From: Halorubrum sp. PV6
GTDB taxonomy: Archaea > Halobacteriota > Halobacteria > Halobacteriales > Haloferacaceae
Direction of reading: 5' to 3'
NCBI RefSeq assembly: GCF_003990725.2
Contig: NZ_CP030064.1
Coordinates: 930,001 to 994,000 of the forward strand
Length of the DNA: 64,000 nt
The translations under genes and the position numbers were made by a program. The notes beneath the pieces are model-generated. The model did not search any database. It saw nothing but the letters and a program-made list of their open reading frames with translations, and was not told where the DNA came from. Below are positions 1-64,000 of this stretch, one piece after another. How positions within the stretch are numbered: the stretch's first letter is position 1; each line of letters begins with the position of its first letter.

Positions 1-212
1 GGGCGCTGAAGGGGCAAACGCTTGCGGTTGCTTATAAATGAACTAGCCCCCGCCGCGGCGTTCGGTTCCGCAGAAAATCGCGGCGGGGTCTATTTATCCG
101 TATCTGCCGCCGTCGACCACGCCGAACTCGGGGAGTGGCGGCCGAACGGGAGGCCGTCGTCAGCGGGTGGCGCGCTGTGGTCCCGCTGGGAACTCCCGAC
201 GGCGCCGTCGCC
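1..212. other. Intergenic edge region with TATA-like element
   Basis: No convincing gene is seen here. A strong TATA-like element (TTATAAAT) lies at about 31-38. Read on the minus strand it would place a transcription start near position 10, so it probably serves a gene to the left of the window. A weaker AT-rich patch (TATTTAT) is at about 91-97. The rest is GC-rich sequence downstream of the arsC-like gene. Confidence 0.4.
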
Positions 213-632
213 CTACGCAGACGCGTACTCGTCGAAGAGGGCCGACACGCGCTGTCGGATCTCGTCTCTGATCTGTCGGACCTCCTCTACCGACTGTCCG
301 TGCGGGTCGTCGAGCGCCCAGTCGCGCACCTCGACGTCCGCGTCGAGCTCCAGCGTCGAACAGCCCATCGTTGCGACGACGGTCGCGTCGTTCAGCTCCG
401 CCGTTGAGACCGCTCGCGGGACGCGGTCGGAGAGGTCGACGTCCAGCTCCGCCATCGCCTCGACGACCTCGGGGTGGACCTCGTCCGCGGGGTGTGTGCC
501 ACCCGTCAAAACGCGAACTTCGTCGTCGAGCCCGCGCCGCGAGCGCTCCCGCTCGGCGAACGCCGTCGCCATCTGACTGCGGCCCGCATTCTGTACACAG
601 ACGAACCCGAGCGTCACCGCTTCGTCGCTCAT
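213..632 (-). CDS. Low-molecular-weight phosphatase / ArsC-like protein
   Basis: This 139-residue protein belongs to the LMW protein-tyrosine phosphatase fold, which includes thioredoxin-linked arsenate reductases. The P-loop CVQNAGRS (Cys12 to Arg18, the CX5R signature) is near the N-terminus, and the general-acid loop appears as WALDDPHG near residues 110-117. Arsenate reductases of this fold normally relay electrons through two further cysteines. Here only the one in MGCST is present and the second relay cysteine is not seen, so either a phosphatase role or a variant reductase role is possible. A TATA-like element (CGTTATGTTC) lies about 27 nt before the ATG, which suits a leaderless transcript. 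No other ars genes are adjacent. Confidence 0.75.
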   Translation of the reverse strand: MSDEAVTLGFVCVQNAGRSQMATAFAERERSRRGLDDEVRVLTGGTHPADEVHPEVVEAMAELDVDLSDRVPRAVSTAELNDATVVATMGCSTLELDADVEVRDWALDDPHGQSVEEVRQIRDEIRQRVSALFDEYASA

Positions 633-813
633 ACACTCCCTGTCGGCAACTCGAACATAACGGTGTCTAAGAGTGCTATTGTGCCGTATATAGACCGCTT
701 CGAGCGATTCGCCCCCGAAATGTCGACGCGCTGCGGACGCAGGAACCCCAGCGGGCAGCGTCGGCAGCGACCGATGGCTCGCGGTTATCTCCGCTCGGCC
801 CTACCGTACTGCT

Positions 814-1338
814 ATGGACGCGCGGCACCGCAACGCGACGAACGGACGGCGACGGGACGTGAGCGCGGGCGTCGTCGCGGCGTCCGCGGCCCTCCTCGGC
901 GCGTTGAGTTATACGCTCGTCGTCGGGGTCGCCCCGGTTCGACTCTCCGCGGACGCGCAGTACTGGGCCGCGTACGCGCCGCAGTGCTCCGCCGTCGCCG
1001 GGTTCCTCGTCGGGACCGTCGGGTGGCGGCGCGTCGTGTCGCGAGCCTCCACCCCCGGACGGGGGGCGCTCGCGGGCGTCGCGTTGGCGCTCTGTGTCGT
1101 CGTTCTCGTCCCGATCCTGGCCGCGGCGTACGTGAGCGCGTTTCCCGTCCTCCTCAGTGTCGCCACCGGCCAGCCGGTGCGGTCCGCGCTCTCGCTGTAC
1201 CCGGAACCGCTCTGGGCCGCCGTCGACGTCGCTCGAACCGTCGCGACGTCCTGGAGTCCGTTCGTCGGTGCGTCGCTGGTCCCACTCGGGGCGCTGGCCG
1301 GGTGGGTCGACCAGCGTCGCGGTGGATCCGGCCGTTGA
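814..1338 (+). CDS. Hypothetical four-helix membrane protein
   Basis: I do not recognise this 174-residue protein. After a short basic N-terminus it has about four hydrophobic segments (roughly residues 17-37, 55-70, 82-110 and 145-162), so it should be an integral membrane protein. The loops carry Arg-rich patches and the C-terminus ends in a short charged tail. A TATA-like stretch (GGTTATCTCC) sits about 27 nt upstream of the ATG and supports this start. It lies alone between the divergent phosphatase gene and the large histidine kinase; function cannot be inferred from position. Confidence 0.6.
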   Translation: MDARHRNATNGRRRDVSAGVVAASAALLGALSYTLVVGVAPVRLSADAQYWAAYAPQCSAVAGFLVGTVGWRRVVSRASTPGRGALAGVALALCVVVLVPILAAAYVSAFPVLLSVATGQPVRSALSLYPEPLWAAVDVARTVATSWSPFVGASLVPLGALAGWVDQRRGGSGR

Positions 1339-1504
1339 GGGCTCGCCTCAGAGACGGCGGCCGCAGTCGGCGGGACTCGCTCGGGGGCGGCCCGGTTCGA
1401 TATCGCCCGCCTGGAGGGCCCTCCGCCCGGTTTGCGGCCGAGGGATTATCAGGACGGAGAACCGGCGGGAATGATTGATACCGTCTCGCGACTAACTGAA
1501 CGCA

Positions 1505-4500
1505 ATGGATTCGCCCCGCGATACCTCCCCCGAGCAGATTCACGTGCTCTACGTGAACGGCGACGCCGACTTCGCCGACCTCCTCGCGGCGAAGCTCCGG
1601 CGCCTCGCGCCGCGGATCGAGGTGACGGCCGTCGGCGACGCGCGAGCCGCGCTGGAACGCGTCGCGGAGTCGGCGTTCGACTGTCTCGTCACCTCCTACT
1701 CGCTACCGGACGGGACCGGAATCGACCTGCTACGTCGGGTCGAGTCCGAGCGCACCCTGCCGACGATCCTCTTTACCGGGCGCGGCAGCGAACAGATAGC
1801 CAGCGAGGCGACCCAAGCCGGCGTCTCGGACTACATCCCAATCCACGCGAACCAGGACAGCTTCGAGCTCCTCGCCGGCCGCATCCGAACGCTGGTCGAC
1901 GCGGCGCACACGGAGGCGGCCGCGGAACGCCTCTCGGACCGCTTCCAGCGGACGCTCGAACGCGCCACCGACGCGATCTACGCGGTCGACGACGACTGGC
2001 GGGTGGAGTATATAAACGAGAAGATGGCTGCGCGGGTCGACCGCGACCCGGAGCGCATCGTCGGAAACACGATCTGGGAGGAGTTCCCGTCGGTCGTGGG
2101 GACGGAACTCGAAGAGCGGTACCGCACCGCGATGGACACCGGCGAGCCCGTCTCGTTCGAACAGCGGCTCGGCGACCCGTTCGACTACTGGGTCGAGGTG
2201 CGGGCGTTCCCCGACGAGGACGGACTGACGATATTCTCGCGGGAGGTGACCGACGAGCGCGAGCGAGAACTGGACCTGCAACGCAGCGAGGCGGTGTTAG
2301 AGAACGTTCACGACGTGGTGACGGTCATCGACGAGGACGGCGAGATCAGGTTCGCGAACGCGGCCGCGAACCGGCTGTTGGCCGGCCGCCAGTCGGCGGA
2401 CCTCACCGGCGACCGACTGCGAAACGTCGTCGGCGACCGCATCGGCGAGTCGGACGCCAAGGCGTTCTCGCAGGCGGTCGCGTCGACGCTCGACGAGATG
2501 GAAAGCGACGGCGGCTTCACCGGGTTCTACGACGCCGATCTCCAGCTCGACGTCGCCGTCGGGGGGAGCGAACGGACGTTCGACGTGCGGTTGACGCCGT
2601 TCCACCGCCACCGCCGCAGCCAGGTGCTCGTCGTCGCCCGCGACGTGACCGACCGGAGCGAGGCGCAGCGCCAACTGCGACGCGAGCGCGACGCCCTCCG
2701 GCGGATCCAGACCGTCATGGCCGAGAGCGACTCCTCGGCCGCGTCGCGCATCGAGTCGCTGCTCGATGTCGGCTGTCAGACGCTCGGGCTCGACATCGGC
2801 ATCGTCTCGCGGATCCGAGACGACGACTACGCGGTCGAAGTCGTGCACGCGCCGGACGACGACATCGGCGTCGGCGACCGGTTCGACCTCGCGTCGACGT
2901 ACTGCGAGGAGGTGGTGGGGACGGACGCGGTCTGTGCGTTCACCGACGCGCGCAGCGACGGGCGGGAGACGCATCCCGCGTACCGCGAGTTCGGGCTGGA
3001 GTCGTACATCGGCGTCCCGCTCGACGTCGACGACCGCCGGTACGGGACGCTCAACTTCTCGAGCCCCACGACGCGGTCCGACCCCTTCGGGGCGCTCGAA
3101 CAGACGTTCGTCGAACTGCTGGCGCAGCTCGTCAGCGCCGAACTCTCCCGCGCACGGGACCGCGCGGAGCTGGAGCGACAGGAGTACCTGTTCGACCGCG
3201 TTCAGGATATCGCGGACATCGGCGTCTGGGAGTACGTCCCGTCGCGGGACGAGCTCACGTGGTCGGACGGCGTCCGGCGGATCCACGGCGTCGAAGACGG
3301 GTACGAGCCCTCGATCGACGACGGTATCGAGTTCTACCACCCGGACGACCGGGAGGCGATCGCCGACGCCGTCGAGACCGCCATCGACGAGGGCGACCCC
3401 TACGACCTGGACCTCCGGATCGTCCGCGCAGACGGTGCGTTGCGGGACGTCCGGGCGTGGGGCGAGTACGTCGAGGACGCCTCCCGCGGGGACGCTTCGC
3501 TCCGCGGCGTGTTCCAAGACGTGACCGAACGGGAGGCGAAGCGGCGCGAGCATCGGGCGCTGGCGGAGGAGTACGAGGCGTTGCTCGAGACGTCCGGCGA
3601 CGCGATCTTCATGCTGGACGTTGACGCCGACGGCGACGACCCGTCGTTCGAGTTCGCGAGGCTCAGTTCCGGCTACGAGGAACAGACCGGCCTCACGACC
3701 GCGGCGGTCCGCGGCGAGACGCCGCGGGCGGTGTTCGGCGAGGAGACGGGCGCCGAACTCGAGGCCAACTACACCCGATGTGTCGAGGAAGGGGAACCCA
3801 TCTCGTACCGCGAGGAGCTCGATACGGGTCCTGCGGCCCGCTTCTGGGAGACCGGTCTCGCGCCGGTGACGGTCGACGGCGAGACGGTTCGGATCGTCGG
3901 TATCGCCCGAAACGTGACCGAGCAGGTCGAACGGGAGCGGGACCTCGAGGCGACGAACCGACGGCTGGAGTCGCTCATCGAAGCGACGCCGCTCACGGTG
4001 GCGGAAGTCGACGCCGACGGGACGATCGTCCGGTGGAACGACGAGGCCGAGGCCATGTTCGGCTGGTCGCGCGAGGAGGTCGTCGGCGAGCAGATCTCCC
4101 CCGACACGACCGAACGGCGGGACGAGTTCCTCGGGAGCTGGCGCCGCGCCCTCGGCGGCGAGCGAATCCGCGCGGCGGAGATACAACAGGAGACGAAGGC
4201 CGGCGACGAGTTGGAGCTGCTCTTGTCCGTCGCTCCGATTCCGGGCCCCGAGGGGGAGGTCACGAGCACGCTCGCCGTCGTCGAGGACATCACCGAGCAA
4301 AAGCGGTCCGAGGCTCGGCTCCGGGCGCTCCAAGAGACCGCCCAGCGGCTCAGCGCCGCCGAGTCCACCGAGGCGATCGGTCGTCTCGCCGTCGACGCCG
4401 CGGCCGAGGTCCTCGACCTCGACATCACCGCGATGTGGGAGTTCGACGAGCGGGCGGACGCGCTCGTCCCGACCACGACGACGGACGCGGCGGCGGACCT

Positions 4501-5404
4501 GCTCGGAACGCCGCCTCGGTTCGACCGCGGCGAGGGGCTCGCGTGGGCGGCGTTCGAGGCCGGCGACACGCAGGTGTACGACGACGTGCAAGCCGCGGGC
4601 GACCGATACAACCCGGACACGGAGATAGAAAGCGAGGTCCTCGTTCCGCTGGGCGAGTACGGACTCATGATCACCGGGTCCACCTCGCCGCGGGAGTTCT
4701 CCGAGTCCGACGTGGACCTCTTCCGGCTCCTCGGCGCGACCGTCGAGGCGGCCCTCGCGCGGGCGAGCCGGGAGGCGGAGCTCCACCGCCAGAACGAGCG
4801 GCTCGACGAGTTCGCGAGCGTCGTCGCTCACGACCTCAGGAACCCGCTCGCCGTCGCACAGGGCTTTCTCGACCTCGCGGCGGAGACGGGCGACCCGGAC
4901 CACTTCGAGCGGGTGCGGTCGGCGCACGACCGGACCGAACGGCTCGTGGCGGACCTCCTCGCGCTGGCGCGCGGCGAGACCGAAGTCGAAGACGCGGAAG
5001 CGGTGGACCTCGCGGCCGTGGCGACGGAGGCGTGGGGGTACGTCGATACCAACGACGCGTCGCTCGCCGTCGAAGACCATGTCCCGACGGTGACCGGCGA
5101 TCCGGGGCGGCTGACGCAGCTCTTCGAGAACCTCTTCCGGAACGCGATCGAACACGGCGGGCGGGACATCGCGGTCACCGTGGGGCGCGTCGCGGACGAC
5201 GGCTTTTACGTCGAAGACGACGGCGCCGGCATCCCGCCCGAGCGCCGCGACGAGGTGCTCGAACACGGCGTCACGTCCAGCGAGGAGGGGACCGGTTTCG
5301 GGCTCTCGATCGTCGTCGACATCGCGAGAGCGCACGGCTGGACCGTCTCGGTGACGGACGGCGCCGACGGCGGGGCGCGGTTCGAGTTCGCTCGGGGCGC
5401 GTGA
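1505..5404 (+). CDS. Large PAS/GAF hybrid sensor histidine kinase with degenerate receiver
   Basis: This 1299-residue cytoplasmic kinase has no membrane segment. Domains in order: N-terminal receiver-like domain (about 13-130), PAS (140-245), PAS (258-385), GAF (405-555), PAS (560-680), PAS (690-815), PAS (820-940), GAF (945-1090), HisKA with phospho-accepting His1109 in VVAHDLRNPL, and HATPase_c (about 1195-1297) with N box NLFRNAIEHGG, G1 EDDGAGIP and G2 GTGFGLSIV. The kinase core looks intact. The receiver has Ser64 (VTSYSLPDG) where haloarchaeal receivers carry the phospho-accepting Asp of an SDY motif, and the usual conserved Lys is not evident, so it is probably not phosphorylated. The ligand is unknown. 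TATA-like TGATTGATAC is about 27 nt upstream of the ATG. Confidence 0.9.
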   Translation: MDSPRDTSPEQIHVLYVNGDADFADLLAAKLRRLAPRIEVTAVGDARAALERVAESAFDCLVTSYSLPDGTGIDLLRRVESERTLPTILFTGRGSEQIASEATQAGVSDYIPIHANQDSFELLAGRIRTLVDAAHTEAAAERLSDRFQRTLERATDAIYAVDDDWRVEYINEKMAARVDRDPERIVGNTIWEEFPSVVGTELEERYRTAMDTGEPVSFEQRLGDPFDYWVEVRAFPDEDGLTIFSREVTDERERELDLQRSEAVLENVHDVVTVIDEDGEIRFANAAANRLLAGRQSADLTGDRLRNVVGDRIGESDAKAFSQAVASTLDEMESDGGFTGFYDADLQLDVAVGGSERTFDVRLTPFHRHRRSQVLVVARDVTDRSEAQRQLRRERDALRRIQTVMAESDSSAASRIESLLDVGCQTLGLDIGIVSRIRDDDYAVEVVHAPDDDIGVGDRFDLASTYCEEVVGTDAVCAFTDARSDGRETHPAYREFGLESYIGVPLDVDDRRYGTLNFSSPTTRSDPFGALEQTFVELLAQLVSAELSRARDRAELERQEYLFDRVQDIADIGVWEYVPSRDELTWSDGVRRIHGVEDGYEPSIDDGIEFYHPDDREAIADAVETAIDEGDPYDLDLRIVRADGALRDVRAWGEYVEDASRGDASLRGVFQDVTEREAKRREHRALAEEYEALLETSGDAIFMLDVDADGDDPSFEFARLSSGYEEQTGLTTAAVRGETPRAVFGEETGAELEANYTRCVEEGEPISYREELDTGPAARFWETGLAPVTVDGETVRIVGIARNVTEQVERERDLEATNRRLESLIEATPLTVAEVDADGTIVRWNDEAEAMFGWSREEVVGEQISPDTTERRDEFLGSWRRALGGERIRAAEIQQETKAGDELELLLSVAPIPGPEGEVTSTLAVVEDITEQKRSEARLRALQETAQRLSAAESTEAIGRLAVDAAAEVLDLDITAMWEFDERADALVPTTTTDAAADLLGTPPRFDRGEGLAWAAFEAGDTQVYDDVQAAGDRYNPDTEIESEVLVPLGEYGLMITGSTSPREFSESDVDLFRLLGATVEAALARASREAELHRQNERLDEFASVVAHDLRNPLAVAQGFLDLAAETGDPDHFERVRSAHDRTERLVADLLALARGETEVEDAEAVDLAAVATEAWGYVDTNDASLAVEDHVPTVTGDPGRLTQLFENLFRNAIEHGGRDIAVTVGRVADDGFYVEDDGAGIPPERRDEVLEHGVTSSEEGTGFGLSIVVDIARAHGWTVSVTDGADGGARFEFARGA

Positions 5405-5583
5405 CCCCCCGTCGAATAAACCAACGGCCCCGACGATCCCCGAGTGTTCGTCCGACCCGGTGAGACGGGGCCTGGCTCGGAGCCGTCGAACGCGTAGTGG
5501 TCACATACATCATATAAATCTGCGCTGGCAGCGTCGTCAGCTTTACCGGCGATTTCAATAGTCATGACACCGAGTAATGTAGT

Positions 5584-6399
5584 ATGTCTGAATGGAGTGA
5601 ACGGATGGACTCCGGGATGGAGATATTACGGGGGCAGGCGGTTCGCCTCCCGCTTCCGGATGTGGACGCAGAGCGGTCGCTCCACGAGAACATGGCGCGT
5701 ATCGCAGACGCGGGCCAACGGAAAAGCGAGCTGCTCGACGACCCGGACGTGCCCCTGACGGAGGTGTACGAGGACGAACTCGAAGAGATGCAGCAGAGCT
5801 TCATCCACCGCTTGCGACAGATCGCCGGCGAAGACTACCACGACGTCGCGACCGCGTACCTCGACGGCGAGCGCAACGACTGGGTCGGCGCGCTCGCGGC
5901 GTACTATCTGGAGTGTTTCTATCGACTTCAAGAGCGTTACACCGTCAACGAACAGATCTTCGTTCTGGTCATCCTGCGATACCCCGACTGCTTCACCGTG
6001 AACCTCAGCTTTCTGAGCGGCGAAATATCCGCCGACGCCGTCCGGTATGAGTCGACCGCGCACCTCGAAGAGAGCCTCAACGACCACCTCCAAGGGCAGT
6101 ACTACGCGGACTGCCAGTACTCCCAACACGAGGCGTCGGCGTACATCCGCGAGCAAGTCGGCTGCATCCGTGACGCGTTCCCGGACCCCGACGCGGTCCC
6201 CTTCGAGCAGCGCCGCTACGGCGGGTTCGTCCACATCACCGGCCGGGAGGGAACGACGTTCGCCGAGCTTCTGGAGCCGCTCGACCCGGACCCGGACCGC
6301 TTCGACGCCGAAGCCCCGTCGCCCGGACTCGTTCCGGAAGGCCCGGAAGCCAAACGGGCGAAGGAGACGTACCTCTCCGACGCCACGGTCGAACTCTGA
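5584..6399 (+). CDS. Hypothetical acidic soluble protein
   Basis: I do not recognise this 271-residue protein. It is acidic and lacks a signal peptide or clear membrane helices. A compact central region (about residues 65-205) is rich in Tyr, Phe and Leu, with segments such as AAYYLECFYRLQERYTVNEQ, and resembles a folded alpha/beta domain. The C-terminal 50 residues are Pro/Asp/Glu-rich and probably disordered. A TATA element (CATATAAAT) at about 5513-5521 suggests a transcript starting near 5545, with a short leader of some 40 nt; no obvious Shine-Dalgarno is present. It is monocistronic between the large kinase and the PH-domain pair. Confidence 0.65.
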   Translation: MSEWSERMDSGMEILRGQAVRLPLPDVDAERSLHENMARIADAGQRKSELLDDPDVPLTEVYEDELEEMQQSFIHRLRQIAGEDYHDVATAYLDGERNDWVGALAAYYLECFYRLQERYTVNEQIFVLVILRYPDCFTVNLSFLSGEISADAVRYESTAHLEESLNDHLQGQYYADCQYSQHEASAYIREQVGCIRDAFPDPDAVPFEQRRYGGFVHITGREGTTFAELLEPLDPDPDRFDAEAPSPGLVPEGPEAKRAKETYLSDATVEL

Positions 6400-6503
6400 G
6401 GGCGCTTCAGCCGTGGCTCACCTTCTCGTCTGACAGGGGTCGTTCCGGTTTGGACACCCCTCGCATCCATATTATTTTGTAGACTGGTTCGGTGGATCAC
6501 CAC

Positions 6504-7178
6504 ATGTCCGATACGGCCCTCCGAGACAGTCCGGCGCCCGACACGGCAGAGCCCGCGGAACTGGATCTCGAGTGGCTCACGCTCGAAGACGGCGAGTCTA
6601 TCCAGTGGGCGAGCACGCCGCACAAGTACAGCGTCGTTCCGGCGCTGATAGTCGGAGTTCCGCTGTCGCTCGTCCTCGTCGGCATCCCCATCGTCGTCGC
6701 GGCGTACCTCCAGTACACCAACACGAACTACGTCGTCACCAACCGCGGCCTCTACAGCAAGCGAGGCGTGCTCTCGCGCGACGTCCAGCAGATCGGGTTC
6801 GACAAGGTGCAGAACATCTCGTACTCGCAGTCGGCGCTCGGGTCGACCTTCGGATACGGCTCCGTCGACGTCAGCACGGCCGGCGGCTCGGGTATCGAGC
6901 TCCAGTTCCGGAGCATCCCCGACCCGGCCGCCATCCAGGAGTTGATCTCCAGAGCGATCGACAGCCGACAGCAGCCCGAGTCCGACTCGACGAAAGAGGA
7001 CGTGCTCGATGCGATCCTCGCGGAGCTGCGCGTCATCCGGCAGGCGGTCGCCGACGACCACGACGCACCGGCCGAGCCGACCGCCCCGCCTGCAGACGAC
7101 CACGACCCACGAGCCGAGTCGACAGCCTCGCCCGCAGACGACACGTCGCACGCGGATGTCACCGAATCCGATGAGTGA
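6504..7178 (+). CDS. PH domain (bPH2/YdbS-like) membrane protein, first of pair
   Basis: This 224-residue protein has a hydrophobic segment at about residues 50-72 followed by a bacterial PH domain of the bPH2/DUF304 type. The hallmarks are YVVTNRGLYSKRGVLSRDV, then KVQNISYSQSALGSTFGYG, then a beta-rich stretch ending with a helix (DPAAIQELI). The C-terminal 50 residues are Pro/Ala/Asp-rich and repetitive. Start: ATG at 6504 is chosen over an in-frame GTG at 6492 because a TATA-like CATATTATTTTG is about 27 nt upstream. The stop overlaps the next start in ATGAGTGA, so the two PH proteins are translationally coupled and may form a heteromeric membrane-associated unit. The bacterial relatives (YdbS/YdbT) are also paired. 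Confidence 0.82.
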   Translation: MSDTALRDSPAPDTAEPAELDLEWLTLEDGESIQWASTPHKYSVVPALIVGVPLSLVLVGIPIVVAAYLQYTNTNYVVTNRGLYSKRGVLSRDVQQIGFDKVQNISYSQSALGSTFGYGSVDVSTAGGSGIELQFRSIPDPAAIQELISRAIDSRQQPESDSTKEDVLDAILAELRVIRQAVADDHDAPAEPTAPPADDHDPRAESTASPADDTSHADVTESDE

Positions 7179-7722
7179 CCGCTGGTGGTTTCAATCCGAC
7201 GGCGAGCGCGTCGTCTGGGAGGGCAGTCCCCGTCTCTCTGCCGCCCTCCCGGACGTGGTGGTCGGGAGCGTCGTCTGCGTCCTCGCGCTCGGTGGCGCCG
7301 TCGTCGTCGACGCCCGGCTGCTCGCCGGGGTGCTCCTCGGAGTCGGCATCGGCGGCTGGGGGGTGCTCCGCGTCCGGCGCACGCAGTATCTCCTGACCAC
7401 GCACGCGGTGTGGGCGAAACGCGGCGTCCTCGGGCGGACCGTCCGTCGCGTGCGCGTCGAGAAGATCCAAAACACCGCCTTCTCGCAATCCCCCACGGGT
7501 TCGATATTCGGCTACGGGACCGTGTCCGTGGAGGTCGCGGGCGGACGCGACCTGACCTTTCGGCGAGTCGACGACCCGAAAACCGTCCAGCGGACGCTCT
7601 CGGAACACAGGGGCCGCGACGAGAGCGCGATTCCGGGGTCGCGAGACCAGTGGCGGTCCGTCCTCGAGGTAGTGCGCGAGATCCGCGCGACGGTAGCCTC
7701 CGGCGGCGAGACCGAAACCTAA
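7171..7722 (+). CDS. PH domain (bPH2/YdbS-like) membrane protein, second of pair
   Basis: This 183-residue protein has about two hydrophobic segments near residues 25-60 followed by a bPH2 domain: QYLLTTHAVWAKRGVLGRTV, then KIQNTAFSQSPTGSIFGYG, then VSVEVAGGRDLTFRRVDDP. It is clearly paralogous to the upstream gene, sharing the spacing of KRGVLxRxV, K(V/I)QN and S(I/T)FGYG. The ATG at 7171 overlaps the upstream stop by 8 nt; an in-frame ATG at 7156 is possible. The C-terminus contains a short helix (SVLEVVREIRATV) resembling the helix VLDAILAELRVIRQAV of its partner, which could mediate pairing. Function is unknown. Confidence 0.82.
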   Translation: MSDRWWFQSDGERVVWEGSPRLSAALPDVVVGSVVCVLALGGAVVVDARLLAGVLLGVGIGGWGVLRVRRTQYLLTTHAVWAKRGVLGRTVRRVRVEKIQNTAFSQSPTGSIFGYGTVSVEVAGGRDLTFRRVDDPKTVQRTLSEHRGRDESAIPGSRDQWRSVLEVVREIRATVASGGETET

Positions 7723-7866
7723 ACCCCTCCGACCGGTCTCCGGACGGGGTCCAGTTGCGGCCGCGCTATCGAGCGATCGAGGGAGCGCGTACCGGCTCCG
7801 GTCGGCTCGTGTTCGGTTTCGAACCTTTATGCCCCGGACGCGCGTACGGGTATGTGGTGTGTTTCC

Positions 7867-9039
7867 ATGAAACTCGCAATGATCGGGATCGGGCAAGCAG
7901 GTGGAAAGATCGTCGACGAGTTTCTGGCGTACGACGCCCGGACCGGCGCTGACGTCGTCCGCGCGGCCGTCGCCGTCAACACGGCCAAGGCGGATCTCCG
8001 GGGGATCGAGCACATTCCGCAGGCACAGCAGATCCTCGTCGGCCAGTCGCGGGTGAAAGGCCACGGCGTCGGCGCCGACAACGAGCTCGGGGCCGAGGTG
8101 ACCGAAGAGGACATCGACGAGATCCAAAGCGCGCTCGACTCGGTGGCCGTCCACGAGATCGACGCGTTCCTCGTCGTCGCCGGGCTCGGTGGGGGCACGG
8201 GCTCGGGCGGTGCCCCCGTCGTCGCCAAACACCTCAAGCGGATCTACACCGAGCCGGTGTACGGGTTAGGGATCCTCCCCGGAGGCGACGAGGGGGGCAT
8301 CTACACGCTGAACGCCGCGCGCTCGCTCAAAACGTTCGTCGATCAGGTGGACAACCTCATGCTGTTCGACAACGACGCGTGGCGGAGTTCGGGGGAGTCG
8401 GTGGGAGAGGGGTTCGACGCGATCAACGCGGAGCTCGTCACCCGATTCGGCGTCCTGTTCAGCGCGGGCGAGGTGACCGCGGGGAGCGATGTCGCGGAGA
8501 GCGTCGTCGACTCCTCGGAGATCATCAACACGCTCAAAGGCGGTGGCATCTCCTCGCTCGGCTACGCCGAGGTGCCGGTCGACGAGCCGACTCGAACGGG
8601 GTTGTTGTCGCGGCTCCGCGGACCCGCGGACGACGGCATCGACAGCACGGATGCCACGAATCGAATCACCAGCCTGGTCCGGAAGGCGACGCTCGGCCGA
8701 CTCACGCTGCCCACGGAGCTACAGGGAACGGAGCGGGCGCTGCTCGTCGTCGCCGGCCCGTCGGCGTACCTCAACCGAAAAGGAATCGAGCACGGTCGAA
8801 AGTGGCTCGAAGAGCAGACCGGCTCGATGGAGGTCCGCGGCGGCGACTACCCGCGCCGCGGGAACGGGACCGTTGCGGCGCTCGTGTTGCTCGGGGGCGT
8901 CACGAACGTCCCGCGGATCAAAGAGCTCCAGCAGGTCGCCATCGAGGCACAGCAGAACCGCGGGGAGATCACGGGCGAAAGCGAGGGCCGTTTCACGGAC
9001 CTCATGGACACCGGCGGCGAGCTCGACTCGCTGTTTTGA
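7867..9039 (+). CDS. cetZ1: CetZ tubulin/FtsZ-superfamily cytoskeletal protein
   Basis: CetZ proteins are archaeal GTPases that polymerise and control cell shape in haloarchaea. The N-terminus MKLAMIGIGQAGGK is typical of CetZ, with Gly-rich nucleotide-contacting loops. The tubulin signature appears as GLGGGTGSGGAP, and the T7-type loop region (VTNVPRIKELQQVAIEAQ) is near the C-terminus. The length of about 390 residues fits the family, and overall similarity is to the CetZ1 group by recollection rather than alignment. The conserved start is ATG 7867. An in-frame ATG at 7852 would add five residues and lies closer to the position expected from the TATA-like element CTTTATGC at about 7825-7832. 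The acidic C-terminal tail ends in DSLF. Confidence 0.9.
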   Translation: MKLAMIGIGQAGGKIVDEFLAYDARTGADVVRAAVAVNTAKADLRGIEHIPQAQQILVGQSRVKGHGVGADNELGAEVTEEDIDEIQSALDSVAVHEIDAFLVVAGLGGGTGSGGAPVVAKHLKRIYTEPVYGLGILPGGDEGGIYTLNAARSLKTFVDQVDNLMLFDNDAWRSSGESVGEGFDAINAELVTRFGVLFSAGEVTAGSDVAESVVDSSEIINTLKGGGISSLGYAEVPVDEPTRTGLLSRLRGPADDGIDSTDATNRITSLVRKATLGRLTLPTELQGTERALLVVAGPSAYLNRKGIEHGRKWLEEQTGSMEVRGGDYPRRGNGTVAALVLLGGVTNVPRIKELQQVAIEAQQNRGEITGESEGRFTDLMDTGGELDSLF

Positions 9040-9062
9040 GGAACCTGGTGCGGTCCCGGCTG

Positions 9063-9134
9063 CGAGTTTCGCGTTCACTCCGAGTTTCGTGTCCACTCCG
9101 AGTTTCGTGTCCACTCCGAGTTTCGCGTCCGTCC
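9063..9134. repeat. Four-copy 18-bp tandem repeat downstream of cetZ1
   Basis: Four direct 18-bp units follow one another at 9063-9080, 9081-9098, 9099-9116 and 9117-9134. Units two and three are identical (CGAGTTTCGTGTCCACTC); the outer units differ at a few positions. The array begins 23 bp after the cetZ1 stop, in the convergent gap before the HalOD1 gene. No spacers are present, so it is not CRISPR. Confidence 0.85.
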
Positions 9135-9211
9135 CGCGGCGGAGTCACGGCGAGTCGATCGCGGCACGGGCCTGCGACGGGTCGCTGCCCTTGCCGAGTC
9201 GGCGTCGCGGT

Positions 9212-9451
9212 TCAGTTCATCCGAGTCGGGTCTTGGACGCTCACCCTGCCGTCCGCGTAGGCGACGACCTCGTACCCGTGGTACGAGAACCGGACCCGGC
9301 CTTCGGCTCTTCGCGGGCCGTTGGGCTGCGTCCGGAACACCTGGTCCAACGCGTCGGGGTCGACCGCCTCGAACAGCGGCTCTTCGAGTTCGTGTGGAGC
9401 CGCGTCCTCAAGTTCTGCAACCCGTTCCAGCACCTTCTGTGAAAGGGTCAT
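9212..9451 (-). CDS. HalOD1 output-domain protein
   Basis: This 79-residue protein matches the halobacterial output domain 1 (HalOD1) pattern. A helical N-terminus (LSQKVLERVAELEDA) is followed by the dyad EAVDPDALDQVF and a small beta-sheet with VRFSYHGYEVVAYADGRVSV. HalOD1 domains are found alone or fused to receivers in haloarchaea and are presumed signalling outputs, but their molecular action is not established. The transcript is probably leaderless: CATTTATTAG lies about 27 nt upstream of the ATG on the minus strand. It converges on cetZ1 across the 18-bp repeat array. Confidence 0.75.
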   Translation of the reverse strand: MTLSQKVLERVAELEDAAPHELEEPLFEAVDPDALDQVFRTQPNGPRRAEGRVRFSYHGYEVVAYADGRVSVQDPTRMN

Positions 9452-9567
9452 GTACGTTTACCACGTGGGACGCGCTAATAAATGTATTTCAACTAATATT
9501 TCGGGTGGGGCGGTTTATAAGGCCGGATCACATCGAACGCGGAGTACGAGCACACGAGGCGAAGCGG

Positions 9568-10470
9568 TCAGGACCGCTCTACGTCGGTCGCCGGGGGGTT
9601 CGACCCGTACAGCGCGGGCACCCAGTTTTGCCCGTCTATCGCCGGGCGCTCGTAGTTCGGGTCGTGCTGTCGGTCCGGCAGCCCGGTCGGCTCGGGCATG
9701 GTGTCCTCGTACTCGATCTGCGAGAGGAGGTGGCTGATACAGTTGAGCCGGGCGTGTTTCTTCACGTCGGCGTTGATCACGTACCACGGCGAGTCGCTCG
9801 TATCTGTGTGGGTGAACATCGCGTCCTTCGCCCGCGAGTACTCGACCCACCGCTCCCTGGCTTCGAGGTCCATGGGGCTGAGCTTCCAGCGTCGCTTCGG
9901 GTCGTTGCTGCGCTTCTGGAACCGCCGTTCCTGCTCTTCGTCGCTGATCGAAAACCAGTATTTGATGAGGATGATCCCAGAGCGCATGAGCATCCGCTCG
10001 AACTCGGGGGCCGACCGGAGGAACTCCTGATACTCCTCGTCGGTACAGAACCCCATCACGCGCTCGACGGTTGCGCGGTTGTACCAGCTCCGGTCGAACA
10101 GGACCATCTCGCCGGCCGCCGGGAGGTGCTCGACGTAGCGCTGGAAGTACCACTGGCTCTGCTCGCGTTCGGTCGGCTTCCCGAGCGCGACGACCTTCAC
10201 GACCCGCGAACTCGTCCGACGGGTGATCCGGTGGATGGTGCCGCCCTTGCCGGCCGCGTCGCGCCCGTCGAAGAGCACGACGGCCCGGAGCCCCTGCTCT
10301 TTGATCCACATCTGGAGTCTGACGAGCTCCTCTTGGAGTCGCTCGATCTCCCGGTTGTAGTGTTTCTTCTTGATCTTGCCGCTGCCTTTGTACAGCTTGT
10401 CCTCGTCGACCGTGGTCAACACGGACTCGTCGTCGGGAAGAACCGGATGGTCGGTCATCGGAGCCGCCAT
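9568..10470 (-). CDS. ppk2: Polyphosphate kinase 2 family protein
   Basis: PPK2 enzymes transfer phosphate between polyphosphate and nucleotides. The 300-residue protein has Walker A GRDAAGKGG (residues 69-77), the family motif FDRSWYNR (125-132) acting as Walker B region, and conserved lid/C-terminal motifs KYWFSISDEEQ and PWYVINADVKK. It is a single-domain PPK2 of usual length. Start: ATG at 10470 is preceded by GGAG about 7 nt upstream. A second in-frame ATG lies at 10458. A TATA-like ATTAATAAG at about 10515-10523 gives a short leader. Whether it makes ATP/GTP or polyphosphate cannot be judged from motifs alone. Confidence 0.9.
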   Translation of the reverse strand: MAAPMTDHPVLPDDESVLTTVDEDKLYKGSGKIKKKHYNREIERLQEELVRLQMWIKEQGLRAVVLFDGRDAAGKGGTIHRITRRTSSRVVKVVALGKPTEREQSQWYFQRYVEHLPAAGEMVLFDRSWYNRATVERVMGFCTDEEYQEFLRSAPEFERMLMRSGIILIKYWFSISDEEQERRFQKRSNDPKRRWKLSPMDLEARERWVEYSRAKDAMFTHTDTSDSPWYVINADVKKHARLNCISHLLSQIEYEDTMPEPTGLPDRQHDPNYERPAIDGQNWVPALYGSNPPATDVERS

Positions 10471-10803
10471 GTTCCGTCTCCGCCGGCCGGTGCCGCGATA
10501 TTCATGTAGCCTTATTAATGTGACTCGTATTTAACTCTCTCTGCGCCGCGACCGGTCGAACGCGCTCAGGGCCGACGGCGCGAGCGACGTATAAATGGGC
10601 CGGCTACGCGGTCGGTTGCGAGCGCGGGGGCGCTCACGTTGTGCCAGACGCTGAACAGCGCAGGGATGAGCGCGGCCGCCGGATCGAAGAGCGACGCCGA
10701 CGCGACCCTCGCCCCGACGCCGGAGTCGCGGCGGTTCAGCGCAAGGATGATATCACTGCTCTGGTGAGAGAACGCACAGGAACGCATCGACCGCCTCGAT
10801 CAC
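10471..10803. other. 333-bp intergenic region with two divergent promoters
   Basis: The left part holds the minus-strand promoter of ppk2. A plus-strand TATA-like element (CGTATAAATG) is at about 10588-10597, some 200 nt before the HEAT-pseudokinase start. A 6-bp stem with a GGGG loop lies at 10620-10635 (GAGCGC...GCGCTC). This implies either a long structured leader for the downstream gene or an unannotated small transcript. No tRNA, SRP RNA or RNase P signature was recognised. Confidence 0.4.
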
Positions 10804-12144
10804 ATGACTCCGCCCAACACGACGCCCGATGAACTGCTCACGCCAGCGCTCACGACTCCCGAGTCGTTCGACGCCGCGCGGACGGCTCGGCTCGTCGCGC
10901 AACTCGACCACGAGGACCGCGAGATCCGGCGCGCCGCGTCGTGGGCGGTCCGGTTCGTCATCGTCGAGACGCCGGCGCTCGCCGATCACTGCACGGGACA
11001 GTTCCGCCGGGTGCTCCGCGACGCCGAGGCGCGGCCGGTCGCCCTCCGGACGCTCTCGGTCGTCGCCGAATACAACCCCGAGGCGGTCGCGGAAGTGGTG
11101 AACGGCGCGGTCAAAGAGCGGACGATCACCCGGCTCGTCGGAACCAACATCGTCGCCGGCTACCGGCCGCCGGAGTACGGGTCCGACGGGACGGTCATCA
11201 CCGACGAGGGCGATGACCCGGGGACGGGCGCCGAAGCGGTCGAGACCGACGCCGAACCGGAGCCCGACACGGAGCCCGAAGGCGACACGGAGCCCGACCC
11301 GACGCCCGAGATTCCGACCGGTCGCCCGCCCGAAAACCCGCCGGCGAAGCTGCCGCGGCTCGACCGACCGCTGACCGCGTACGAGCCGATCACGTCCGAC
11401 ACGCAGTCCGGTGGGCGGCTGGACGCGGTGGTCCAGTTTTCCGTCGACGGCCGCGATTTCACCGGGCTCAGGCGTCGGTCGCAGGCGATCGCCGGCGTCG
11501 ACCACGACGCGTTCGTCCGCGCCGTGAACCGCTGGCGCCAGATCGACGACCACGACGCCGTCACCACCGTCGTCGACTACGGCACCCGACCGACGCCGTG
11601 GCTCGTCACCGAGCGGAGCGTCACCGGGTCGCTCGCAGACCGGAAGGCGCCGCTCTCGGCGCCGGAAGCCCGGTGGATACTGTGTCGGCTCGCCGACGCG
11701 CTCACGTACGCACACGCCACCGGCGTGCTACACGGCGGGCTCCATCCGGGCGCCGTCGCCGTCGTGGAGACCGTCGAGGACGCCGACGCGTGGGCGTACC
11801 CCCGCGTCGACGACTGGCAGATCGACGACCTGTTCGGGTCGGCGAACGCTCACGCCCCCGTGCCGCGCCGGTACGCCGCGCCGGAGCACCTCTCGCCCGA
11901 CCGGTTCGGCGGCGTCGACACCGCGAGTGACATCTACGGCGTCGGCGCCGTCGGCTACGAGCTGTTGACCGGACGCCCGCCGGCCCGCGAGAACGGGGAG
12001 ATCCGCTCCGCGTCGGCGGTCGCTCCCGACGTGCCCGACGCGCTGTCGACGACGCTCGCGAAGTGCCTCAGAACGGCCAAGATGGAGCGGTACGTCTCCG
12101 CCGCGGCGCTGAAACGAGACCTCGAAGCGGCGGGTGACGCATGA
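10804..12144 (+). CDS. HEAT-repeat / pseudokinase-domain protein
   Basis: This 446-residue protein has a HEAT-like helical N-terminus (about 10-110), an acidic Pro/Glu/Asp linker (about 130-190) and a protein-kinase-like fold (about 200-440). Kinase C-lobe landmarks are visible: AAPEHL (APE motif) and ASDIYGVGAVGYELLTGRPP. The catalytic positions are altered: the HRD-type loop reads HGGLHPGAV, the DFG position reads VDDWQI, and no clear VAIK lysine is seen. It is therefore most likely a pseudokinase serving as a scaffold or regulator. The stop overlaps the next gene's start (ATGA), indicating co-translation with the membrane protein that follows. Confidence 0.78.
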   Translation: MTPPNTTPDELLTPALTTPESFDAARTARLVAQLDHEDREIRRAASWAVRFVIVETPALADHCTGQFRRVLRDAEARPVALRTLSVVAEYNPEAVAEVVNGAVKERTITRLVGTNIVAGYRPPEYGSDGTVITDEGDDPGTGAEAVETDAEPEPDTEPEGDTEPDPTPEIPTGRPPENPPAKLPRLDRPLTAYEPITSDTQSGGRLDAVVQFSVDGRDFTGLRRRSQAIAGVDHDAFVRAVNRWRQIDDHDAVTTVVDYGTRPTPWLVTERSVTGSLADRKAPLSAPEARWILCRLADALTYAHATGVLHGGLHPGAVAVVETVEDADAWAYPRVDDWQIDDLFGSANAHAPVPRRYAAPEHLSPDRFGGVDTASDIYGVGAVGYELLTGRPPARENGEIRSASAVAPDVPDALSTTLAKCLRTAKMERYVSAAALKRDLEAAGDA

Positions 12145-12962
12145 CCGGGACCGCGTTCGCGGACGCGGGAGCCGCCGTCGCCGAGGTCGCCGTGTTTAAA
12201 AGCGCGAACGTCGCCCTCGCGGGACTCGCCGCGGCGACGCCCGGTAGCGCCACGGCCGGAGTCACGCGGTTCGTCGCGGCCGTGCTCGTGTTCGTCGCCT
12301 GTCTCGGGACGACGTGGTACGCCCTCGCGAACGCGCGACACGAGGCACACGACACCCTCGTGTGGCGGTATCTCGCGCTGTCGACGACGGTCGGCGGCGT
12401 CTACGCGGCGCTGCTTATCGCCGGGTTGGTCGCGGCGAGCGCTCCCCCCCTCCTCCGGGCGTTCAGGCTGCTCGCACAGCTGTTCTTCGTCGTGTTCTTC
12501 GCGCTGTCGCTCCGCGAGCTGTACTACGCGCAGCCGTCGACCTCCGACGAGGGCGACCGGATCTCGCTTTCGACCGCCCGTCGGATCGAGACGGCGTTTA
12601 TGCTGCTCGCGGTGGTCCAGTTTCCGATCGTCGTCGTCGTCGGGCCGCCCGGCGTCGCGCAAGCGATCCTCGGGCTCGCGGCCGCCGCGTTCACCGTCTA
12701 CGGCGTCTCGTTCGGGCAGGCGATCCGCGCTCGTCGGCTCACCCACGGCACGGTGATCGACGTCACCGTCACGTACACGACCGCCGTGCTGCTCTGCGTC
12801 GGCGCGGTGACGCTCGTCGAGAGCGCCGTCGTCCTCGTCGCCCCGCAAGCCGCCGTCGACGGGGCGGTCAACGTGCTCTTGGTCATGATCGGCTCGTTCC
12901 TGATCAGCCTGATCATCCGCCTGAAGCGGAGCGCGGACGCGGCCGGCGGGACGACCGGGTAG
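12141..12962 (+). CDS. Seven-helix-like membrane protein coupled to pseudokinase
   Basis: I do not recognise this 273-residue polytopic protein. About seven hydrophobic segments are spread over the whole length, roughly at residues 18-35, 42-60, 75-100, 110-130, 152-175, 178-196 and 210-262. The loop RELYYAQPSTSDEGDRISLS looks cytoplasmic or periplasmic and charged. The size and topology resemble small haloarchaeal sensory or scaffold membrane proteins, but no retinal-binding lysine motif was identified. It overlaps the pseudokinase gene by 4 nt, so the two probably act together at the membrane. Confidence 0.65.
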   Translation: MTGTAFADAGAAVAEVAVFKSANVALAGLAAATPGSATAGVTRFVAAVLVFVACLGTTWYALANARHEAHDTLVWRYLALSTTVGGVYAALLIAGLVAASAPPLLRAFRLLAQLFFVVFFALSLRELYYAQPSTSDEGDRISLSTARRIETAFMLLAVVQFPIVVVVGPPGVAQAILGLAAAAFTVYGVSFGQAIRARRLTHGTVIDVTVTYTTAVLLCVGAVTLVESAVVLVAPQAAVDGAVNVLLVMIGSFLISLIIRLKRSADAAGGTTG

Positions 12963-13039
12963 GGCCGTGGCGTGCGACGGCATCGAGGGGACGGCATCAC
13001 CGGCGGTACGTATTTCACGGTCGCTTCCGGCCTCTGGGT

Positions 13040-13897
13040 ATGGATCTCCGCATCGACCACGTGACGGTCGCGGGTCGAGACCTCGACCGGCTCGCCGACG
13101 CGTTCGGCGACGTCGGCCTCCCGGTCGAGTACGGCGGTCGCCACTCGAACGGCGTCACCCACATGGCGATCGTAGGATTTCGAGACGGGAGTTACGTCGA
13201 ACTTATCTCGACGATAGCGCCGGAGGCCGAGTCGCCGTGGTGGAACGGTCCGATTCGCGAGGACGGCGGTCCGTGCGCGTGGGCGGTCGAGGTCGACGAC
13301 ATCGAGGCCGTCAGCGCCGACCTGCGCGGCCGCGGTGTGCCGGTCGACGGGCCCTCGACGCACGAGCGCACCCGCGCCGACGACACGCTCGTCGAGTGGG
13401 ACCTGACGTTCCTCGGGGAGGGGGACGCGGGCTCGACCCTCCCGTTTCTCATCAGCGACCGAACGCCCCGCGACTGCCGCGTTCGACCGACCGGCGACCT
13501 GGCGTCGTCGCCGATCGTCGGGGTCGACACGGTCGTGTTGGGGGTTCCCGACCTCGACGCTGCGGCGAGGCGGTTCGAAACCGCGTTCGACGCGGGCCGT
13601 CCGACGCTCGGTTCGAGCGACCGGCTCGCGGCGACCACCGCGTCTTTTCCCGACGCGCCGGTCGTGCTGGCAGCGCCCGACGACGGCGGCTGGCTCGCCG
13701 ACAGGCTCGCCGCCTTCGGGCCGCGCCCCGTCGCGTATCTCCTCGGCGTCGACGGAGACGACGCGTCTCGACGCCCCGAGGTTGATACCGACGCCGCCGG
13801 GTCGCTCGCCGGGCGAGCGGTCGAGTGGCTGTCCGTGCACCATCCGGTCGGTCGCCCGTACCTCGGACTCGTCGACGCGCGGACGCGACGCGCTTAG
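13040..13897 (+). CDS. VOC/glyoxalase-like domain protein
   Basis: This 285-residue protein begins MDLRIDHVTVAGRDLDRLAD, the start of a vicinal-oxygen-chelate module, and contains HSNGVTHMAIVGFRDGSYVE followed by ELISTIAPE. A second module starts at about residue 160 (VGVDTVVLGVPDLDAAARRF). The layout resembles glyoxalase-like (Glyoxalase_3) proteins of haloarchaea and bacteria, whose substrates are unknown. Metal ligands are plausible (His7, His35/His40 area, Glu) but not proven. The ATG at 13040 is chosen because it opens the first domain; longer in-frame reading is GC-rich shadow sequence. It is followed by the convergent histidine kinase gene. Confidence 0.75.
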   Translation: MDLRIDHVTVAGRDLDRLADAFGDVGLPVEYGGRHSNGVTHMAIVGFRDGSYVELISTIAPEAESPWWNGPIREDGGPCAWAVEVDDIEAVSADLRGRGVPVDGPSTHERTRADDTLVEWDLTFLGEGDAGSTLPFLISDRTPRDCRVRPTGDLASSPIVGVDTVVLGVPDLDAAARRFETAFDAGRPTLGSSDRLAATTASFPDAPVVLAAPDDGGWLADRLAAFGPRPVAYLLGVDGDDASRRPEVDTDAAGSLAGRAVEWLSVHHPVGRPYLGLVDARTRRA

Positions 13898-13947
13898 CCG
13901 CCTCGCGATCGGGTTTCCGAGTAGACACGTACGGCGATCAGAGGCCG

Positions 13948-14961
13948 CTACTCGTCGAATTCGACGCCCGCTATCTCGAACCGCGCTCCGCCGTCGGCGC
14001 TCTCCCCAATCCGTACCTCCCAGTTGTGTCCGGCGACGATCTGTTGGACGATGCTCAGCCCGAACCCGGTGCCCGTCCCCTCGGTCGTGTACCCGGTCTC
14101 GAAGACGCGGTCGCGCTTGCCGCGCGGGATTCCCGGTCCGTCGTCGGCCACGGAGAACCCGTCGTCGGTCGCCGCGACGGTCACGCGGACGTCCGAGCCC
14201 CCGTGTTCGACCGCGTTCCGGAACAGGTTCTCGAAGAGCTGCTGGAGACGCGACTCGTCGGCCATCACGCGCCGATCCCCGAAGGGGATGTCGAGTTCCG
14301 CCTCCGGGGTACTCACGTTGCGCCAAGCGTCCTCCGCGATCGCCGTCAACGCGACCGAGGTCACCTCGCCGATCTCGCGGTCGCTCTGTGCGAGTTCCAG
14401 CAGCTCGGTTATCAGTACCCCCATCCGGTCGAGCGCGTTGTCGACGAGCCGTAGCTCGTCCCGACTGACGTCCTCTTGGAGCATCTCGATGTACCCTTGC
14501 GCGACGTTCAACGGGTTCCGGAGGTCGTGCGAGACGATGCTCGCGAAGTTCTCGAGCCGTTCGTTCTGGCGCTCGATCTCCTGTTCTCGGGCTTTCCGGA
14601 CCGAGATATCTTTGATCGTCCCGAAGTGGTACGACGTGCCGCCGATCGAGCGCTGCGTCGTGACGGTCGCGACGGGAACGGTGTGCCCGTTGTGGGTGTG
14701 TCTCGTCTCCGCCTCCCGCGTGTCACCGTCCTCGAACGACTCCCAGTACTCGTCGAAATCGGCCGCTTCGATCGCCGGAACGACCTCCCACAGCGGTCGT
14801 CCGATCAGCGCCGACGGCGTGACGCCGAACAGGTCGGCGTACGACTGGTTGACGTAGGTGTATCGCCCGTCTTCGCCGTAGATACCGACGCCCACACCGA
14901 CGGACTCGACCATCTTCGCGAAGAATTCGGGCTCTAGGGTAGTTGGAGAATCAGATGACAT
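13948..14961 (-). CDS. PAS-domain sensor histidine kinase
   Basis: This 337-residue soluble kinase has one PAS domain (about residues 12-125, including YVNQSYADLFGVTPSALIG), a HisKA dimerisation helix with phospho-acceptor His145 in IVSHDLRNPLNVAQG, and HATPase_c with N box NLFRNAVEHGG, G1 VADDGPGIP and G2 GTGTGFGLSIV. All catalytic motifs look intact. No receiver or regulator gene is adjacent, so it is probably an orphan kinase with a distant partner. An AT-rich promoter stretch (AAAATATTTTAC) lies about 25-35 nt upstream on the minus strand. Confidence 0.9.
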   Translation of the reverse strand: MSSDSPTTLEPEFFAKMVESVGVGVGIYGEDGRYTYVNQSYADLFGVTPSALIGRPLWEVVPAIEAADFDEYWESFEDGDTREAETRHTHNGHTVPVATVTTQRSIGGTSYHFGTIKDISVRKAREQEIERQNERLENFASIVSHDLRNPLNVAQGYIEMLQEDVSRDELRLVDNALDRMGVLITELLELAQSDREIGEVTSVALTAIAEDAWRNVSTPEAELDIPFGDRRVMADESRLQQLFENLFRNAVEHGGSDVRVTVAATDDGFSVADDGPGIPRGKRDRVFETGYTTEGTGTGFGLSIVQQIVAGHNWEVRIGESADGGARFEIAGVEFDE

Positions 14962-15257
14962 ACGACACGTACCACGCGGGCCGAATAGTAAAATATTTTA
15001 TATTATTGTCTGATTTTTAATAACTCATCGGACGGCTCCGTGAGCGCGCCGGCGGCCCCGGAGCGTGAGCGCCTCGCCGTATCGCGGCGCTCTCGGCGAA
15101 CTCGTTGTCAGATTCCGTACCGTACCGTACACGTTCGACGAGCGGTCGAGCCCCGACGGACGATTCGGCGAGTTCGACTCCACGGGCGAAGTCGGTCGAG
15201 CGCACACGTCGGATTTTAAACACAATCGTTATCTCATCGCCGGCTAATGTAATATAG

Positions 15258-15857
15258 ATGAAGAAAGTGGGAGAACTCGACAATCGCGCCGCCACGTCGG
15301 TCGTCGGGGTCATCCTGCTCGTCGCGATCACCGTCATCCTGGCTTCCATCATCGGCGTGGCCGCGTTCGGATTCACCGCAGACATCAAGGACCGACCCGC
15401 GTTCGCCGGGCTCGAACTGTCCTTCGAAGAAGCGCCCGCCGCGAAGCCGCAGTACAAGGAGTTCCGGTGGGACATCACGCTCACGAACATCGCCGGGGAC
15501 ACGGCGCGGGCCGACGAGATCGTGGTGTACTTAGATCACGGCGATCAGCGAGTCACCGGCACGCTCAACCGATCGCTCAGCCCGGGGGAGACCGTCGAGT
15601 TGACCCTCGTCCACAACAACCAGGACGGGGACACGATCCCGGAGGACCTCTCCTGTGGGGACGTCAACGTCGCGTGTCGGCTGGCCGGCGACCCGGGCAA
15701 CTTCCCCGAGACGGACCAGATCCAACTCCGGATGGTACACGAACCGTCGGGCTCGCTCCTCTACCGAGAGCAGATCGAGATCTCTGGCAACTACGGGATC
15801 TACAACGGCAACCAGGGGAGTATCGCGATCACGGACGAGACGCTGACGTTCGCCTGA
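15258..15857 (+). CDS. Archaeal type IV pilin (Pilin_N/DUF1628 family)
   Basis: This 199-residue protein starts MKKVGELDNRAATSVVGV and continues into a long hydrophobic helix, the class III signal peptide typical of haloarchaeal pilins and cleaved by the PibD prepilin peptidase near the Arg-Ala boundary. The rest is a beta-rich extracellular domain with many Asp, Asn and Thr residues and two Cys (SCGDVNVAC) that could pair. It is monocistronic, with no adjacent pilus ATPase or platform gene. An AT-rich promoter (TTTTAAACACAATCGTTATC) lies 25-45 nt upstream. Confidence 0.85.
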   Translation: MKKVGELDNRAATSVVGVILLVAITVILASIIGVAAFGFTADIKDRPAFAGLELSFEEAPAAKPQYKEFRWDITLTNIAGDTARADEIVVYLDHGDQRVTGTLNRSLSPGETVELTLVHNNQDGDTIPEDLSCGDVNVACRLAGDPGNFPETDQIQLRMVHEPSGSLLYREQIEISGNYGIYNGNQGSIAITDETLTFA

Positions 15858-15931
15858 CCCCCGCCCCACCCTCCGGCGACTTCTCACGCGCGCAGCCGCC
15901 GTGTGACGGGTAGCGACGCGCGACTCGACGG

Positions 15932-16756
15932 CTACTCGGCTTCGGGATGCCAGGCGAGATGGTTGACGCTCCCGCGTTCGCCGACGAGCGCGGACGCTCG
16001 AAGGCCGGCCCGAACGAACTCGATCCCTCGCGCTACCGCCGCCGACAGCGACGCGCCCCGCGCGAGTTCCGCGGCGATCGCGCTCGAAAGCGTACAGCCC
16101 GACCCGTGCGTCGCCTCGGTGTCGATCCGCTCGGCGGCGAACGACTCCGGCTCGCCGCCGTCGACGGCGAGCACGTCGGTGACGGTCCCGGAGCCGTCGT
16201 CGACGTGGCCGCCTTTAAATAACACCGCGTCCGCGCCCCAGTCGAAGAACCGGCCGGCGGCGCGGTCGCGCGCGGCGACCGAGTCGGGACGCTCGCCGAC
16301 GAGTTCGGCCGTCTCGTCGGCGTTCGGCGTCACGAGCGTCGCCTCGGCGAACAGGTCGCGGTAGGCGTCGACCGCGTCGGCCTCGAGGAGCCGGTCGCCG
16401 CTCGTGGCGACCATCACCGGGTCGACGACGACCGGGCCGTCGAACGAGCGAAGGCAGTCGCGAACGGTCCGGACGCCCGCCGCCGTCGCGAGCATCCCCG
16501 TCTTTATCGCCCCCACGTCCACGTCGTCGACGACCGCCTCGTACTGCGCCCGCACCTCCTCGGTCGGCAGGAGGTGCGTCGAGCGAACGCCCGTCGTGTT
16601 CTGTGCGGTCGTCGCGACGACGACAGAGCCGCCGTACACGCCGAGCCGGGTCATCGTCTTGAGGTCGGCCTGGATACCGGCCCCGCCGCCGGAGTCGCTC
16701 GCGGCGATCGTCAGCGCGTACGGGACCGCCCGCGGGCCGGGGTCGGCGCTCGTCAT
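15932..16756 (-). CDS. thiD: Hydroxymethylpyrimidine/phosphomethylpyrimidine kinase
   Basis: ThiD phosphorylates HMP and HMP-P in thiamine synthesis. The 274-residue ribokinase-fold protein has the N-terminal ALTIAASDSGGGAGIQADLK, VVDPVMVATSGDRLL, VTPNADE and the anion-hole motif THGSGCTLSSAIAAELARG. Many haloarchaeal ThiD proteins are fused to a C-terminal ThiN domain that acts as an alternative thiamine-phosphate synthase. This one ends after the kinase domain, which fits the presence of a separate thiE upstream. It is the last gene of the thiE-thiM-thiD operon, with a 52-nt gap after thiM. Confidence 0.95.
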   Translation of the reverse strand: MTSADPGPRAVPYALTIAASDSGGGAGIQADLKTMTRLGVYGGSVVVATTAQNTTGVRSTHLLPTEEVRAQYEAVVDDVDVGAIKTGMLATAAGVRTVRDCLRSFDGPVVVDPVMVATSGDRLLEADAVDAYRDLFAEATLVTPNADETAELVGERPDSVAARDRAAGRFFDWGADAVLFKGGHVDDGSGTVTDVLAVDGGEPESFAAERIDTEATHGSGCTLSSAIAAELARGASLSAAVARGIEFVRAGLRASALVGERGSVNHLAWHPEAE

Positions 16757-16808
16757 CGGAACGCCCCTCCGTCGACGCCGCCGGTGCCGCCGGTGCCGAC
16801 GACGCCGG

Positions 16809-17672
16809 TCACGCGATCACCTCCCGGGTCCGGTCGGCGGGGTCGGTCGTCGGCTCGTGACCGGCGATGGCGTCGAGGAACGTCGTCAGGTAGCTCGAGG
16901 GGCCGTGGTACGCTCCGAACGCTTCGGCCGCGGCCGCCTCGCCGGCGAGCCCGAACGCGAGCGTGCCCGCGAGCGACGCCTCCAGCGGGTCGTCGATCGC
17001 GGCCGCGAACGTCGCGAGCGTGACGCCCAGCAGACAGCCGGTGCCGACGACGCGCCCCATCATCGGGTCGCCCGACCGGACCTCGAACGCGCGACCGCCG
17101 GTGGCGACCACGTCGGTCTCGCCGCTGGCGACGACGACCGCGCCGGTCTCACGGGCGCAGGCCACGGCCGTCTCCGCGATGTCGGCGTGGTCGCCGACCG
17201 ACTCGACACCGCGGACTTCGGCGTCCTCGCCCGCGATCGCGGCGATCTCACCGTAGTTGCCGCTGACGACCGCCGGCGAGAGCTCCGTCACGAGTCGCTC
17301 CGCGACGCGGTCGCGCGTCGGCGTCGCCCCGGCACCGACGGGGTCGACGACGACGGGGACGCCGTGCTCGGCCGCCGCGTCGCCGGCCGTCATCATCGCC
17401 GCCTCGCTCGCCTCGCTCACCGTTCCCATGTTAAGCAGCAGCCCCTGCGCGCCGGCCACCATGCTCGCCACCTCGCGGTCGTCGTCCGACATCACCGGCA
17501 GCCCTCCCCAGTGGAGGGTCGCGTTCGCCACGTCGTTGACGGTCACCGCGTTGGTGAGCGCGTTCACCAGCGGCGTCGCCTCCCGGACCGTCGCGCGCGC
17601 CTCCGCGAGGTCGAGTCCAGCCGGGTCGACCGGGGCCGAACCGCCCGCCGCGAGCGGCTCGTCGCCGGTCAT
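16809..17672 (-). CDS. thiM: Hydroxyethylthiazole kinase
   Basis: ThiM phosphorylates the thiazole alcohol THZ for salvage into thiamine. The 287-residue protein carries PLVNALTNAVTVNDVANATL, GLLLNMGTVSE, VVVDPVGAGAT and the catalytic-loop motif VVGTGCLLGVTLATF with its conserved Cys, all hallmarks of ThiM. Haloarchaea usually make thiazole through Thi4, so ThiM here points to a salvage route. The start codon overlaps the end of thiE by 4 nt, which implies translational coupling within the operon. An Ala/Gly/Pro-rich N-terminal extension of about 15 residues precedes the domain. Confidence 0.95.
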   Translation of the reverse strand: MTGDEPLAAGGSAPVDPAGLDLAEARATVREATPLVNALTNAVTVNDVANATLHWGGLPVMSDDDREVASMVAGAQGLLLNMGTVSEASEAAMMTAGDAAAEHGVPVVVDPVGAGATPTRDRVAERLVTELSPAVVSGNYGEIAAIAGEDAEVRGVESVGDHADIAETAVACARETGAVVVASGETDVVATGGRAFEVRSGDPMMGRVVGTGCLLGVTLATFAAAIDDPLEASLAGTLAFGLAGEAAAAEAFGAYHGPSSYLTTFLDAIAGHEPTTDPADRTREVIA

Positions 17673-18319
17673 CGCGCGGTCACCTCGTGTCCCGCCTCGA
17701 CGGCGTCGCGCAGCGACCGGGTCGCCGCCGCGGGGTCGTCGGCCTCGGTGATCGCCGTCACGACCGCGACGCCGTCGGCGCCGGCCGCGGCGACGCGCGC
17801 GGCGTTTTCGGTCGTGATCCCCCCGATGCCGACGATCGGAACGGACACCGCGTCTGCGACGGCCGCGACGGTCTCGACGCCGATCTCCGACTCCTTCTCG
17901 CGCGTGTCCTTCGTCTGCGTGTCGAACACGGCGCCGACGCCGAGGTAGTCGGCGCCGGCGGCCTCGGCTCGCCGTGCGGCCGCCGGGCTCGACACCGACC
18001 GCCCGATGATCGCGTCCGCGCCGAGCTGCTCGCGGGCGGTCGCGACCGGGAGGTCGTCGTCGCCGAGGTGGACGCCGTCGGCGTCGAGCGCGACGGCGAG
18101 GTCGACCCGGTCGTTGACGAGGAGGGGGACGCCGGCCTCGCTCGTCATCGACCGAAGCTCCCGGCCCAGCTCGTAGCGGTCGTGCGCGCTCGCGTGTTTC
18201 TCGCGCAGTTGCACGGCGTCGACGCCGCCGGCGATGGCCGCGCGGACGACGGCGGCGGTCTCTCGGCCGCGGCTTCGATCCCCCTGCGTCACCAGATACG
18301 TCGACAGTGGTCGGTTCAC
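17669..18319 (-). CDS. thiE: Thiamine-phosphate synthase
   Basis: ThiE joins HMP-PP and THZ-P to form thiamine phosphate. The 216-residue TIM-barrel protein has VQLREKHAS, PLLVNDRVDLAVALDADGVH, LGxDDLP, IIGRSVSSP, DYLGVGAVFDTQTK and VPIVGIGGI, all standard ThiE motifs. The start is a GTG at 18319. Just upstream, a TATA-like TAATATTACTTA is followed by an inverted repeat that overlaps the likely transcription start. It is the first gene of the thiE-thiM-thiD operon. Confidence 0.95.
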   Translation of the reverse strand: MNRPLSTYLVTQGDRSRGRETAAVVRAAIAGGVDAVQLREKHASAHDRYELGRELRSMTSEAGVPLLVNDRVDLAVALDADGVHLGDDDLPVATAREQLGADAIIGRSVSSPAAARRAEAAGADYLGVGAVFDTQTKDTREKESEIGVETVAAVADAVSVPIVGIGGITTENAARVAAAGADGVAVVTAITEADDPAAATRSLRDAVEAGHEVTAR

Positions 18320-18327
18320 GCGTACTC

Positions 18328-18343
18328 AGTGGTGTGTACCACT
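18328..18343 (-). promoter_or_regulatory. Operator-like inverted repeat at thiE promoter
   Basis: AGTGGT-GTGT-ACCACT is a perfect 6-bp inverted repeat with a 4-nt spacer. It lies 9-24 nt upstream of the thiE GTG and downstream of the TATA-like element at about 18344-18352, the place expected for a repressor operator. A thiamine-responsive archaeal regulator such as ThiR is a natural candidate (inference). No THI-box riboswitch sequence was recognised. Confidence 0.5.
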
Positions 18344-18557
18344 AAGTAATATTAGTATCGAATATCCAGGTGAAGGGCGGAGTGCGGCTCTCGTCAGGAC
18401 GGGTTACACGGACCGACCGCTTCGAGGGATCGTTCCAGAGGGGGCGCTGCCCGAAGCCGACATCGCACAGAGCCCTCGGTAACGGTCAATAGCGCTCCGT
18501 GGCCGCATATCGGGCTCATAGTTCGTTTTATGACCGTTCTCGTCGTGTCCCCAGCCG

Positions 18558-18860
18558 ATGGAGACCACTGGCAGCGTCCGGCGGCGGTGTACAGTCTCGG
18601 GGGAACCGCGCCGCGGCAGGTCCGTGCTGCTGTACGGGGTCGACGGCCGGACGTACCACGCCATCGACACGACTGCGGCGGTTCGCGAGCGGTTGGCGGG
18701 GCTACGACGCGGCGACGCCGTCTGCGCCGTTTTGGAGCCGATCCGGTGCCGCGGCGACGGCTGGCGACTCGTTCGGCTCGACGAGGTGACTCACCGAGGC
18801 GAGTCGCGTTCGCGGTCGGACGCGGACGGGGGCGTCACGACAGCGATGCCCTCTCGGTGA
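18558..18860 (+). CDS. Small haloarchaeal protein, DUF7999-like
   Basis: This 100-residue protein has a core (VLLYGVDGRTYHAIDTTAAV, then ERLAGLRRGDAVCAVLEPIR, then CRGDGWRLVRLDE) that resembles small haloarchaeal proteins of the DUF7999 type; the family name is from memory. The pattern G-x-x-Y, L-x-x-L-x-x-G-x-x-V and RG-x-x-WR recurs in the gene at 30497-30733, so the two look paralogous. The fold is probably a small beta-barrel. TATA-like TTTTATGAC is about 27 nt upstream of the ATG. Function is unknown. Confidence 0.6.
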   Translation: METTGSVRRRCTVSGEPRRGRSVLLYGVDGRTYHAIDTTAAVRERLAGLRRGDAVCAVLEPIRCRGDGWRLVRLDEVTHRGESRSRSDADGGVTTAMPSR

Positions 18861-19164
18861 CGGCCTCCCCGGCGTGACCGCGAGGGGGACGAAAGCGAGG
18901 CCGCCCCCGGAATACGGGTCGCGTGCGCCGTTGAATACTTACATAGCGACAGGAACGGCGTCCTGACGATAGCGGCTGCGGTCAACGCGAGGCGTGCGTT
19001 TCTCCATCTCCATCTCGAATCGGTCGCTGAACTGCGCGTGCGTGTCGACTGCTGGGACTCCGACACTGCAACGAGATTCGCTGATACCGGCGCGGGACAC
19101 AACCGCGAGTCTCCGACCGCCCATTTTTCACCGGTTTTATTTATAATACTTATAAATTACATCC
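18861..19164. other. 304-bp intergenic region
   Basis: No gene is supported here. The right end is very AT-rich (about 19131-19160) and contains TTTTATTTATAAT, which serves as the promoter of the following lipoprotein gene. The remainder shows no recognisable RNA, repeat or conserved motif. Confidence 0.4.
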
Positions 19165-20325
19165 GTGAACGTCCCCGTATCACGACGCGGATACCTCCGG
19201 ATGGCCGGCGGGGTCGGAGCAGCCAGTCTCGCTGGATGTTCACGCCCCGGCAACGGAGGGATGGGAACTGAGAGATCGGCTCCCTCCGGCGTCCCGATGT
19301 TCCGATACAATCCCGCCCGGACGGGGGGACCGCTGGGCACAACCGGGCCAACCGACTCAGTCACCGAACAGTGGGTCGTCCAAACGCAGAGTGGAATCGG
19401 GTATTCGCTTGCGGTCTTCGATGACACCGTTTACGCCGGGAGCAACGACGGGGTAGTCTCCGCTCTCGCTGCAAGTGGTGATTCTGAACGGTGGTCCGTC
19501 GAGGCCGACGGGCAGATCGGGTGGCCACCGGCGGTCGTCGACGACACCGTGTACGTCGGCTGTGGCGGCGGAACGATCTGTGCGCTGGCTGCCAGCGACG
19601 GGACCGAACGCTGGCGCTTCGAGACCGGCAAACAGGTGGCTCCGGCTCCGGCAGTAGTCGACGGCACCGTCTACGTCGGGGGCGTCGGGGACGGCGAGGG
19701 GCAGCTCTACGCGCTGGACGCCACCGACGGCACCGAGCGGTGGTCGTTCGAGATGGGGTTCAACGCGTACGCGTCGCCGGCGGTCGTCGACGGCACCGTT
19801 TATATTGGTGGGAAAAGCGCCTATGCGCTCGACGCCGCTGACGGCGCTGAACAGTGGACCCACGAGTTCAGCTATCTGGACAGCGCGACCCCGGCGGTGA
19901 CCGACGGCACCGTCTACCTCAAACACGGCAAAAGAACCTGGGCACTGAACGCTGCCGACGGGACCGAACGGTGGTCGTTCGAACCGGAAGACCCCATGGA
20001 AACGGTCTGGATAGGACCGCCAGCGGTACTGGACGAGACTGTCTACGTCGGCGGTCACAACACCGTGTACGCCCTTACTGCGGACGCGGGTACCGAACGG
20101 TGGTCCGTCGAGGTAGCTGATAGCGTCGGGTCCTCGCCCGCGGTGACCGACGATGCGGTCTACGTCGGTGGGAACGGCGGCACGGTATACGCGCTGGCCA
20201 CGAGCGACGGCACCGAACACTGGCGGTTTAACGCGAGTAGCTGGGTGTCGTCCGTGGTGGTCGTCGACGGGACCGTCTACGCTGGCACTGCCGACGGGGC
20301 TATCCACGCGCTAACCGCCGAGTGA
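19165..20325 (+). CDS. PQQ-type beta-propeller Tat lipoprotein
   Basis: This 386-residue secreted protein has a Tat-like leader (SRRGYLRMAGGVGAASLAGC) ending in an LAGC lipobox, so it should be anchored outside the membrane. It then carries about eight repeats of roughly 38-40 residues with the pattern VYVG(G)...GTVYAL-A-DGTERWSFE, as in PQQ-like (WD-type) beta-propellers such as BamB relatives. These haloarchaeal proteins have no demonstrated enzymatic activity and may act as binding scaffolds. The start is GTG 19165, supported by TTTTATTTATAAT about 25 nt upstream. Third-position base use is somewhat less GC-rich than in neighbouring housekeeping genes. Confidence 0.85.
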   Translation: MNVPVSRRGYLRMAGGVGAASLAGCSRPGNGGMGTERSAPSGVPMFRYNPARTGGPLGTTGPTDSVTEQWVVQTQSGIGYSLAVFDDTVYAGSNDGVVSALAASGDSERWSVEADGQIGWPPAVVDDTVYVGCGGGTICALAASDGTERWRFETGKQVAPAPAVVDGTVYVGGVGDGEGQLYALDATDGTERWSFEMGFNAYASPAVVDGTVYIGGKSAYALDAADGAEQWTHEFSYLDSATPAVTDGTVYLKHGKRTWALNAADGTERWSFEPEDPMETVWIGPPAVLDETVYVGGHNTVYALTADAGTERWSVEVADSVGSSPAVTDDAVYVGGNGGTVYALATSDGTEHWRFNASSWVSSVVVVDGTVYAGTADGAIHALTAE

Positions 20326-20441
20326 TCGTACCGTTCGGAGAACGCTGCTCCGCGGAGCGTCCGTGTCTCACACCCAATCGCCGTTACGAGATGGATCGCC
20401 CGTACCGCAGATTTCAAGCGACCGTCCTCGGATCCAGTATC

Positions 20442-21608
20442 ATGAGTAAACGGGACACAGGAGACGAGTTCGATTACGACGCCGTCGTCGTCGGCGTTGG
20501 CGGCATGGGAAGCGCCGCAACCCATCACCTCGCCGCGCGAGGGGTTGACGTCCTCGGACTCGAACGATACGACATCCCGCACGCGATGGGGTCGTCGCAC
20601 GGCGTCACCCGAATCATCCGAAAAGCGTACCACGAGCATCCCGACTACGTCCCGCTGCTCGACCGGGCGTACGAACTCTGGGACGACCTCGACGCCCAAC
20701 ACGACCGAGCGTTGCTCCACACGCACGGGTCGCTCGCCCTCGGTCGGCCCGACTCGGAGACCGTCACCGGTGCCGAAGCGGCGTGCCGGCGCCACGACAT
20801 CGACTACGAGCGGTTGGCTGCGGCCCAGATCAACGAGCGATTCTCGGGGTTCGACCTTCCGGACGAGTTCGTTGGCATCTACCAGCCTGAGGGCGGCTTC
20901 CTGTGGTCAGAGCAGTGTATCGTCGCGCAAGTCAACGCGACCCATCGCGAGGGCGGGACGATCCGCGCTCGCGAGCGGGTGACCGAGTGGGAAGCAACCG
21001 ACGAGTCGGTGCGCGTCGTCACGGACCGAGACACCTACACGGCCGAAAAACTCGTCGTCGCCGCCGGGGCGTGGGCGCCGAACGTGCTGCCCGAACTCGC
21101 CGCCGTACTGCAGCCACAGCGGCAGGTTCTCGGCTGGTTCCAGCCCGCCGAGCCCGCGAACTTCCATCCCGAGTCGATGCCGGTCTACATCATCGAACGC
21201 GACGCGGACGACCTCTACTACGGCTTCCCGCAGTTCCACATACCGGGCGTGAAGGTCGGCAAACACTATCACTTCGGAGAGGACGCAGCCCCGGACGAGA
21301 TGGCACGCGAGCCCCGGAGCGATGACGAAGCCGCCCTCCGAGAGTGGCTGGCAGACGGGCTACCGACGGCGAACGGGCCGCCGTTGTCGCTGTCGACCTG
21401 CCTCTACACGAACACGCCCGATAAGGAGTTCATCGTCGACCACCACCCCTCACACGACAACGTCGTCGTCGCCTGCGGGTTCAGCGGACACGGATTCAAG
21501 TTCGCGAGCGTCGTCGGCGAGATCCTCGCCGACTTAGCGATCGACGGCGAGACCGACCATCCGATCGATCGGTTCGCGGCCGACCGGTTCTCCACCCACA
21601 CCTCGTGA
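20442..21608 (+). CDS. solA: Sarcosine / N-methyl-L-tryptophan oxidase-like flavoprotein
   Basis: This 388-residue FAD-dependent amine oxidase of the MSOX/MTOX family has the dinucleotide fold VVVGVGGMGSAATHHLAARG at about residues 14-33, then GSSHGVTRIIRKAYHEHPDY, LVVAAGAWAPNVL and, near the C-terminus, CLYTNTPDKEFIVDHHP and CGFSGHGFKFASVVGEI. It would oxidise N-methyl amino acids such as sarcosine, giving formaldehyde and hydrogen peroxide. The expected covalent-flavin Cys corresponds to Cys in the SLSTCLYTNTPD stretch. ATG 20442 is chosen; an in-frame ATG at 20391 would add 17 unlikely residues. It stands alone upstream of the AddAB-like pair. Confidence 0.87.
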   Translation: MSKRDTGDEFDYDAVVVGVGGMGSAATHHLAARGVDVLGLERYDIPHAMGSSHGVTRIIRKAYHEHPDYVPLLDRAYELWDDLDAQHDRALLHTHGSLALGRPDSETVTGAEAACRRHDIDYERLAAAQINERFSGFDLPDEFVGIYQPEGGFLWSEQCIVAQVNATHREGGTIRARERVTEWEATDESVRVVTDRDTYTAEKLVVAAGAWAPNVLPELAAVLQPQRQVLGWFQPAEPANFHPESMPVYIIERDADDLYYGFPQFHIPGVKVGKHYHFGEDAAPDEMAREPRSDDEAALREWLADGLPTANGPPLSLSTCLYTNTPDKEFIVDHHPSHDNVVVACGFSGHGFKFASVVGEILADLAIDGETDHPIDRFAADRFSTHTS

Positions 21609-21630
21609 CAAAGGTTTAACTCGCGCCCAC

Positions 21631-21644
21631 CACCTCGTGAGGTG
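21631..21644. promoter_or_regulatory. Operator-like palindrome over addB-like start
   Basis: CACCTC-GT-GAGGTG is a perfect 6-bp inverted repeat with a 2-nt spacer. It ends on the first base of the GTG start codon of the AddB-like gene. The TATA-like GGTTTAAC at about 21614-21621 lies just upstream, so a bound protein would block initiation. The 10-mer CACCTCGTGA inside it also occurs at 21599-21608, exactly 32 bp upstream. Confidence 0.5.
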
Positions 21645-24229
21645 TGCCACTTCCCCGTGCGAAATCGCCGCGCCGGCTCTATCGCGAGGTCCGCTCGTGC
21701 GACCGCGTGATAACCCCGGACGGCCCTCTCGCAAGCGCGATCAACCGACAGCTCGACCGTTCGCATCTCGGCCCCTTCGCCATCCCGCCACGCCGATTGG
21801 CCGCTGGCCGGCGGCAGGCCTCCGAGGACCGCCTCGCGTTTCTCGACATCATCGCCGAGGAGGACATCCCCTGGAAGCGCTGTGCGTACGCCGTCGGGAA
21901 CATCCTCCAGTGCTGGGAGCATCAGGGGTCACACGAGGCGATCTTCGAGTACGACGCGTACGTCGACGACGCGACGACGCGCGCGGTGGAGCGCATCGCG
22001 CAGTTGGACACCGCCTCGATGAGGCTCACAACCGAGACGATCGACCCGACACACGACGTCGTCGTGGTCGAACCGGCGATGCTCACGCACCTCGAACGGT
22101 CGTACCTCCCTGCGGCGTACGACACGGTCAGCCTCTTCACCGACGAAGCGTTTTCGCTGCCGCCGTTCCGGATCCACGAGTCGCCGACGGCGATCGTCAA
22201 GACGGTCGTCGACGCGATCTCGAAGGAGACGGCCGAGACCGTCGGGATCGTCCTCGATCAGCGGAGCGAGTACTCACCACTCATCGAATCGGCGCTCGAA
22301 TCGGCGGAGATTCCGTTTTTCGGCGGTCCCGGATTCACCGACCGGAGCGAGCACCGACTGTTTCTGCAGTTCCTCCGGACCGCGTATCGCGGCACCGACA
22401 CCCGACTCACCCAGATTCGCTCGTTGCTCACGGCGCTCGGCTGTACGGTCGCGGATCGCGACGCGAACAAACGCCTCCACGAGCTCGAAACGGACGACCT
22501 CGCGTGGCTGAAAGGCGTCTGTCGCGACATCTCTGCGTACACCTTCGGCGAAGCGCTCGCGGCCTTCGAGCGCCGGACGGACACCACGCTCGACGCGTTC
22601 GAAGCGGAGCTCACGACGCTCGGCATCGCCGACGAGCCGCTCACCGAGCGCCGCCTCGACGAACTCGCGTACTACCTCCAGACGTACGAGGTGCCGGTCG
22701 ACCGCGAGAACGAGGGCGTGTTGCTCGCCGACGCGAAGTCCGCGTCCTACGTCGGGCGGGAGGTCGTGTTCCACCTCGGACTCGACGAGGGGTGGACGCA
22801 CGCGGCGCCCCGCCGCCCGTGGGTCGATCACGACGCCCAGTTCGAGCGAAACCTCAACAGCTTCCAACTGCTGGTTCAAAGCGGGAACCAGCAGCACTAC
22901 CTCGTCCAGGACGCGGCCGGTGGGTCGCCGGTGACGCCGTCGCTGTACTTCGAAGAGCTGTTCGACGCAGACATCGACCGGTTCACAGACCTGCCGTCGA
23001 CCACTCACCGGACGGCCACCACCCGAGCGGACGCGGCCGGGTTCGAGCGACGCCCCACGGACGTGCCCGCCAAACCGATCGAGACGATCAGCAAATCGAG
23101 TCTCAACACCTACGTCAACTCGCCTCGCGACTACTACTTCAGCCGGGTCGTGGACGGCCCCGAGAGATCGTATCTCACCGAGGGCACCCTGCTGCACGAT
23201 TTCGCCGAGTTCTACGCGACACATCCCGAGGCCGTCGACGACGCGGCGCTCACGGAAATCGTGGAGCTGCTGAGCGAGCGCGTCCGGCCGCTCGTTCGCG
23301 CAGCCGACGAGCAGACGCGCCGCACTGAGTACCGCGCCGCCTTGGAGACGATCGCGGCGTATCTCGACGCGAACCCGCCCGCAGACGGCGCCTTCCTGAC
23401 ACCGTCGAGCGGGGGCGAAAACGCCATCGCCGACCACTTCGAGATGGCCGTCGACTCACCGGCCACCGAACGGCGATTCGTCGACGCGGACCGCCACATC
23501 GACGGGATGATCGACCTCGTCGAATCGCCCAGCGGCCTCCTCGATTACAAAAGCGGGAGCAAAGACACCGCGAACGCCATCGTGAAAAACGCCGCGAGCG
23601 ACGACCCGACCGACACGCCCGACTTCCAAGCCCCGCTCTATCTCACCTACTGGCGCTCGCAGACGCCCGACGAGACGCTCTCGTTCACGTTCTTCTACGT
23701 GACCGAACTCGTCGACGACGTCATCACCGGTGACGCCGACCTCGACGAGGCGCTCACGACGGTCAGCTACTATCCGGAATCGCCGACGGAACACGTCCAA
23801 CGAAAGGCGTTCTTCGAACACCTCCGCGAGGAGGGGTCGGGAAAGTGCCGCAAGATCCTCTCGAAGATAGAGTACCCGACGTACGCGGCGCTGTTCGATG
23901 CGGCGCCGTTCGTCGAAACGACCGACAGCGACGAACTCATCGAGTCGGGGTTCGGCCAGACGATGATCGACCGGCTCGAAGCCGAAATTGGCGACTACAA
24001 GTACGTGACGACGGGCAGCAAGCAGGCGATGCGCTCGATGGCGGACCGACAGCGGTCTGCCTTTTTCGAATCCGACCTCGACGCGTTCGAATCGTTCGTC
24101 GACGCGCAACTGACGGATCTCAATCACCGCCGCACCGGCGCCGAGCCGTTCCCCGTCGCCGGCCCGAGCGGCGAGCCGAACTACCGACGCGTGGACAATC
24201 GGGACTTGCTGTTGGAGGGCGAGCGATGA
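21644..24229 (+). CDS. AddB-like PD-(D/E)XK nuclease, partner of AddA-like helicase
   Basis: This 861-residue protein has a helicase-like body without a Walker A motif and a C-terminal PD-(D/E)XK nuclease: GTLLHDFAEFYATHP near residue 515, DGMIDLVESPSGLLDYKSGS near 622 and QAPLYLTYWR, equivalent to the His...Asp...Glu/Asp-x-Lys...Gln-x-x-x-Tyr series of RecB/AddB nucleases. The middle (VFHLGLDEGWTHAAPRR and nearby) resembles the inactivated helicase domains of AddB. The cysteines of the AddB iron-sulphur cluster are not evident (the SLNTYVNSPRDYYF stretch lacks them). Start is GTG 21644, about 27 nt after a TATA-like element. It overlaps the AddA-like gene by 4 nt. Role: probable double-strand-break end resection or defence. 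Confidence 0.75.
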   Translation: MPLPRAKSPRRLYREVRSCDRVITPDGPLASAINRQLDRSHLGPFAIPPRRLAAGRRQASEDRLAFLDIIAEEDIPWKRCAYAVGNILQCWEHQGSHEAIFEYDAYVDDATTRAVERIAQLDTASMRLTTETIDPTHDVVVVEPAMLTHLERSYLPAAYDTVSLFTDEAFSLPPFRIHESPTAIVKTVVDAISKETAETVGIVLDQRSEYSPLIESALESAEIPFFGGPGFTDRSEHRLFLQFLRTAYRGTDTRLTQIRSLLTALGCTVADRDANKRLHELETDDLAWLKGVCRDISAYTFGEALAAFERRTDTTLDAFEAELTTLGIADEPLTERRLDELAYYLQTYEVPVDRENEGVLLADAKSASYVGREVVFHLGLDEGWTHAAPRRPWVDHDAQFERNLNSFQLLVQSGNQQHYLVQDAAGGSPVTPSLYFEELFDADIDRFTDLPSTTHRTATTRADAAGFERRPTDVPAKPIETISKSSLNTYVNSPRDYYFSRVVDGPERSYLTEGTLLHDFAEFYATHPEAVDDAALTEIVELLSERVRPLVRAADEQTRRTEYRAALETIAAYLDANPPADGAFLTPSSGGENAIADHFEMAVDSPATERRFVDADRHIDGMIDLVESPSGLLDYKSGSKDTANAIVKNAASDDPTDTPDFQAPLYLTYWRSQTPDETLSFTFFYVTELVDDVITGDADLDEALTTVSYYPESPTEHVQRKAFFEHLREEGSGKCRKILSKIEYPTYAALFDAAPFVETTDSDELIESGFGQTMIDRLEAEIGDYKYVTTGSKQAMRSMADRQRSAFFESDLDAFESFVDAQLTDLNHRRTGAEPFPVAGPSGEPNYRRVDNRDLLLEGER

Positions 24230-27090
24230 GCGAGTTCTCTCCAAATCCCGAACAGCAGGACCTCATCACCTCGCTCGATGGCCTGTATCTCGTCGACGCC
24301 GGGGCGGGCACCGGGAAGACGTTCACCGTCACCCGCCGCTACGCGAACATCGTCGGCCAAGACGAGATCGACCCGACAGACGTCCTGTTGGTGACGTTCA
24401 CCAACAATGCAGCAGAAGAGATGCGAGACCGGATCGTGCGCCAGAGCGCGTACGGGATGCGAGCGCTCGCGGACGCGCCGATTCAGACCTTCCACTCGCT
24501 GGCACACGACATCCTCACCGAGCACGGGCACGACGCGCCGACGCACCTCGGGATCGACGAGCCGATCACCGGGTCGACGCGAATCGTCGAAGACGAGATC
24601 ATCGAGCGGTCGCTGTTCCGCGAGTTCATCGGCCAGTTTACGGACGCCCACCCCGCGTACGAGCCGTTCTTCGCGGCGGTCGACGACCCCACCGAGCTGC
24701 TGTCGCTCATCACGGAGCTCTCGGCCAAGGGCGTCTTCCCGACGGAAACGGGGTGGTACCGGAACGGCGAATCGCACCTCGACGGGGAGTTCGACGCGTT
24801 CGCGTCGCTGTTCGACGACCTAAACGAGCCGCGAAACGGCGGCAGCAAGCAGTCGAAACTCCGATCGAAGCTGTACCGATACGGCAAAGACAAGACGTAC
24901 CTCCCGGCGGCGCCCGAAAAGTGGGACCTTCGCGGCGACGGCAAACGGGTCCCGCCGGACACCGCCGAGCGCGCCTTCGAGCGCGATCGAACGGCGCTCA
25001 AAGCGTTCGTCCACGACCTCTATCACTCGTATCTCGAGTTCGCGCTGGGGCGCAACTACCTGAACTTCGGCTTCCTCCAGCTGTTCGCGTTCGTGCTGCT
25101 GTGTGAGGACCACGAGCTGCGCGAGCGACTCAGCTTTGAGTACGTGATGGTCGACGAGTTCCAGGACTCCAGTGAGATTCAGTTCAAGCTCATGCTGCTT
25201 TTGGCCGGCACGGACAACCTCTGTGTCGTGGGTGACTGGAAACAGAGCATCTACAGCTTCCAGTACGCCGACGTCGACAACATCCGCGAATTCGGCGACC
25301 GGCTGGAGACCTTCGCCGCGGAGCTCAACGACGGCGCCGACCGGGTGCAGTTCCCGACGGCGCCGATCACGACGAAGAAACTCACTCGCAACTACCGCTC
25401 TACGCAATCCATCCTCGACTTCTCGACGGACGCGCTCACGGCCAAGGCGACGAACCGCGAGTCGCTCGACGCGGAGGCGGTCGCGAGCTCGGTGACCGCA
25501 CTCGACGCGGCGACGGACCGAGACGAGAGCCGCATCGAGGCGCTCGCGAGCGAGGACGAACACGAGGCTATCCTCGCGAAGATCGACGACGTCGTCGGCA
25601 ATCCCGAGTACGCGGTAGAGGGCGACGAGGGCACGTACGAGCCGCCAGAGTACGGCGATATTGCGGTGTTGACCCGGACGCGCGACTTCGGCCGCGAGCT
25701 GCTCGAAACGGCGGCCGACTACGACCTCCCGATGGCGTACGAGGGCGGGATGGAGGTGTTCCGTACGGACGCGGCGAAGCTTCTGTTGGCGTGGCTGCGG
25801 ATTCTCGAACGCGACGCGGCCCGTGGCTGGGCGCTCGTCCTCGAAGCGGCGGGATACACGATCGACGAGACGAACGCCTTCCTCGACCGCGGGTCGTACC
25901 CCGACGCCATGACGGCGTTCCGCGACGACCTTCGTGAGTTACCGACGCTCGGGGGCGTCGCCCGCCGCGTGTTCGACCGGTACGGCCTGAGCGGCCCGAC
26001 CGCCGATGTCGTGCTCGAAACGGTCCAATCCGTCCACGGGACGACCACGTTCACTCGCGGAGAGGTGATTCAGTTCATCGAGGACGCGATCGCCGACGGG
26101 AGCACCCACGAGGTCGCGGGCGGCGCCGGTACGGACGCGATCACCGTACAGACGATCCATGCGACGAAGGGGCTCGAATATCCCATCGTCATCCTCGCGA
26201 ACATGAACGCCAACACGTTCCCGTCGACGGGCGGCGGCGGGAGCACAATCGAGTACGCCGACCCGATCGGCCTCAGACAGCGCAGGCTGTACCGCGACGA
26301 CGTACACGACGTGCCGTACGTCTACGACAACTGGCAGACGGACGTGTTGAACGCGTGTCTCCCCCAGCAGTACGACGAAGAGCGCCGGCTCCTCTACGTG
26401 GCTATCACGCGCGCCGAGAGCCACGTCGTGTTCACGAGCGGCCCCAACCCGAACGCGTTCCTCGAATCGCTCCCGGTCTCCATCGAGACCGTCGAGCCAG
26501 ACCTGTCCGCTTTCGAGCCGTCCCCGAGCGAGCACGCGCCATTCGTCGTCGACATCCCGGAGCCTGCCGGCCCGGCGAGCTACTCGCCGCACACGTTCGT
26601 CGACGACGCCGTGTTCGAGGGCGACACCGGCGGGCGAGGCATGGCGTTCGGGTCGGCCGTCCACGAGTTCGCAGAGCGGTACGCCCTCGACGAATCCGTG
26701 ACGGCCGACAACACCGACGAACGACACGTGAAGACGTTCTTAGACTCGCTACAGGGTGAGACGAAAGCGGAGATCGACGCGTACCTGCCGCTGACGGTCG
26801 GTGGCGAATCGGTCTCGATCGGCGGGATCATCGACCTGCTCCACGTGACGTCCGAGAAGGCGGCGATAATCGACTACAAGACGGACCGGACGACTCATGC
26901 AGCGTCCGAGTATCAGAAGCAGCTCAGCGTCTACTACCACGTCGTCGCCGACCAGTACCCAGACCGAACGGTCTCCGCGTCGATTTTCTATACGGCGGAC
27001 GGGACCCGGAGCACGATCACCCCGCTCAGCAAAGCGGAGCTCAGGGAGATGGTCGCTGCGAAAAAAGACCCGGACAGCCACCCACGATAG
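24226..27090 (+). CDS. AddA-like UvrD-family helicase-nuclease
   Basis: This 954-residue SF1A helicase has Walker A AGAGTGKT (residues 25-32), motif Ia LLVTFTNNAAEEMRDRI, TFHSLAHDIL, motif II VMVDEFQDS, motif III VVGDWKQSIYSF, motif IV LTRNYRSTQSIL, motif V QTIHATKGLEYPIVILAN and motif VI LLYVAITRAE. A C-terminal RecB-type nuclease follows: AFGSAVHEFAERYAL, then GIIDLLHVTSEKAAIIDYKT with QKQLSVYYHV. The architecture (helicase then nuclease) matches AddA/RecB. The start ATG overlaps the AddB-like stop in ATGA, so the two subunits are co-translated. Start 24226 begins with the expected Q-motif-like SPNPEQQDLI. Confidence 0.88.
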   Translation: MSEFSPNPEQQDLITSLDGLYLVDAGAGTGKTFTVTRRYANIVGQDEIDPTDVLLVTFTNNAAEEMRDRIVRQSAYGMRALADAPIQTFHSLAHDILTEHGHDAPTHLGIDEPITGSTRIVEDEIIERSLFREFIGQFTDAHPAYEPFFAAVDDPTELLSLITELSAKGVFPTETGWYRNGESHLDGEFDAFASLFDDLNEPRNGGSKQSKLRSKLYRYGKDKTYLPAAPEKWDLRGDGKRVPPDTAERAFERDRTALKAFVHDLYHSYLEFALGRNYLNFGFLQLFAFVLLCEDHELRERLSFEYVMVDEFQDSSEIQFKLMLLLAGTDNLCVVGDWKQSIYSFQYADVDNIREFGDRLETFAAELNDGADRVQFPTAPITTKKLTRNYRSTQSILDFSTDALTAKATNRESLDAEAVASSVTALDAATDRDESRIEALASEDEHEAILAKIDDVVGNPEYAVEGDEGTYEPPEYGDIAVLTRTRDFGRELLETAADYDLPMAYEGGMEVFRTDAAKLLLAWLRILERDAARGWALVLEAAGYTIDETNAFLDRGSYPDAMTAFRDDLRELPTLGGVARRVFDRYGLSGPTADVVLETVQSVHGTTTFTRGEVIQFIEDAIADGSTHEVAGGAGTDAITVQTIHATKGLEYPIVILANMNANTFPSTGGGGSTIEYADPIGLRQRRLYRDDVHDVPYVYDNWQTDVLNACLPQQYDEERRLLYVAITRAESHVVFTSGPNPNAFLESLPVSIETVEPDLSAFEPSPSEHAPFVVDIPEPAGPASYSPHTFVDDAVFEGDTGGRGMAFGSAVHEFAERYALDESVTADNTDERHVKTFLDSLQGETKAEIDAYLPLTVGGESVSIGGIIDLLHVTSEKAAIIDYKTDRTTHAASEYQKQLSVYYHVVADQYPDRTVSASIFYTADGTRSTITPLSKAELREMVAAKKDPDSHPR

Positions 27091-27166
27091 ACGGCACTCG
27101 GATCGGTCGGTACGGGGAGTGTCCGACCGGCACAATCGTTATCGGATGCGCTTCCGTACGTGACGT

Positions 27167-27370
27167 ATGGCTGAACAGAGCGCGGTGGAGTTCATCGAAG
27201 AATGGCAGACAGGGGCGTTCTTCGTCGTCCTCTCCGTCGTCGCCGGCGCGCTCTCGGTGATCGGGCTCGACTCCGTGCTGCCGTCGTCGCCTGCTGTGCT
27301 ACTGAGCGTGTTCGTCGCCGGGGCCGTCGCCGCCTTCGTCGGCTCGTCGTTCGTCCTGTACGGTCGATGA
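27167..27370 (+). CDS. Small two-helix membrane protein
   Basis: This 67-residue protein has an acidic N-terminus (VEFIEEWQTG) followed by two hydrophobic helices (about residues 16-38 and 43-64) separated by a short Ser/Pro turn. It resembles small haloarchaeal membrane proteins of unknown function. A TATA-like CGTTATCGG lies about 27 nt upstream of the ATG and supports expression. It is downstream of the AddAB-like pair but has its own promoter. Confidence 0.6.
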   Translation: MAEQSAVEFIEEWQTGAFFVVLSVVAGALSVIGLDSVLPSSPAVLLSVFVAGAVAAFVGSSFVLYGR

Positions 27371-27537
27371 GCGCGCAGGCCCTATCGAGGGGTTCGGGAG
27401 TCGCCTGGAGGACATCGCGCAGTCCTCGCGTGACCGCATCCGCTCTCCTCTGCATCCGGCTCCGGTCGGTCGGCGAGTCTGCCGACAGGGCCGAAGCCCC
27501 TCGAACGCGGGCCGCACCGGTCGGCGGCCGGCCCGGC

Positions 27538-28587
27538 TTATAACTCGCTGTCCGGGACGACGACGACCTTTCCGAAGCCCTCGCGCTCTTCGATGATCTC
27601 GTGGGCGCGGTCGATTTCGCTCATCGGGAGGGTCTCGCGGATCTGGGGTTCGAACGCGCCTTCCCAGACGAGTTCGAGCACGTCGTCGACCTCGCCGGGA
27701 GCCCCCATCGTCGAGCCGTAGATCTCCAGCTGGTTCCAGAAGATGCTGTTGAGATCCGTCTCGGGGTCGCGGCCCGTCGTCGCCCCGCAGGTCACCACTC
27801 GGCCGCCCTTCACGAGGCTGTCGAGCGAGTCCCGCCACGTCGCCTTGCCGATGTGGTCGACCACCACGTCGACGCCGCGGCCGTCGGTCGCCTCGGCGAT
27901 CGCGTCGGCGAAGTTCGTCTCGTCGTAGTTGATCGTGTGGTCCGCGCCGAGGTCGGCGGCGTACGCCAGTTTCTCCTCGGTGCTGGCGGTCGCGTACACC
28001 TCCGCGCCGATGTAGTCGGCGATCTGGACGGCGGCGTGCCCGACGCCGCCGCTCGCGCCGAGCACGAGGATCGACTCGCCCGGCTTGAGTTCCGCGCGGG
28101 TGACGAGCATCCGCCACGCCGTCTGGAAGACGAGGGGGGCGGCGGCCGCCGTCTCCCAGTCGACGCCCTCCGGGACGGGCACGAGGTTCTCCGCGGGGAC
28201 CGCCGCCTGCTCGCTGTGGACGCCGCGAACGTGCTCGCCGATGATCTGGAACTCGGTACAGATCGTCGGGTTCCCGTCGCGGCAGTGTTCGCAGTGCCCG
28301 CAGGACAGCCCCGCCGAGACCGCGACCCCGTCTCCCGGTTCGAACCGCTCGACGTCCTCGCCGACCTCCGCGACGACGCCGGCGGCGTCGCTGCCGGGGA
28401 TGTGCGGCATCTCCAATTCGAGGCGGCTGAGCGCGCCGAGACCCATCCGCGTGAAGACGTCGAGGTGGTTCAACGCCGCGGCCTTCACGTCGACCAGCAC
28501 CTCGTCGCGATCGATCTCCGGGTCGTCGAAGTCGTCGTATTCGAGAACGTCTCTCCGGCCGTGCTCGGCGAATTGAACGGCTTTCAC
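27538..28587 (-). CDS. Zinc-type MDR alcohol dehydrogenase / quinone oxidoreductase family
   Basis: This 349-residue medium-chain dehydrogenase has the GroES-like N-terminal domain with ALNHLDVFTRMG and PHIPGSDAAGVV, the structural-zinc cysteines in GLSCGHCEHCRDGNPTIC, and the Rossmann motif VLGASGGVGHAAVQ. The catalytic-zinc position usually occupied by Cys is Asn (AALNHLD), as in quinone-oxidoreductase-like members, so the reaction is uncertain. Start: GTG at 28587 (VKAVQFAEHG) is chosen over an upstream ATG because that is where the domain begins and because a TATA-like CTTTTTGATAC lies about 27 nt upstream on the minus strand. Confidence 0.85.
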   Translation of the reverse strand: MKAVQFAEHGRRDVLEYDDFDDPEIDRDEVLVDVKAAALNHLDVFTRMGLGALSRLELEMPHIPGSDAAGVVAEVGEDVERFEPGDGVAVSAGLSCGHCEHCRDGNPTICTEFQIIGEHVRGVHSEQAAVPAENLVPVPEGVDWETAAAAPLVFQTAWRMLVTRAELKPGESILVLGASGGVGHAAVQIADYIGAEVYATASTEEKLAYAADLGADHTINYDETNFADAIAEATDGRGVDVVVDHIGKATWRDSLDSLVKGGRVVTCGATTGRDPETDLNSIFWNQLEIYGSTMGAPGEVDDVLELVWEGAFEPQIRETLPMSEIDRAHEIIEEREGFGKVVVVPDSEL

Positions 28588-28775
28588 GTCCGGGCCAACA
28601 CACCGGGTATCAAAAAGTACTGGTACTACCACTACTGTCTGCCGACACATCGACGATCGACGAACTCCGGCGGCGAGCGCCGCCCGCAGCGGAGCCGCAC
28701 CAAGCGGTCTGCGCCCGTGGAGTCTCGATATAAATATAATGAATATTTATACGCAACGGGCGGGTATCTGTCGAT

Positions 28776-30476
28776 ATGTACGACGATGAGGACCTCTCCG
28801 CGCTCCGCGAGGCCCACGCGGAGTGGAAAGCGGAGACGCTCGGCCCGACCCTCGACCGCCACGGCGAGCGGCGCGACCGGTTCGCGACGGTCTCGAACCA
28901 CGAGGTCGATCGCTTATATACCCCCGCTGACGTGGCCGACCTCGACTACGACGCCGACCTCGGGCTCCCCGGCGAGGAGCCGTACACGCGCGGCGTCTAC
29001 CCCACGATGTACCGCGGGCGAACGTGGACGATGCGGCAGTTCGCCGGCTTCGGCACCGCCGAGGAGACGAACGAGCGGTTTCAGTACCTCATCGACGAGG
29101 GGCAAACCGGGCTCTCGACCGCCTTCGATATGCCCTCGCTGATGGGACTCGACTCCGACGACCCGATGTCGCTCGGCGAGGTCGGCAAGGAGGGCGTCGC
29201 CGTCGACACCCTCCGCGACATGGAGGTGCTGTTCGACGGCATCGACGTGAGCGAGGTGTCCACCTCGTTCACCATCAACCCGAGCGCGCCGGTGATCTAC
29301 GCGATGTACGTCGCCATCGCGGACCAGCAGGGCGTCCCGCGCGAGGCGCTTCGGGGGACCCTCCAAAACGACATGCTGAAGGAGTTCATCGCGCAGAAAG
29401 AGTGGGTGATCCCCCCGGAGCCATCCCTCGATCTCGTCACCGACACCATCGAGTTCGCGGTCGAGGAGACGCCCAACTTCAAGCCCGTCTCGGTGTCGGG
29501 CTACCACATCCGCGAGGCCGGATCGACCGCGGCACAAGAGCTCGCCTTCACCCTCGCCGACGGCTTCGCGTACGTCGAGGCCTGCCTCGACCGCGGGCTC
29601 GACGTCGACGCGTTCGCCCCGCAGCTCTCCTTTTTCTTCAACTCACACAACTCGATCTTCGAAGAGGTCGCGAAGTTCCGCGCCGCCCGCCGGATCTACG
29701 CGCGGATCATGGGCGAGTGGTACGACGCCGAGGCCGACGCCGCGAAGCGGCTGAAGTTCCACACCCAGACCGCGGGCCAGTCGCTGACGGCCCAGCAGCC
29801 CTTAAATAACGTCGTCAGGGTGACGCTGCAGGCGCTGGCGGGCGTCCTCGGCGGCACCCAGAGCCTCCACACCAACTCCTTCGACGAGGCGCTGGCGCTG
29901 CCCTCCGAGCAGGCCGTGCGAGTCGCGCTCCGCACCCAGCAGATCATCGCCGAGGAGTCCGGCGCGGCCGACATCGTCGACCCGCTCGGCGGCTCGTTCG
30001 CGGTGGAGGCGCTCACCGACGAAATCGAGGCCGAGGCGACGGCGTACATCGAGGAGATACGGGAGATGGGCGACGGCTCCGTCCGCGACGGCGTGCTCCG
30101 CGGCATCGAACAGGGGTACTTCCACCGCGAGATACAGGAGTCCTCCTACGAGTACCAAGAGCGGGTCGACTCGGGCGCGGAGACCGTCGTCGGCGTCAAC
30201 GCCTACGAGACCGACGACGACACGCGCCCGGACCTGCTCCACATCGACGAGACCACCCGCGAGCGGCAGCTCGCGCGCCTCGAATCGGTGAAGGCGGAGC
30301 GCGACGACGCGGCGGTCGAGGCGGCGCTCGACGAACTCCGGGCGGCGGTCGACGCCGGCGAGAACACCATGCCGGCGGTCGTGACGGCGGTGAAGGCGTA
30401 CGCGACGATGGGCGAGATCATGGACGTCTTCGAGGCGGCACACGGGAGCTACCGGGAGCGCATCGGGGTCGCGTAA
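28776..30476 (+). CDS. mcmA: Methylmalonyl-CoA mutase, large (catalytic) subunit
   Basis: This 566-residue protein is the substrate-binding TIM-barrel subunit that interconverts methylmalonyl-CoA and succinyl-CoA with a cobalamin partner. Recognisable stretches include [69 protein letters not shown] and [20 protein letters not shown]. The C-terminal B12-binding domain is absent, as is normal for the archaeal two-subunit enzyme, but the small subunit and the MeaB-type chaperone are not next door. The promoter TATTTATACG lies about 27 nt upstream. Likely role: propionyl-CoA assimilation or the methylaspartate cycle (inference). Confidence 0.95.
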
Positions 30477-30496
30477 AAAGGACGTGGACCGTGGGG

Positions 30497-30733
30497 TTAC
30501 GCCGTCTCGACGGGGCGCGCCGACTCCGCGCGCCAGGCGTTCCCGCGTCGACCCGCGCGCCGGAGGTCGAGTTCGACGACCGACCCGGCGTCCAGCGACG
30601 TCAGCGTCGACTCGATGTCCGGGCCGTCGTACTCGACGACGTACAACGTCCCGTTGCGCGGATGTTCACGGAGCGTGATCGCCCCGTGGTCGTTGCACGC
30701 ATCGACGATGGTGTACTTGCCAGTTCGGTCCAT
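30497..30733 (-). CDS. Small haloarchaeal protein, DUF7999-like paralogue
   Basis: This 78-residue protein begins MDRTGKYTIVDACNDHGAIT and continues with GTLYVVEYDGPDI, LTSLDAGSVVELDLRRAG and RRGNAWRAESARP. The G-x-x-Y, L-x-x-L-x-x-G-x-x-V and RG-x-x-WR spacing matches the 100-residue protein at 18558-18860, so both probably have the same small beta fold. It is convergent with the mutase gene and only 20 bp from its stop. Function is unknown. Confidence 0.6.
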   Translation of the reverse strand: MDRTGKYTIVDACNDHGAITLREHPRNGTLYVVEYDGPDIESTLTSLDAGSVVELDLRRAGRRGNAWRAESARPVETA

Positions 30734-30842
30734 ATCGTTCGATAGTTGACGCGTTAGCCATTAATTGTTTGGCACGCCGTGATACCGCGGCGCTGCCGGC
30801 CGCAAGCGGTCCATTTTAATCGTCCCGTCGCCTTCTCCGGGT

Positions 30843-31673
30843 ATGACGGAGACGGAGATCCCGGAGGATCACCCGCGCTACGCGTCGCTCGTGACGCGCC
30901 ACCGGATCGAGGCGGGCGTCGAGAACGGGATCACCTCGAAACAGGGCCTCATCGCGCAGGGGCGCGGCGAGTCCTTCGATTACCTCCTCGGCGAGCGAAC
31001 GCTCCCGAGCGCGGACGCCGCCGCGCGGGCGGCCGCCGCCACCCTGCTTCTCGCCGACCACCCGGTCGTCTCGGTGAACGGGAACGTGGCGGCGTTGGCG
31101 CCGGAAGAGACGGTCGAACTCGCCGAGGCCGTCGACGCCGACATCGAGGTGAACCTGTTCAACCACACCGACGAGCGGGTCCGGCGGATCGCCGACCACC
31201 TCCGCGACCACGGCGCCGAGGAGGTCAAGGGACTCGCCGCCGACGGCGAGATCCCCGGTCTCGACCACGCTCGCGGGACCGTCGACGCCGACGGCATCGA
31301 GGCGGCGGACGTGGTCGTCGTCCCGCTCGAAGACGGCGACCGCGCGGAGGCGTTAGACGCGATGGGAAAGACGGAGATCGTCATCGACGTAAACCCCGGT
31401 AGCCGGTCGCCGCGGACCGCCGACATCCCGATCGTCGACAACCTGATCCGCGCGGTCCCGAACGTCACGGCGCACGCGCGGGCGCTGGCCGAGGCCGGGT
31501 CCGGAGCGCAGCGCGACGCGATCGACGCGTTCGACGCCGACGACGCGCTCGCGAAGGCGGAGGCGGCGATCCGCGAGGGGTCGTTCGGCGCCGAGACGGA
31601 ACCCGCCGGCGGAGGCGTCTCGGACGGAGCCGCCCAAAACGGCGAGAACCCGGTCGACGAGTCTGCTCGTTGA
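30843..31673 (+). CDS. 4-phosphopantoate-beta-alanine ligase (phosphopantothenate synthetase)
   Basis: This archaeal enzyme joins 4-phosphopantoate and beta-alanine in coenzyme A synthesis, replacing the bacterial pantothenate synthetase order of steps. The 276-residue protein shows family hallmarks: IPEDHPRYASLVTRHRIE, GLIAQGRGESFDYLLGERT, HPVVSVNGNVAALAPEE, VNLFNHTDERVRRI, VVVVPLEDGDRAEALDAMGK and IDVNPGSRSPRTADIPIVDN. The C-terminal 45 residues are a haloarchaeal low-complexity tail. A TATA-like CCATTTTAATCG is about 27 nt upstream. A pantoate kinase gene, often adjacent, is not seen here. Confidence 0.92.
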   Translation: MTETEIPEDHPRYASLVTRHRIEAGVENGITSKQGLIAQGRGESFDYLLGERTLPSADAAARAAAATLLLADHPVVSVNGNVAALAPEETVELAEAVDADIEVNLFNHTDERVRRIADHLRDHGAEEVKGLAADGEIPGLDHARGTVDADGIEAADVVVVPLEDGDRAEALDAMGKTEIVIDVNPGSRSPRTADIPIVDNLIRAVPNVTAHARALAEAGSGAQRDAIDAFDADDALAKAEAAIREGSFGAETEPAGGGVSDGAAQNGENPVDESAR

Positions 31674-31728
31674 CGATTTGGGGTGTGAGCGCCGGAAGTG
31701 AAAAGAGCGCTGCCGCCGTGAATGCGAC

Positions 31729-32178
31729 ATGGAACTCGATGAAACGGACCGCGAAATCCTCCGCATCCTCCAGGAGGACGCCCGGACGCCGTTTTCGGAG
31801 GTCGCCCGGCGCATCGACATGTCCAGCGCGACCGTCCACGATCGGGTGAGTCGCATGGAAGAGGCGGGAGTGATCGATGGATACCACGCGTCGATCGACC
31901 CCCGATCGGTCGGGTACGGCGTCAGCGCGTTCGTGGGGCTCCGCGTCGAGCAGGGCCGCGAGGAAGACGCCTTGAAGCGGCTCCGCGAGATCAGCGGCGT
32001 CCGCGAGATCCACCTCACCACCGGCGAGTGGGACGTGTTGCTCAAGGTCGTCGCCAGCGACACCGACAGCCTCCGCGACCTCATGTTCGAGCGCATCGCG
32101 GAGATGGACGGCTTCTCGCGGTCACAGACGATGATCATCCTCGGCACCGACTACGAGGCCCACGGGCCGGCCGTCTGA
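31729..32178 (+). CDS. Lrp/AsnC family transcriptional regulator
   Basis: This 149-residue regulator has an N-terminal winged HTH (LDETDREILRILQEDARTPF, then SEVARRIDMSSATVHDRVSR) and a C-terminal RAM effector-binding domain (about 65-140, with TGEWDVLLKVVASD). The length is standard for feast/famine regulators, which usually form octamers and sense amino acids. The effector cannot be predicted. It lies between the CoA-biosynthesis ligase and the DUF63 gene, each with its own promoter spacing. Confidence 0.93.
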   Translation: MELDETDREILRILQEDARTPFSEVARRIDMSSATVHDRVSRMEEAGVIDGYHASIDPRSVGYGVSAFVGLRVEQGREEDALKRLREISGVREIHLTTGEWDVLLKVVASDTDSLRDLMFERIAEMDGFSRSQTMIILGTDYEAHGPAV

Positions 32179-32247
32179 ACGCCCGCGTCGGGCGCGGGGT
32201 GACGCGGGACCGGAACCCTCAATTTGGGGACTCCCTCATCGGAGAGC

Positions 32248-33402
32248 ATGAGCACACCGGTCGAAGAGCGGTTCGGGCTGTCGCCGGAGCGCGCGTGGGC
32301 CGCGGTCGTCGGCGCGGTCACCGCCCTCCTCGCGGTCGGATCGGCCGTCTTCCCGCGGATCGTGTACGACCGCTTCCTCTGGCAGTACTTCTGGGGGCCG
32401 GTCGCGGCCGACGGGCAGGGCGGACAGTGCGCCGTTCGCGACGCGGGCGGCACCGAACTGCTCGGGAGCTCCGCGGCCTGCACCACGGCGGTCGAGGCGG
32501 GCAGTGTCGTCGCGTTCCCCGGATACACGACGGTGTCGACCGTCAGCTACGTCGTCATCCTGCTGGCGATGCTTATCGGCGTGGTCTTCCTCCTGCGCCG
32601 GCTGGACATCGGCCGAGAGATGCGCTTTTTCTACGCGCTGTTCCCCTTCATGCTGCTCGGCGGCGCCCTCCGCACTGTCGAGGACTCGGGCATCGCCGCG
32701 ATGCGGGCCGGTGTGGAGCCGCTCATCCCGTTCCCGGCAAGCGCGCTCCTTATCAGCCCGTTCATCTACTTCACCGTCTTCGGGATCACGCTCGCGTGCG
32801 TGCTCACGGCGTACTCGCTGGCCGACCGGGGCGTGGTCGACGACTACGCGCGCCCGCTGTTCGCGATGGGCGCCGTCGCGCTCGCGGCGTCGTTCGGCTA
32901 CCTCTCGTACCTCTCGGCCGCGACCGACTACGTCGACTTCTACCCGATCATCCTCGCGCTGACGCTCGGCATCTCGACCGTGGCGACGGCGGTCACGTGG
33001 GCGCTGGCGACCAGGTACGTGCCCGACATCCGCAAGGGGACCGGGGTCGCCGGCATCGTCATCATCTGGGGGCACGCCATCGACGGCGTCGCCAACGTGA
33101 TCGGGCTCAACTGGATGCCGGCGCTGACGGGCACGGCGAACCTCGTCCCGAAACACGTGGTCAACGCGCTGATCGTCGACTGGACCGGCCGGCTGCTCCC
33201 GCAGTCCATCGTCTCCGTGACCGGGGACGCGTGGCCGTTCCTGCTGGTGAAACTCGTGGCGGCGACGTTCGTCGTCTGGGTGTTCAACGGCGAGCTCTAC
33301 GAGGAGTCGCCGCGGTACACGCTGTTGCTCCTCATCACGGTCCTCGCGGTCGGGCTCGGCCCCGGCAGCCGCGACATGCTGCGCGCGACGTTCGGGATCT
33401 GA
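32248..33402 (+). CDS. DUF63 family polytopic membrane protein
   Basis: This 384-residue protein has about nine or ten hydrophobic segments and conserved-looking stretches ([73 protein letters not shown]) typical of the archaeal DUF63 family. The family occurs across Euryarchaeota and its function is unknown. ATG at 32248 is chosen; an in-frame TTG at 32224 is less likely. The acidic/charged residues inside helices (for example RTVEDSG) suggest a transporter or enzyme-like role rather than a plain anchor (inference). Confidence 0.82.
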
Positions 33403-33406
33403 ACTG

Positions 33407-33682
33407 TCACATCCCCATGTCGGCGGCCGGCTCCGGAACCGGCAGGTCGGCGACGGCGACGCCCAACAGTTCGGCGGCGTGGTCGAGCGCCATGTCGAAC
33501 CCGTAGTACCGCTCTAACTCGTCGCCGGTCGGCCCCGGCCTGACCTTCAACATCGCGTAGCCGTCGACGTTCTGTGCGACGGTCGCCTCCCGGCCGCCGG
33601 CCGCGAAGGTGAGTCGGCGCTCGCCGTCGGTCTCCTCGTAGCGCGCTTCGACGCCGTTCCGCTCGGACCCCGTCTCGTCCAT
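33407..33682 (-). CDS. Small conserved haloarchaeal protein of unknown function
   Basis: This 91-residue protein reads as a compact beta-rich N-terminus (EARYEETDGERRLTFAAG, then REATVAQNVDGYAMLKV) followed by a helix (DELERYYGFDMALDHAAELL) and a short C-terminal motif PVPEPAADMGM. No function is recognised. ATG at 33682 is chosen because upstream in-frame sequence is basic and low complexity and overlaps the menA promoter. It converges on the DUF63 gene, with 4 bp between the stops. Confidence 0.65.
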   Translation of the reverse strand: MDETGSERNGVEARYEETDGERRLTFAAGGREATVAQNVDGYAMLKVRPGPTGDELERYYGFDMALDHAAELLGVAVADLPVPEPAADMGM

Positions 33683-33773
33683 ACGAACGGTACGGGCCGA
33701 TCCCTGTCGTATCTGTCGGTCAGCCGCCCGACGGATGGCAAGGTTAAGGGACGACACCGCCCTATTGAAGCCA

Positions 33774-34703
33774 ATGAGTACCGAAGTGTCGCGACGCCGG
33801 GCGTGGGTGATCGCCGCGCGCCCCCAGACGCTCCCCGCGGCGGCCGCGCCGGTGATCGTCGGCGTCGGCCTCGCGGTCCGAGACGGGGTGTTCACACCGC
33901 TGCCCGCGCTCGCGGCGTTCGTCGGCGCGGCGTTGATACAGATCGGTACCAACTTCGCGAACGACTACTACGACGCGATCCAGGGCGCCGACACCGACGA
34001 CCGCGAGGGGTTCACCCGCGTCGTCGCCAGCGGCCTCATCGAGCCCGCCGAGGTCAAACGCGCGATGTGGCTGACCTTCGCGGCCGCGATACTCGTCGGG
34101 ACCTTCCTCGTGTACGTGGGCGGCGTCCCCATTCTCGTCATCGGGCTCGCGTCCGTCGCGGCCGGCATCGCGTACACGGGCGGCCCCTACCCCCTGGGAT
34201 ACCACGGACTCGGCGACCTGTTCGTCTTCGTCTTCTTCGGCGTGATCGCCGTCACGGGGACCTACTACGTGCAGGCCGCCGCGCTCGTCGGCGGGGGGTT
34301 CCCCCTGTGGGTCCCGGACGGGACGGTGACGCTCGCGGCCGTGATCGCGAGCCTGCCGGTCGCCGCCATCTCGACGAACATCCTCGTCGTCAACAACGTC
34401 CGCGACGTGGCCGAGGACGCCGAGACGGGGAAACGCACCCTCGCGGTCCGGTTCGGCTACCGGTTCTCCCGAGCCCAGTTCCTCGCGCTGCTCGCGCTCG
34501 CGTACCTCACCCCGCTGTGGTTCTTCGCCACCGGCGACGGCCTCGCCCCGCTCCTCCCGCTGGTGACGCTCCCGCTCGCGGTCGGTATCGCGCGCACCGT
34601 GGTGACCGAGACGGGCGGCGAGGCGCTCAACCCCGCGCTCGAATCGACCGGCAAACTGCTCGGGGCGTACGCGGTGGCGTTCGCCGTCGGCCTCGCGGTC
34701 TGA
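33774..34703 (+). CDS. menA: 1,4-dihydroxy-2-naphthoate polyprenyltransferase
   Basis: MenA attaches the isoprenoid tail to DHNA in menaquinone synthesis. The 309-residue UbiA-superfamily membrane protein has about nine helices and both Asp-rich motifs: NFANDYYDAIQGADTDDRE (first, NDxxDxxxD type) and NNVRDVAEDAETGKRTLAV (second). The N-terminus AWVIAARPQTLPAAAAPVIV is typical of MenA. ATG 33774 is preferred to an upstream in-frame ATG at 33735. The stop is 3 nt before menC, so the two form an operon. Confidence 0.93.
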   Translation: MSTEVSRRRAWVIAARPQTLPAAAAPVIVGVGLAVRDGVFTPLPALAAFVGAALIQIGTNFANDYYDAIQGADTDDREGFTRVVASGLIEPAEVKRAMWLTFAAAILVGTFLVYVGGVPILVIGLASVAAGIAYTGGPYPLGYHGLGDLFVFVFFGVIAVTGTYYVQAAALVGGGFPLWVPDGTVTLAAVIASLPVAAISTNILVVNNVRDVAEDAETGKRTLAVRFGYRFSRAQFLALLALAYLTPLWFFATGDGLAPLLPLVTLPLAVGIARTVVTETGGEALNPALESTGKLLGAYAVAFAVGLAV

Positions 34704-34706
34704 CCG

Positions 34707-35816
34707 ATGCGCGTTCAACCATTTTCGCTCGACCTGTCGAGCCCCCTCGAAACCGCCCGCGGCGCGATCGACCGACGCGAAGGGTTTCTCGTCGGCGTGA
34801 GCCCCGACGCCGACGGTCAGTCCGCCCCCGCGCCCGGTCTCGGCGAGGCGACGCCGCTCCCCGGTTGGACCGAGTCCCGCTCGGCCTGCCGGGACGCGCT
34901 CCGGGAGGCGACGGGCGGAGCCGACGGAGGCGCCCTCCTGCCGGACGCGCGCTCGCGGCTCGACCCCGCCGAGACGCCCGCGGCGCGTCACGGCCTCTCG
35001 CTCGCGCTCGCCGACGCCGAGGCGCGCGCCGGCGGCCGCTCCCTCGCCGAGCAGCTCGCCCGAGAGGCGTCCCTCCCGACGCCCGCGGCGACGGTCCCGG
35101 TCAACGCCACGATCGGCGACGGCGACCCCGAGGCGACCGTCGACGCGGCGGAGCGCGCGGTCGCCCGCGGCTTCGACTGCTTAAAAGTGAAAGTCGGTGC
35201 GCGCGGGCTCGACGCCGACGTCGAGCGGCTCGGCGCCGTTCGGCGCGCCGTCGGCGACGCCGTCGCCCTGCGAGCCGACGCGAACGGGGCGTGGGACCGA
35301 CCGACCGCCAGGGAGGCCGTCGCCCGCCTCGCGCCGCTCGACCTGGCGTACCTCGAACAGCCCCTGCCGGCCGACGACCTGGACGGGGCGGCGGCGCTCC
35401 GGTCGCTCCGGCGAGCGGGCGGGCAGACCGCAGACGGCGACCCGCCGGTTCCGATCGCGCTCGACGAGTCGCTTTCGACCCACGGGATCGGCGCCGTTCT
35501 CGACGCGGCGGCGGCCGACGCCGTCGTCCTCAAGCCGATGGCGCTCGGCGGGCCGGACCGAGCGGTGGCGGCGGCGATCCGCGCCCGACGCGCCGGCGTC
35601 GAGCCGGTCGTCACCACCACCGTCGACGCCGTCGTCGCGCGCACGGCGGCGGTCCACGTCGCCGCCGCGGTCCCCGACGTCGCCGCCTGCGGGCTCGCCA
35701 CCGGGTCGCTGCTCGATACGGACCTCGCGGCCGACCCCTGCCGGATCGGCGAGGGCGAAGCGTCGGTGCCGAGCGGTCCCGGTCTCGCCGGCGACGCCTT
35801 CGCCGACCTCCCGTAG
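34707..35816 (+). CDS. menC: o-Succinylbenzoate synthase (enolase superfamily)
   Basis: MenC dehydrates SHCHC to o-succinylbenzoate in menaquinone synthesis. The 369-residue enolase-superfamily protein has the Lys pair in CLKVKVGARG, the metal ligands in LRADANGAW, YLEQPL and IALDESLS, and the second-side Lys in VVLKPMALGG. Haloarchaeal Ala/Asp-rich insertions are present in the N-terminal cap. The start lies 3 nt after the menA stop, supporting co-transcription. Members of this superfamily are often misnamed muconate cycloisomerase; the menA neighbour strongly favours MenC. Confidence 0.93.
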   Translation: MRVQPFSLDLSSPLETARGAIDRREGFLVGVSPDADGQSAPAPGLGEATPLPGWTESRSACRDALREATGGADGGALLPDARSRLDPAETPAARHGLSLALADAEARAGGRSLAEQLAREASLPTPAATVPVNATIGDGDPEATVDAAERAVARGFDCLKVKVGARGLDADVERLGAVRRAVGDAVALRADANGAWDRPTAREAVARLAPLDLAYLEQPLPADDLDGAAALRSLRRAGGQTADGDPPVPIALDESLSTHGIGAVLDAAAADAVVLKPMALGGPDRAVAAAIRARRAGVEPVVTTTVDAVVARTAAVHVAAAVPDVAACGLATGSLLDTDLAADPCRIGEGEASVPSGPGLAGDAFADLP

Positions 35817-35869
35817 CGGGGCCGCCGGCCGCCATCACTTAAAAAGGAAGCCGGCCCGCCGGCGACCGC

Positions 35870-36280
35870 TCACTCGACGACGTCGACCGTGCCGACCATG
35901 CCGCGTGTCTGGTGCGGGGTACAGACGTACTCGAAGCGTCCCGGCTCGTCGAACGTGTGCGCGAAGACGTGGCCCGCCTCGGCCGTGAGCCCGGACTCGA
36001 ACGCGCCGCCCCTGTCGATCACGTTGTGGACGCCGCCGGCGCCCGTCCACTCCCAGCGGACCTCCGTTCCGATGTCGACCACGACGGTCGCGGGCGCGAA
36101 CGCGAACCCGCTGCCCGCGCCGACGGCGACCGTCACCCGCTCCTCGCCCGTCCGGTCTACCGGCTCCGAACTCCCCTCCTCGCCGCCGCCCGGCACGAGG
36201 GCGTCGACACAGCCCGCGAGCCCGGTCACGGCGAACGCCCCCGTCGCCGCGAGCGCCTCGCGGCGCGAATGGTCGGTCAT
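35870..36280 (-). CDS. Halocyanin-like cupredoxin lipoprotein
   Basis: This 136-residue blue-copper protein begins MTDHSRREALAATGAFAVTG and ends its leader with an LAGC lipobox, so it should be a Tat-exported, lipid-anchored electron carrier. The copper site is recognisable: His in GGVHNVI, then the Cys-His-Met series in YVCTPHQTRGMVG. A short acidic linker (PGGGEEGSSEPVDRTGEE) separates lipid anchor and domain. The TATA element (TTTATACC on the minus strand) is about 25 nt upstream of the ATG, giving a leaderless transcript. Partners are unknown; halocyanins usually connect respiratory complexes. Confidence 0.9.
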   Translation of the reverse strand: MTDHSRREALAATGAFAVTGLAGCVDALVPGGGEEGSSEPVDRTGEERVTVAVGAGSGFAFAPATVVVDIGTEVRWEWTGAGGVHNVIDRGGAFESGLTAEAGHVFAHTFDEPGRFEYVCTPHQTRGMVGTVDVVE

Positions 36281-36409
36281 ACCGGATCGAGGCGACGGAC
36301 GGTATAAATCCCCTCGCGAACCGCCGCGGCCGACCGCCGGCGACGCGGCGGCTACCGACCCCACGGCCCGAGGGAAGACGCTTTTACCGCCACCGCCGAA
36401 CGTGTGCGT

Positions 36410-36871
36410 ATGAGCGAGTGGACAGACGCCATCGTCGGCGACCGCATGACCGTCGACAACCAGTTCAACGACCGCGTGTCGGCCTCGCAGTTCTCCAGCC
36501 AGGAGTGGGGGCTGATCATGACGGCGACGGAGTTCGAGATCGAAAACCCCGACGACCCCGACGAGGCGCGGATCGTCGCGGACACCTCCAGTTTGCCGGC
36601 GATCATGCCGGAACTGGAGAACGTCCGGTCGCAGATGGCGGCGATGGGCGGGGCGCCGGGCGGCGGCGCGGGCGGCGGGGGCGGGTCCGGCGGCGGGCTC
36701 GTCGACTCGATCAAAGGCGCGCTCGGCCTCGGTGGCGGCGGGAACGACGGCCCCTCCGACGAGGAGCTCGAAGCGGCCGAGCGACTCGTCCAGGAGTACG
36801 CCGACGAGCTACAGGCGCAGCTCGAATCGGTCGGCAAGTGGGAGCAGGTCAGAGTCGCGTATCAGGAGTAA
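36410..36871 (+). CDS. DUF5799-like haloarchaeal protein
   Basis: This 153-residue protein begins MSEWTDAIVGDRMTVDNQFN and continues SRVSASQFSSQEWGLIMTA-like sequence, which I associate with the haloarchaeal DUF5799 family (from memory). A Gly-rich hinge lies at about residues 81-112 and is followed by an amphipathic helix (ELEAAERLVQEYADELQAQL) that could form a coiled coil. Function is unknown. A TATA-like GCTTTTACC lies about 27 nt upstream. Confidence 0.65.
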   Translation: MSEWTDAIVGDRMTVDNQFNDRVSASQFSSQEWGLIMTATEFEIENPDDPDEARIVADTSSLPAIMPELENVRSQMAAMGGAPGGGAGGGGGSGGGLVDSIKGALGLGGGGNDGPSDEELEAAERLVQEYADELQAQLESVGKWEQVRVAYQE

Positions 36872-36891
36872 CGGCGTCCGCGGCGACCGGG

Positions 36892-38997
36892 TCACTCGGA
36901 ACGGGGCGGTCGTTGTTCCTGTGCGTCGTCGTCTTCGGCGAGCGACTCCTCGGCCAAGCGCTCGATGTCGGCCTCCGTGTCGACATCTTCGGGGAGGAGG
37001 ATTCGGCCGTTGAAGTGGACGATGGAGTCGCCTTCTTCGAGTATGTCAAAAATTTCTGAGGTTTCGATCGTCGGACCGTCGGTCGCTCCCGTGCCGACTA
37101 ACTCGGTCAGCGACTGGTACTCGTCCAACAGGCTCTGGTGTTCCATCCCAACCAGCGGCGAGTCCAACGGAATCGACGTGTATTCGACATAGTGAGTCGT
37201 CGGTGATTCCGAGCGTACCAGGTGTACACGCATTCCCACGGAAGTCTGCGAGGTGATTCCGCTGCCCGGATCGCCGACGATCCGCGTTTGAGTCGCGGAG
37301 TCGACTCCAGAGAGGCTGATGCTCGCTCCGACCGGAAGTCCAATGGCTAACAGGCCACTCAGCGATCTGAACGACTCCGGCGTGAGTGCGTGTTCGGTGA
37401 ACACTGCCGACTGCCCGCCAGCCTCGATAATCGAACCCCCGACCGACGGGTCAATGATTCCCTCGACGAAGACGAGCGCCGGCGCGTCGTCGAGTTTGTC
37501 GATCGAGACGGTCCCTGTTGCGGTGACGACACCGTCCGCTCCTTCGGTCGGTAGCGCGCAGTACAGGATGTCCACGTCGGGGTCGGCGAATAGCCTCGCT
37601 ACCGTGTCACCATCCGGGTTCTCGATCACTTCCCAGGAACCGACCCCGCCCGGCACTTCCGGCTCGGAGAGCGCTTGACGCAGTTCGGTCGCGCGCGCTT
37701 CCGACGCGGCCAACGCGACGAGTCGGAGCTTTCCGCGTGCCGTGTTTATTCTCGTGAGTTGGTTCTCGTACACGTCTGTCGTCAGTACCGCTGTGCCCGC
37801 CGGAACGGGGGTCTCGTCTGGTGACGGCACGTCGTTCGATACAGTCTCGTCGTCTCGCCAGTGTGCCCACGGAGACGTCGCAAGCGCGATGGGTGCGTCT
37901 ACCGCTGGGTCGTCTGTTCCCCGGACCCTGACGGGTGCGAGTGCGTTGGCAAAGTACGGGAGCAGCTCCGCGGCCTCGGGGACCGGGCGTACCACCGCCT
38001 CGGTCGACCACGCCGGCGTGTACGGCGCGACGGTCTCGGGTGTCACTTCGAGATACTCCATCAACCGTTCGCTCATCGAACTGTCGGCCAGATTTGGTGG
38101 GTAAAATGGGAGTTCCGAGCCCACCTGTTCGTACTCGTAGCGGTCGGACTTGAAGTACCCCTCCGTCCGCGCGAGCGTGTCGAGGAAGAACCACGTCCGG
38201 AGCAACTCCTCGGCGCGCTCCTCCAGCGCGACGCCGTCGGTCGGAAGCGGTTCAACGAACCCGTTTTCGAACCGTATCGCCGGCTCGTCTCCCACGACCA
38301 TCCTCGCACCGAGGTAGAACGACAGCGTCGAGAGGCGGTACACGTCGGCGTACGTCGGTCTCACGACCACCTCGACCCCGGTCTCAGGTGCGACGAGCGG
38401 GCTGGGGATGTCGAGTTCCTCGCCGATTCGAATCCGCGGCGGATGCCCGCGGAGCGTCGGCCACGACCGCTCCGGGGTGAACTCCTTGATCGAGGAGCCG
38501 AGCACCGACACCGCCTCGGCGATGGCGGCCGGATCCTCGGAGACGGTGATCGTCGCCTCGGGGCTGGTATGCAGCGAGCGCGCGCCGATAGTGACGGTCG
38601 TCGGGCGTTCGAATGTCAGGGAAATCGTCTCCGAATCGCCCAGCCCCGTTGCGGAGAACCCCGTATGAGCGACCCGCAGAAACACCTTCATCACGCCGCT
38701 GAGGTCGAGGAAGTAGGTCCCGCGATTGAACTCCGTCGACTCGTAGAGCCACTGGATAAGGTTCCCGTCAGCGTCGCGGACTGCGGCGTCTGAACAGGAC
38801 GGTATCGCGACCGATTCGACCTCGAAACTCACGGCGTGATCGATGGGGACGAGAAATAGGTCGCCCAACGCGGGTTCCAACGCCGGTTCCCGGTCGAGTT
38901 CGAGCAGGAACTCCTCGCCCTCCAGCGCGTCGCGTATCCGGAGGGTCTCCCCGTCGGTTTCGAACCCGATCCGTCCGTCTACCCCATCATCAGTCAC
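36892..38997 (-). CDS. CHAT-like haloarchaeal protein with apparently dead catalytic site
   Basis: This 701-residue protein has an N-terminal beta-rich region (1-200), a middle region with VYRLSTLSFYLGARMVVGDE and LLRTWFFLDTLARTEGYFK, and a C-terminal domain (about 400-640) whose layout matches CHAT caspase-like domains of haloarchaea: DVDILYCALP, DDAPALVFVEG, GGSIIEAGGQSAVFTE, LSGLLAIGLPVGASI and IVGDPGSG. In active CHAT proteases a His follows the first motif (GH) and a Cys sits in the second (NAC). Here those positions read Cys480-Ala481-Leu and Phe510-Val-Glu-Gly513, so both catalytic residues seem lost. Start is GTG 38997. The assignment is by remembered pattern, not alignment. Confidence 0.55.
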   Translation of the reverse strand: MTDDGVDGRIGFETDGETLRIRDALEGEEFLLELDREPALEPALGDLFLVPIDHAVSFEVESVAIPSCSDAAVRDADGNLIQWLYESTEFNRGTYFLDLSGVMKVFLRVAHTGFSATGLGDSETISLTFERPTTVTIGARSLHTSPEATITVSEDPAAIAEAVSVLGSSIKEFTPERSWPTLRGHPPRIRIGEELDIPSPLVAPETGVEVVVRPTYADVYRLSTLSFYLGARMVVGDEPAIRFENGFVEPLPTDGVALEERAEELLRTWFFLDTLARTEGYFKSDRYEYEQVGSELPFYPPNLADSSMSERLMEYLEVTPETVAPYTPAWSTEAVVRPVPEAAELLPYFANALAPVRVRGTDDPAVDAPIALATSPWAHWRDDETVSNDVPSPDETPVPAGTAVLTTDVYENQLTRINTARGKLRLVALAASEARATELRQALSEPEVPGGVGSWEVIENPDGDTVARLFADPDVDILYCALPTEGADGVVTATGTVSIDKLDDAPALVFVEGIIDPSVGGSIIEAGGQSAVFTEHALTPESFRSLSGLLAIGLPVGASISLSGVDSATQTRIVGDPGSGITSQTSVGMRVHLVRSESPTTHYVEYTSIPLDSPLVGMEHQSLLDEYQSLTELVGTGATDGPTIETSEIFDILEEGDSIVHFNGRILLPEDVDTEADIERLAEESLAEDDDAQEQRPPRSE

Positions 38998-39139
38998 GTG
39001 TTATGATATTTTACCAATAAGTATGAGTGTGTCGGATTTTCTCTAAGGTAGGAGATACGGGACGTTTCGAAGGGGATCCGCCGTCGGAGTGCCATAGCGT
39101 GACAGTACAATTATCATCCCTCGACCGTGACACACGGGT

Positions 39140-40180
39140 ATGGAATCGCGGGTCGCGACCGCCCTCGGTGCGGCGTTTCCGAACCGGTCCGTCAGCGATA
39201 CGTTCGGCGTCGGCCCATCGTGGAACGGCGCCAACGAGACGGTCGGCGTCGCCTTCGCGGACGGGACTCGGGCGTTCTGTAAGGTCGCCGCCGGCGGCGA
39301 CGGGAGCCGGGTCGCCCGCGAACTGGCCGTCCTCCGGTACCTCGACGCGGAGCGGTCGGTCTCGGGGCCGGCGGTGTTGGCGGCCGACCCGGACGCGGCG
39401 GTCCCCTACCTCGTCACCGCGCCCGCGCCGGGCGAGGAACTGTTCGACCTGTGGGAGACGACGGGACCGACCGGCCGAGAGGCGCTCCTCCGGCGCGTCG
39501 GCGCGACCCTCGCGACGCTCCACGCGGTCCCGTTCGAAGATCACGGCGAGATCGTCGGCGAGGGACCCGGTCAGACGGCCCCCAACACCAGTGCGGTCGA
39601 ACCGCAACGTGGCCTCCCGTGCGACCCGGCGCCGTGGCCGGACGTGCTCCGGTCGACCGTCGAGCGCACTCGCGAGATCGGCACCTCCGAGCGGCTGGCG
39701 CACCACTACGACGCCGTCCTCGACTGCGTGGAAGCGAACCGCGACCGGCTCGAAGCGGCGCCCGCCGCCCTGCTCCACGGCGACGTGGCGAAGCCGAACC
39801 TCTTCGTGTGCGACCGCGAGCCCTCGGAGCGAGCGGGCGCCTCGGGCCGGGCCGGCCCCGACGGGATCGTGCCGATCGACTGGGAGCTCGCCCACGTCGG
39901 CGACCCCGTGCGCGACCTCGTCCGAGCGGAAGACCAGCTTCTCAACGGGTTCGACACCCGCGGCCCGGCGCGATACGCCGCCGCTCTTTATAAGGGGTAC
40001 CGCGACCGCGCCGGCGGACTCCCGCCGGGCTTCGCCGAGCGCCGCCCCGTGTACGAGGTGGTCCGGATGCTCGGTCGGTCGGGGTTTATCGACCAGTGGA
40101 GGACGCACCTCGACGAGCCGCTGGAATCGCTCGTCGACCGTGCGGACGCGGAGCTCCGGTCGCGGCTGGACGCGGTGTAA
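39140..40180 (+). CDS. Aminoglycoside phosphotransferase-family kinase
   Basis: This 346-residue protein belongs to the APH/choline-kinase fold. The catalytic loop is LLHGDVAKPNLFVCD and the metal-binding motif is IVPIDWELAHVGDPVRDL, both intact. The N-lobe begins with FPNRSVSDTFGVGPSWNGAN, a nucleotide-loop-like stretch. Family members phosphorylate small molecules such as sugars, amines or antibiotics; the substrate cannot be told. TATA-like ACAATTATC is about 27 nt upstream. The TbsP-like regulator follows 48 bp downstream on the same strand. Confidence 0.88.
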   Translation: MESRVATALGAAFPNRSVSDTFGVGPSWNGANETVGVAFADGTRAFCKVAAGGDGSRVARELAVLRYLDAERSVSGPAVLAADPDAAVPYLVTAPAPGEELFDLWETTGPTGREALLRRVGATLATLHAVPFEDHGEIVGEGPGQTAPNTSAVEPQRGLPCDPAPWPDVLRSTVERTREIGTSERLAHHYDAVLDCVEANRDRLEAAPAALLHGDVAKPNLFVCDREPSERAGASGRAGPDGIVPIDWELAHVGDPVRDLVRAEDQLLNGFDTRGPARYAAALYKGYRDRAGGLPPGFAERRPVYEVVRMLGRSGFIDQWRTHLDEPLESLVDRADAELRSRLDAV

Positions 40181-40228
40181 TCGCCCGCGTCACCACGCTT
40201 ATGCCGGCCGAGCCGGAGAGATCCGTCA

Positions 40229-41134
40229 GTGACTCGCGTCTCGCTGCCGCGGCTCCCGCTCGTCGACGGGTCCCTCTCGATCGGTTCGTTCACCGATCCG
40301 GTCCTCGTCGACCCCACTCGCCCGCTGTTGGCGGCGGTCGTCGACGCGTACCGAGACGCCGCACCGACCGCGGTCGACCCCTCCCTCGACGCGCTGCGCG
40401 ACGCCGCCGGTGCGGACGGCGACCCGCTCTCGCCGGGGGCGACGCACCCGACGCTCCCGACGCTGACCGTCGTGGCGGCCGACGCCGTCGTCGACGCGCT
40501 GGTCGGGCGCTACCACCCGGCGAGTCGGCTCGCGGCGCTCGTTGAAGCGGGAACGCTGGAGCTACGCTCGCTCGACGCGGCGCAGCCGAACCCCGTTCTC
40601 GCGGGCGAGTCGGACGGCTGCGTCCTCGTCGCCGGGGGCGAAGACGGGAACGAAGCGAGCGACGCCGCCGGACCGTGGTGTCGCGTCGGCGCCGACGCGA
40701 CGCTCCGCGAGCGCTACGACGCGCTCGTCTCGGAGAGCGAGCCCGTCCGCCTGCGGACCCCGAGTCGGCACGCGCTCTACGGTGCGCTCGCCGGGCGATG
40801 CGGGAGCGCGGTCGCCGACGAGGCGATTCGGCTGCTCGACGCCGGGGACGACGCCGAGCCGTTCGACCGCGGCGCGGCTCGCCGTCGGGTGTACGCCGCC
40901 GGCGCGCGCGAGGGCGCGTTCGACCGCGACCTCCGACGGGCCTGTGAGGACGCCGGGCTCGGCAGCGCGGCGACGTTCACTCGGATAAAACGCGCCCTGC
41001 TCGACGCCGGGGTCGTCGCGACCGAGTCGGTGACACAGCCGGTCGGTCGCCCTCGGCACCGACTCGTCGCTCGCGGCGCGCTGGCCGACGCGACGGCGGC
41101 GGCGGAAGCGGTCGATGCGCTCGAATCGATTTAA
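40229..41134 (+). CDS. TbsP/DUF5821-like transcriptional regulator
   Basis: This 301-residue protein resembles the haloarchaeal DUF5821 family, whose member TbsP regulates metabolic genes with TrmB. The match is in the middle (DATLRERYDALVSESEPVRL, then RTPSRHALYGALAGRCG) and in a C-terminal winged HTH: GAFDRDLRRACEDAGLGSAA, TFTRIKRALLDAGVVATESV and VGRPRHRLVA. The N-terminal half is more divergent and rich in Ala and Asp. The start is GTG 40229. The assignment is from remembered family features and needs a profile search. Targets are unknown. Confidence 0.65.
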   Translation: MTRVSLPRLPLVDGSLSIGSFTDPVLVDPTRPLLAAVVDAYRDAAPTAVDPSLDALRDAAGADGDPLSPGATHPTLPTLTVVAADAVVDALVGRYHPASRLAALVEAGTLELRSLDAAQPNPVLAGESDGCVLVAGGEDGNEASDAAGPWCRVGADATLRERYDALVSESEPVRLRTPSRHALYGALAGRCGSAVADEAIRLLDAGDDAEPFDRGAARRRVYAAGAREGAFDRDLRRACEDAGLGSAATFTRIKRALLDAGVVATESVTQPVGRPRHRLVARGALADATAAAEAVDALESI

Positions 41135-41163
41135 AAACGCAAAACAGCGCGACGCGGCGTCGC

Positions 41164-42684
41164 TCAGTCTTCCTTGGTCTTGATGTCCGCGGAGAGCCCC
41201 TGGGCCATCTCGATGTCCTTGGAGTTGTTGAGGGTCCACGCGGTGCGGTCGGTGACCGCTTCGATGGCCTCCCGCGCCGAGGGGAAGCCGTTACCGGACT
41301 TCTTGACGCCGCCGAAGGGCAGCTGAACCTCGGCGCCGATACAGGGGAGGTTCCCGTACGCGAGTCCGAGGTCGGCGTGGTCGCGGTAGTAGTTGATCTG
41401 CCGGTAGTCCTCGGAGATGATGGCGCCGGCGAGCCCGTAGTCGGTGTCGTTTTGGATCTCGACCGCGCGCTCGATGTCGCCGTCGTACTCCAAGAGCGCG
41501 ACGTGGGGGCCGAACACTTCCTCGTGGGTACACCGAAGGTCCTCGGTGGGGTCGGCCTCGTAGACGAACGGCCCGATCCAGTGGCCCTCCTCGTGGCCGT
41601 CGGGAATCTCGTCGTCGTCGAGGTTCGTTCGGTCGACGAGGACGTTCACGTCCTCCTTGCGGGCGAGTTCGTTGTACTCCGAGATCTTCTCGAAGTGTTC
41701 GCCCTCGATGACCGGCCCCATGAACGTCTCCTCATTGAGCGGGTCGCCGACGGAGACGTCCGCGGCGACCTCGACGAAGCGCTCCTTGAACTCGTCGTAC
41801 ACGTCGGTGTGGACGATGAGTCGCTCGGAGGAGACGCAGCGCTGGCCCGTCGTCTTGAACGAGGACATCACGGCGGAGTGGACCGCGACGTCGAGGTCCG
41901 CCTCCTCGGTGACGACGATGGCGTTCTTCCCGCCCATCTCGCAGGCCGCGCGCTTGCCGGGGACGCCGCCGAGTTTGTCCTGGATGTGGTGGCCGACTTC
42001 GGCGGACCCGGTGAAGAGGACCGTCTCGACGTCGTCGTGTTCGACGATCGCGTTCCCGGCGTCGCCGAACCCTTGGACCATGTTGAACACGCCGTCGGGG
42101 ATGCCGGCGTCGTCGAACATCTCCGCGATGATCTGGGCGCACCACGGCGTCTGCTCGGCCGGCTTGAAGACGACGGTGTTGCCCTCGACCAGCGCGATGG
42201 CCATGTGCCAGTACGGAATCGCGACCGGGAAGTTCCACGGGGTGATACAGCCGGTGACGCCGCGGGGGGCCCGGCGCATGTAGGCGTCCTTCGACGGGAT
42301 TTCGGAGGGGATGATGTCGCCCGACGGGTGGCGGGCGTCGCCGGCGGCCCACTCGACCATGTGTGCGGCCTCGACCACGTCGGCTTTGCCCTCGGAGATC
42401 TCCTTGCCGCACTCCTTCGTGACGACCTCGCCGAGCTCGTCGGTTCGCTCGCGAAGCTCGTGGTATACGTCCCAGAGGTACTCGGCGCGCTGGATGCGGG
42501 AGAGTTCGCGCCACTCGTCGAACGCCTCGTCGGCGGCGTCGACGGCCGACTCGACGTCTTCGGGCGTTCCGCGCTCGAACGTGCCCAGCGTCTTGCCGGT
42601 CGCCGGGTTCTCGCTCTCGAAGGTCTCCGAGCCAGTGCCCGAGACCCACTCACCGTCGATGTAGTGTTGGTACGTGTCCGACAT
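41164..42684 (-). CDS. Aldehyde dehydrogenase, probable P5C dehydrogenase
   Basis: This 506-residue NAD(P)-dependent aldehyde dehydrogenase has the catalytic Cys in GQRCVSSERLIV, the general-base Glu in CEMGGKNAIV, WNFPVAIPYWHMA, FTGSAEVGHHIQ and EEVFGPHVALLEY. The substrate is inferred from context: a proline dehydrogenase and a shared regulatory site lie 1-2 kb away, so oxidation of pyrroline-5-carboxylate/glutamate semialdehyde to glutamate is likely. The minus-strand TATA (GGATATTTGG) starts about 27 nt upstream, and a perfect palindrome lies just beyond it. Generic aldehyde dehydrogenase activity cannot be excluded. Confidence 0.88.
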   Translation of the reverse strand: MSDTYQHYIDGEWVSGTGSETFESENPATGKTLGTFERGTPEDVESAVDAADEAFDEWRELSRIQRAEYLWDVYHELRERTDELGEVVTKECGKEISEGKADVVEAAHMVEWAAGDARHPSGDIIPSEIPSKDAYMRRAPRGVTGCITPWNFPVAIPYWHMAIALVEGNTVVFKPAEQTPWCAQIIAEMFDDAGIPDGVFNMVQGFGDAGNAIVEHDDVETVLFTGSAEVGHHIQDKLGGVPGKRAACEMGGKNAIVVTEEADLDVAVHSAVMSSFKTTGQRCVSSERLIVHTDVYDEFKERFVEVAADVSVGDPLNEETFMGPVIEGEHFEKISEYNELARKEDVNVLVDRTNLDDDEIPDGHEEGHWIGPFVYEADPTEDLRCTHEEVFGPHVALLEYDGDIERAVEIQNDTDYGLAGAIISEDYRQINYYRDHADLGLAYGNLPCIGAEVQLPFGGVKKSGNGFPSAREAIEAVTDRTAWTLNNSKDIEMAQGLSADIKTKED

Positions 42685-42721
42685 GGATCAGCACAGTCGC
42701 CGATGTGTCCAAATATCCCTC

Positions 42722-42735
42722 CCGACCATGGTCGG
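42722..42735. promoter_or_regulatory. Perfect 14-bp palindrome between divergent proline-cluster genes
   Basis: CCGACCATGGTCGG is its own reverse complement and sits in the middle of the 89-bp gap between the dehydrogenase (start 42684, 38 nt away) and the HTH regulator (start 42774, 39 nt away). It lies just upstream of the BRE/TATA zone of each divergent promoter, the classic position for an activator site. The half-site CCGACCA recurs at the same distance from the proline dehydrogenase start. Confidence 0.65.
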
Positions 42736-42773
42736 CAGACTCTTTGCGATGCAATGCCACGGGACAGCCAACA

Positions 42774-43511
42774 ATGGCTTCAACTGACGCGGGCGGCGTC
42801 GACGGCTGGTCGGGGACGCGGCTCACGCTCGATCTGTGGCACCCGAACTGCTGGGCGATCGAGGCGACCGACCGGACCAACGGCGGCGTCCTCGCCCACG
42901 CCATTTATAACACTCCGAAGGCGGACAGCGACGCGCCGAACTCGGTGAACGGGCTGTTCACCGCCTTCGGAGACACGAACGAGGAGGTCGAGGAGCTGCT
43001 CGACGCCATCCGCGCGTCGAACCGCGCGGGCAACCTCCTCGAACTGCAGGAGCGGTTCGGCCGCGCTCGGGACGCGCCGGGCAACGTCGTGCGCGAGTTC
43101 TTCTTGGAGTACGACCCGGCGGACATGGTGTGTCCGACGCTCTTAGAACACGGGTTCGTCCACAGCGCCCCGGTGCGGATCGAAGACGGCCGCGAGGAGT
43201 GGCAGGTGTGTTTCGTCGGCGAGCGGACGGAGATACGCGACTCGCTCGACGCGGTCCAGGATCGGTCCGGCGCCGAAGTGAGCGTCCAGTCGATGTCGTC
43301 GTCGGGCGATCCGACGCGGTCGCCTCGCGAGCAGCGCCTCGACACGCTCACCACGACACAGCGCGAGGTGTACGAGCACGCCCGCGAGGCCGGCTACTAC
43401 GAGTGGCCGCGGGAGGCGTCGACCCGCGAGCTCGCGGAGGGCCTCGACGTCTCGAAGACGACGCTGCTCGAACACCTCCGGAAGGCGGAGTCGAAACTCC
43501 TCGACCCGTAA
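42774..43511 (+). CDS. Bat-type HTH_10 transcriptional regulator (proline cluster)
   Basis: This 245-residue protein has an N-terminal haloarchaeal effector-like domain (about 12-165, starting TRLTLDLWHPNCWAIEATDR) and a C-terminal bacterio-opsin-activator HTH_10 domain: LTTTQREVYEHAREAGYYEW, then STRELAEGLDVSKTTLLEHL. Bat-type proteins usually activate promoters from sites just upstream of the BRE/TATA. ATG 42774 is chosen over an in-frame GTG/ATG further upstream that would cover the palindrome. Its placement between the P5C dehydrogenase-like gene and proline dehydrogenase makes it the likely local regulator. Confidence 0.88.
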   Translation: MASTDAGGVDGWSGTRLTLDLWHPNCWAIEATDRTNGGVLAHAIYNTPKADSDAPNSVNGLFTAFGDTNEEVEELLDAIRASNRAGNLLELQERFGRARDAPGNVVREFFLEYDPADMVCPTLLEHGFVHSAPVRIEDGREEWQVCFVGERTEIRDSLDAVQDRSGAEVSVQSMSSSGDPTRSPREQRLDTLTTTQREVYEHAREAGYYEWPREASTRELAEGLDVSKTTLLEHLRKAESKLLDP

Positions 43512-43539
43512 AATAACGGCAACCCGGTCGAGAGGCCGC

Positions 43540-44397
43540 TCAGTTCCCGACGATCGCTCGCAGCGCGAACAGCGCGTTCGACTTGCGCTCTCTGATCCGC
43601 CGGTAGAAGTAGGAGAACCACTTGGAGCCGTACGGGATGTACTGATACACTTCGGCGTCGACGTCGGGGTCGGCGGCGAGGTCGAACTGCGCCGACTCCC
43701 GCACGCCGGTGAGCATCTGGACCTCGTAGGGCGTGCCGTACTCGTCGTACAGGTCGGCCGCGTACTCGATCATCGCGGGGTCGTGGCTGCCGACCGCGAT
43801 GCCGTCGTCGAACGCCTCGAACATGTACGCGAGACAGTCCCGGTACGACTCGTCGACCCGAGCCTTCTTTTTATACGATAGCTCCGCGGGCTCGTCGTAC
43901 GCGCCCTTGACGAGTCGGACCTTCCCCGGCAGGTCGGCGAGTCGTTCGAGGTCCTCGCGCGTGCGCTTGAGGTTGGCCTGAACGCAGACGCCGACGTTGC
44001 CGTCGGTCTCGACCGCGTGTCGCTCGAACGCGTCGAGGGTCACGTCGGTCGTCTCGTGGTCCTCCATGTCGATCCAGACGAAGGTCCCGTCTCCGTCCCC
44101 GTCGTTGGCCGCCTCGACGATGCGAGCGAGGTTCTCCTCGAACACGTGGTCGCCGATGTCGAGGCCGATCTGACTCGATTTCACCGAGACGCAGCTGTCA
44201 ACGTCGCGCTCGGCGATCATCTCGACGAGGTCGACGTACGCGTCGGCGTCGGCGTCGGCGGGCGGGCGCTCCTCGTAGTGCTCGCCGAGGAGGTTCAAGA
44301 TGCCGGCCACGCCCCGGTCGTTCAGCCGTTCGACGTGTTCGAGCGCCGCCTCTGGTGTCTCTCCAGCGACGAAGTTGCTCGCGATAGGCGGAATCAT
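43540..44397 (-). CDS. Proline dehydrogenase
   Basis: This 285-residue FAD enzyme of the PRODH/PutA barrel family oxidises proline to pyrroline-5-carboxylate. Family motifs include CVSVKSSQIGLDI, FVWIDMEDHETTDVTLDAF, VGVCVQANLKRTREDL, VRLVKGAYDEPAELSYKKK, AVGSHDPAMIEYA and the C-terminal YIPYGSKWFSYFYRRIRERK. The length fits the monofunctional enzyme. The TATA element (CTTATATAC on the minus strand) lies about 25-30 nt upstream of the ATG, and the half-site CCGACCA is at +38 beyond it. It is co-oriented with the dehydrogenase gene, with the regulator between them. Confidence 0.93.
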   Translation of the reverse strand: MIPPIASNFVAGETPEAALEHVERLNDRGVAGILNLLGEHYEERPPADADADAYVDLVEMIAERDVDSCVSVKSSQIGLDIGDHVFEENLARIVEAANDGDGDGTFVWIDMEDHETTDVTLDAFERHAVETDGNVGVCVQANLKRTREDLERLADLPGKVRLVKGAYDEPAELSYKKKARVDESYRDCLAYMFEAFDDGIAVGSHDPAMIEYAADLYDEYGTPYEVQMLTGVRESAQFDLAADPDVDAEVYQYIPYGSKWFSYFYRRIRERKSNALFALRAIVGN

Positions 44398-44434
44398 AGC
44401 ACACGTTCAACACCCGTCCCGTATATAAGGGCAC

Positions 44435-44441
44435 CCGACCA
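44435..44441 (-). promoter_or_regulatory. CCGACCA half-site at proline dehydrogenase promoter
   Basis: CCGACCA begins 38 nt upstream of the proline dehydrogenase start and directly abuts the BRE/TATA zone. The same seven bases begin the palindrome at 42722, also 38 nt upstream of the aldehyde dehydrogenase start. The distal half (GGTCGG) is not conserved here; an AT-rich stretch follows. Confidence 0.5.
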
Positions 44442-44580
44442 ATTATTTCACTGAATTTGGTTGAATTTTATTTCACACGGCTCCAACGTGTCACACGGGC
44501 GGCGTGAATTTGCCCTTAGCCGACCATGGACGGGTCGGGTTTCAGTTACCCTTACGTCCACAAAATCTACTAGGCTATAT

Positions 44581-45912
44581 ATGTCACGAGATAGCACGGA
44601 CTTGGCCAATCGGAGAACGTTGCTGAAACTGACCGGCGGCGCGGGCGTCGCCGCGCTTTCCGGCTGCCTGAGCACCACCGACGACGGTGGCGACGGATCT
44701 GACGGCAGCGACGGGTCGGATGGATCGGACGGCTCGGACGGCTCGGACGGCTCCGACAGCAGCGACGGGTCCGACGGGTCCGACGGCGGCGACTCCGGCC
44801 CGTACGAGATCGGGATGGTCAACTCCCTCACCGGCTCGCTGTCGGCGTTCGGGCAGCGGAACAAACGCGGCGTCGACCTCGCCTTACAGCAGGTCAACGA
44901 GGTCGGCATCGGCGGACGCGAGCTCAACATCGCCGTCGAGGACTCCGAGAGCGAAAACCAGGGCGGGATCGCTGCCGCCCAGAAGCTCGTCAATCAGGAC
45001 GGCGTCCCGTTCCTCATCGGCGCGGTCGGCTCCGGCGTCTCGCTCGCGATCTACGAGAGCGTCGTGCAGGACACCGACGTGGTCCAGCTGAGCCAGAACT
45101 CGACGGGGCTCAACCTCACAAACTTCCCCGGACTGCTCCGGATGTCACCGTCCGGCCGCAGCCAGTCGCTCGCGCTCTCGAACATCATCGCGGAGGACGG
45201 CTACGACTCGGTCGCCATCACGTACGTCAACAACGACTACGGACAGAGCCTCACCGACGCGTTCGTCAACGCGTGGGACGGCGACATCGCGTACAACAAC
45301 CCGCACGACCAGGACCAGGCGTCCTACTCGGGCGTCATCTCCGAGATGAACAGCTCGGACGCGGACGCGTGGCTGTTCATCACCTACCAGGCGGAGTTCT
45401 CGACGATGGTCAACGAGGTCTTCTCCTCGGGGTACGAGGCCCAGTTCTACGGCGCCGACTCCGTGCAGGGAGCGAACGTCATCGAGAACACGCCGGAGGG
45501 CAGCATGGACGGGATGAAGATCGTTGTCCCCTCCGCGCCGGTCGAAGAGGAGAACTACCAGTCGTTCAGAGACACGTTCGAGTCCGAGTACGGCCAAGAG
45601 CCGACCTCGTGGGCCGCGTACGCCTACGACTGCGTGATCAACGCCGCGCTCGCGATTCAGGCGGCAGACGAGTTCACCGGGGCGGCGCTTCAGGACACCG
45701 TCCGGCGCGTCTCCGGTCCCGAGGGCGAGACCGTGACCTCCTTCGAGGCCGCAAGCGAGATCCTCGCCGACGGCGGCGGCCCGGACGACGTCGACTACCA
45801 GGGAGTCAGCGGTCCGATCGACTTCAACGACGCCGGCGACCCGGTCGGGTTCCTGCAGGTGCTCGAGGTACAGGACCACGCATACGAAGGGATCGACTTC
45901 GTCGAAGGCTGA
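44581..45912 (+). CDS. livK: Branched-chain amino acid ABC transporter, substrate-binding lipoprotein
   Basis: This 443-residue type I periplasmic-binding protein has a Tat-type leader (NRRTLLKLTGGAGVAALSGC) with LSGC lipobox, then an Asp/Ser/Gly repeat linker (about residues 38-72) and the mature domain beginning PYEIGMVNSLTGSLSAFGQR. Leu/Ile/Val-binding (ANF-receptor-like) family features include ELNIAVEDSESENQGGIAAA and YGADSVQGANVIENTPEGS. The real substrate may be branched-chain amino acids, amides or urea. ATG 44581 gives the intact signal. It is the first gene of the livKHMGF operon, 9 bp before the permease. Confidence 0.9.
   Translation: MSRDSTDLANRRTLLKLTGGAGVAALSGCLSTTDDGGDGSDGSDGSDGSDGSDGSDGSDSSDGSDGSDGGDSGPYEIGMVNSLTGSLSAFGQRNKRGVDLALQQVNEVGIGGRELNIAVEDSESENQGGIAAAQKLVNQDGVPFLIGAVGSGVSLAIYESVVQDTDVVQLSQNSTGLNLTNFPGLLRMSPSGRSQSLALSNIIAEDGYDSVAITYVNNDYGQSLTDAFVNAWDGDIAYNNPHDQDQASYSGVISEMNSSDADAWLFITYQAEFSTMVNEVFSSGYEAQFYGADSVQGANVIENTPEGSMDGMKIVVPSAPVEEENYQSFRDTFESEYGQEPTSWAAYAYDCVINAALAIQAADEFTGAALQDTVRRVSGPEGETVTSFEAASEILADGGGPDDVDYQGVSGPIDFNDAGDPVGFLQVLEVQDHAYEGIDFVEG
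44689..44797 (+). repeat. Asp-Ser-Gly coding tandem repeat in livK
   Basis: The triplet-of-codons unit encoding Gly-Ser-Asp recurs about eleven times with silent variation, giving a flexible, very acidic linker just after the lipobox. Nearly identical 9-bp units (such as GGCTCGGAC) are adjacent, so copy number could vary by slippage. Confidence 0.75.
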
Positions 45913-45921
45913 TCCCGACCG

Positions 45922-46881
45922 ATGACCGTTCTCGGATATTTGGCTAACGGGCTGGTCTTCAGTAGCATCATCGTCCTCGGCAGCATCGGGCTGTCCTTAG
46001 TGTACAGCATCGCCGACTTCGCGAACTTCGCGCACGGCGACACGATGACCATCGGCGCGTACACGTCGCTGGTGACGTTCGGCGCCATCGGTGGCCTCGG
46101 CGGCGCGGTGTTGGGGCTGCCGTACGGCTTCTTCGTCGCGCTCGTCGCCGGGATCGCGGTGGCCGCACTCGTCGCCGTCGGCACCGAGAAGCTGATCTAC
46201 GAGCCGCTCGACATCGACTCGATCGGCCTGCTCATCACGTCGATCGGCATCGCGTTCATCTACCGCGCGGTGATCCAGATCCGGTTCGGCTCGGAGTCGA
46301 CCGACTTCGACATCCAGGCGCTGCGGCCGATCGACGCGCTGTTGCCGTACGGCATCCGAGTGACGCTCCACGATGTCGCCATCGTCGTCTCGGCGGTGAT
46401 CCTCGTCGTGGGACTCCACGTCCTGCTTCAGTACACCGACCTCGGACGGAAGATGCGCGCGATGGCGGACAACCCCGATCTCGCGCGCGTCAGCGGCATC
46501 CGGACGAAGCGGATCAAGCTCTGGACGTGGGTCATCGGCGCCGGCCTCGCCGGGGCCGGCGGCGTGTTCCTCGGGCTGTTCAACCAGCTCGCGCCCCGGA
46601 TGGGCTTTAACCTCCTGCTCGTGATCTTCGCGGCGGTGATCCTCGGCGGGATCGGTTCCGTCTACGGGGCGATGGCCGGCGGGTTCCTCATCGGCATGAT
46701 AAACCAACTGACGCCGTTCTTCTCCAACGTCGTGGAAGCGCTTCCGATCTGGCCGGGGTGGCTCGCGCGAGTGGCCGAGGGACTGGTCAGCATCGAGTAC
46801 GCGAACGCGATCGCGTTCGTGATAATGGTTCTCGTGCTGTTGGTCCGGCCGAACGGCATCGCCGGGGAGGGGGCGACATGA
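45922..46881 (+). CDS. livH: Branched-chain amino acid ABC transporter permease LivH
   Basis: This 319-residue permease has about eight hydrophobic segments and LivH family stretches: GLSLVYSIADFANFAHGDTM near the N-terminus, the EAA-like loop GRKMRAMADNPDLARVSGIR, and ILGGIGSVYGAMAGGFLIGM. It forms the membrane pore with LivM. The ATG follows the binding-protein stop by 9 nt, and its stop overlaps the livM start (ATGA). Confidence 0.93.
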   Translation: MTVLGYLANGLVFSSIIVLGSIGLSLVYSIADFANFAHGDTMTIGAYTSLVTFGAIGGLGGAVLGLPYGFFVALVAGIAVAALVAVGTEKLIYEPLDIDSIGLLITSIGIAFIYRAVIQIRFGSESTDFDIQALRPIDALLPYGIRVTLHDVAIVVSAVILVVGLHVLLQYTDLGRKMRAMADNPDLARVSGIRTKRIKLWTWVIGAGLAGAGGVFLGLFNQLAPRMGFNLLLVIFAAVILGGIGSVYGAMAGGFLIGMINQLTPFFSNVVEALPIWPGWLARVAEGLVSIEYANAIAFVIMVLVLLVRPNGIAGEGAT

Positions 46882-48056
46882 GCCTCCTCGCGAACCCGAA
46901 AGAGACGCTTTCGGACCTGAGCCGCCCGGAGAAGTGGGTGCTCGGCGTGAGCGTCGCGTTCATGGTGTTCCTGTTCGGCGCGCTCGTCACCGGCGCGCTC
47001 GGCCCGGCGTACTTCCTGTTCCTCGTCGGACTGGCCGGGATGTACGCGCTGTTATCCTTCGGCCTCAACGCCCAGTGGGGCTTTACGGGCCTGATCAACT
47101 TCAGCGTCGCCGCGTTCTTCGGTATCGGCGCGTACGGCTCGGCGCTGATGACGGCCGACAGCTCGCCGATCGCCGGCGGACTCAACCCGATCATCGGCCT
47201 CGTGGTCGCGCTCGTGGTCGCGCTCGTGTTGGCGCTTTTGATCGGCATTCCGACGCTTCGGCTGCGCGCCGACTACCTCGCGATCGCGTCGCTCGGCCTC
47301 GCGGAGGTCGTGCGGCTGATCGTGCTCAACGAGCGCTGGCTGACGAACGGGAGCGCCGGCCTCCGCGGTATCCCCGGCTTCTTTAAAGGATGGCCGGTGC
47401 TCTCGTCGTTCCCGGAGACGATGCCGGGGCTGCGGCTGGTGATCATACCCGGATCGCCGATACTGCTCGAAACGTCGTTCTGGCGCGCGTCGCTGAACGT
47501 CCTGCTCGTGTTCGCGTTCGCCGGCGGGACCTACCTCGTCTTGCGGCGGGCCCACCGCTCGCCGTGGGGGAGGGTGCTGCGCACGATTCGGTCCGACGAG
47601 GACCTCGCGCGGGCGCTCGGGAAGAACACCTACTCGTTTAAGATGCAGTCGTTCATTCTGGGCAGCCTGATCATGGCGCTCGCGGGCGTGTTCTACACGC
47701 ACCTGAACCTGTACGTCGGACCGGGCGATCTGGACCCGATCACGACGTTCTACGCCTGGGTCGCGGTGATCTTGGGCGGCAGCGGCTCCAACCGCGGCGC
47801 GCTCTTCGGCGGCATCGTCATCGTCACGATCCGCGAGGGGACGCGCTTCCTGAACGAGGTGCCCGTGATCGACCCCGCGCCGCTTCGGCTGCTGTTGATC
47901 GGGGTCGTGATCGTCGCGGTCATGCGATACCGGCCACAGGGTGTCCTCCCGCCACAGCGGGAGCTGATCTGGCCGAACGCGATAGACGATCGCGGGGCGC
48001 CGGAACGACCGGAGAGCGGCGTCCGCGAACAGAAAGGGGGTGGGGACGATGAGTGA
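46878..48056 (+). CDS. livM: Branched-chain amino acid ABC transporter permease LivM
   Basis: This 392-residue permease has about nine hydrophobic segments and LivM hallmarks: NAQWGFTGLINFSVAAFFGI, RLRADYLAIASLGLAEVVRL, the EAA loop RTIRSDEDLARALGKNTYSF, and WVAVILGGSGSNRGALFGG. ATG 46878 overlaps the livH stop by 4 nt; the long upstream in-frame extension is shadow sequence. The hydrophilic C-terminal tail (about 35 residues) is typical of the haloarchaeal members. The stop overlaps livG in ATGAGTGA. Confidence 0.93.
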   Translation: MSLLANPKETLSDLSRPEKWVLGVSVAFMVFLFGALVTGALGPAYFLFLVGLAGMYALLSFGLNAQWGFTGLINFSVAAFFGIGAYGSALMTADSSPIAGGLNPIIGLVVALVVALVLALLIGIPTLRLRADYLAIASLGLAEVVRLIVLNERWLTNGSAGLRGIPGFFKGWPVLSSFPETMPGLRLVIIPGSPILLETSFWRASLNVLLVFAFAGGTYLVLRRAHRSPWGRVLRTIRSDEDLARALGKNTYSFKMQSFILGSLIMALAGVFYTHLNLYVGPGDLDPITTFYAWVAVILGGSGSNRGALFGGIVIVTIREGTRFLNEVPVIDPAPLRLLLIGVVIVAVMRYRPQGVLPPQRELIWPNAIDDRGAPERPESGVREQKGGGDDE

Positions 48057-48837
48057 GGGTGCCCTCCCGAAAGACGACGTCGTCCTGCGCGTCGACGACC
48101 TCCAGAAGTCGTTCGGCGGGCTGGCGGCGACCGACCACGCGACGTTCGAGGTCGAGCGCGGAACGATCACCGGCCTCATCGGTCCGAACGGCGCCGGTAA
48201 ATCGACGCTGTTCAACCTCATCTCCGGCTTCTACGAGCCGGACGGGGGGACCGTGGAAGTGAACGGGACCGACGTGACCGGCATGGAGCCGTACGAGGTT
48301 GCCGACCACGGGCTCATCCGGACGTTCCAGACGCCGCGGAAACTGGAAGGGATGACCGTCCGCGAGGCGATGCTCGTCGGACCGCGGGAACAGCCCGGCG
48401 AGTCGTTCGTCTCGCTTTTCACCTCGCCCGGCGCGGTCGACGAGGCCGAGTCGGCGAACCTCGCCGAGGCGGAGCGGATCTTGGAGGACTTCGAGATCGA
48501 CCACCTCGCGACGCAGCCGGCGACCGACATCTCCGGCGGCCAGATGAAACTCGTCGAGCTCGCACGCGCGATGCTCGCCGAGCCGGAAGTCCTCCTGCTG
48601 GACGAGCCGGTGGCCGGGGTGAATCCGACGCTCGCGAAGAAACTGAAAACGCAGATTCGGCGGCTCAACGAACAGGGGACGACGTTCCTGCTCATCGAAC
48701 ACGACATGGAGTTCGTGATGGATCTCGCGGACCCGATCGTGGTCTTAGACCAGGGACACGTCCTGACTGAGGGGACTCCCGACGGAGTCCGCAACGACGA
48801 GCGCGTCATCGACGCGTATCTCGGAGGTGGCGCATGA
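48049..48837 (+). CDS. livG: Branched-chain amino acid ABC transporter ATPase LivG
   Basis: This 262-residue ATPase has Walker A GPNGAGKST (residues 45-53), the signature ISGGQMKLVELARAM, Walker B VLLLDEPVAGVNP and the switch histidine in LLIEHDMEFVMDLAD. These are LivG-type features. The ATG at 48049 overlaps the livM stop by 8 nt, and its stop overlaps livF by 4 nt (ATGA). Confidence 0.95.
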   Translation: MSEGALPKDDVVLRVDDLQKSFGGLAATDHATFEVERGTITGLIGPNGAGKSTLFNLISGFYEPDGGTVEVNGTDVTGMEPYEVADHGLIRTFQTPRKLEGMTVREAMLVGPREQPGESFVSLFTSPGAVDEAESANLAEAERILEDFEIDHLATQPATDISGGQMKLVELARAMLAEPEVLLLDEPVAGVNPTLAKKLKTQIRRLNEQGTTFLLIEHDMEFVMDLADPIVVLDQGHVLTEGTPDGVRNDERVIDAYLGGGA

Positions 48838-49583
48838 GCGACGAACCCACAGCGCCCGCGGGGGCCAACGGCGGAACCGATCCCGTCCTCTCGCTGTCGA
48901 GCGTCGACAGCGGGTACGGCGAGGTGCAGGTGCTCGACGACCTCTCGATCCGGCTCGATCCGGGCGAGATCGTCTGTCTCGTCGGTCCGAACGGGGCCGG
49001 GAAGTCGACCGTCCTCAAGACGGCGTTCGGCATGCTGACCCCCTGGGTCGGCAGCGTCGAGTACCACGGCCGCGAGATCGGCGGGATGGCGCCGGAAGCG
49101 ATCGTCCGCGAGGGGATCGGCTACGTCCCCCAGACCGACAACGTGTTCGGCTCGCTGACGATAGACGAGAACCTCCGGATGGGCGGCGTCGCCCGCGACG
49201 GCGGGCTCGACGAGGTGATCGAGACGCTGTACGACCGCTTCCCGATCATCGACCGGAAGCGGAAGGCGAAGGCGCGGACGCTCTCCGGCGGCCAGCGACA
49301 GGTGCTGGCGTTCGCGCGGGCCCTGGTGATGGAGCCCGACGTGCTGCTCATCGACGAGCCGTCCGCGGGGCTCGCGCCCAACACCGCCGACGACGTGTTC
49401 GAGGACGTCCAAGAGGTCAACGACATGGACACGGCGATCCTCATGGTCGAGCAGAACGTGACCAAGGGGCTCGGCATCTCCGACCGCGGGTACGTCCTCG
49501 ACCAGGGGACCGTCCGCTTCGAGGGCACCCCGGACGAACTGTTGAACGACGAGGAGGTCTCACAGCTGTACCTGGGCGGCTGA
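48834..49583 (+). CDS. livF: Branched-chain amino acid ABC transporter ATPase LivF
   Basis: This 249-residue ATPase has an acidic N-terminal extension, Walker A GPNGAGKST (51-59), the signature LSGGQRQVLAFARAL and Walker B VLLIDEPSAGLAP, with the switch His position occupied by Gln in LMVEQNVTKG, as is normal for LivF. It completes the five-gene transporter operon and pairs with LivG as the ATPase heterodimer. Confidence 0.95.
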   Translation: MSDEPTAPAGANGGTDPVLSLSSVDSGYGEVQVLDDLSIRLDPGEIVCLVGPNGAGKSTVLKTAFGMLTPWVGSVEYHGREIGGMAPEAIVREGIGYVPQTDNVFGSLTIDENLRMGGVARDGGLDEVIETLYDRFPIIDRKRKAKARTLSGGQRQVLAFARALVMEPDVLLIDEPSAGLAPNTADDVFEDVQEVNDMDTAILMVEQNVTKGLGISDRGYVLDQGTVRFEGTPDELLNDEEVSQLYLGG

Positions 49584-49618
49584 GACCCCGACCGCTCTCT
49601 TCTCGCACCGCTTCTCGA

Positions 49619-50554
49619 ATGGCGTCCGGCATCGGCCGATACGCGTTCGCGCTCGCCCCCCTCGCAGCCGCCGCGCTGTGGGGCGGGATGTACGTCGTCA
49701 GCAAGTGGGGGTTCGCGCTGATCCCGCCGGTGACGCTCGGCTTTCTCCGGGTCGCCGTGGGCGCCGGCGCGCTCTCTCTCGTCGTCGCCGGGCGCGGCGG
49801 CTCGACGCCGTCTCGCGACGAGTGGCCGACCTTCGTCGCGCTCGGCGGCTGGGTGACCCTGACGGTCGCGACGCAGTTCGTCGGGACGGAACTGACCAAC
49901 GCCAGCCAGGGGTCGCTGCTGACGGTCCTGACCCCCGTGTTCACGGTGCTGCTCGGGGCGGCCGTCCTCGGGGAGCGCGTCACGGCGGCGAAGGCCGGCG
50001 GCATGACCCTCGCCGGCGTCGGCACCGCCGTCGTCTTAGCCGGCCAGTACGACCTGGCGTCGACCGCCGCGGGCAACGCCGCCGGCGTGGCGCTGCTCCT
50101 GATCGGGAGCGCGGCGTGGGCGGGCTACACCGTCTGGGGCGTCCGCGCGGTGCGGCGTCACGGCGCGCTGCGGGCGGCGACGTACTCCTCACTGGCGAGC
50201 CTCCCGCTGCTCGGCGCCCTCGCCGTCGGCGAACTGTGGTACCTCGGCGTGTCGCCGACCGACATCCCGCTGACGCCGGCGTCGGTCGCGGCCGTCGCGT
50301 ACCTCGGGCTGGGAGCGACGGCGGCCGCGTGGTTCCTCTGGTATAAAGGCTTAGAGTACGTGCCCGCGGGGACGGTCGCCGTCTTCTTCTTCGCCCAGCC
50401 CGCGGTCGGGTCCGCGCTCGGAGCGGCCCTGCTCGGCGAGTCGCTCGGAACCGGGTTCGTCGTCGGCGCCGCCCTGATGTCGGCCGGTATCTGGACCGTG
50501 AGCCGGGAGCGTGCGAGCCCGACCGACGAGGCGGTCGACACGGCCGCGGAGTGA
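49619..50554 (+). CDS. EamA/DMT-family transporter
   Basis: This 311-residue protein has ten predicted hydrophobic segments in two EamA repeats: ALWGGMYVVSKWGFALIPP with LTPVFTVLLGAAVLGERVT in the first half, and SAAWAGYTVWGVRAVRRHG with FFAQPAVGSALGAALLGESL in the second. DMT exporters often export amino acids or metabolites. It starts 35 bp after livF and may be co-transcribed, which would suit a role in amino acid homeostasis (inference). Confidence 0.88.
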   Translation: MASGIGRYAFALAPLAAAALWGGMYVVSKWGFALIPPVTLGFLRVAVGAGALSLVVAGRGGSTPSRDEWPTFVALGGWVTLTVATQFVGTELTNASQGSLLTVLTPVFTVLLGAAVLGERVTAAKAGGMTLAGVGTAVVLAGQYDLASTAAGNAAGVALLLIGSAAWAGYTVWGVRAVRRHGALRAATYSSLASLPLLGALAVGELWYLGVSPTDIPLTPASVAAVAYLGLGATAAAWFLWYKGLEYVPAGTVAVFFFAQPAVGSALGAALLGESLGTGFVVGAALMSAGIWTVSRERASPTDEAVDTAAE

Positions 50555-50560
50555 CCGACC

Positions 50561-51358
50561 TCACGCCGCCCGCTTCTCTAACTCGCCGGTGAGGGCCGTG
50601 GCGTCGAACTCGTGGTCGGGGCGTATCGCGACGAAGTCGAGGAACCGCCGGGCGGCCAGAATCTCGTCGGTCGAGTAGCTGTCGAGGGCGGCGTTGACAG
50701 CCCCTTGCGCGCCGATCAACGGTTCCAGCGCGGCGAGCGCGCTCGCGAGGTCGTACGAGCGGGCCGACTCGCGACCCGCCTCGCTCACGTTCGTCGCGTC
50801 GATGACGTAGAGGTCGCCGTCGCGCACGAGGACGTTCTCCGCGCGCAGGTCGCCGTGGGCGAGGCCCGCGTCGTGAATCGTCCGGAGCGTCTCGAACAGC
50901 CGCGGCGCGAGGGACTCGACGGTGTCGGGGTCGAGGTCGCCGAGCGTCCGGAACTCGGGGAGGTACTCCAACACGACGACGCCGAGGTCGCCGACCTCGA
51001 ACGCCTCGATCGGTTCGGGGGCTTTGACCCCGATTTCGCGGACCTTCTCTGTCGCTTCCAACTCGTGGCGCGCCATCTCGTAGGGCGTCTCGTACCGCTC
51101 GAAGAACCCCTCGGTGCCGGCCGAAAAAGCGCCGAGGTTCCGCCCGGTGGTAAACAGCGCGTGCACGAGGGTGTTCTGTCGGGTGATCACCTTCACGAAC
51201 AGGTCGTCGTCGACGACCATCGGCGTGGAGAGCCAGTTGTCGGCGTCGAGGAAGCGAACGCGCATTCCGTCGCGGTCGTAGCGGTCGGCCAACTCGCGGA
51301 CGACCCGCTCGATGTCGGGCCAGTCGACCCGACCGCGCACGATCCGACGGAACTCCAT
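50561..51358 (-). CDS. RIO/Bud32-like serine-threonine protein kinase
   Basis: This 265-residue atypical kinase has the ATP-site Lys in LFVKVITRQN, an AFFSAGTEG-like loop region (NLGAFSAGTEGFFERY), hinge VVLEYLPEFR, catalytic loop LAHGDLRAENVLV and metal-binding VIDATN. The compact form without activation loop is typical of RIO/Bud32-like archaeal kinases. Start: ATG 51358 (MEFRRIVRG) is preferred over ATG 51385, because the minus-strand TATA (CATTTATGAG) at about 51383-51392 is about 27 nt upstream of 51358. Substrate is unknown. It converges on the EamA gene. Confidence 0.82.
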   Translation of the reverse strand: MEFRRIVRGRVDWPDIERVVRELADRYDRDGMRVRFLDADNWLSTPMVVDDDLFVKVITRQNTLVHALFTTGRNLGAFSAGTEGFFERYETPYEMARHELEATEKVREIGVKAPEPIEAFEVGDLGVVVLEYLPEFRTLGDLDPDTVESLAPRLFETLRTIHDAGLAHGDLRAENVLVRDGDLYVIDATNVSEAGRESARSYDLASALAALEPLIGAQGAVNAALDSYSTDEILAARRFLDFVAIRPDHEFDATALTGELEKRAA

Positions 51359-51508
51359 ACCCCCTCCGAAGTGGTCGCGACTCATAAATGGTCACCTCGG
51401 AACCGCAGGCTCGGTCGCGACGAGCGTCCTGGCTCCTTCTCACCGTCTCCCGCCGAATCGATAATGGTCGTTCGTATTGTTTATGCCCTCGCGTCGCAAT
51501 TCTTGCCC

Positions 51509-52654
51509 ATGGACTTCGAGCTGCCCGCAGAACACCGCATGATACGCGACACCGTTCGCGAGTTCTGCGAGGAGGAGATCCGACCGATCGCCCAGGAGAT
51601 AGAGGACGAACACCGGTTCCCGGACGAGGTGTTCGCCGACCTGAACGACCTCGACATGATGGGCGTCCCGGTGAGCGAGGAGTACGGCGGACTCGGCGGC
51701 GACCAGCTCATGTACGCCCTCGTCACCGAGGAACTCGGACGCGTCTCCGGGGGTATCGGGCTCTCCTTCGCCGCTCACACCTCGCTCGGCGCGAAGCCGA
51801 TCGAACTGTTCGGCACCCAAGAACAGAAGGAGACGTGGCTCCGCCCGCTCGCCGAGGGCGGCGAACTCGGAGCGTGGGCGCTCACGGAGCCGGGAAGCGG
51901 CTCTGACGCCTCCGACATGGACACGACCGCCGACTACGACGCCGACGCCGACGAGTACGTGTTGAACGGCACGAAGCAGTTCATCACGAACGCGAGCGTC
52001 GCCAACAGCGTGCTGGTGAAGGCCGTCACCGACCCGGACGCGGGCTACGACGGCATCTCGACGTTCATCGTCTCGCCCGACGACGACGGGTTCGAGGTGA
52101 CGACGGTCTGGGACAAGATGGGGCTCAACTGCTCGCCGACCTGCGAGATCGCCCTCGACGACGTGCGACTTCCGGCGGACCGGCTGCTCGGCGCGGAGGG
52201 CGACGGCTGGAAACAGACGATGAAGACGCTCGACGGCGGTCGGATTTCGATCGCCGCGCTCTCGGTCGGGCTCGCGCAGGGCGCCTACGAGGCCGCGAAA
52301 TCGTACGCCGGCGAGCGCGAGCAGTTCGGGAAGCCCATCGGGAAGTTCGACGCGATCCGCGACAAGGTGGTCCACATGCACCGACAGACGGAGCGCGCCC
52401 GACTGCTCACGTATAAGGCCGCGACCCGGTACGACAACGGCGAATCGGTCACCAAGGAGTCGGCGCTGGCGAAACTCGACGCCAGCGAGGCCGCGCGCGA
52501 GGTGGCCGAGGAGGCGGTCCAGACGCTCGGCGGGTACGGCTACACCACCGACTTCGCGCCGCAGCGCTTCTACCGCGACGCGAAGCTGATGGAGATAGGC
52601 GAGGGGACGAGCGAGATCCAACACGTCGTGTTGGGCCGCGAGTTGGGGCTGTAG
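51509..52654 (+). CDS. Acyl-CoA dehydrogenase
   Basis: This 381-residue FAD enzyme introduces the alpha-beta double bond in acyl-CoA. Motifs: [35 protein letters not shown] (flavin/substrate site), [31 protein letters not shown], the C-terminal [20 protein letters not shown] and catalytic-Glu stretch [16 protein letters not shown]. The chain-length preference is not clear; the pattern resembles short/branched-chain members. ATG 51509 is supported by ATTGTTTATG about 27 nt upstream. Confidence 0.93.
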
Positions 52655-52704
52655 CGCCGGCTCACGGGGTTCGGAACTGCGCCGGCTGCCGGCCCGTCTG
52701 GCAC

Positions 52705-53793
52705 TTATAAATTCCGCTCGATGTAGCGGTTCAGCGACGCGACCTTGTCGGCGTCGAAGGTCCAGAGCCCCTGCCACGTCCGCGGCTCGGTCTCGACCGC
52801 GAGCAGCGCCACGCCGCCTTCGACGCCGCGTTCGAGGTCGCTCCCGGCGTCTCTCTCGACCGGTTTCGCTCCCCCTTCCGGGCGGAACGCCACGAACCAG
52901 CTGTCGGTGAAGTCCGGGCCGTCGCCGGCGTGGATCACCGCGTCGAGGTCGGTCGGCAACTCGTCCGCGACGCCGTACAAGTGCGTGTCGACGCCGGCCT
53001 CAGGGACGCGCTCGTACACCTCGCGCGTCCCGATCTCGTCGTTGAGCCGCGAGAGCCGCTGGAACGACGAGCGGAGCGTCCCGCTGCCGGCCGTCCACGC
53101 GGCGCGCTCGATGAACCGCGAGATGGTGATGAGGAGGAGCTTCTGTCGGTTCGACTCGGGATACCCGCGCAGGGAGAACGCGGTGTCGGTGAGCCCGCTC
53201 ACCACCGACGGCAGTTCGACCTCGCTGAGCGGTCGGCTCCCGGTAACGTAGAGGTCCGAGTTCACGAGCAGCAGCACCTGGCTGAGTTCGTCCAGCGTGG
53301 ACCCGGCGATCACTCGGTCCTCTTCGATGAGCAGCGTGAGGTTCTCTAAGGTTTCGGGGTCGTCTCCCTCGAAGGGGACGTCGTCGTGTTGGCGAAGCGC
53401 CTCGACGTCGATCACGGGGCGGTTCCCCCCTGCGGCCGACACCTGTCCGCCCCCGTCGTCTGCGACGCGGCCGCCCTCCTCGTCGGCGGTCGGACCGACG
53501 GGGTCGTCTGTCCTGCAGTCGATGCGTTCGGTCGTCAGCTCGCCGGTGGCGAGCCCGTCCTCGTAGTCAGACAGTTCACCGGGGTTGTGCCCGGACTGCC
53601 CGCCGTCGGCGCGTTCGTTTTGCTCCGCGTTCGAGTCGTCGACGGTTCGCATGGTTCCACTGACCACGTCCACCGCGCTCTCTCCGAAGGTGTCGACGAG
53701 CATGTTCAAGACGAGGTCCGGGTCGGTGCGGTTGACCACGACGATGGTCCTGTCGGGCCCGTCGAACTGGTCGAGGAACTGTGCGAGCGTCAC
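52705..53793 (-). CDS. DICT sensory domain protein
   Basis: This 362-residue haloarchaeal protein ends with a DICT-type sensory domain, recognised by REVYERVPEAGVDTHLYGVA, a stretch DSWFVAFRPEGGAKP, VALLAVETEPRTWQGLWTF and the final YIERNL. A helical module (about 145-235) with DRVIAGSTLDELSQVLLLVN and RQKLLLITISRFIERAAW precedes it. Residues 1-45 form a small separate start (FLDQFDGPDRTIVVVNRTDP), and about 50-145 is a disordered acidic linker. The DICT fold occurs in signalling proteins and its ligand is unknown. No DNA-binding domain is seen. Confidence 0.75.
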   Translation of the reverse strand: MTLAQFLDQFDGPDRTIVVVNRTDPDLVLNMLVDTFGESAVDVVSGTMRTVDDSNAEQNERADGGQSGHNPGELSDYEDGLATGELTTERIDCRTDDPVGPTADEEGGRVADDGGGQVSAAGGNRPVIDVEALRQHDDVPFEGDDPETLENLTLLIEEDRVIAGSTLDELSQVLLLVNSDLYVTGSRPLSEVELPSVVSGLTDTAFSLRGYPESNRQKLLLITISRFIERAAWTAGSGTLRSSFQRLSRLNDEIGTREVYERVPEAGVDTHLYGVADELPTDLDAVIHAGDGPDFTDSWFVAFRPEGGAKPVERDAGSDLERGVEGGVALLAVETEPRTWQGLWTFDADKVASLNRYIERNL

Positions 53794-53893
53794 GTATCCG
53801 GACGTGGCTACTTTCCTTCATAAGGGTTCCTTCGTGGTTATCTCGGGTGAGAATCAGGCTGAAAACGGGCGACAAACTGCCGTCAGCGGCGAC

Positions 53894-55291
53894 TTACGCG
53901 CCGACCGCGTCTTCGAGCAACTGCAGCGGGTGTTTGATCTCGTAGCCCGTCCCGTGTTCCATCTGCATCGCGCAGGTCGGGCACTCGGTCATGCCCACGT
54001 CGCCGTCCGCGTCCTCCATGTGTTCGAACATCTCGGCGCCGATCTTCATCGACTTCTCGTACTTCTCTTCTTTCCACCCGTAGGTCCCGGAGATCCCCGA
54101 ACAGGAGTCGCCCACGTCCTCCATCGTGACGCCGTCGACGTCGCGGAACGTCTCGACCGCCTGCCGAGAGAGGCCCTGGTTGCGCGCGTGACACGGGGCG
54201 TGGTAGGCAAACGACTGTTCGTCCGCGAGTTCGCTCTCCGCCAGCTCGCCATCGAGGTCCTCGTGAATCCGGAGGTATTCGAGCGCTTCGTAGGTGTGCT
54301 CGGAGACGTCTTCGATCCCGTGGATGTCGAACAGTTCGGGGTACTCCTGTCGCAGCGACAGCGAACAGGAGGTACAAGAGGCGATCACGTCGGCGCCCTC
54401 GCCGATGGCCTTGACGAGGCTCTCGACGTTCGTCTCGGCGTGCCGGCGCGCGTCTTTCAACATCCCGTTCGCGAACATCGGCGTGCCCGAACACTTCTGT
54501 GGCGGGACCATCACCTCGTAGCCGAAGTGCTCGTAGACCCGGACCATCGCCTTGCCGACCTCCGGCGTGTTGAAGTTGGAGTAGCAGCCGTGGAAGTAGG
54601 CGACGCGCTTGTCGGGGTTCTGTACCTGTGCCCCGCCGCGTGCCTTCCACCACTCGCGGAACGTCTCGGTGGCGAACTCGGGGAAGTCGCGCTCCTTGGG
54701 AATCCCGAGCGCCTTCTCCATCCCCCAGCGGACCGGCCCGAAGTTCATCACGAACGAGGCGGTTCGCGGGAAGACGCTCGCCAGCCGCGCCGAGGTGCGG
54801 TAGTTCGCGAGCACGCGGTTGCGGATATACTCCACAGACAGCTTCTCCATCTGTTCTTCGACGTACTGGCCGCGCGCCTCGTTGTGCATCTGCGAGAGCG
54901 GCACCGAGGAGGGACACGCGTCGTCACAGCGCATGCAGTTCGAACAGGAGGTGATCGACTCGTCGATGTCGTGGTCCTCCTTGCGCTTGAGCCGCCACTG
55001 CTCGGGGCCCTGGAACTTCGGTCCGGGGAACTCCTCGTCGACCTCGGCGACCGGACAGGAGGTGTCACAGCTCGTGCATTTATAACAGGAGTCGGCGCCC
55101 TCTCGGAGGTCGAGGTCGCCGCCGGGGAACACGTCCACCGGGTCGTACGCGTCCGGGTCGAGTTCGGTCGAGTCGCTCCCGCCCGTCGCGCTCTCGACGC
55201 CGCCGTCGGTGGCGGCCTGCTCCGGCGTCGCCTCGTCGTGGGGCCCGTTCGTCTCGTCGGTCGCTCCGTCGTCGTCCGTGTGTCGTGTCAT
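53894..55291 (-). CDS. glpC: Anaerobic-type glycerol-3-phosphate dehydrogenase subunit C
   Basis: GlpC (GpdC in haloarchaea) carries iron-sulphur clusters and anchors/wires GlpAB to the quinone pool. The 465-residue protein has two 4Fe-4S motifs (CYKCTSCDTSCP and CSNCMRCDDACP) and two CCG-type domains: HGCYSNFNTPEVGKAM with KCSGTPM, and HAPCHARNQG with DSCSGISGTYG and TECPTCAMQMEHGTGY. An acidic, probably disordered N-terminal extension of about 60 residues is typical of haloarchaea. Its start overlaps glpB by 4 nt; it is the last gene of the glpABC operon. Confidence 0.93.
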   Translation of the reverse strand: MTRHTDDDGATDETNGPHDEATPEQAATDGGVESATGGSDSTELDPDAYDPVDVFPGGDLDLREGADSCYKCTSCDTSCPVAEVDEEFPGPKFQGPEQWRLKRKEDHDIDESITSCSNCMRCDDACPSSVPLSQMHNEARGQYVEEQMEKLSVEYIRNRVLANYRTSARLASVFPRTASFVMNFGPVRWGMEKALGIPKERDFPEFATETFREWWKARGGAQVQNPDKRVAYFHGCYSNFNTPEVGKAMVRVYEHFGYEVMVPPQKCSGTPMFANGMLKDARRHAETNVESLVKAIGEGADVIASCTSCSLSLRQEYPELFDIHGIEDVSEHTYEALEYLRIHEDLDGELAESELADEQSFAYHAPCHARNQGLSRQAVETFRDVDGVTMEDVGDSCSGISGTYGWKEEKYEKSMKIGAEMFEHMEDADGDVGMTECPTCAMQMEHGTGYEIKHPLQLLEDAVGA

Positions 55292-56667
55292 TGGCTTGCC
55301 TCTTTCGCCGCCCGTCGTCCCGCAACTACCCCGGTCGCGAGCGACACCCCGCTCGCGGACTTCTCGCGTGCCACGTCCGCGCCGCCGACGACGCCGCCGG
55401 CCGCGAAGACGTTCTCGTAGGCCGGCGCTCCGGCCGCGTCAAGCGCGCGCCCGTCCTCGTCGATTCGCACGCCGAACCGCGCGTACGGCTGGTCGCCGAA
55501 CGCGTCGTCGACGAACCACTCGTAGCGGTCCGCCGGCTGTTCGACGTGCAGCCCGAACGCGGGTTCGGTGACGCCCTCGCGGTCCGAGTCGAGCCCCTTG
55601 CCGACGAGGCCGCCGGTCGCGAGCACGAACGCGTCGGCGCCGTAGGGTGTCTCGCGGCCCTTCCGGTCGACCGAGACCGTCTCGATAGCGCCGTCAGACT
55701 GGGCCTCGATCCCGACGACCGGATTCCCGGTCTCGAACCGGACGCCCGCCTCGTCGAGAGCGTCGTACAGCCGGTCTTCGAGCCGGAGGCCCGGCAGGCT
55801 CGGCGGCCCCATCGGAATCTCGAACACGTCGGCACCGAGCCGGTCGGCCAACTCCTCGCGGACCGCTTCGCCGTGCTGATCGCCGAGGAACGCCGGGAAC
55901 CCGACGCGCTCGACGCGGTCGACGCCGCCCGCCTCGTCGACCACGTCGTGAAGATGCGGCGCGACCGCCTTCGCCAGCGCTTCGCGCGCCGGAACGCCGT
56001 CGATTTCCTCGTCGTGGTCGAGCGCCTTCGCGAGCCGGGTGATCTTCGTGTCCGCCCGGAACGCCTCGGCGAACTCGACTTCCGCGCCGGCGACGTCGAA
56101 GGGGACGCCCGCCGCCTCTAACCGGCCGGCGAAGGCGCGAGCGTCGTAGTCGGTGAGCGACCGGAACCCGACGATCAGGGTCGGGCGGTCGTCGCTCGCG
56201 ATGCCGGCCTCGGCGGCCGCCGGGTAGCGCGCCGTGGGTTTCACGCTCCCGCCGAACGTCGGGACCAGCGCGTTGCGGTCGGTGTGGCCCCCGCGATACA
56301 TCTCGCCGGTCAACTCGTCGAACAGGGACAGCCCGTCCCCGAGCGCGTCGGCGCCGACGGTCCGGTACGGGTGCGACTCGGGCAGCCGACCGATCGCCTC
56401 GAAGGGGTCCGCGAGCGGCCCCTCCGGGTCGGGCCAGTCGTCGGGGTCGAGCTCGCGACCCGCCGTCGGCGGCCCCTCGCGGAGCGGCTGTGCCGGCTCC
56501 GTGGCCGGCACGTATCCGAGCGCGTCTATCAGGCCGGACGCCTGTCTGAGCGTGCTCGACTTGTGGGAGACGAGGCGCACGTCGGCGCCCTCGCGGGCGG
56601 CCGCGGCGGCCGCGGTGATGGCTGCGAGCCCCCCGCCGACGACCAGTACGTCGCTATCTATCGCCAT
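55288..56667 (-). CDS. glpB: Glycerol-3-phosphate dehydrogenase subunit B
   Basis: This 459-residue flavoprotein subunit begins [20 protein letters not shown], a dinucleotide-binding fold, then shows [52 protein letters not shown] and a C-terminal [20 protein letters not shown]. It matches GlpB of the anaerobic G3P dehydrogenase. The ATG at 56667 overlaps the glpA end by 14 nt. Its stop overlaps glpC. Upstream in-frame codons are the glpA tail repeat in another frame and are not part of the gene. Confidence 0.93.
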
Positions 56668-58495
56668 GGGACCCTCCGGTTGCCGCGTCGTCCGCTGCCC
56701 GGCCACCATCGGTGCTCGCGTCGTCTGCTGCCCGACCACCGTCGGTGCCCGCGTCGTTCGCTGCCCGGCCACCATCGGCCGCGGCCGCCCCGCTCTCGCC
56801 ACCACCTGAGCCGGGGGACGCACCTCCGGACCCGGTGTCGAACGCCGCGAAGTCGACGTCGGCGTCGAGGCCTGCCGGGTCGCCGTCGCGGTTCATCGTC
56901 GTCGCGTGCAGCAGGTGGTTCAACATCGCCTGCGAGAGCTGTCGACCCCACAGCGCGTGGCGCTGGCCCTTCCAGCGTTCCTGGTACAGTTCGTCCTCGG
57001 CGTCCCGGACGACCGGCTCCGGGTACTCCTGGGCCAACTCCGACGCGATCCGGTGCGTACAGAAGCCGCCCTGGCAGTTCCCCATTGAGGCGCGCGTGCG
57101 CAGGCGGACCGCGTTGAGGTCGCTGCCGGCCTCGTCGATCGCGTTCCGCACCTCCGCGCGGGTGACGCCCTCGCACTCGCAGACGACGGGGTTCGGGTCG
57201 GCAGTCGAGAGCACGTCGTCCGCTCGCGAACCGAGCCGCTGGCCCGAGCGCCGCGCGACCGGCGAGCGGAGCCCGAACTCGTCCATCAGCTCCTCCATCC
57301 GCGCCGGGCTCTCCGAGCCGGGAAGCGGCGCGTCGGCGGTGTCGCAGGTCGCCTCGTGGCCGAGCGTGTCACAGACGTGGTCGCTGATCGACTCGGCCAT
57401 CATGCGGTAGGTGGTGAGCTTCCCGCCGACGATGGTCGTCATCCCCGGCAGGTCGTCGCGGTCGCCGTGGTCCAAGAGGAAGTAGTCGCGCGTGATGTCG
57501 GTCGGGTCCTCGGTGCCGGTTCCCGGCGGCTCGTAGAGGGGTCGAACGCCCCAAAACGAGCGGAGCGTCCGGGCGTCTTTCAGCGCGGGCACCAGCTCGG
57601 AGAGCGTCTCGATCATGAGATCGACCTCCCAGTCCTCCTCGGGGTAGTCCTCGGGGTCGTCGACCTCCTCGTCAGTCGTGCCGAGGATACAGGCGGTCTC
57701 GTGTGGCACGACGATGTCGGCGTCGCCCTTCGGCCGACAGCGGTTGATCACGGTGTCGACCTGCCGGGTGTTCATCACCGTCATCACGCCCTTCGAGGGG
57801 CGCACCTCCACGTCGACGCCGGCCATCTCCCCGACGTTCCCCGCCCACGCGCCGGTCGCGTTGACGACGTGACGCGCGCGGATCTCTTCTTTCGTGCCGG
57901 GTTCGCGGTGGACTCGCTTGCCGGGGCCGGTCTCGTGTTCGATCTCGACGCCGACGACCTCGCCGTCCTCGACGAGCACGTCGGTCACCGGGGCGTGGGT
58001 CTCGATCCGCGCGCCGTGCTCGCGGGCGTCCGCGGCGTTGGAGACGCAGAGCCGGAACGGGTCGACCGCGCCGTCGGGCAACGCAATCGCCTTGTCGATG
58101 TCGCGCGCGAGGTACGGCTCGCGTCGCCGCGCCTCTTCGCCGTCGATGACCTCCGCCGGAATGTCGCACGCGCGGCACCCCTCCAGCTTCTCCTGGAAGT
58201 ACTCTTCCGAGTCCTCGGGACGCTTGACGAACATGCCGCCCGTCTCCTCGACGCAGTGTGCGGCGATGTCGCGGAGCACGCGATTCTCCTCGATACACTC
58301 TTTCGCGCTCTTCTGGTCCGACACCGCGTACCGCCCGCCGCTGTGTAAGAGCCCGTGCATCCGTCCCGTCGTGCCGTGCGTCAGATTCCCCTTCTCGACG
58401 AGCACCGTGTCGAGCCCCCGTCGAGCGAGGTCCCTGACGACGCCGCAGCCCGTCGATCCCCCACCGACGACGACGACGTCCACCTGTTGGTCCAT
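56654..58495 (-). CDS. glpA: Glycerol-3-phosphate dehydrogenase subunit A
   Basis: This 613-residue catalytic flavoprotein oxidises glycerol-3-phosphate to DHAP. It starts [20 protein letters not shown], with [40 protein letters not shown] and [20 protein letters not shown]-like [2Fe-2S] domain follows ([12 protein letters not shown] and GNCQGGFC). The last 55 residues are a low-complexity tail of three 11-residue repeats. The inverted repeat at 58494-58508 overlaps the start codon. The divergent neighbour is glpK. In Haloferax the equivalent gpdA1B1C1 operon is the main glycerol route. Confidence 0.95.
56694..56792. repeat. 33-bp tandem repeat encoding the GlpA tail
   Basis: Three imperfect 33-bp units start at 56694, 56727 and 56760. 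On the minus strand they encode about three copies of the 11-residue unit [11 protein letters not shown] near the C-terminus of GlpA. The array ends just before the glpA-glpB overlap. Such in-frame repeats often vary in number between strains. Confidence 0.8.
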
Positions 58496-58508
58496 ACCTT
58501 TCAGGTAT
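58494..58508. promoter_or_regulatory. Operator-like inverted repeat over glpA start
   Basis: ATACCT-TTC-AGGTAT is a perfect 6-bp inverted repeat with a 3-nt spacer that overlaps the glpA ATG (58495-58493) and the probable leaderless transcription start. A minus-strand TATA-like TAAAGTAAAG lies at about 58521-58530. The position fits a repressor site, and GlpR of haloarchaea would be the obvious candidate (inference). Confidence 0.5.
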
Positions 58509-58888
58509 AGACCCCGTCCACTTTACTTTACCTCCTAGTGGGTGTCGAGCATAACTATCAGGGTCATTCAAGTTGAACAACGCTTTCCGGAATACGTTTG
58601 TTTATAAGTAATGTTTTTCTCTTGCTCGTTGAGACGGATTTTAACAGCAAGATTATTATGGTAGTACATTATGTTCACGAGTGGCGTGGTAGCTTCCGTG
58701 AAGATATGTCGCGGCGGCGGCGACAGGACCTCACCGATCGAGCCACGACGGCGCGCCCGATCGGTGGGCGGCCGGTTGCGGCGGTGTGACCGGCTGTTCG
58801 GGGGACACAACGGTCTCCCGGTCGGCGACTATCGTGCGGCTGTCGCCGGCGTCGCACGCGGACCAGCGCCACACGAGGGATCCAATAC
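58509..58888. other. Divergent glpA-glpK intergenic region with long glpK leader
   Basis: This 380-bp region holds the glpA promoter at its left end. An AT-rich island at about 58590-58680 contains a plus-strand TATA consensus (TTTATAAG, about 58600-58607). No TATA-like element is seen 25-30 nt before glpK, so glpK may have a leader of roughly 260 nt. No riboswitch or tRNA fold was recognised. Short ORFs here (for example 58671-58892) look random. Confidence 0.45.
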
Positions 58889-60421
58889 ATGACACAGTAT
58901 GTCGGTGCGATAGACCAGGGGACGACCGGTACCCGATTCATGGTGTTCGACCATGAGGGACAAGTCGTCGCGAACGCGTACGAACAGCACGAACAGATCT
59001 ACCCGAATCCGGGATGGGTCGAACACGACCCGATCGAGATCTGGGAAAACACGAAGCAAGTCGTTCTCGACGGCCTGGCGGACGCGGGCCTCGAAGCGAG
59101 CCAGCTCGAAGCACTCGGAATCACCAACCAGCGCGAGACGACGATCGTCTGGGACAAAGACTCCGGAAAGCCGGTCCACAACGCGCTCGTGTGGCAGGAC
59201 CGGCGGACGACGGACAGAGTCGAGGAGATTCAGGAGGCGGGCAAAGTCGAAGAGATCCGCGAGAAGACCGGACTGGAGTGTGACGCCTACTTCTCCGCGA
59301 CCAAGACCGAGTGGATCCTCGACAACGCGGAGCCGCTCAAGATGCAGAGCTCCCGCGGCGGCGACCTCCGTGACCGCGCTCGCGAGGGCGAGCTGCTCAT
59401 GGGGACCATCGACGCGTGGCTCATCTACAACCTGACGGGCAACCACATCACGGACGTCACCAACGCCTCCCGGACGATGCTGTACAACATCCGGGAGATG
59501 GAGTGGGACGACGAACTCTTAGACGAGTTCGACGTGCCCAAAGAGATGGTACCCGAAGTCCGGCCGTCCTCCGACGAGGAGTACTACGGCCACACCGACG
59601 CGGACGGGTTCCTCGGCGAAGAGGTTCCCGTCGCCGGCGCGCTCGGCGACCAGCAGGCCGCGCTGTTCGGACAGACCTGCTTTGATAAAGGCGACGCGAA
59701 GAACACCTACGGCACCGGCGCGTTCTACCTGATGAACACCGGCGAGGAGGCCGTCGCCTCCGACAACGGCCTGCTCACGACCGTCGGGTTCCAGATGTCC
59801 GGCGAGCCGGTCCAGTACGCGCTGGAGGGGTCCATCTTCATCGCCGGCGCGGCGATCGAGTTCCTCGAAGATATCGACCTCATCAACAACGCGGCCCAGA
59901 CCGCGGAGCTGGCCCGGTCGGTCGACTCGACCGACGGCGTCTACATGGTCCCGGCGTTCACCGGGCTCGGCGCCCCGCACTGGGACGGCCGCGCTCGCGG
60001 GACCCTCGTCGGGATGACCCGCGGGACGACGAAAGAACACATCGTCCGCGCGACGCTCGAATCGATCGCCTACCAGACCCGCGACCTCGCGGAGGCGATG
60101 GAGGCCGACTCCGGCGTCGAGATGACGAGCCTCCGCGTCGACGGCGGCGCGGTCAAGAACAACTTCCTCTGTCAGCTCCAGTCCGACATCATCCAGACGG
60201 ACATCGTCCGGCCCGAGGTCGACGAGACTACCGCGCTCGGCTCGGCGTACGCCGCCGGCCTCGCGGTCGGCTACTGGGACACCGTCGACGAGCTCCGCGA
60301 CAACTGGCAGGTCGACCGGGAGTTCTCCCCGGAGAAGGAGCAGGAAGACGTCGACAAGCTGTACGACCGCTGGGACGACGCGGTCGAGCGCTCCCTGAAC
60401 TGGGCCCAGGAGGAAGCCTAA
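58889..60421 (+). CDS. glpK: Glycerol kinase
   Basis: GlpK phosphorylates glycerol to glycerol-3-phosphate. The 510-residue FGGY-family kinase has the N-terminal GAIDQGTTGTRFMVF, ITNQRETTIVWDKDSGKP, YFSATKTEWILDN, AFTGLGAPHWDGRARGT and the C-terminal LRVDGGAVKNNFLCQLQSDI. Length and motifs are standard. It diverges from glpABC and is followed with no gap by a membrane protein, the layout of a glycerol uptake and oxidation block. A long untranslated leader is likely. Confidence 0.97.
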   Translation: MTQYVGAIDQGTTGTRFMVFDHEGQVVANAYEQHEQIYPNPGWVEHDPIEIWENTKQVVLDGLADAGLEASQLEALGITNQRETTIVWDKDSGKPVHNALVWQDRRTTDRVEEIQEAGKVEEIREKTGLECDAYFSATKTEWILDNAEPLKMQSSRGGDLRDRAREGELLMGTIDAWLIYNLTGNHITDVTNASRTMLYNIREMEWDDELLDEFDVPKEMVPEVRPSSDEEYYGHTDADGFLGEEVPVAGALGDQQAALFGQTCFDKGDAKNTYGTGAFYLMNTGEEAVASDNGLLTTVGFQMSGEPVQYALEGSIFIAGAAIEFLEDIDLINNAAQTAELARSVDSTDGVYMVPAFTGLGAPHWDGRARGTLVGMTRGTTKEHIVRATLESIAYQTRDLAEAMEADSGVEMTSLRVDGGAVKNNFLCQLQSDIIQTDIVRPEVDETTALGSAYAAGLAVGYWDTVDELRDNWQVDREFSPEKEQEDVDKLYDRWDDAVERSLNWAQEEA

Positions 60422-61507
60422 ATGAACGAGCTGCTCCTACAGATCCCGATCATCGGGATGGAGGTAGAGCCGTTCCTGCTGCTCCTCATCACCGCGCTGG
60501 CCGGCGGGGCGTTCGGCGCCGCCATCGGCGCGCTCCCGGCGTTCATCTTCACCGGGTTCGTCGTCTTCCTGGGTGAGGGGATCGGGATCCTCCAGCGCCA
60601 GATCGGCGCACTCGAGGTCATCCCGGCCGGCGAGCTCGCGGCCGGCATCACGGGCGTCATCGGCTTCGGTGCGATCACCGGGCCGCACATCGCCTTCGCG
60701 GGCGGTGTGGCCGCCTCGGCGTACGCCGGCAAGAAGTACCCGGACATGAACCCCGCCGACGCGGGCTACCACTTCGGGAAGGACATCACCTACGCGTTCG
60801 GTACGAAGCCCGACATCCTCGCGGTGGGTGCGGTCTTCGGCGTGATCGGCGTCCTCATCAACCGCGTCGCCGGCGGCCTCATCGCCATCGCCGGCGTCCC
60901 GGTCACCGACACCATCGCCCTGACCGTCGTCCTGAGCGCCTTCCTCGCGCGGGTCGCCTTCGGCTACCCGCTCGTCGGGAACCCGTTCGGCGACGGCCTC
61001 CTCGACATGTCGCCGTTCGAGCGCGACGAGCCGCACCCGAAGGCCGACGGCGGCGCTGCCGAACACGCCGGGCGACCGGCGACCGAGCCGTGGCTGCCGC
61101 ACCAGTACAAGTGGTCCGGCGTCACCGCCATCGGTCTCGTCGGCGGTATCCTCGGCGGCTACATCTGGATTCAGACGGGGAGCATCTTCCTCGGCTACGC
61201 GATCTCCGCGATCAGCCTGCTGTTCCTCCAGCTGGGCGTCGAGAAGATCCCGGTGACACACCACATCACGCTCATCGGCGCGGTCGGTGCCGTGGTGGTC
61301 GACCCCATCGCGGGCAGCGTCGTCGCGCTGCTCGCGGCCGGGGTGTTCGGTGCGGTCAGCGGCCTCATCGGTGAGGTCACCCAGCGGATGTTCTACGCGC
61401 ACTCCGGCACGCACGTGGACCCGCCGGCGATGGCCATCGCCATCGCGATGGTGCTGGTGGCTATCCTCTCCATCATCGGCGTCCTGCCGAACGCGGGATA
61501 CATCTGA
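60422..61507 (+). CDS. Polytopic membrane protein linked to glpK, candidate glycerol transporter
   Basis: This 361-residue protein has about nine or ten hydrophobic segments and many small residues; no NPA motifs of aquaglyceroporins are present. Distinct stretches include TGVIGFGAITGPHIAFAGGV, AGKKYPDMNPADAGYHFGKD and TQRMFYAHSGTHVDPPA. The ATG follows the glpK stop immediately, so the two are co-transcribed. In Haloferax the corresponding gene next to glpK has been called glpX and proposed as a facilitator; this is recalled, not checked. A glycerol transport role is inferred from position only. A stem-loop follows the stop. Confidence 0.75.
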   Translation: MNELLLQIPIIGMEVEPFLLLLITALAGGAFGAAIGALPAFIFTGFVVFLGEGIGILQRQIGALEVIPAGELAAGITGVIGFGAITGPHIAFAGGVAASAYAGKKYPDMNPADAGYHFGKDITYAFGTKPDILAVGAVFGVIGVLINRVAGGLIAIAGVPVTDTIALTVVLSAFLARVAFGYPLVGNPFGDGLLDMSPFERDEPHPKADGGAAEHAGRPATEPWLPHQYKWSGVTAIGLVGGILGGYIWIQTGSIFLGYAISAISLLFLQLGVEKIPVTHHITLIGAVGAVVVDPIAGSVVALLAAGVFGAVSGLIGEVTQRMFYAHSGTHVDPPAMAIAIAMVLVAILSIIGVLPNAGYI

Positions 61508-61510
61508 AGA

Positions 61511-61534
61511 CGGGATCGCACCGACGCGATCCCG
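61511..61534 (+). terminator. Hairpin after glpK operon
   Basis: CGGGATCGC (61511-61519) pairs with GCGATCCCG (61526-61534), giving a 9-bp GC-rich stem with a 6-nt loop, starting 4 nt after the operon stop. No strong T run follows, so it may act as a 3-prime stabiliser or a weak terminator. Confidence 0.5.
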
Positions 61535-61801
61535 CGACGCGGTCCGGCCGATCACCGACGGTCACGGCGTGGTACCACCACGCGGACCGAACGCCACCGC
61601 GGCGCCTCGTCGATCGGCGCGGCCGTTCCGAACTGCTTCGACCGCAGGCCAGTCGCCACGCGGTCGCAACGACACGACGCTGACGACCAAGCCGCCGGAC
61701 GAACCAATGACACGTCACACGCGATGCGGCCGACGGCCAGCGGGACCCGGTAGCGACCGCGATTCACGCGGGTTTTATTTCAATACGATGGAGGGACAGC
61801 C

Positions 61802-62968
61802 GTGAACATCGACGACCGGATCGAGCGACGGCTCGGCTACGACGTCGGGGCGGGGGTCCTCGTCGATATCGACGCCGTCTCGCCGGTGTCACACACCGAC
61901 TCGCCGGTGGGGCGGGGGCCAGCGATAGAGCGGCTCCTCGACCTCTTCGAGCCGGCGTTTTCCGGCTCGCTCCCCGCGGACGCCTACATCCACGGGCCGA
62001 AGGGGTCGGGGAAGTCGGCGATCACGTCGGCGCTTTTCGACGGGCTCTCGTCGCACAGCGGCCCGCAGCGAGCGATCCAGACCTCGACGCGGGCAGTCGA
62101 GCCGACGCCGCCCGGATTCGTGTACGTCGACGCCAGACACGCGTCGACGCGGTTCCGGCTCTATCACGCCGCGTTCGCCGCGGTCAGCGACGACACCGTC
62201 CCCGAACACGGAATCGGGACGGACGAACTGGTCGAGGCGCTGCGGGGCGCCGTCGACGCCCGCCACGACCTCGTCGTCGCCGTCGACCACGTGAACGAGC
62301 CGGAGACGCCGAGCGCGACGACCGTCGTCGAGTGGCTCTCCGCCCTCAGCGACCGGATCGTGCCGGTGTGTCTGGGACGCGACCCGCCGGACGATATCGA
62401 GTGGGAGCCGAACGAGACGGTCCAGTTCGAGCCGTACCGTCGCCACGTGCTCGTCGAACTCCTGACGAGTCGCTGTTCGACCGGCCTCGGGCGCGACGCG
62501 CTCACGCACGACCAGATCCGAGAGGTCAGCGAGTGGGCCGACGGCGACGCCCACGACGCGCTGGCGGCCATCGCCGGCGCGGCGATCACCGCGGAGCGCG
62601 CACGCGCCTCCACCGTGCGCCCGGAGGACCTCGATACGGGCATCGAGGCGGTCCCGCGTCCTGGGGTCGTCCTCGGACGAGTCCTCGCGCTCTCGGAGAG
62701 CCGCGGGCGACTCCTCTACGAACTCGTGCGGCTCTCCGACGAGGAGCGCGCCTCGGTGAGCGCGGCGACGGAGACGATCGCCTCGCGCGAATCGGTCGAC
62801 CTGTCGGCCTCGACGATCCGCCGGGTGCTCTACGAGCTCGCGGACACCGGGCTGCTCGAACGCGTGACCGCGAAGCGGAGCGACGGCAAGGGGCGACCGC
62901 CGAGCCGGCTCGTCCCGCGGTTCCCGACGCTCGTGTTCCGCGAGCTGTTCGACCGCCCGACGTGGTAG
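61802..62968 (+). CDS. Orc1/Cdc6-like AAA ATPase
   Basis: This 388-residue protein resembles archaeal Orc1/Cdc6: a short N-terminus, Walker A GPKGSGKS (65-72), an AAA core and a C-terminal winged HTH region (STIRRVLYELADTGLLERVT). It is divergent: the Walker B stretch VVAVDHVNEP keeps the Asp but has His where a catalytic Glu or Asp is usual, and sensor motifs are weak. It may be a regulatory or plasmid-type paralogue rather than an initiator. The start is GTG 61802, about 25 nt after GGTTTTATTT. No ORB-like repeats were found in the 294 bp upstream. Confidence 0.7.
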   Translation: MNIDDRIERRLGYDVGAGVLVDIDAVSPVSHTDSPVGRGPAIERLLDLFEPAFSGSLPADAYIHGPKGSGKSAITSALFDGLSSHSGPQRAIQTSTRAVEPTPPGFVYVDARHASTRFRLYHAAFAAVSDDTVPEHGIGTDELVEALRGAVDARHDLVVAVDHVNEPETPSATTVVEWLSALSDRIVPVCLGRDPPDDIEWEPNETVQFEPYRRHVLVELLTSRCSTGLGRDALTHDQIREVSEWADGDAHDALAAIAGAAITAERARASTVRPEDLDTGIEAVPRPGVVLGRVLALSESRGRLLYELVRLSDEERASVSAATETIASRESVDLSASTIRRVLYELADTGLLERVTAKRSDGKGRPPSRLVPRFPTLVFRELFDRPTW

Positions 62969-63050
62969 GGCGGCGGGCTGTTCCGCTTTTTTCCGGCCGC
63001 CGAACGGCCGCGAGCGCAAGACTGTTCGGCCCCGTCTGCGAATTTGGCGT

Positions 63051-63731
63051 ATGGTTCCGCCCCTCGCGCTGGATATCGACGGCACGCTGACGACGGCGAG
63101 CGGTCGGATCGACGCTCGCGTCTTCGAACTGTTGCCCGATTGGGACGCGCCGATCGTCTTCGCGACCGGGAAGTCGTTCCCCTACCCGGTCGCGCTGGCG
63201 CACTTTCTCGGCCGCGCGGAGACCGTCATCGCCGAGAACGGCGGCGTCGTCCACGTCGACGGCGAGACGACGGTCCTCGGCGACCCGACCGCTTCGCGGG
63301 CCGTCGTCGAGGCGTTCCGCGAGCGAGGCGGCGACCCGATCTGGGGGCCCGAAGACACGGTCAACCGCTGGCGGGAGACCGAGGTCGCGGTGTCGCTCGA
63401 CGCCGACGAGTCGCTGTTGCGCGCGGCCGCCGCGAGCACCGACGACGTAGAGGTCGTCGACACCGGCTACGCGTATCACGTCAAATCGACCGGCGTGAGC
63501 AAGGGCCGCGCGCTCGAACGGGTCGCCGACGCGCTCGGTCTCGACCCCGGCGCGTTCGTCGCCGTCGGCGACAGCGAGAACGACGCCTCGACGTTCGCGG
63601 TCGCCGGCGAGTCGTACGCGGTCGCCAACGCTGACGAGACCGCGCGCGACGCCGCGGACACCGTGGTGTCGGCGTCGTACATGGACGGCACCGCCGGCGT
63701 GCTGGCGGACCTCAGGAAACGAAGCGAGTAA
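63051..63731 (+). CDS. Phosphoglycolate phosphatase, archaeal HAD type
   Basis: This 226-residue HAD hydrolase has motif I LDIDGTLT (Asp8, Asp10), motif II FATGKSF, motif III Lys in VSKGRALERV and motif IV AVGDSENDASTF, with the Cof-like cap between. The archaeal TA0175-type enzyme dephosphorylates 2-phosphoglycolate. ENGGVVHVDG is also typical of the group. Sucrose-phosphatase-like substrates are possible, but the length and motifs favour phosphoglycolate phosphatase. Confidence 0.9.
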   Translation: MVPPLALDIDGTLTTASGRIDARVFELLPDWDAPIVFATGKSFPYPVALAHFLGRAETVIAENGGVVHVDGETTVLGDPTASRAVVEAFRERGGDPIWGPEDTVNRWRETEVAVSLDADESLLRAAAASTDDVEVVDTGYAYHVKSTGVSKGRALERVADALGLDPGAFVAVGDSENDASTFAVAGESYAVANADETARDAADTVVSASYMDGTAGVLADLRKRSE

Positions 63732-63741
63732 AAGGGGCGTC

Positions 63742-64000
63742 TCAGTCGTCGCCCTGCGCGTCGACGATCACGACCTCGCCGTCGTCGACGGTGACGTTGA
63801 TGAGCGTCTTCACGTTGTAGTCGGTCTCGTCGAGCTCGTTGTCGCCGGCCTTCTTGATCACGGCGACCACGTCGACGACGTCGGCGCCGACCTCGTCGGT
63901 GAGCGCGTCGAGGATGGCCTTCATCGTGCCGCCCGTCGAGAGCACGTCGTCAAGCACGAGCACGCGGTCGCCCTCCTCGACGTCGTTGATGTACATCTCC
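63742..64000 (-). CDS. Purine-type phosphoribosyltransferase (C-terminal part, cut by window end)
   Basis: The visible 85 C-terminal residues contain the PRPP-binding motif [17 protein letters not shown] followed by a Rossmann-like strand ([16 protein letters not shown]). This is the pattern of haloarchaeal HGPRT/APRT-like purine phosphoribosyltransferases. The reading frame continues without a stop past position 64000, so the N-terminal half lies outside the window. The visible internal Met at 63996 is not the true start. It converges on the phosphoglycolate phosphatase gene (10 bp between stops). Confidence 0.85.

Follow-up and report, generated by a model that had tools for sequence, protein, structure and literature searches.

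In bacteria, machines of the AddAB type are known for their part in DNA repair, and the occurrence of a similar pair of genes in a haloarchaeon raises the question of what such an enzyme would do in an archaeal cell: whether it tends the host's own DNA ends, or is an acquired module with another task. The pair lies in a 64,000-nucleotide stretch of Halorubrum sp. PV6 DNA (hereafter the window, meaning the whole of the stretch that was analysed). Two overlapping genes for an AddB-like and an AddA-like subunit, here B and A, had been proposed in the initial annotation of this DNA, and both were confirmed at the following coordinates, together with the features that the argument below depends on.

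21607..21620, plus strand: promoter-like box with a TATA-like tttaa at 21615-21619, judged by eye, near-identical in the closest relatives
21644..24229, plus strand: gene B, AddB-like subunit, GTG start, 861 amino acids (Pfam, predicted structure, conserved residues)
24226..24229, plus strand: ATGA overlap of the B stop and the A start, four shared bases
24226..27090, plus strand: gene A, AddA-like subunit, ATG start, 954 amino acids (Pfam, predicted structure, conserved motifs)
Subunit B, residues ~4-456, plus strand: SF1-helicase-like body lacking Walker A (predicted structure)
Subunit B, residues ~477-856, plus strand: PD-(D/E)XK nuclease (predicted structure)

The ATGA overlap may couple translation of A to that of B. 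Overlap or near-overlap of the two genes is seen in 64 of 78 named loci when the longest frame is taken as the start, the junction in the remaining 14 being blurred by frame choice or broken frames. The promoter-like box ends about 24-26 bases upstream of the B start; its TATA-like element, 26-30 bases upstream, is by eye common to groups of relatives, and DNA similarity among many relatives stops about 40 bases upstream of B, while the box itself is near-identical in the closest. That the box is kept within groups of relatives, with the sequence further up often different, suggests that the cassette brings its own putative promoter; its spacing suggests a leaderless B transcript. Base composition is close to that of the surroundings (GC 65.7% for B and 64.9% for A, 68.0% for the window; third-position GC 0.86-0.88), and a cassette of foreign composition is thereby ruled out.

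Anatomy of subunits A and B

In subunit A, Pfam finds the N- and C-terminal UvrD domains together with PDDEXK_1. Among NCBIfam models PcrA scores best (197.7 bits), then AddA (165.5), then UvrD and others, all far under cut-off; the AddA models reach 165.5 and 145.2 bits, against curated cut-offs of 707.65 and 860.75. PADLOC returns only generic helicase models for A (a DRT-associated helicase and GajB) among the best 25 of 55 matches. For the predicted structure of A (mean pLDDT 76.9), ranks 1-4 of a Foldseek search are all AddA chains (best E 3.8e-36). When matches are ordered by Z, PcrA and UvrD chains lead on the helicase part (25.8) and stand above AddA, which covers both helicase and nuclease (Z 21.9, 796 aligned residues, rmsd 24.8). 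Among the stretches in A that we take to be SF1 motifs I-VI, 18 of 20 helicase positions checked are invariant in 104 sequences, the other two, A727 and T729, being kept in 103 and 100 (residue numbers in this count run from 24223, one codon before the ATG). Six nuclease positions are kept in 102 to 104 of the 104 sequences, the exceptions being L035, where the gene is cut short, L056 and L144; sequence set A1 omitted L034, and set A2 omitted L029 and L035. The proposal of an AddA-like helicase-nuclease with SF1 motifs is thus borne out by Pfam, by Foldseek and by near-invariant motif residues.

Subunit B shows PDDEXK_1 only in Pfam (residues 482-745, E 2.8e-14), and neither an NCBIfam family nor a PADLOC match at E<=0.01. 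Its sequence profile finds no PDB chain at E<=1, so that it is the predicted fold that ties B to AddB. The model was built from 39 input sequences, with a mean pLDDT of 80.3 and a pTM of 0.49. Ranks 1-5 of its Foldseek matches are all AddB chains of solved AddAB structures (E 6.6e-12 to 1.1e-10; TM-scores near 0.3). A second aligner (VIA) gives a Z of about 15 to AddB over about 640 residues (model residues 4-843), with an rmsd of about 23 that arises because the domains sit differently, the match holding domain by domain and not as one body. A UvrD chain ties with AddB at a Z of about 15, but covers residues 4-456 only, and residues 477-856 match an Argonaute-associated nuclease of the Cas4 family (Z 12.2, rmsd 3.9). 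From the structural matches of these two parts, B is predicted to be a helicase-like body followed by a nuclease of the Cas4/AddB type.

Comparison of 106 distinct B proteins, in which copies with identical ends were counted once, agrees with this division. Residues G514, H518, E522, D624, D634, K636, Q662 and Y666 of the nuclease are invariant in all 106. A Walker A motif (GxxxxGK[ST]) is found in none of the 106 within the first 80 aligned residues, and the N-terminal SF1 helicase fold of the model is an inactive one. The CxxCx4-8C spacing typical of the AddB Fe-S cysteines is likewise absent from the nuclease half in 106 of 106; this half has a single cysteine in 29 of the proteins, and position 493, which resembles the first Fe-S cysteine, is serine in 84 and cysteine in 22. 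Both parts of what had been said of B therefore held: it is AddB-like, with a dead helicase body (recognised through predicted structure) and a PD-(D/E)XK nuclease, and it has no visible Fe-S cysteines. The invariant or near-invariant active-site residues of B and A indicate that both nucleases and the motor of A are under selection.

Likeness to AddAB and other helicase-nucleases

Bacterial AddAB (PDB 4cej, 4cei, 4ceh, 3u44, 3u4q) provides the top Foldseek structures for both models. As in AddAB, a full SF1 helicase with a C-terminal nuclease (A) is joined by a subunit in which an intact PD-(D/E)XK nuclease follows a helicase-like body (B), and the gene order, B then A, is that of AddAB in Bacillus subtilis. 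The differences are several: haloarchaeal B has 861 amino acids, against 1132-1156 residues in the AddB chains, and neither the Fe-S cysteine pattern nor Walker A; A falls far under the curated AddA cut-offs and the B profile has no PDB sequence match at E<=1; and the haloarchaeal pair is patchy and mobile. An extract of PMC4824097 describes the four-cysteine Fe-S cluster in the AddB nuclease domain as important, and the inactive AddB helicase domain as held to read Chi. Judged on the anatomy of the models, the pair very probably works like AddAB; with the Fe-S cysteines gone and the scores below the family cut-offs, it is taken as a variant of AddAB and not as a member. The assignment to an AddAB-like pair in the initial annotation is supported by the predicted folds of A and B. 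Profile searches, in which A matches PcrA and then AddA below cut-off and B has no NCBIfam match, do not confirm AddAB, and they name no other helicase-nuclease family in its place.

Other systems share some of these features. Mycobacterial AdnAB has a nuclease in each subunit, as here, and is among the structural matches of both models, but its helicase motor motifs are present in both subunits, whereas Walker A is absent from 106 of 106 B sequences. Among the structural hits A also matches RecB, and B matches RecC; in RecBCD, however, the RecC nuclease is dead and the RecD gene supplies a third component, whereas the nuclease residues of B are intact and no third gene recurs in more than 5 of 40 loci. 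Gabija places the OLD-family nuclease GajA beside the GajB helicase; A does match GajB models, the best stretches lying in its helicase part, but B shows only PDDEXK_1 in Pfam. The UvrD-Cas4 fusions treated in part of PMC5704561 are helicase-nucleases of the pfam12705 group, found in bacteria and mesophilic archaea beside restriction genes and proposed as parts of defence; each is one protein, and section 8 of that paper does not describe a helicase-like partner. PMC5704561 also gives the Cas4 family four Fe-S cysteines, whereas the nuclease part of A has three at most (among 104 sequences, none in 80, one in 18, two in 5 and three in 1).

Distribution and movement of the cassette

Of 292 Halobacteria genomes searched, 122, about two in five, have matches to both genes. 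B is found in 126 of the 292 (E<=0.001), spread over 48 of 77 genera, and A in 125 (E<=1e-60), spread over 49 of the 77, with B alone in four genomes and A alone in three. One or both genes are missing from 170 genomes, seven of which hold pieces only; short remnants of A escape the count because of the different thresholds used for B and A. In one remnant, residues 1-47 of B remain and the end of A comes no more than 30 bases further on, an arrangement that an internal deletion would leave. The pair is thus not universally conserved, which agrees with its proposed standing as an acquired module, and a housekeeping pair is ruled out.

A search of the phylum found matches in 27 of 246 genomes, two of them outside class Halobacteria (L165 in genome G293 and L166 in G318; in their respective classes 60 and 3 genomes were searched, with one match in each). 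B and A are adjacent in both. The proteins of L165 and L166 have more acidic than basic residues, and the genes are about 40% GC (L165) and 63-65% GC (L166); the L165 B protein keeps a cysteine (YCPKDLFF) where B of the window has serine. Plasmid records matching B number 34, all of them haloarchaeal, and 33 have at least 80% of B; 12 of 40 fetched loci, that of the window included, lie on contigs of at least 2.7 Mb. On the Salinigranum rubrum plasmid NZ_CP026311.1 (H21), B is split into two parts, and the annotation places an IS5-family transposase beneath the matched stretch. Phage records searched with B gave no match, and a scan of viral contigs, made with one protein of the window and so limited in reach to close relatives, yielded a single candidate, which was no relative; a viral origin was rejected on these results.

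The two genes travel together. A follows B in all 40 fetched loci (up to 20 kb each) and adjoins it in 78 of 80 named loci; in both exceptions the contig ends within B. Tree distances of A and B correlate with an r of 0.93 over 75 loci, and 39 of 72 splits are common to both trees. In the clustering of neighbours, B itself appears in 39 of 40 loci, its place in L057 being taken by a longer overlapping frame; no third gene family stands beside the pair in more than 5 of the 40, which rules out a three-gene system.

Between the window and the closest long loci, DNA similarity begins at 21600-21700 and ends at 26951-27054, which coincides with the edges of the genes. Halobellus captivus and Halorubrum sp. 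CSM-61, although of different genera, have copies with 96.7% identity; the similarity stops 39 bases upstream of B and 10 downstream of A, with no other flank in common. Pairs of named loci with neither an extension of at least 300 bases nor 500 bases of other shared flank make up 44 of 107 at >=85% identity and 259 of 290 at 72-85%, contig ends helping to produce some of these sharp edges (e.g., L092). On well-supported branches of the B tree, the minimum number of changes is 9 for the 24 Halorubrum rows and 7 for the 9 Halobellus rows, although genus mixing on this tree alone is no proof of transfer.

Downstream of the cassette in the window lies a methylmalonyl-CoA mutase gene (28776-30476) with a query match in 52 of 52 members of the genus. 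A clean empty site was sought in 8 fetched regions of relatives but not found; similarity to the window stops at 28728-28736, short of the cassette, and the entire upstream stretch therefore differs there. The segment 14000-28730 of the window, upstream of the mutase gene, is absent at that place in eight relatives, which may reflect a rearrangement or the edge of an island. Transposon ends were looked for by eye at the cassette edges and none were seen. From these sequence comparisons the pair is probably a mobile, accessory two-gene cassette, and the view that it was acquired is supported by the patchy distribution, the remnants, the mixing of genera and the shifting surroundings.

The initial annotation had set the pair against an archaeal background of end resection mainly by Rad50-Mre11-HerA-NurA, a premise whose HerA-NurA part calls for caution. 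NurA-domain genes were found in 96 of 97 haloarchaeal genomes, including that of the window, and in the Haloferax volcanii control genome, and since this nuclease family is near-universal, it is taken to be core and the AddAB-like pair extra; a reading in which the pair stands in for an absent NurA was given up on this result. On the other side, nurA/herA are called absent in H. volcanii in an extract of PMC7776575 and not apparent in halophilic archaea in one of PMC12977600. The NurA-domain protein of the window's own genome is at G000:C1:2329058-2330026 (L184, ~13467-14756, minus strand), and in genome G002 the NurA match has a strong DUF87 (HerA-like) match on its own strand, at a distance of about 1.2 kb.

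Surroundings and possible roles

The flanks of the cassette in the window encode a PQQ beta-propeller protein, an FAD oxidase, an alcohol dehydrogenase and the methylmalonyl-CoA mutase, which by Pfam look metabolic and not defensive. Elsewhere the company varies. Up to two genes per side were compared at 35 loci (134 proteins) with 139 control proteins from about half a contig away, four loci on short contigs and one second copy within a genome being left out of the 40; the genes came from our own gene caller, which covered about 74% of test-locus bases. At E<=1e-10, 152 PADLOC families match near the cassette against 58 in the controls, a count of families and not of proteins that overstates the difference, because one BrxHII neighbour alone matches 23 models. 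Strong matches near the cassette, among the best 25 of 152, include BrxHII, BrxA, DrmD and Type IIG enzymes; strong single-protein matches in the controls, among the best 25 of 58, include BrxHI (2.4e-101), SngC, IetA, DpdJ, Csx1 and a Cas12f-type protein. The most frequent Pfam domains near the cassette include transposase DDE (5 proteins), ResIII (4), N6 methylase (2) and McrBC (2), and in the controls ABC transporter (5), the AAA domain and metabolic enzymes. Five of ten neighbours chosen for their length match PADLOC at E<=1e-20 (BrxC, BrxHII, Type I and Type IIG restriction enzymes and an SNF2-type helicase), and the other five have no match at that level. The surroundings of some relatives, which sit beside BREX or restriction genes, thus lean towards defence, but the controls hold some such genes too and the flanks in the window are metabolic.

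Of the 33 near-complete plasmid copies, 10 were inspected within 10 kb of B, and a transposase or integrase was present in 9 and ParA or Orc1/Cdc6 in 6. DNA methyltransferase genes lie near the pair in 3 of these 10 annotated plasmid copies, and all three counts cover plasmid loci only. In the plasmid annotations B is a 'PD-(D/E)XK nuclease family protein', and A bears the name 'ATP-dependent DNA helicase' in nine of the ten. Two plasmids from different families, L224 (5472-8747) and L225 (5461-8745), have the same order of a large N-6 DNA methylase gene before the cassette and a TRAM-domain gene after it, which may together form a compound island of defence genes.

On the AddAB plan, A and B would form a heterodimeric, ATP-driven helicase-nuclease. 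A would be the SF1 motor (3'-5' by family) and carry one nuclease; B would be a helicase body that has lost its motor, would hold or read DNA, and would carry the second nuclease. Such a complex may load at the free ends of double-stranded DNA, unwinding the duplex and cutting its two strands. Self-contained, and with an apparent promoter of its own, the two-gene cassette would move among haloarchaea on plasmids and chromosomes, and its accessory defensive task would be to destroy foreign DNA that comes in or is broken. With modest confidence, then, the pair is regarded as a mobile AddAB-like end-degrading machine, most likely for accessory defence, which is preferred over repair on account of its mobility, its loss and its company. 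Several observations weigh against defence: the metabolic look of the window's own neighbours, the strong defence-type matches in control regions, the five of ten long neighbours with no PADLOC match at 1e-20, and the PADLOC search itself, which has no match for B and reaches A only through generic helicase models (best 25 of 55). The pTM of 0.49 and TM-scores near 0.3 for B weigh against the AddB fold that this reading includes.

Bacterial AddAB being a repair enzyme, repair is the default by homology. In that case the pair would be an accessory to double-strand-break repair, resecting ends to be used by RadA in recombination, the part that AddAB plays for RecA, perhaps with a Chi-like stop read by B, and adding to Mre11-Rad50 and NurA-type nucleases. 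The AddAB fold and subunit plan, the retention of both nucleases and the part in Chi reading ascribed to the inactive AddB helicase domain (extract of PMC4824097) favour such a role; the 170 of 292 genomes that lack one or both genes, seven with pieces, and the near-identical copies in different genera and on plasmids speak against it, and it is entertained only tentatively. The same plasmid copies, 33 of 34 haloarchaeal records having at least 80% of B, would suit a role in plasmid maintenance or competition, in which the cassette, as cargo, repairs or protects the replicon that carries it or degrades rival plasmids in their linear forms. ParA or Orc1/Cdc6 genes, present within 10 kb of B in 6 of the 10 copies inspected, would suit it too, although such genes are found on plasmids anyway and the count covers plasmid loci only. 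This role is improbable, with 12 of 40 fetched loci, including that of the window, on contigs of at least 2.7 Mb. Supply of DNA fragments for CRISPR adaptation, a role stated for bacterial RecBCD and AddAB in an extract of PMC9051519, is very improbable: Cas1 is present in 46 of the 122 genomes that carry the pair and in 56 of the 170 others (Fisher p 0.46, kinship ignored), so that it is not associated with the pair, and the window's genome has no Cas1 match.

A more specific form of the defence reading is a rather doubtful one. It would make the pair a free-standing immune system in which the dead-helicase subunit reads a mark of self (a Chi-like sequence or a chromosome feature) and the AddAB-type motor-nuclease destroys unmarked DNA ends, the two-gene unit, having lost the Fe-S cysteines that bacterial AddAB requires, spreading through archaea with near-exact edges, two of its holders being outside Halobacteria.

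Among the matches listed (mostly titles and abstract openings) in open-access literature on archaeal AddAB, Haloferax RecB/UvrD and haloarchaeal defence, no publication on the pair was found. Here the AddAB plan takes the form of a moving cassette in 122 of 292 haloarchaeal genomes, with its active sites intact and its Fe-S cysteines gone. If it serves defence, an end-degrading system would be added to archaeal immunity, along with the question of how host DNA is spared; if it serves repair, the pair may explain differences in recombination between strains. Both readings are testable in genetically tractable haloarchaea.
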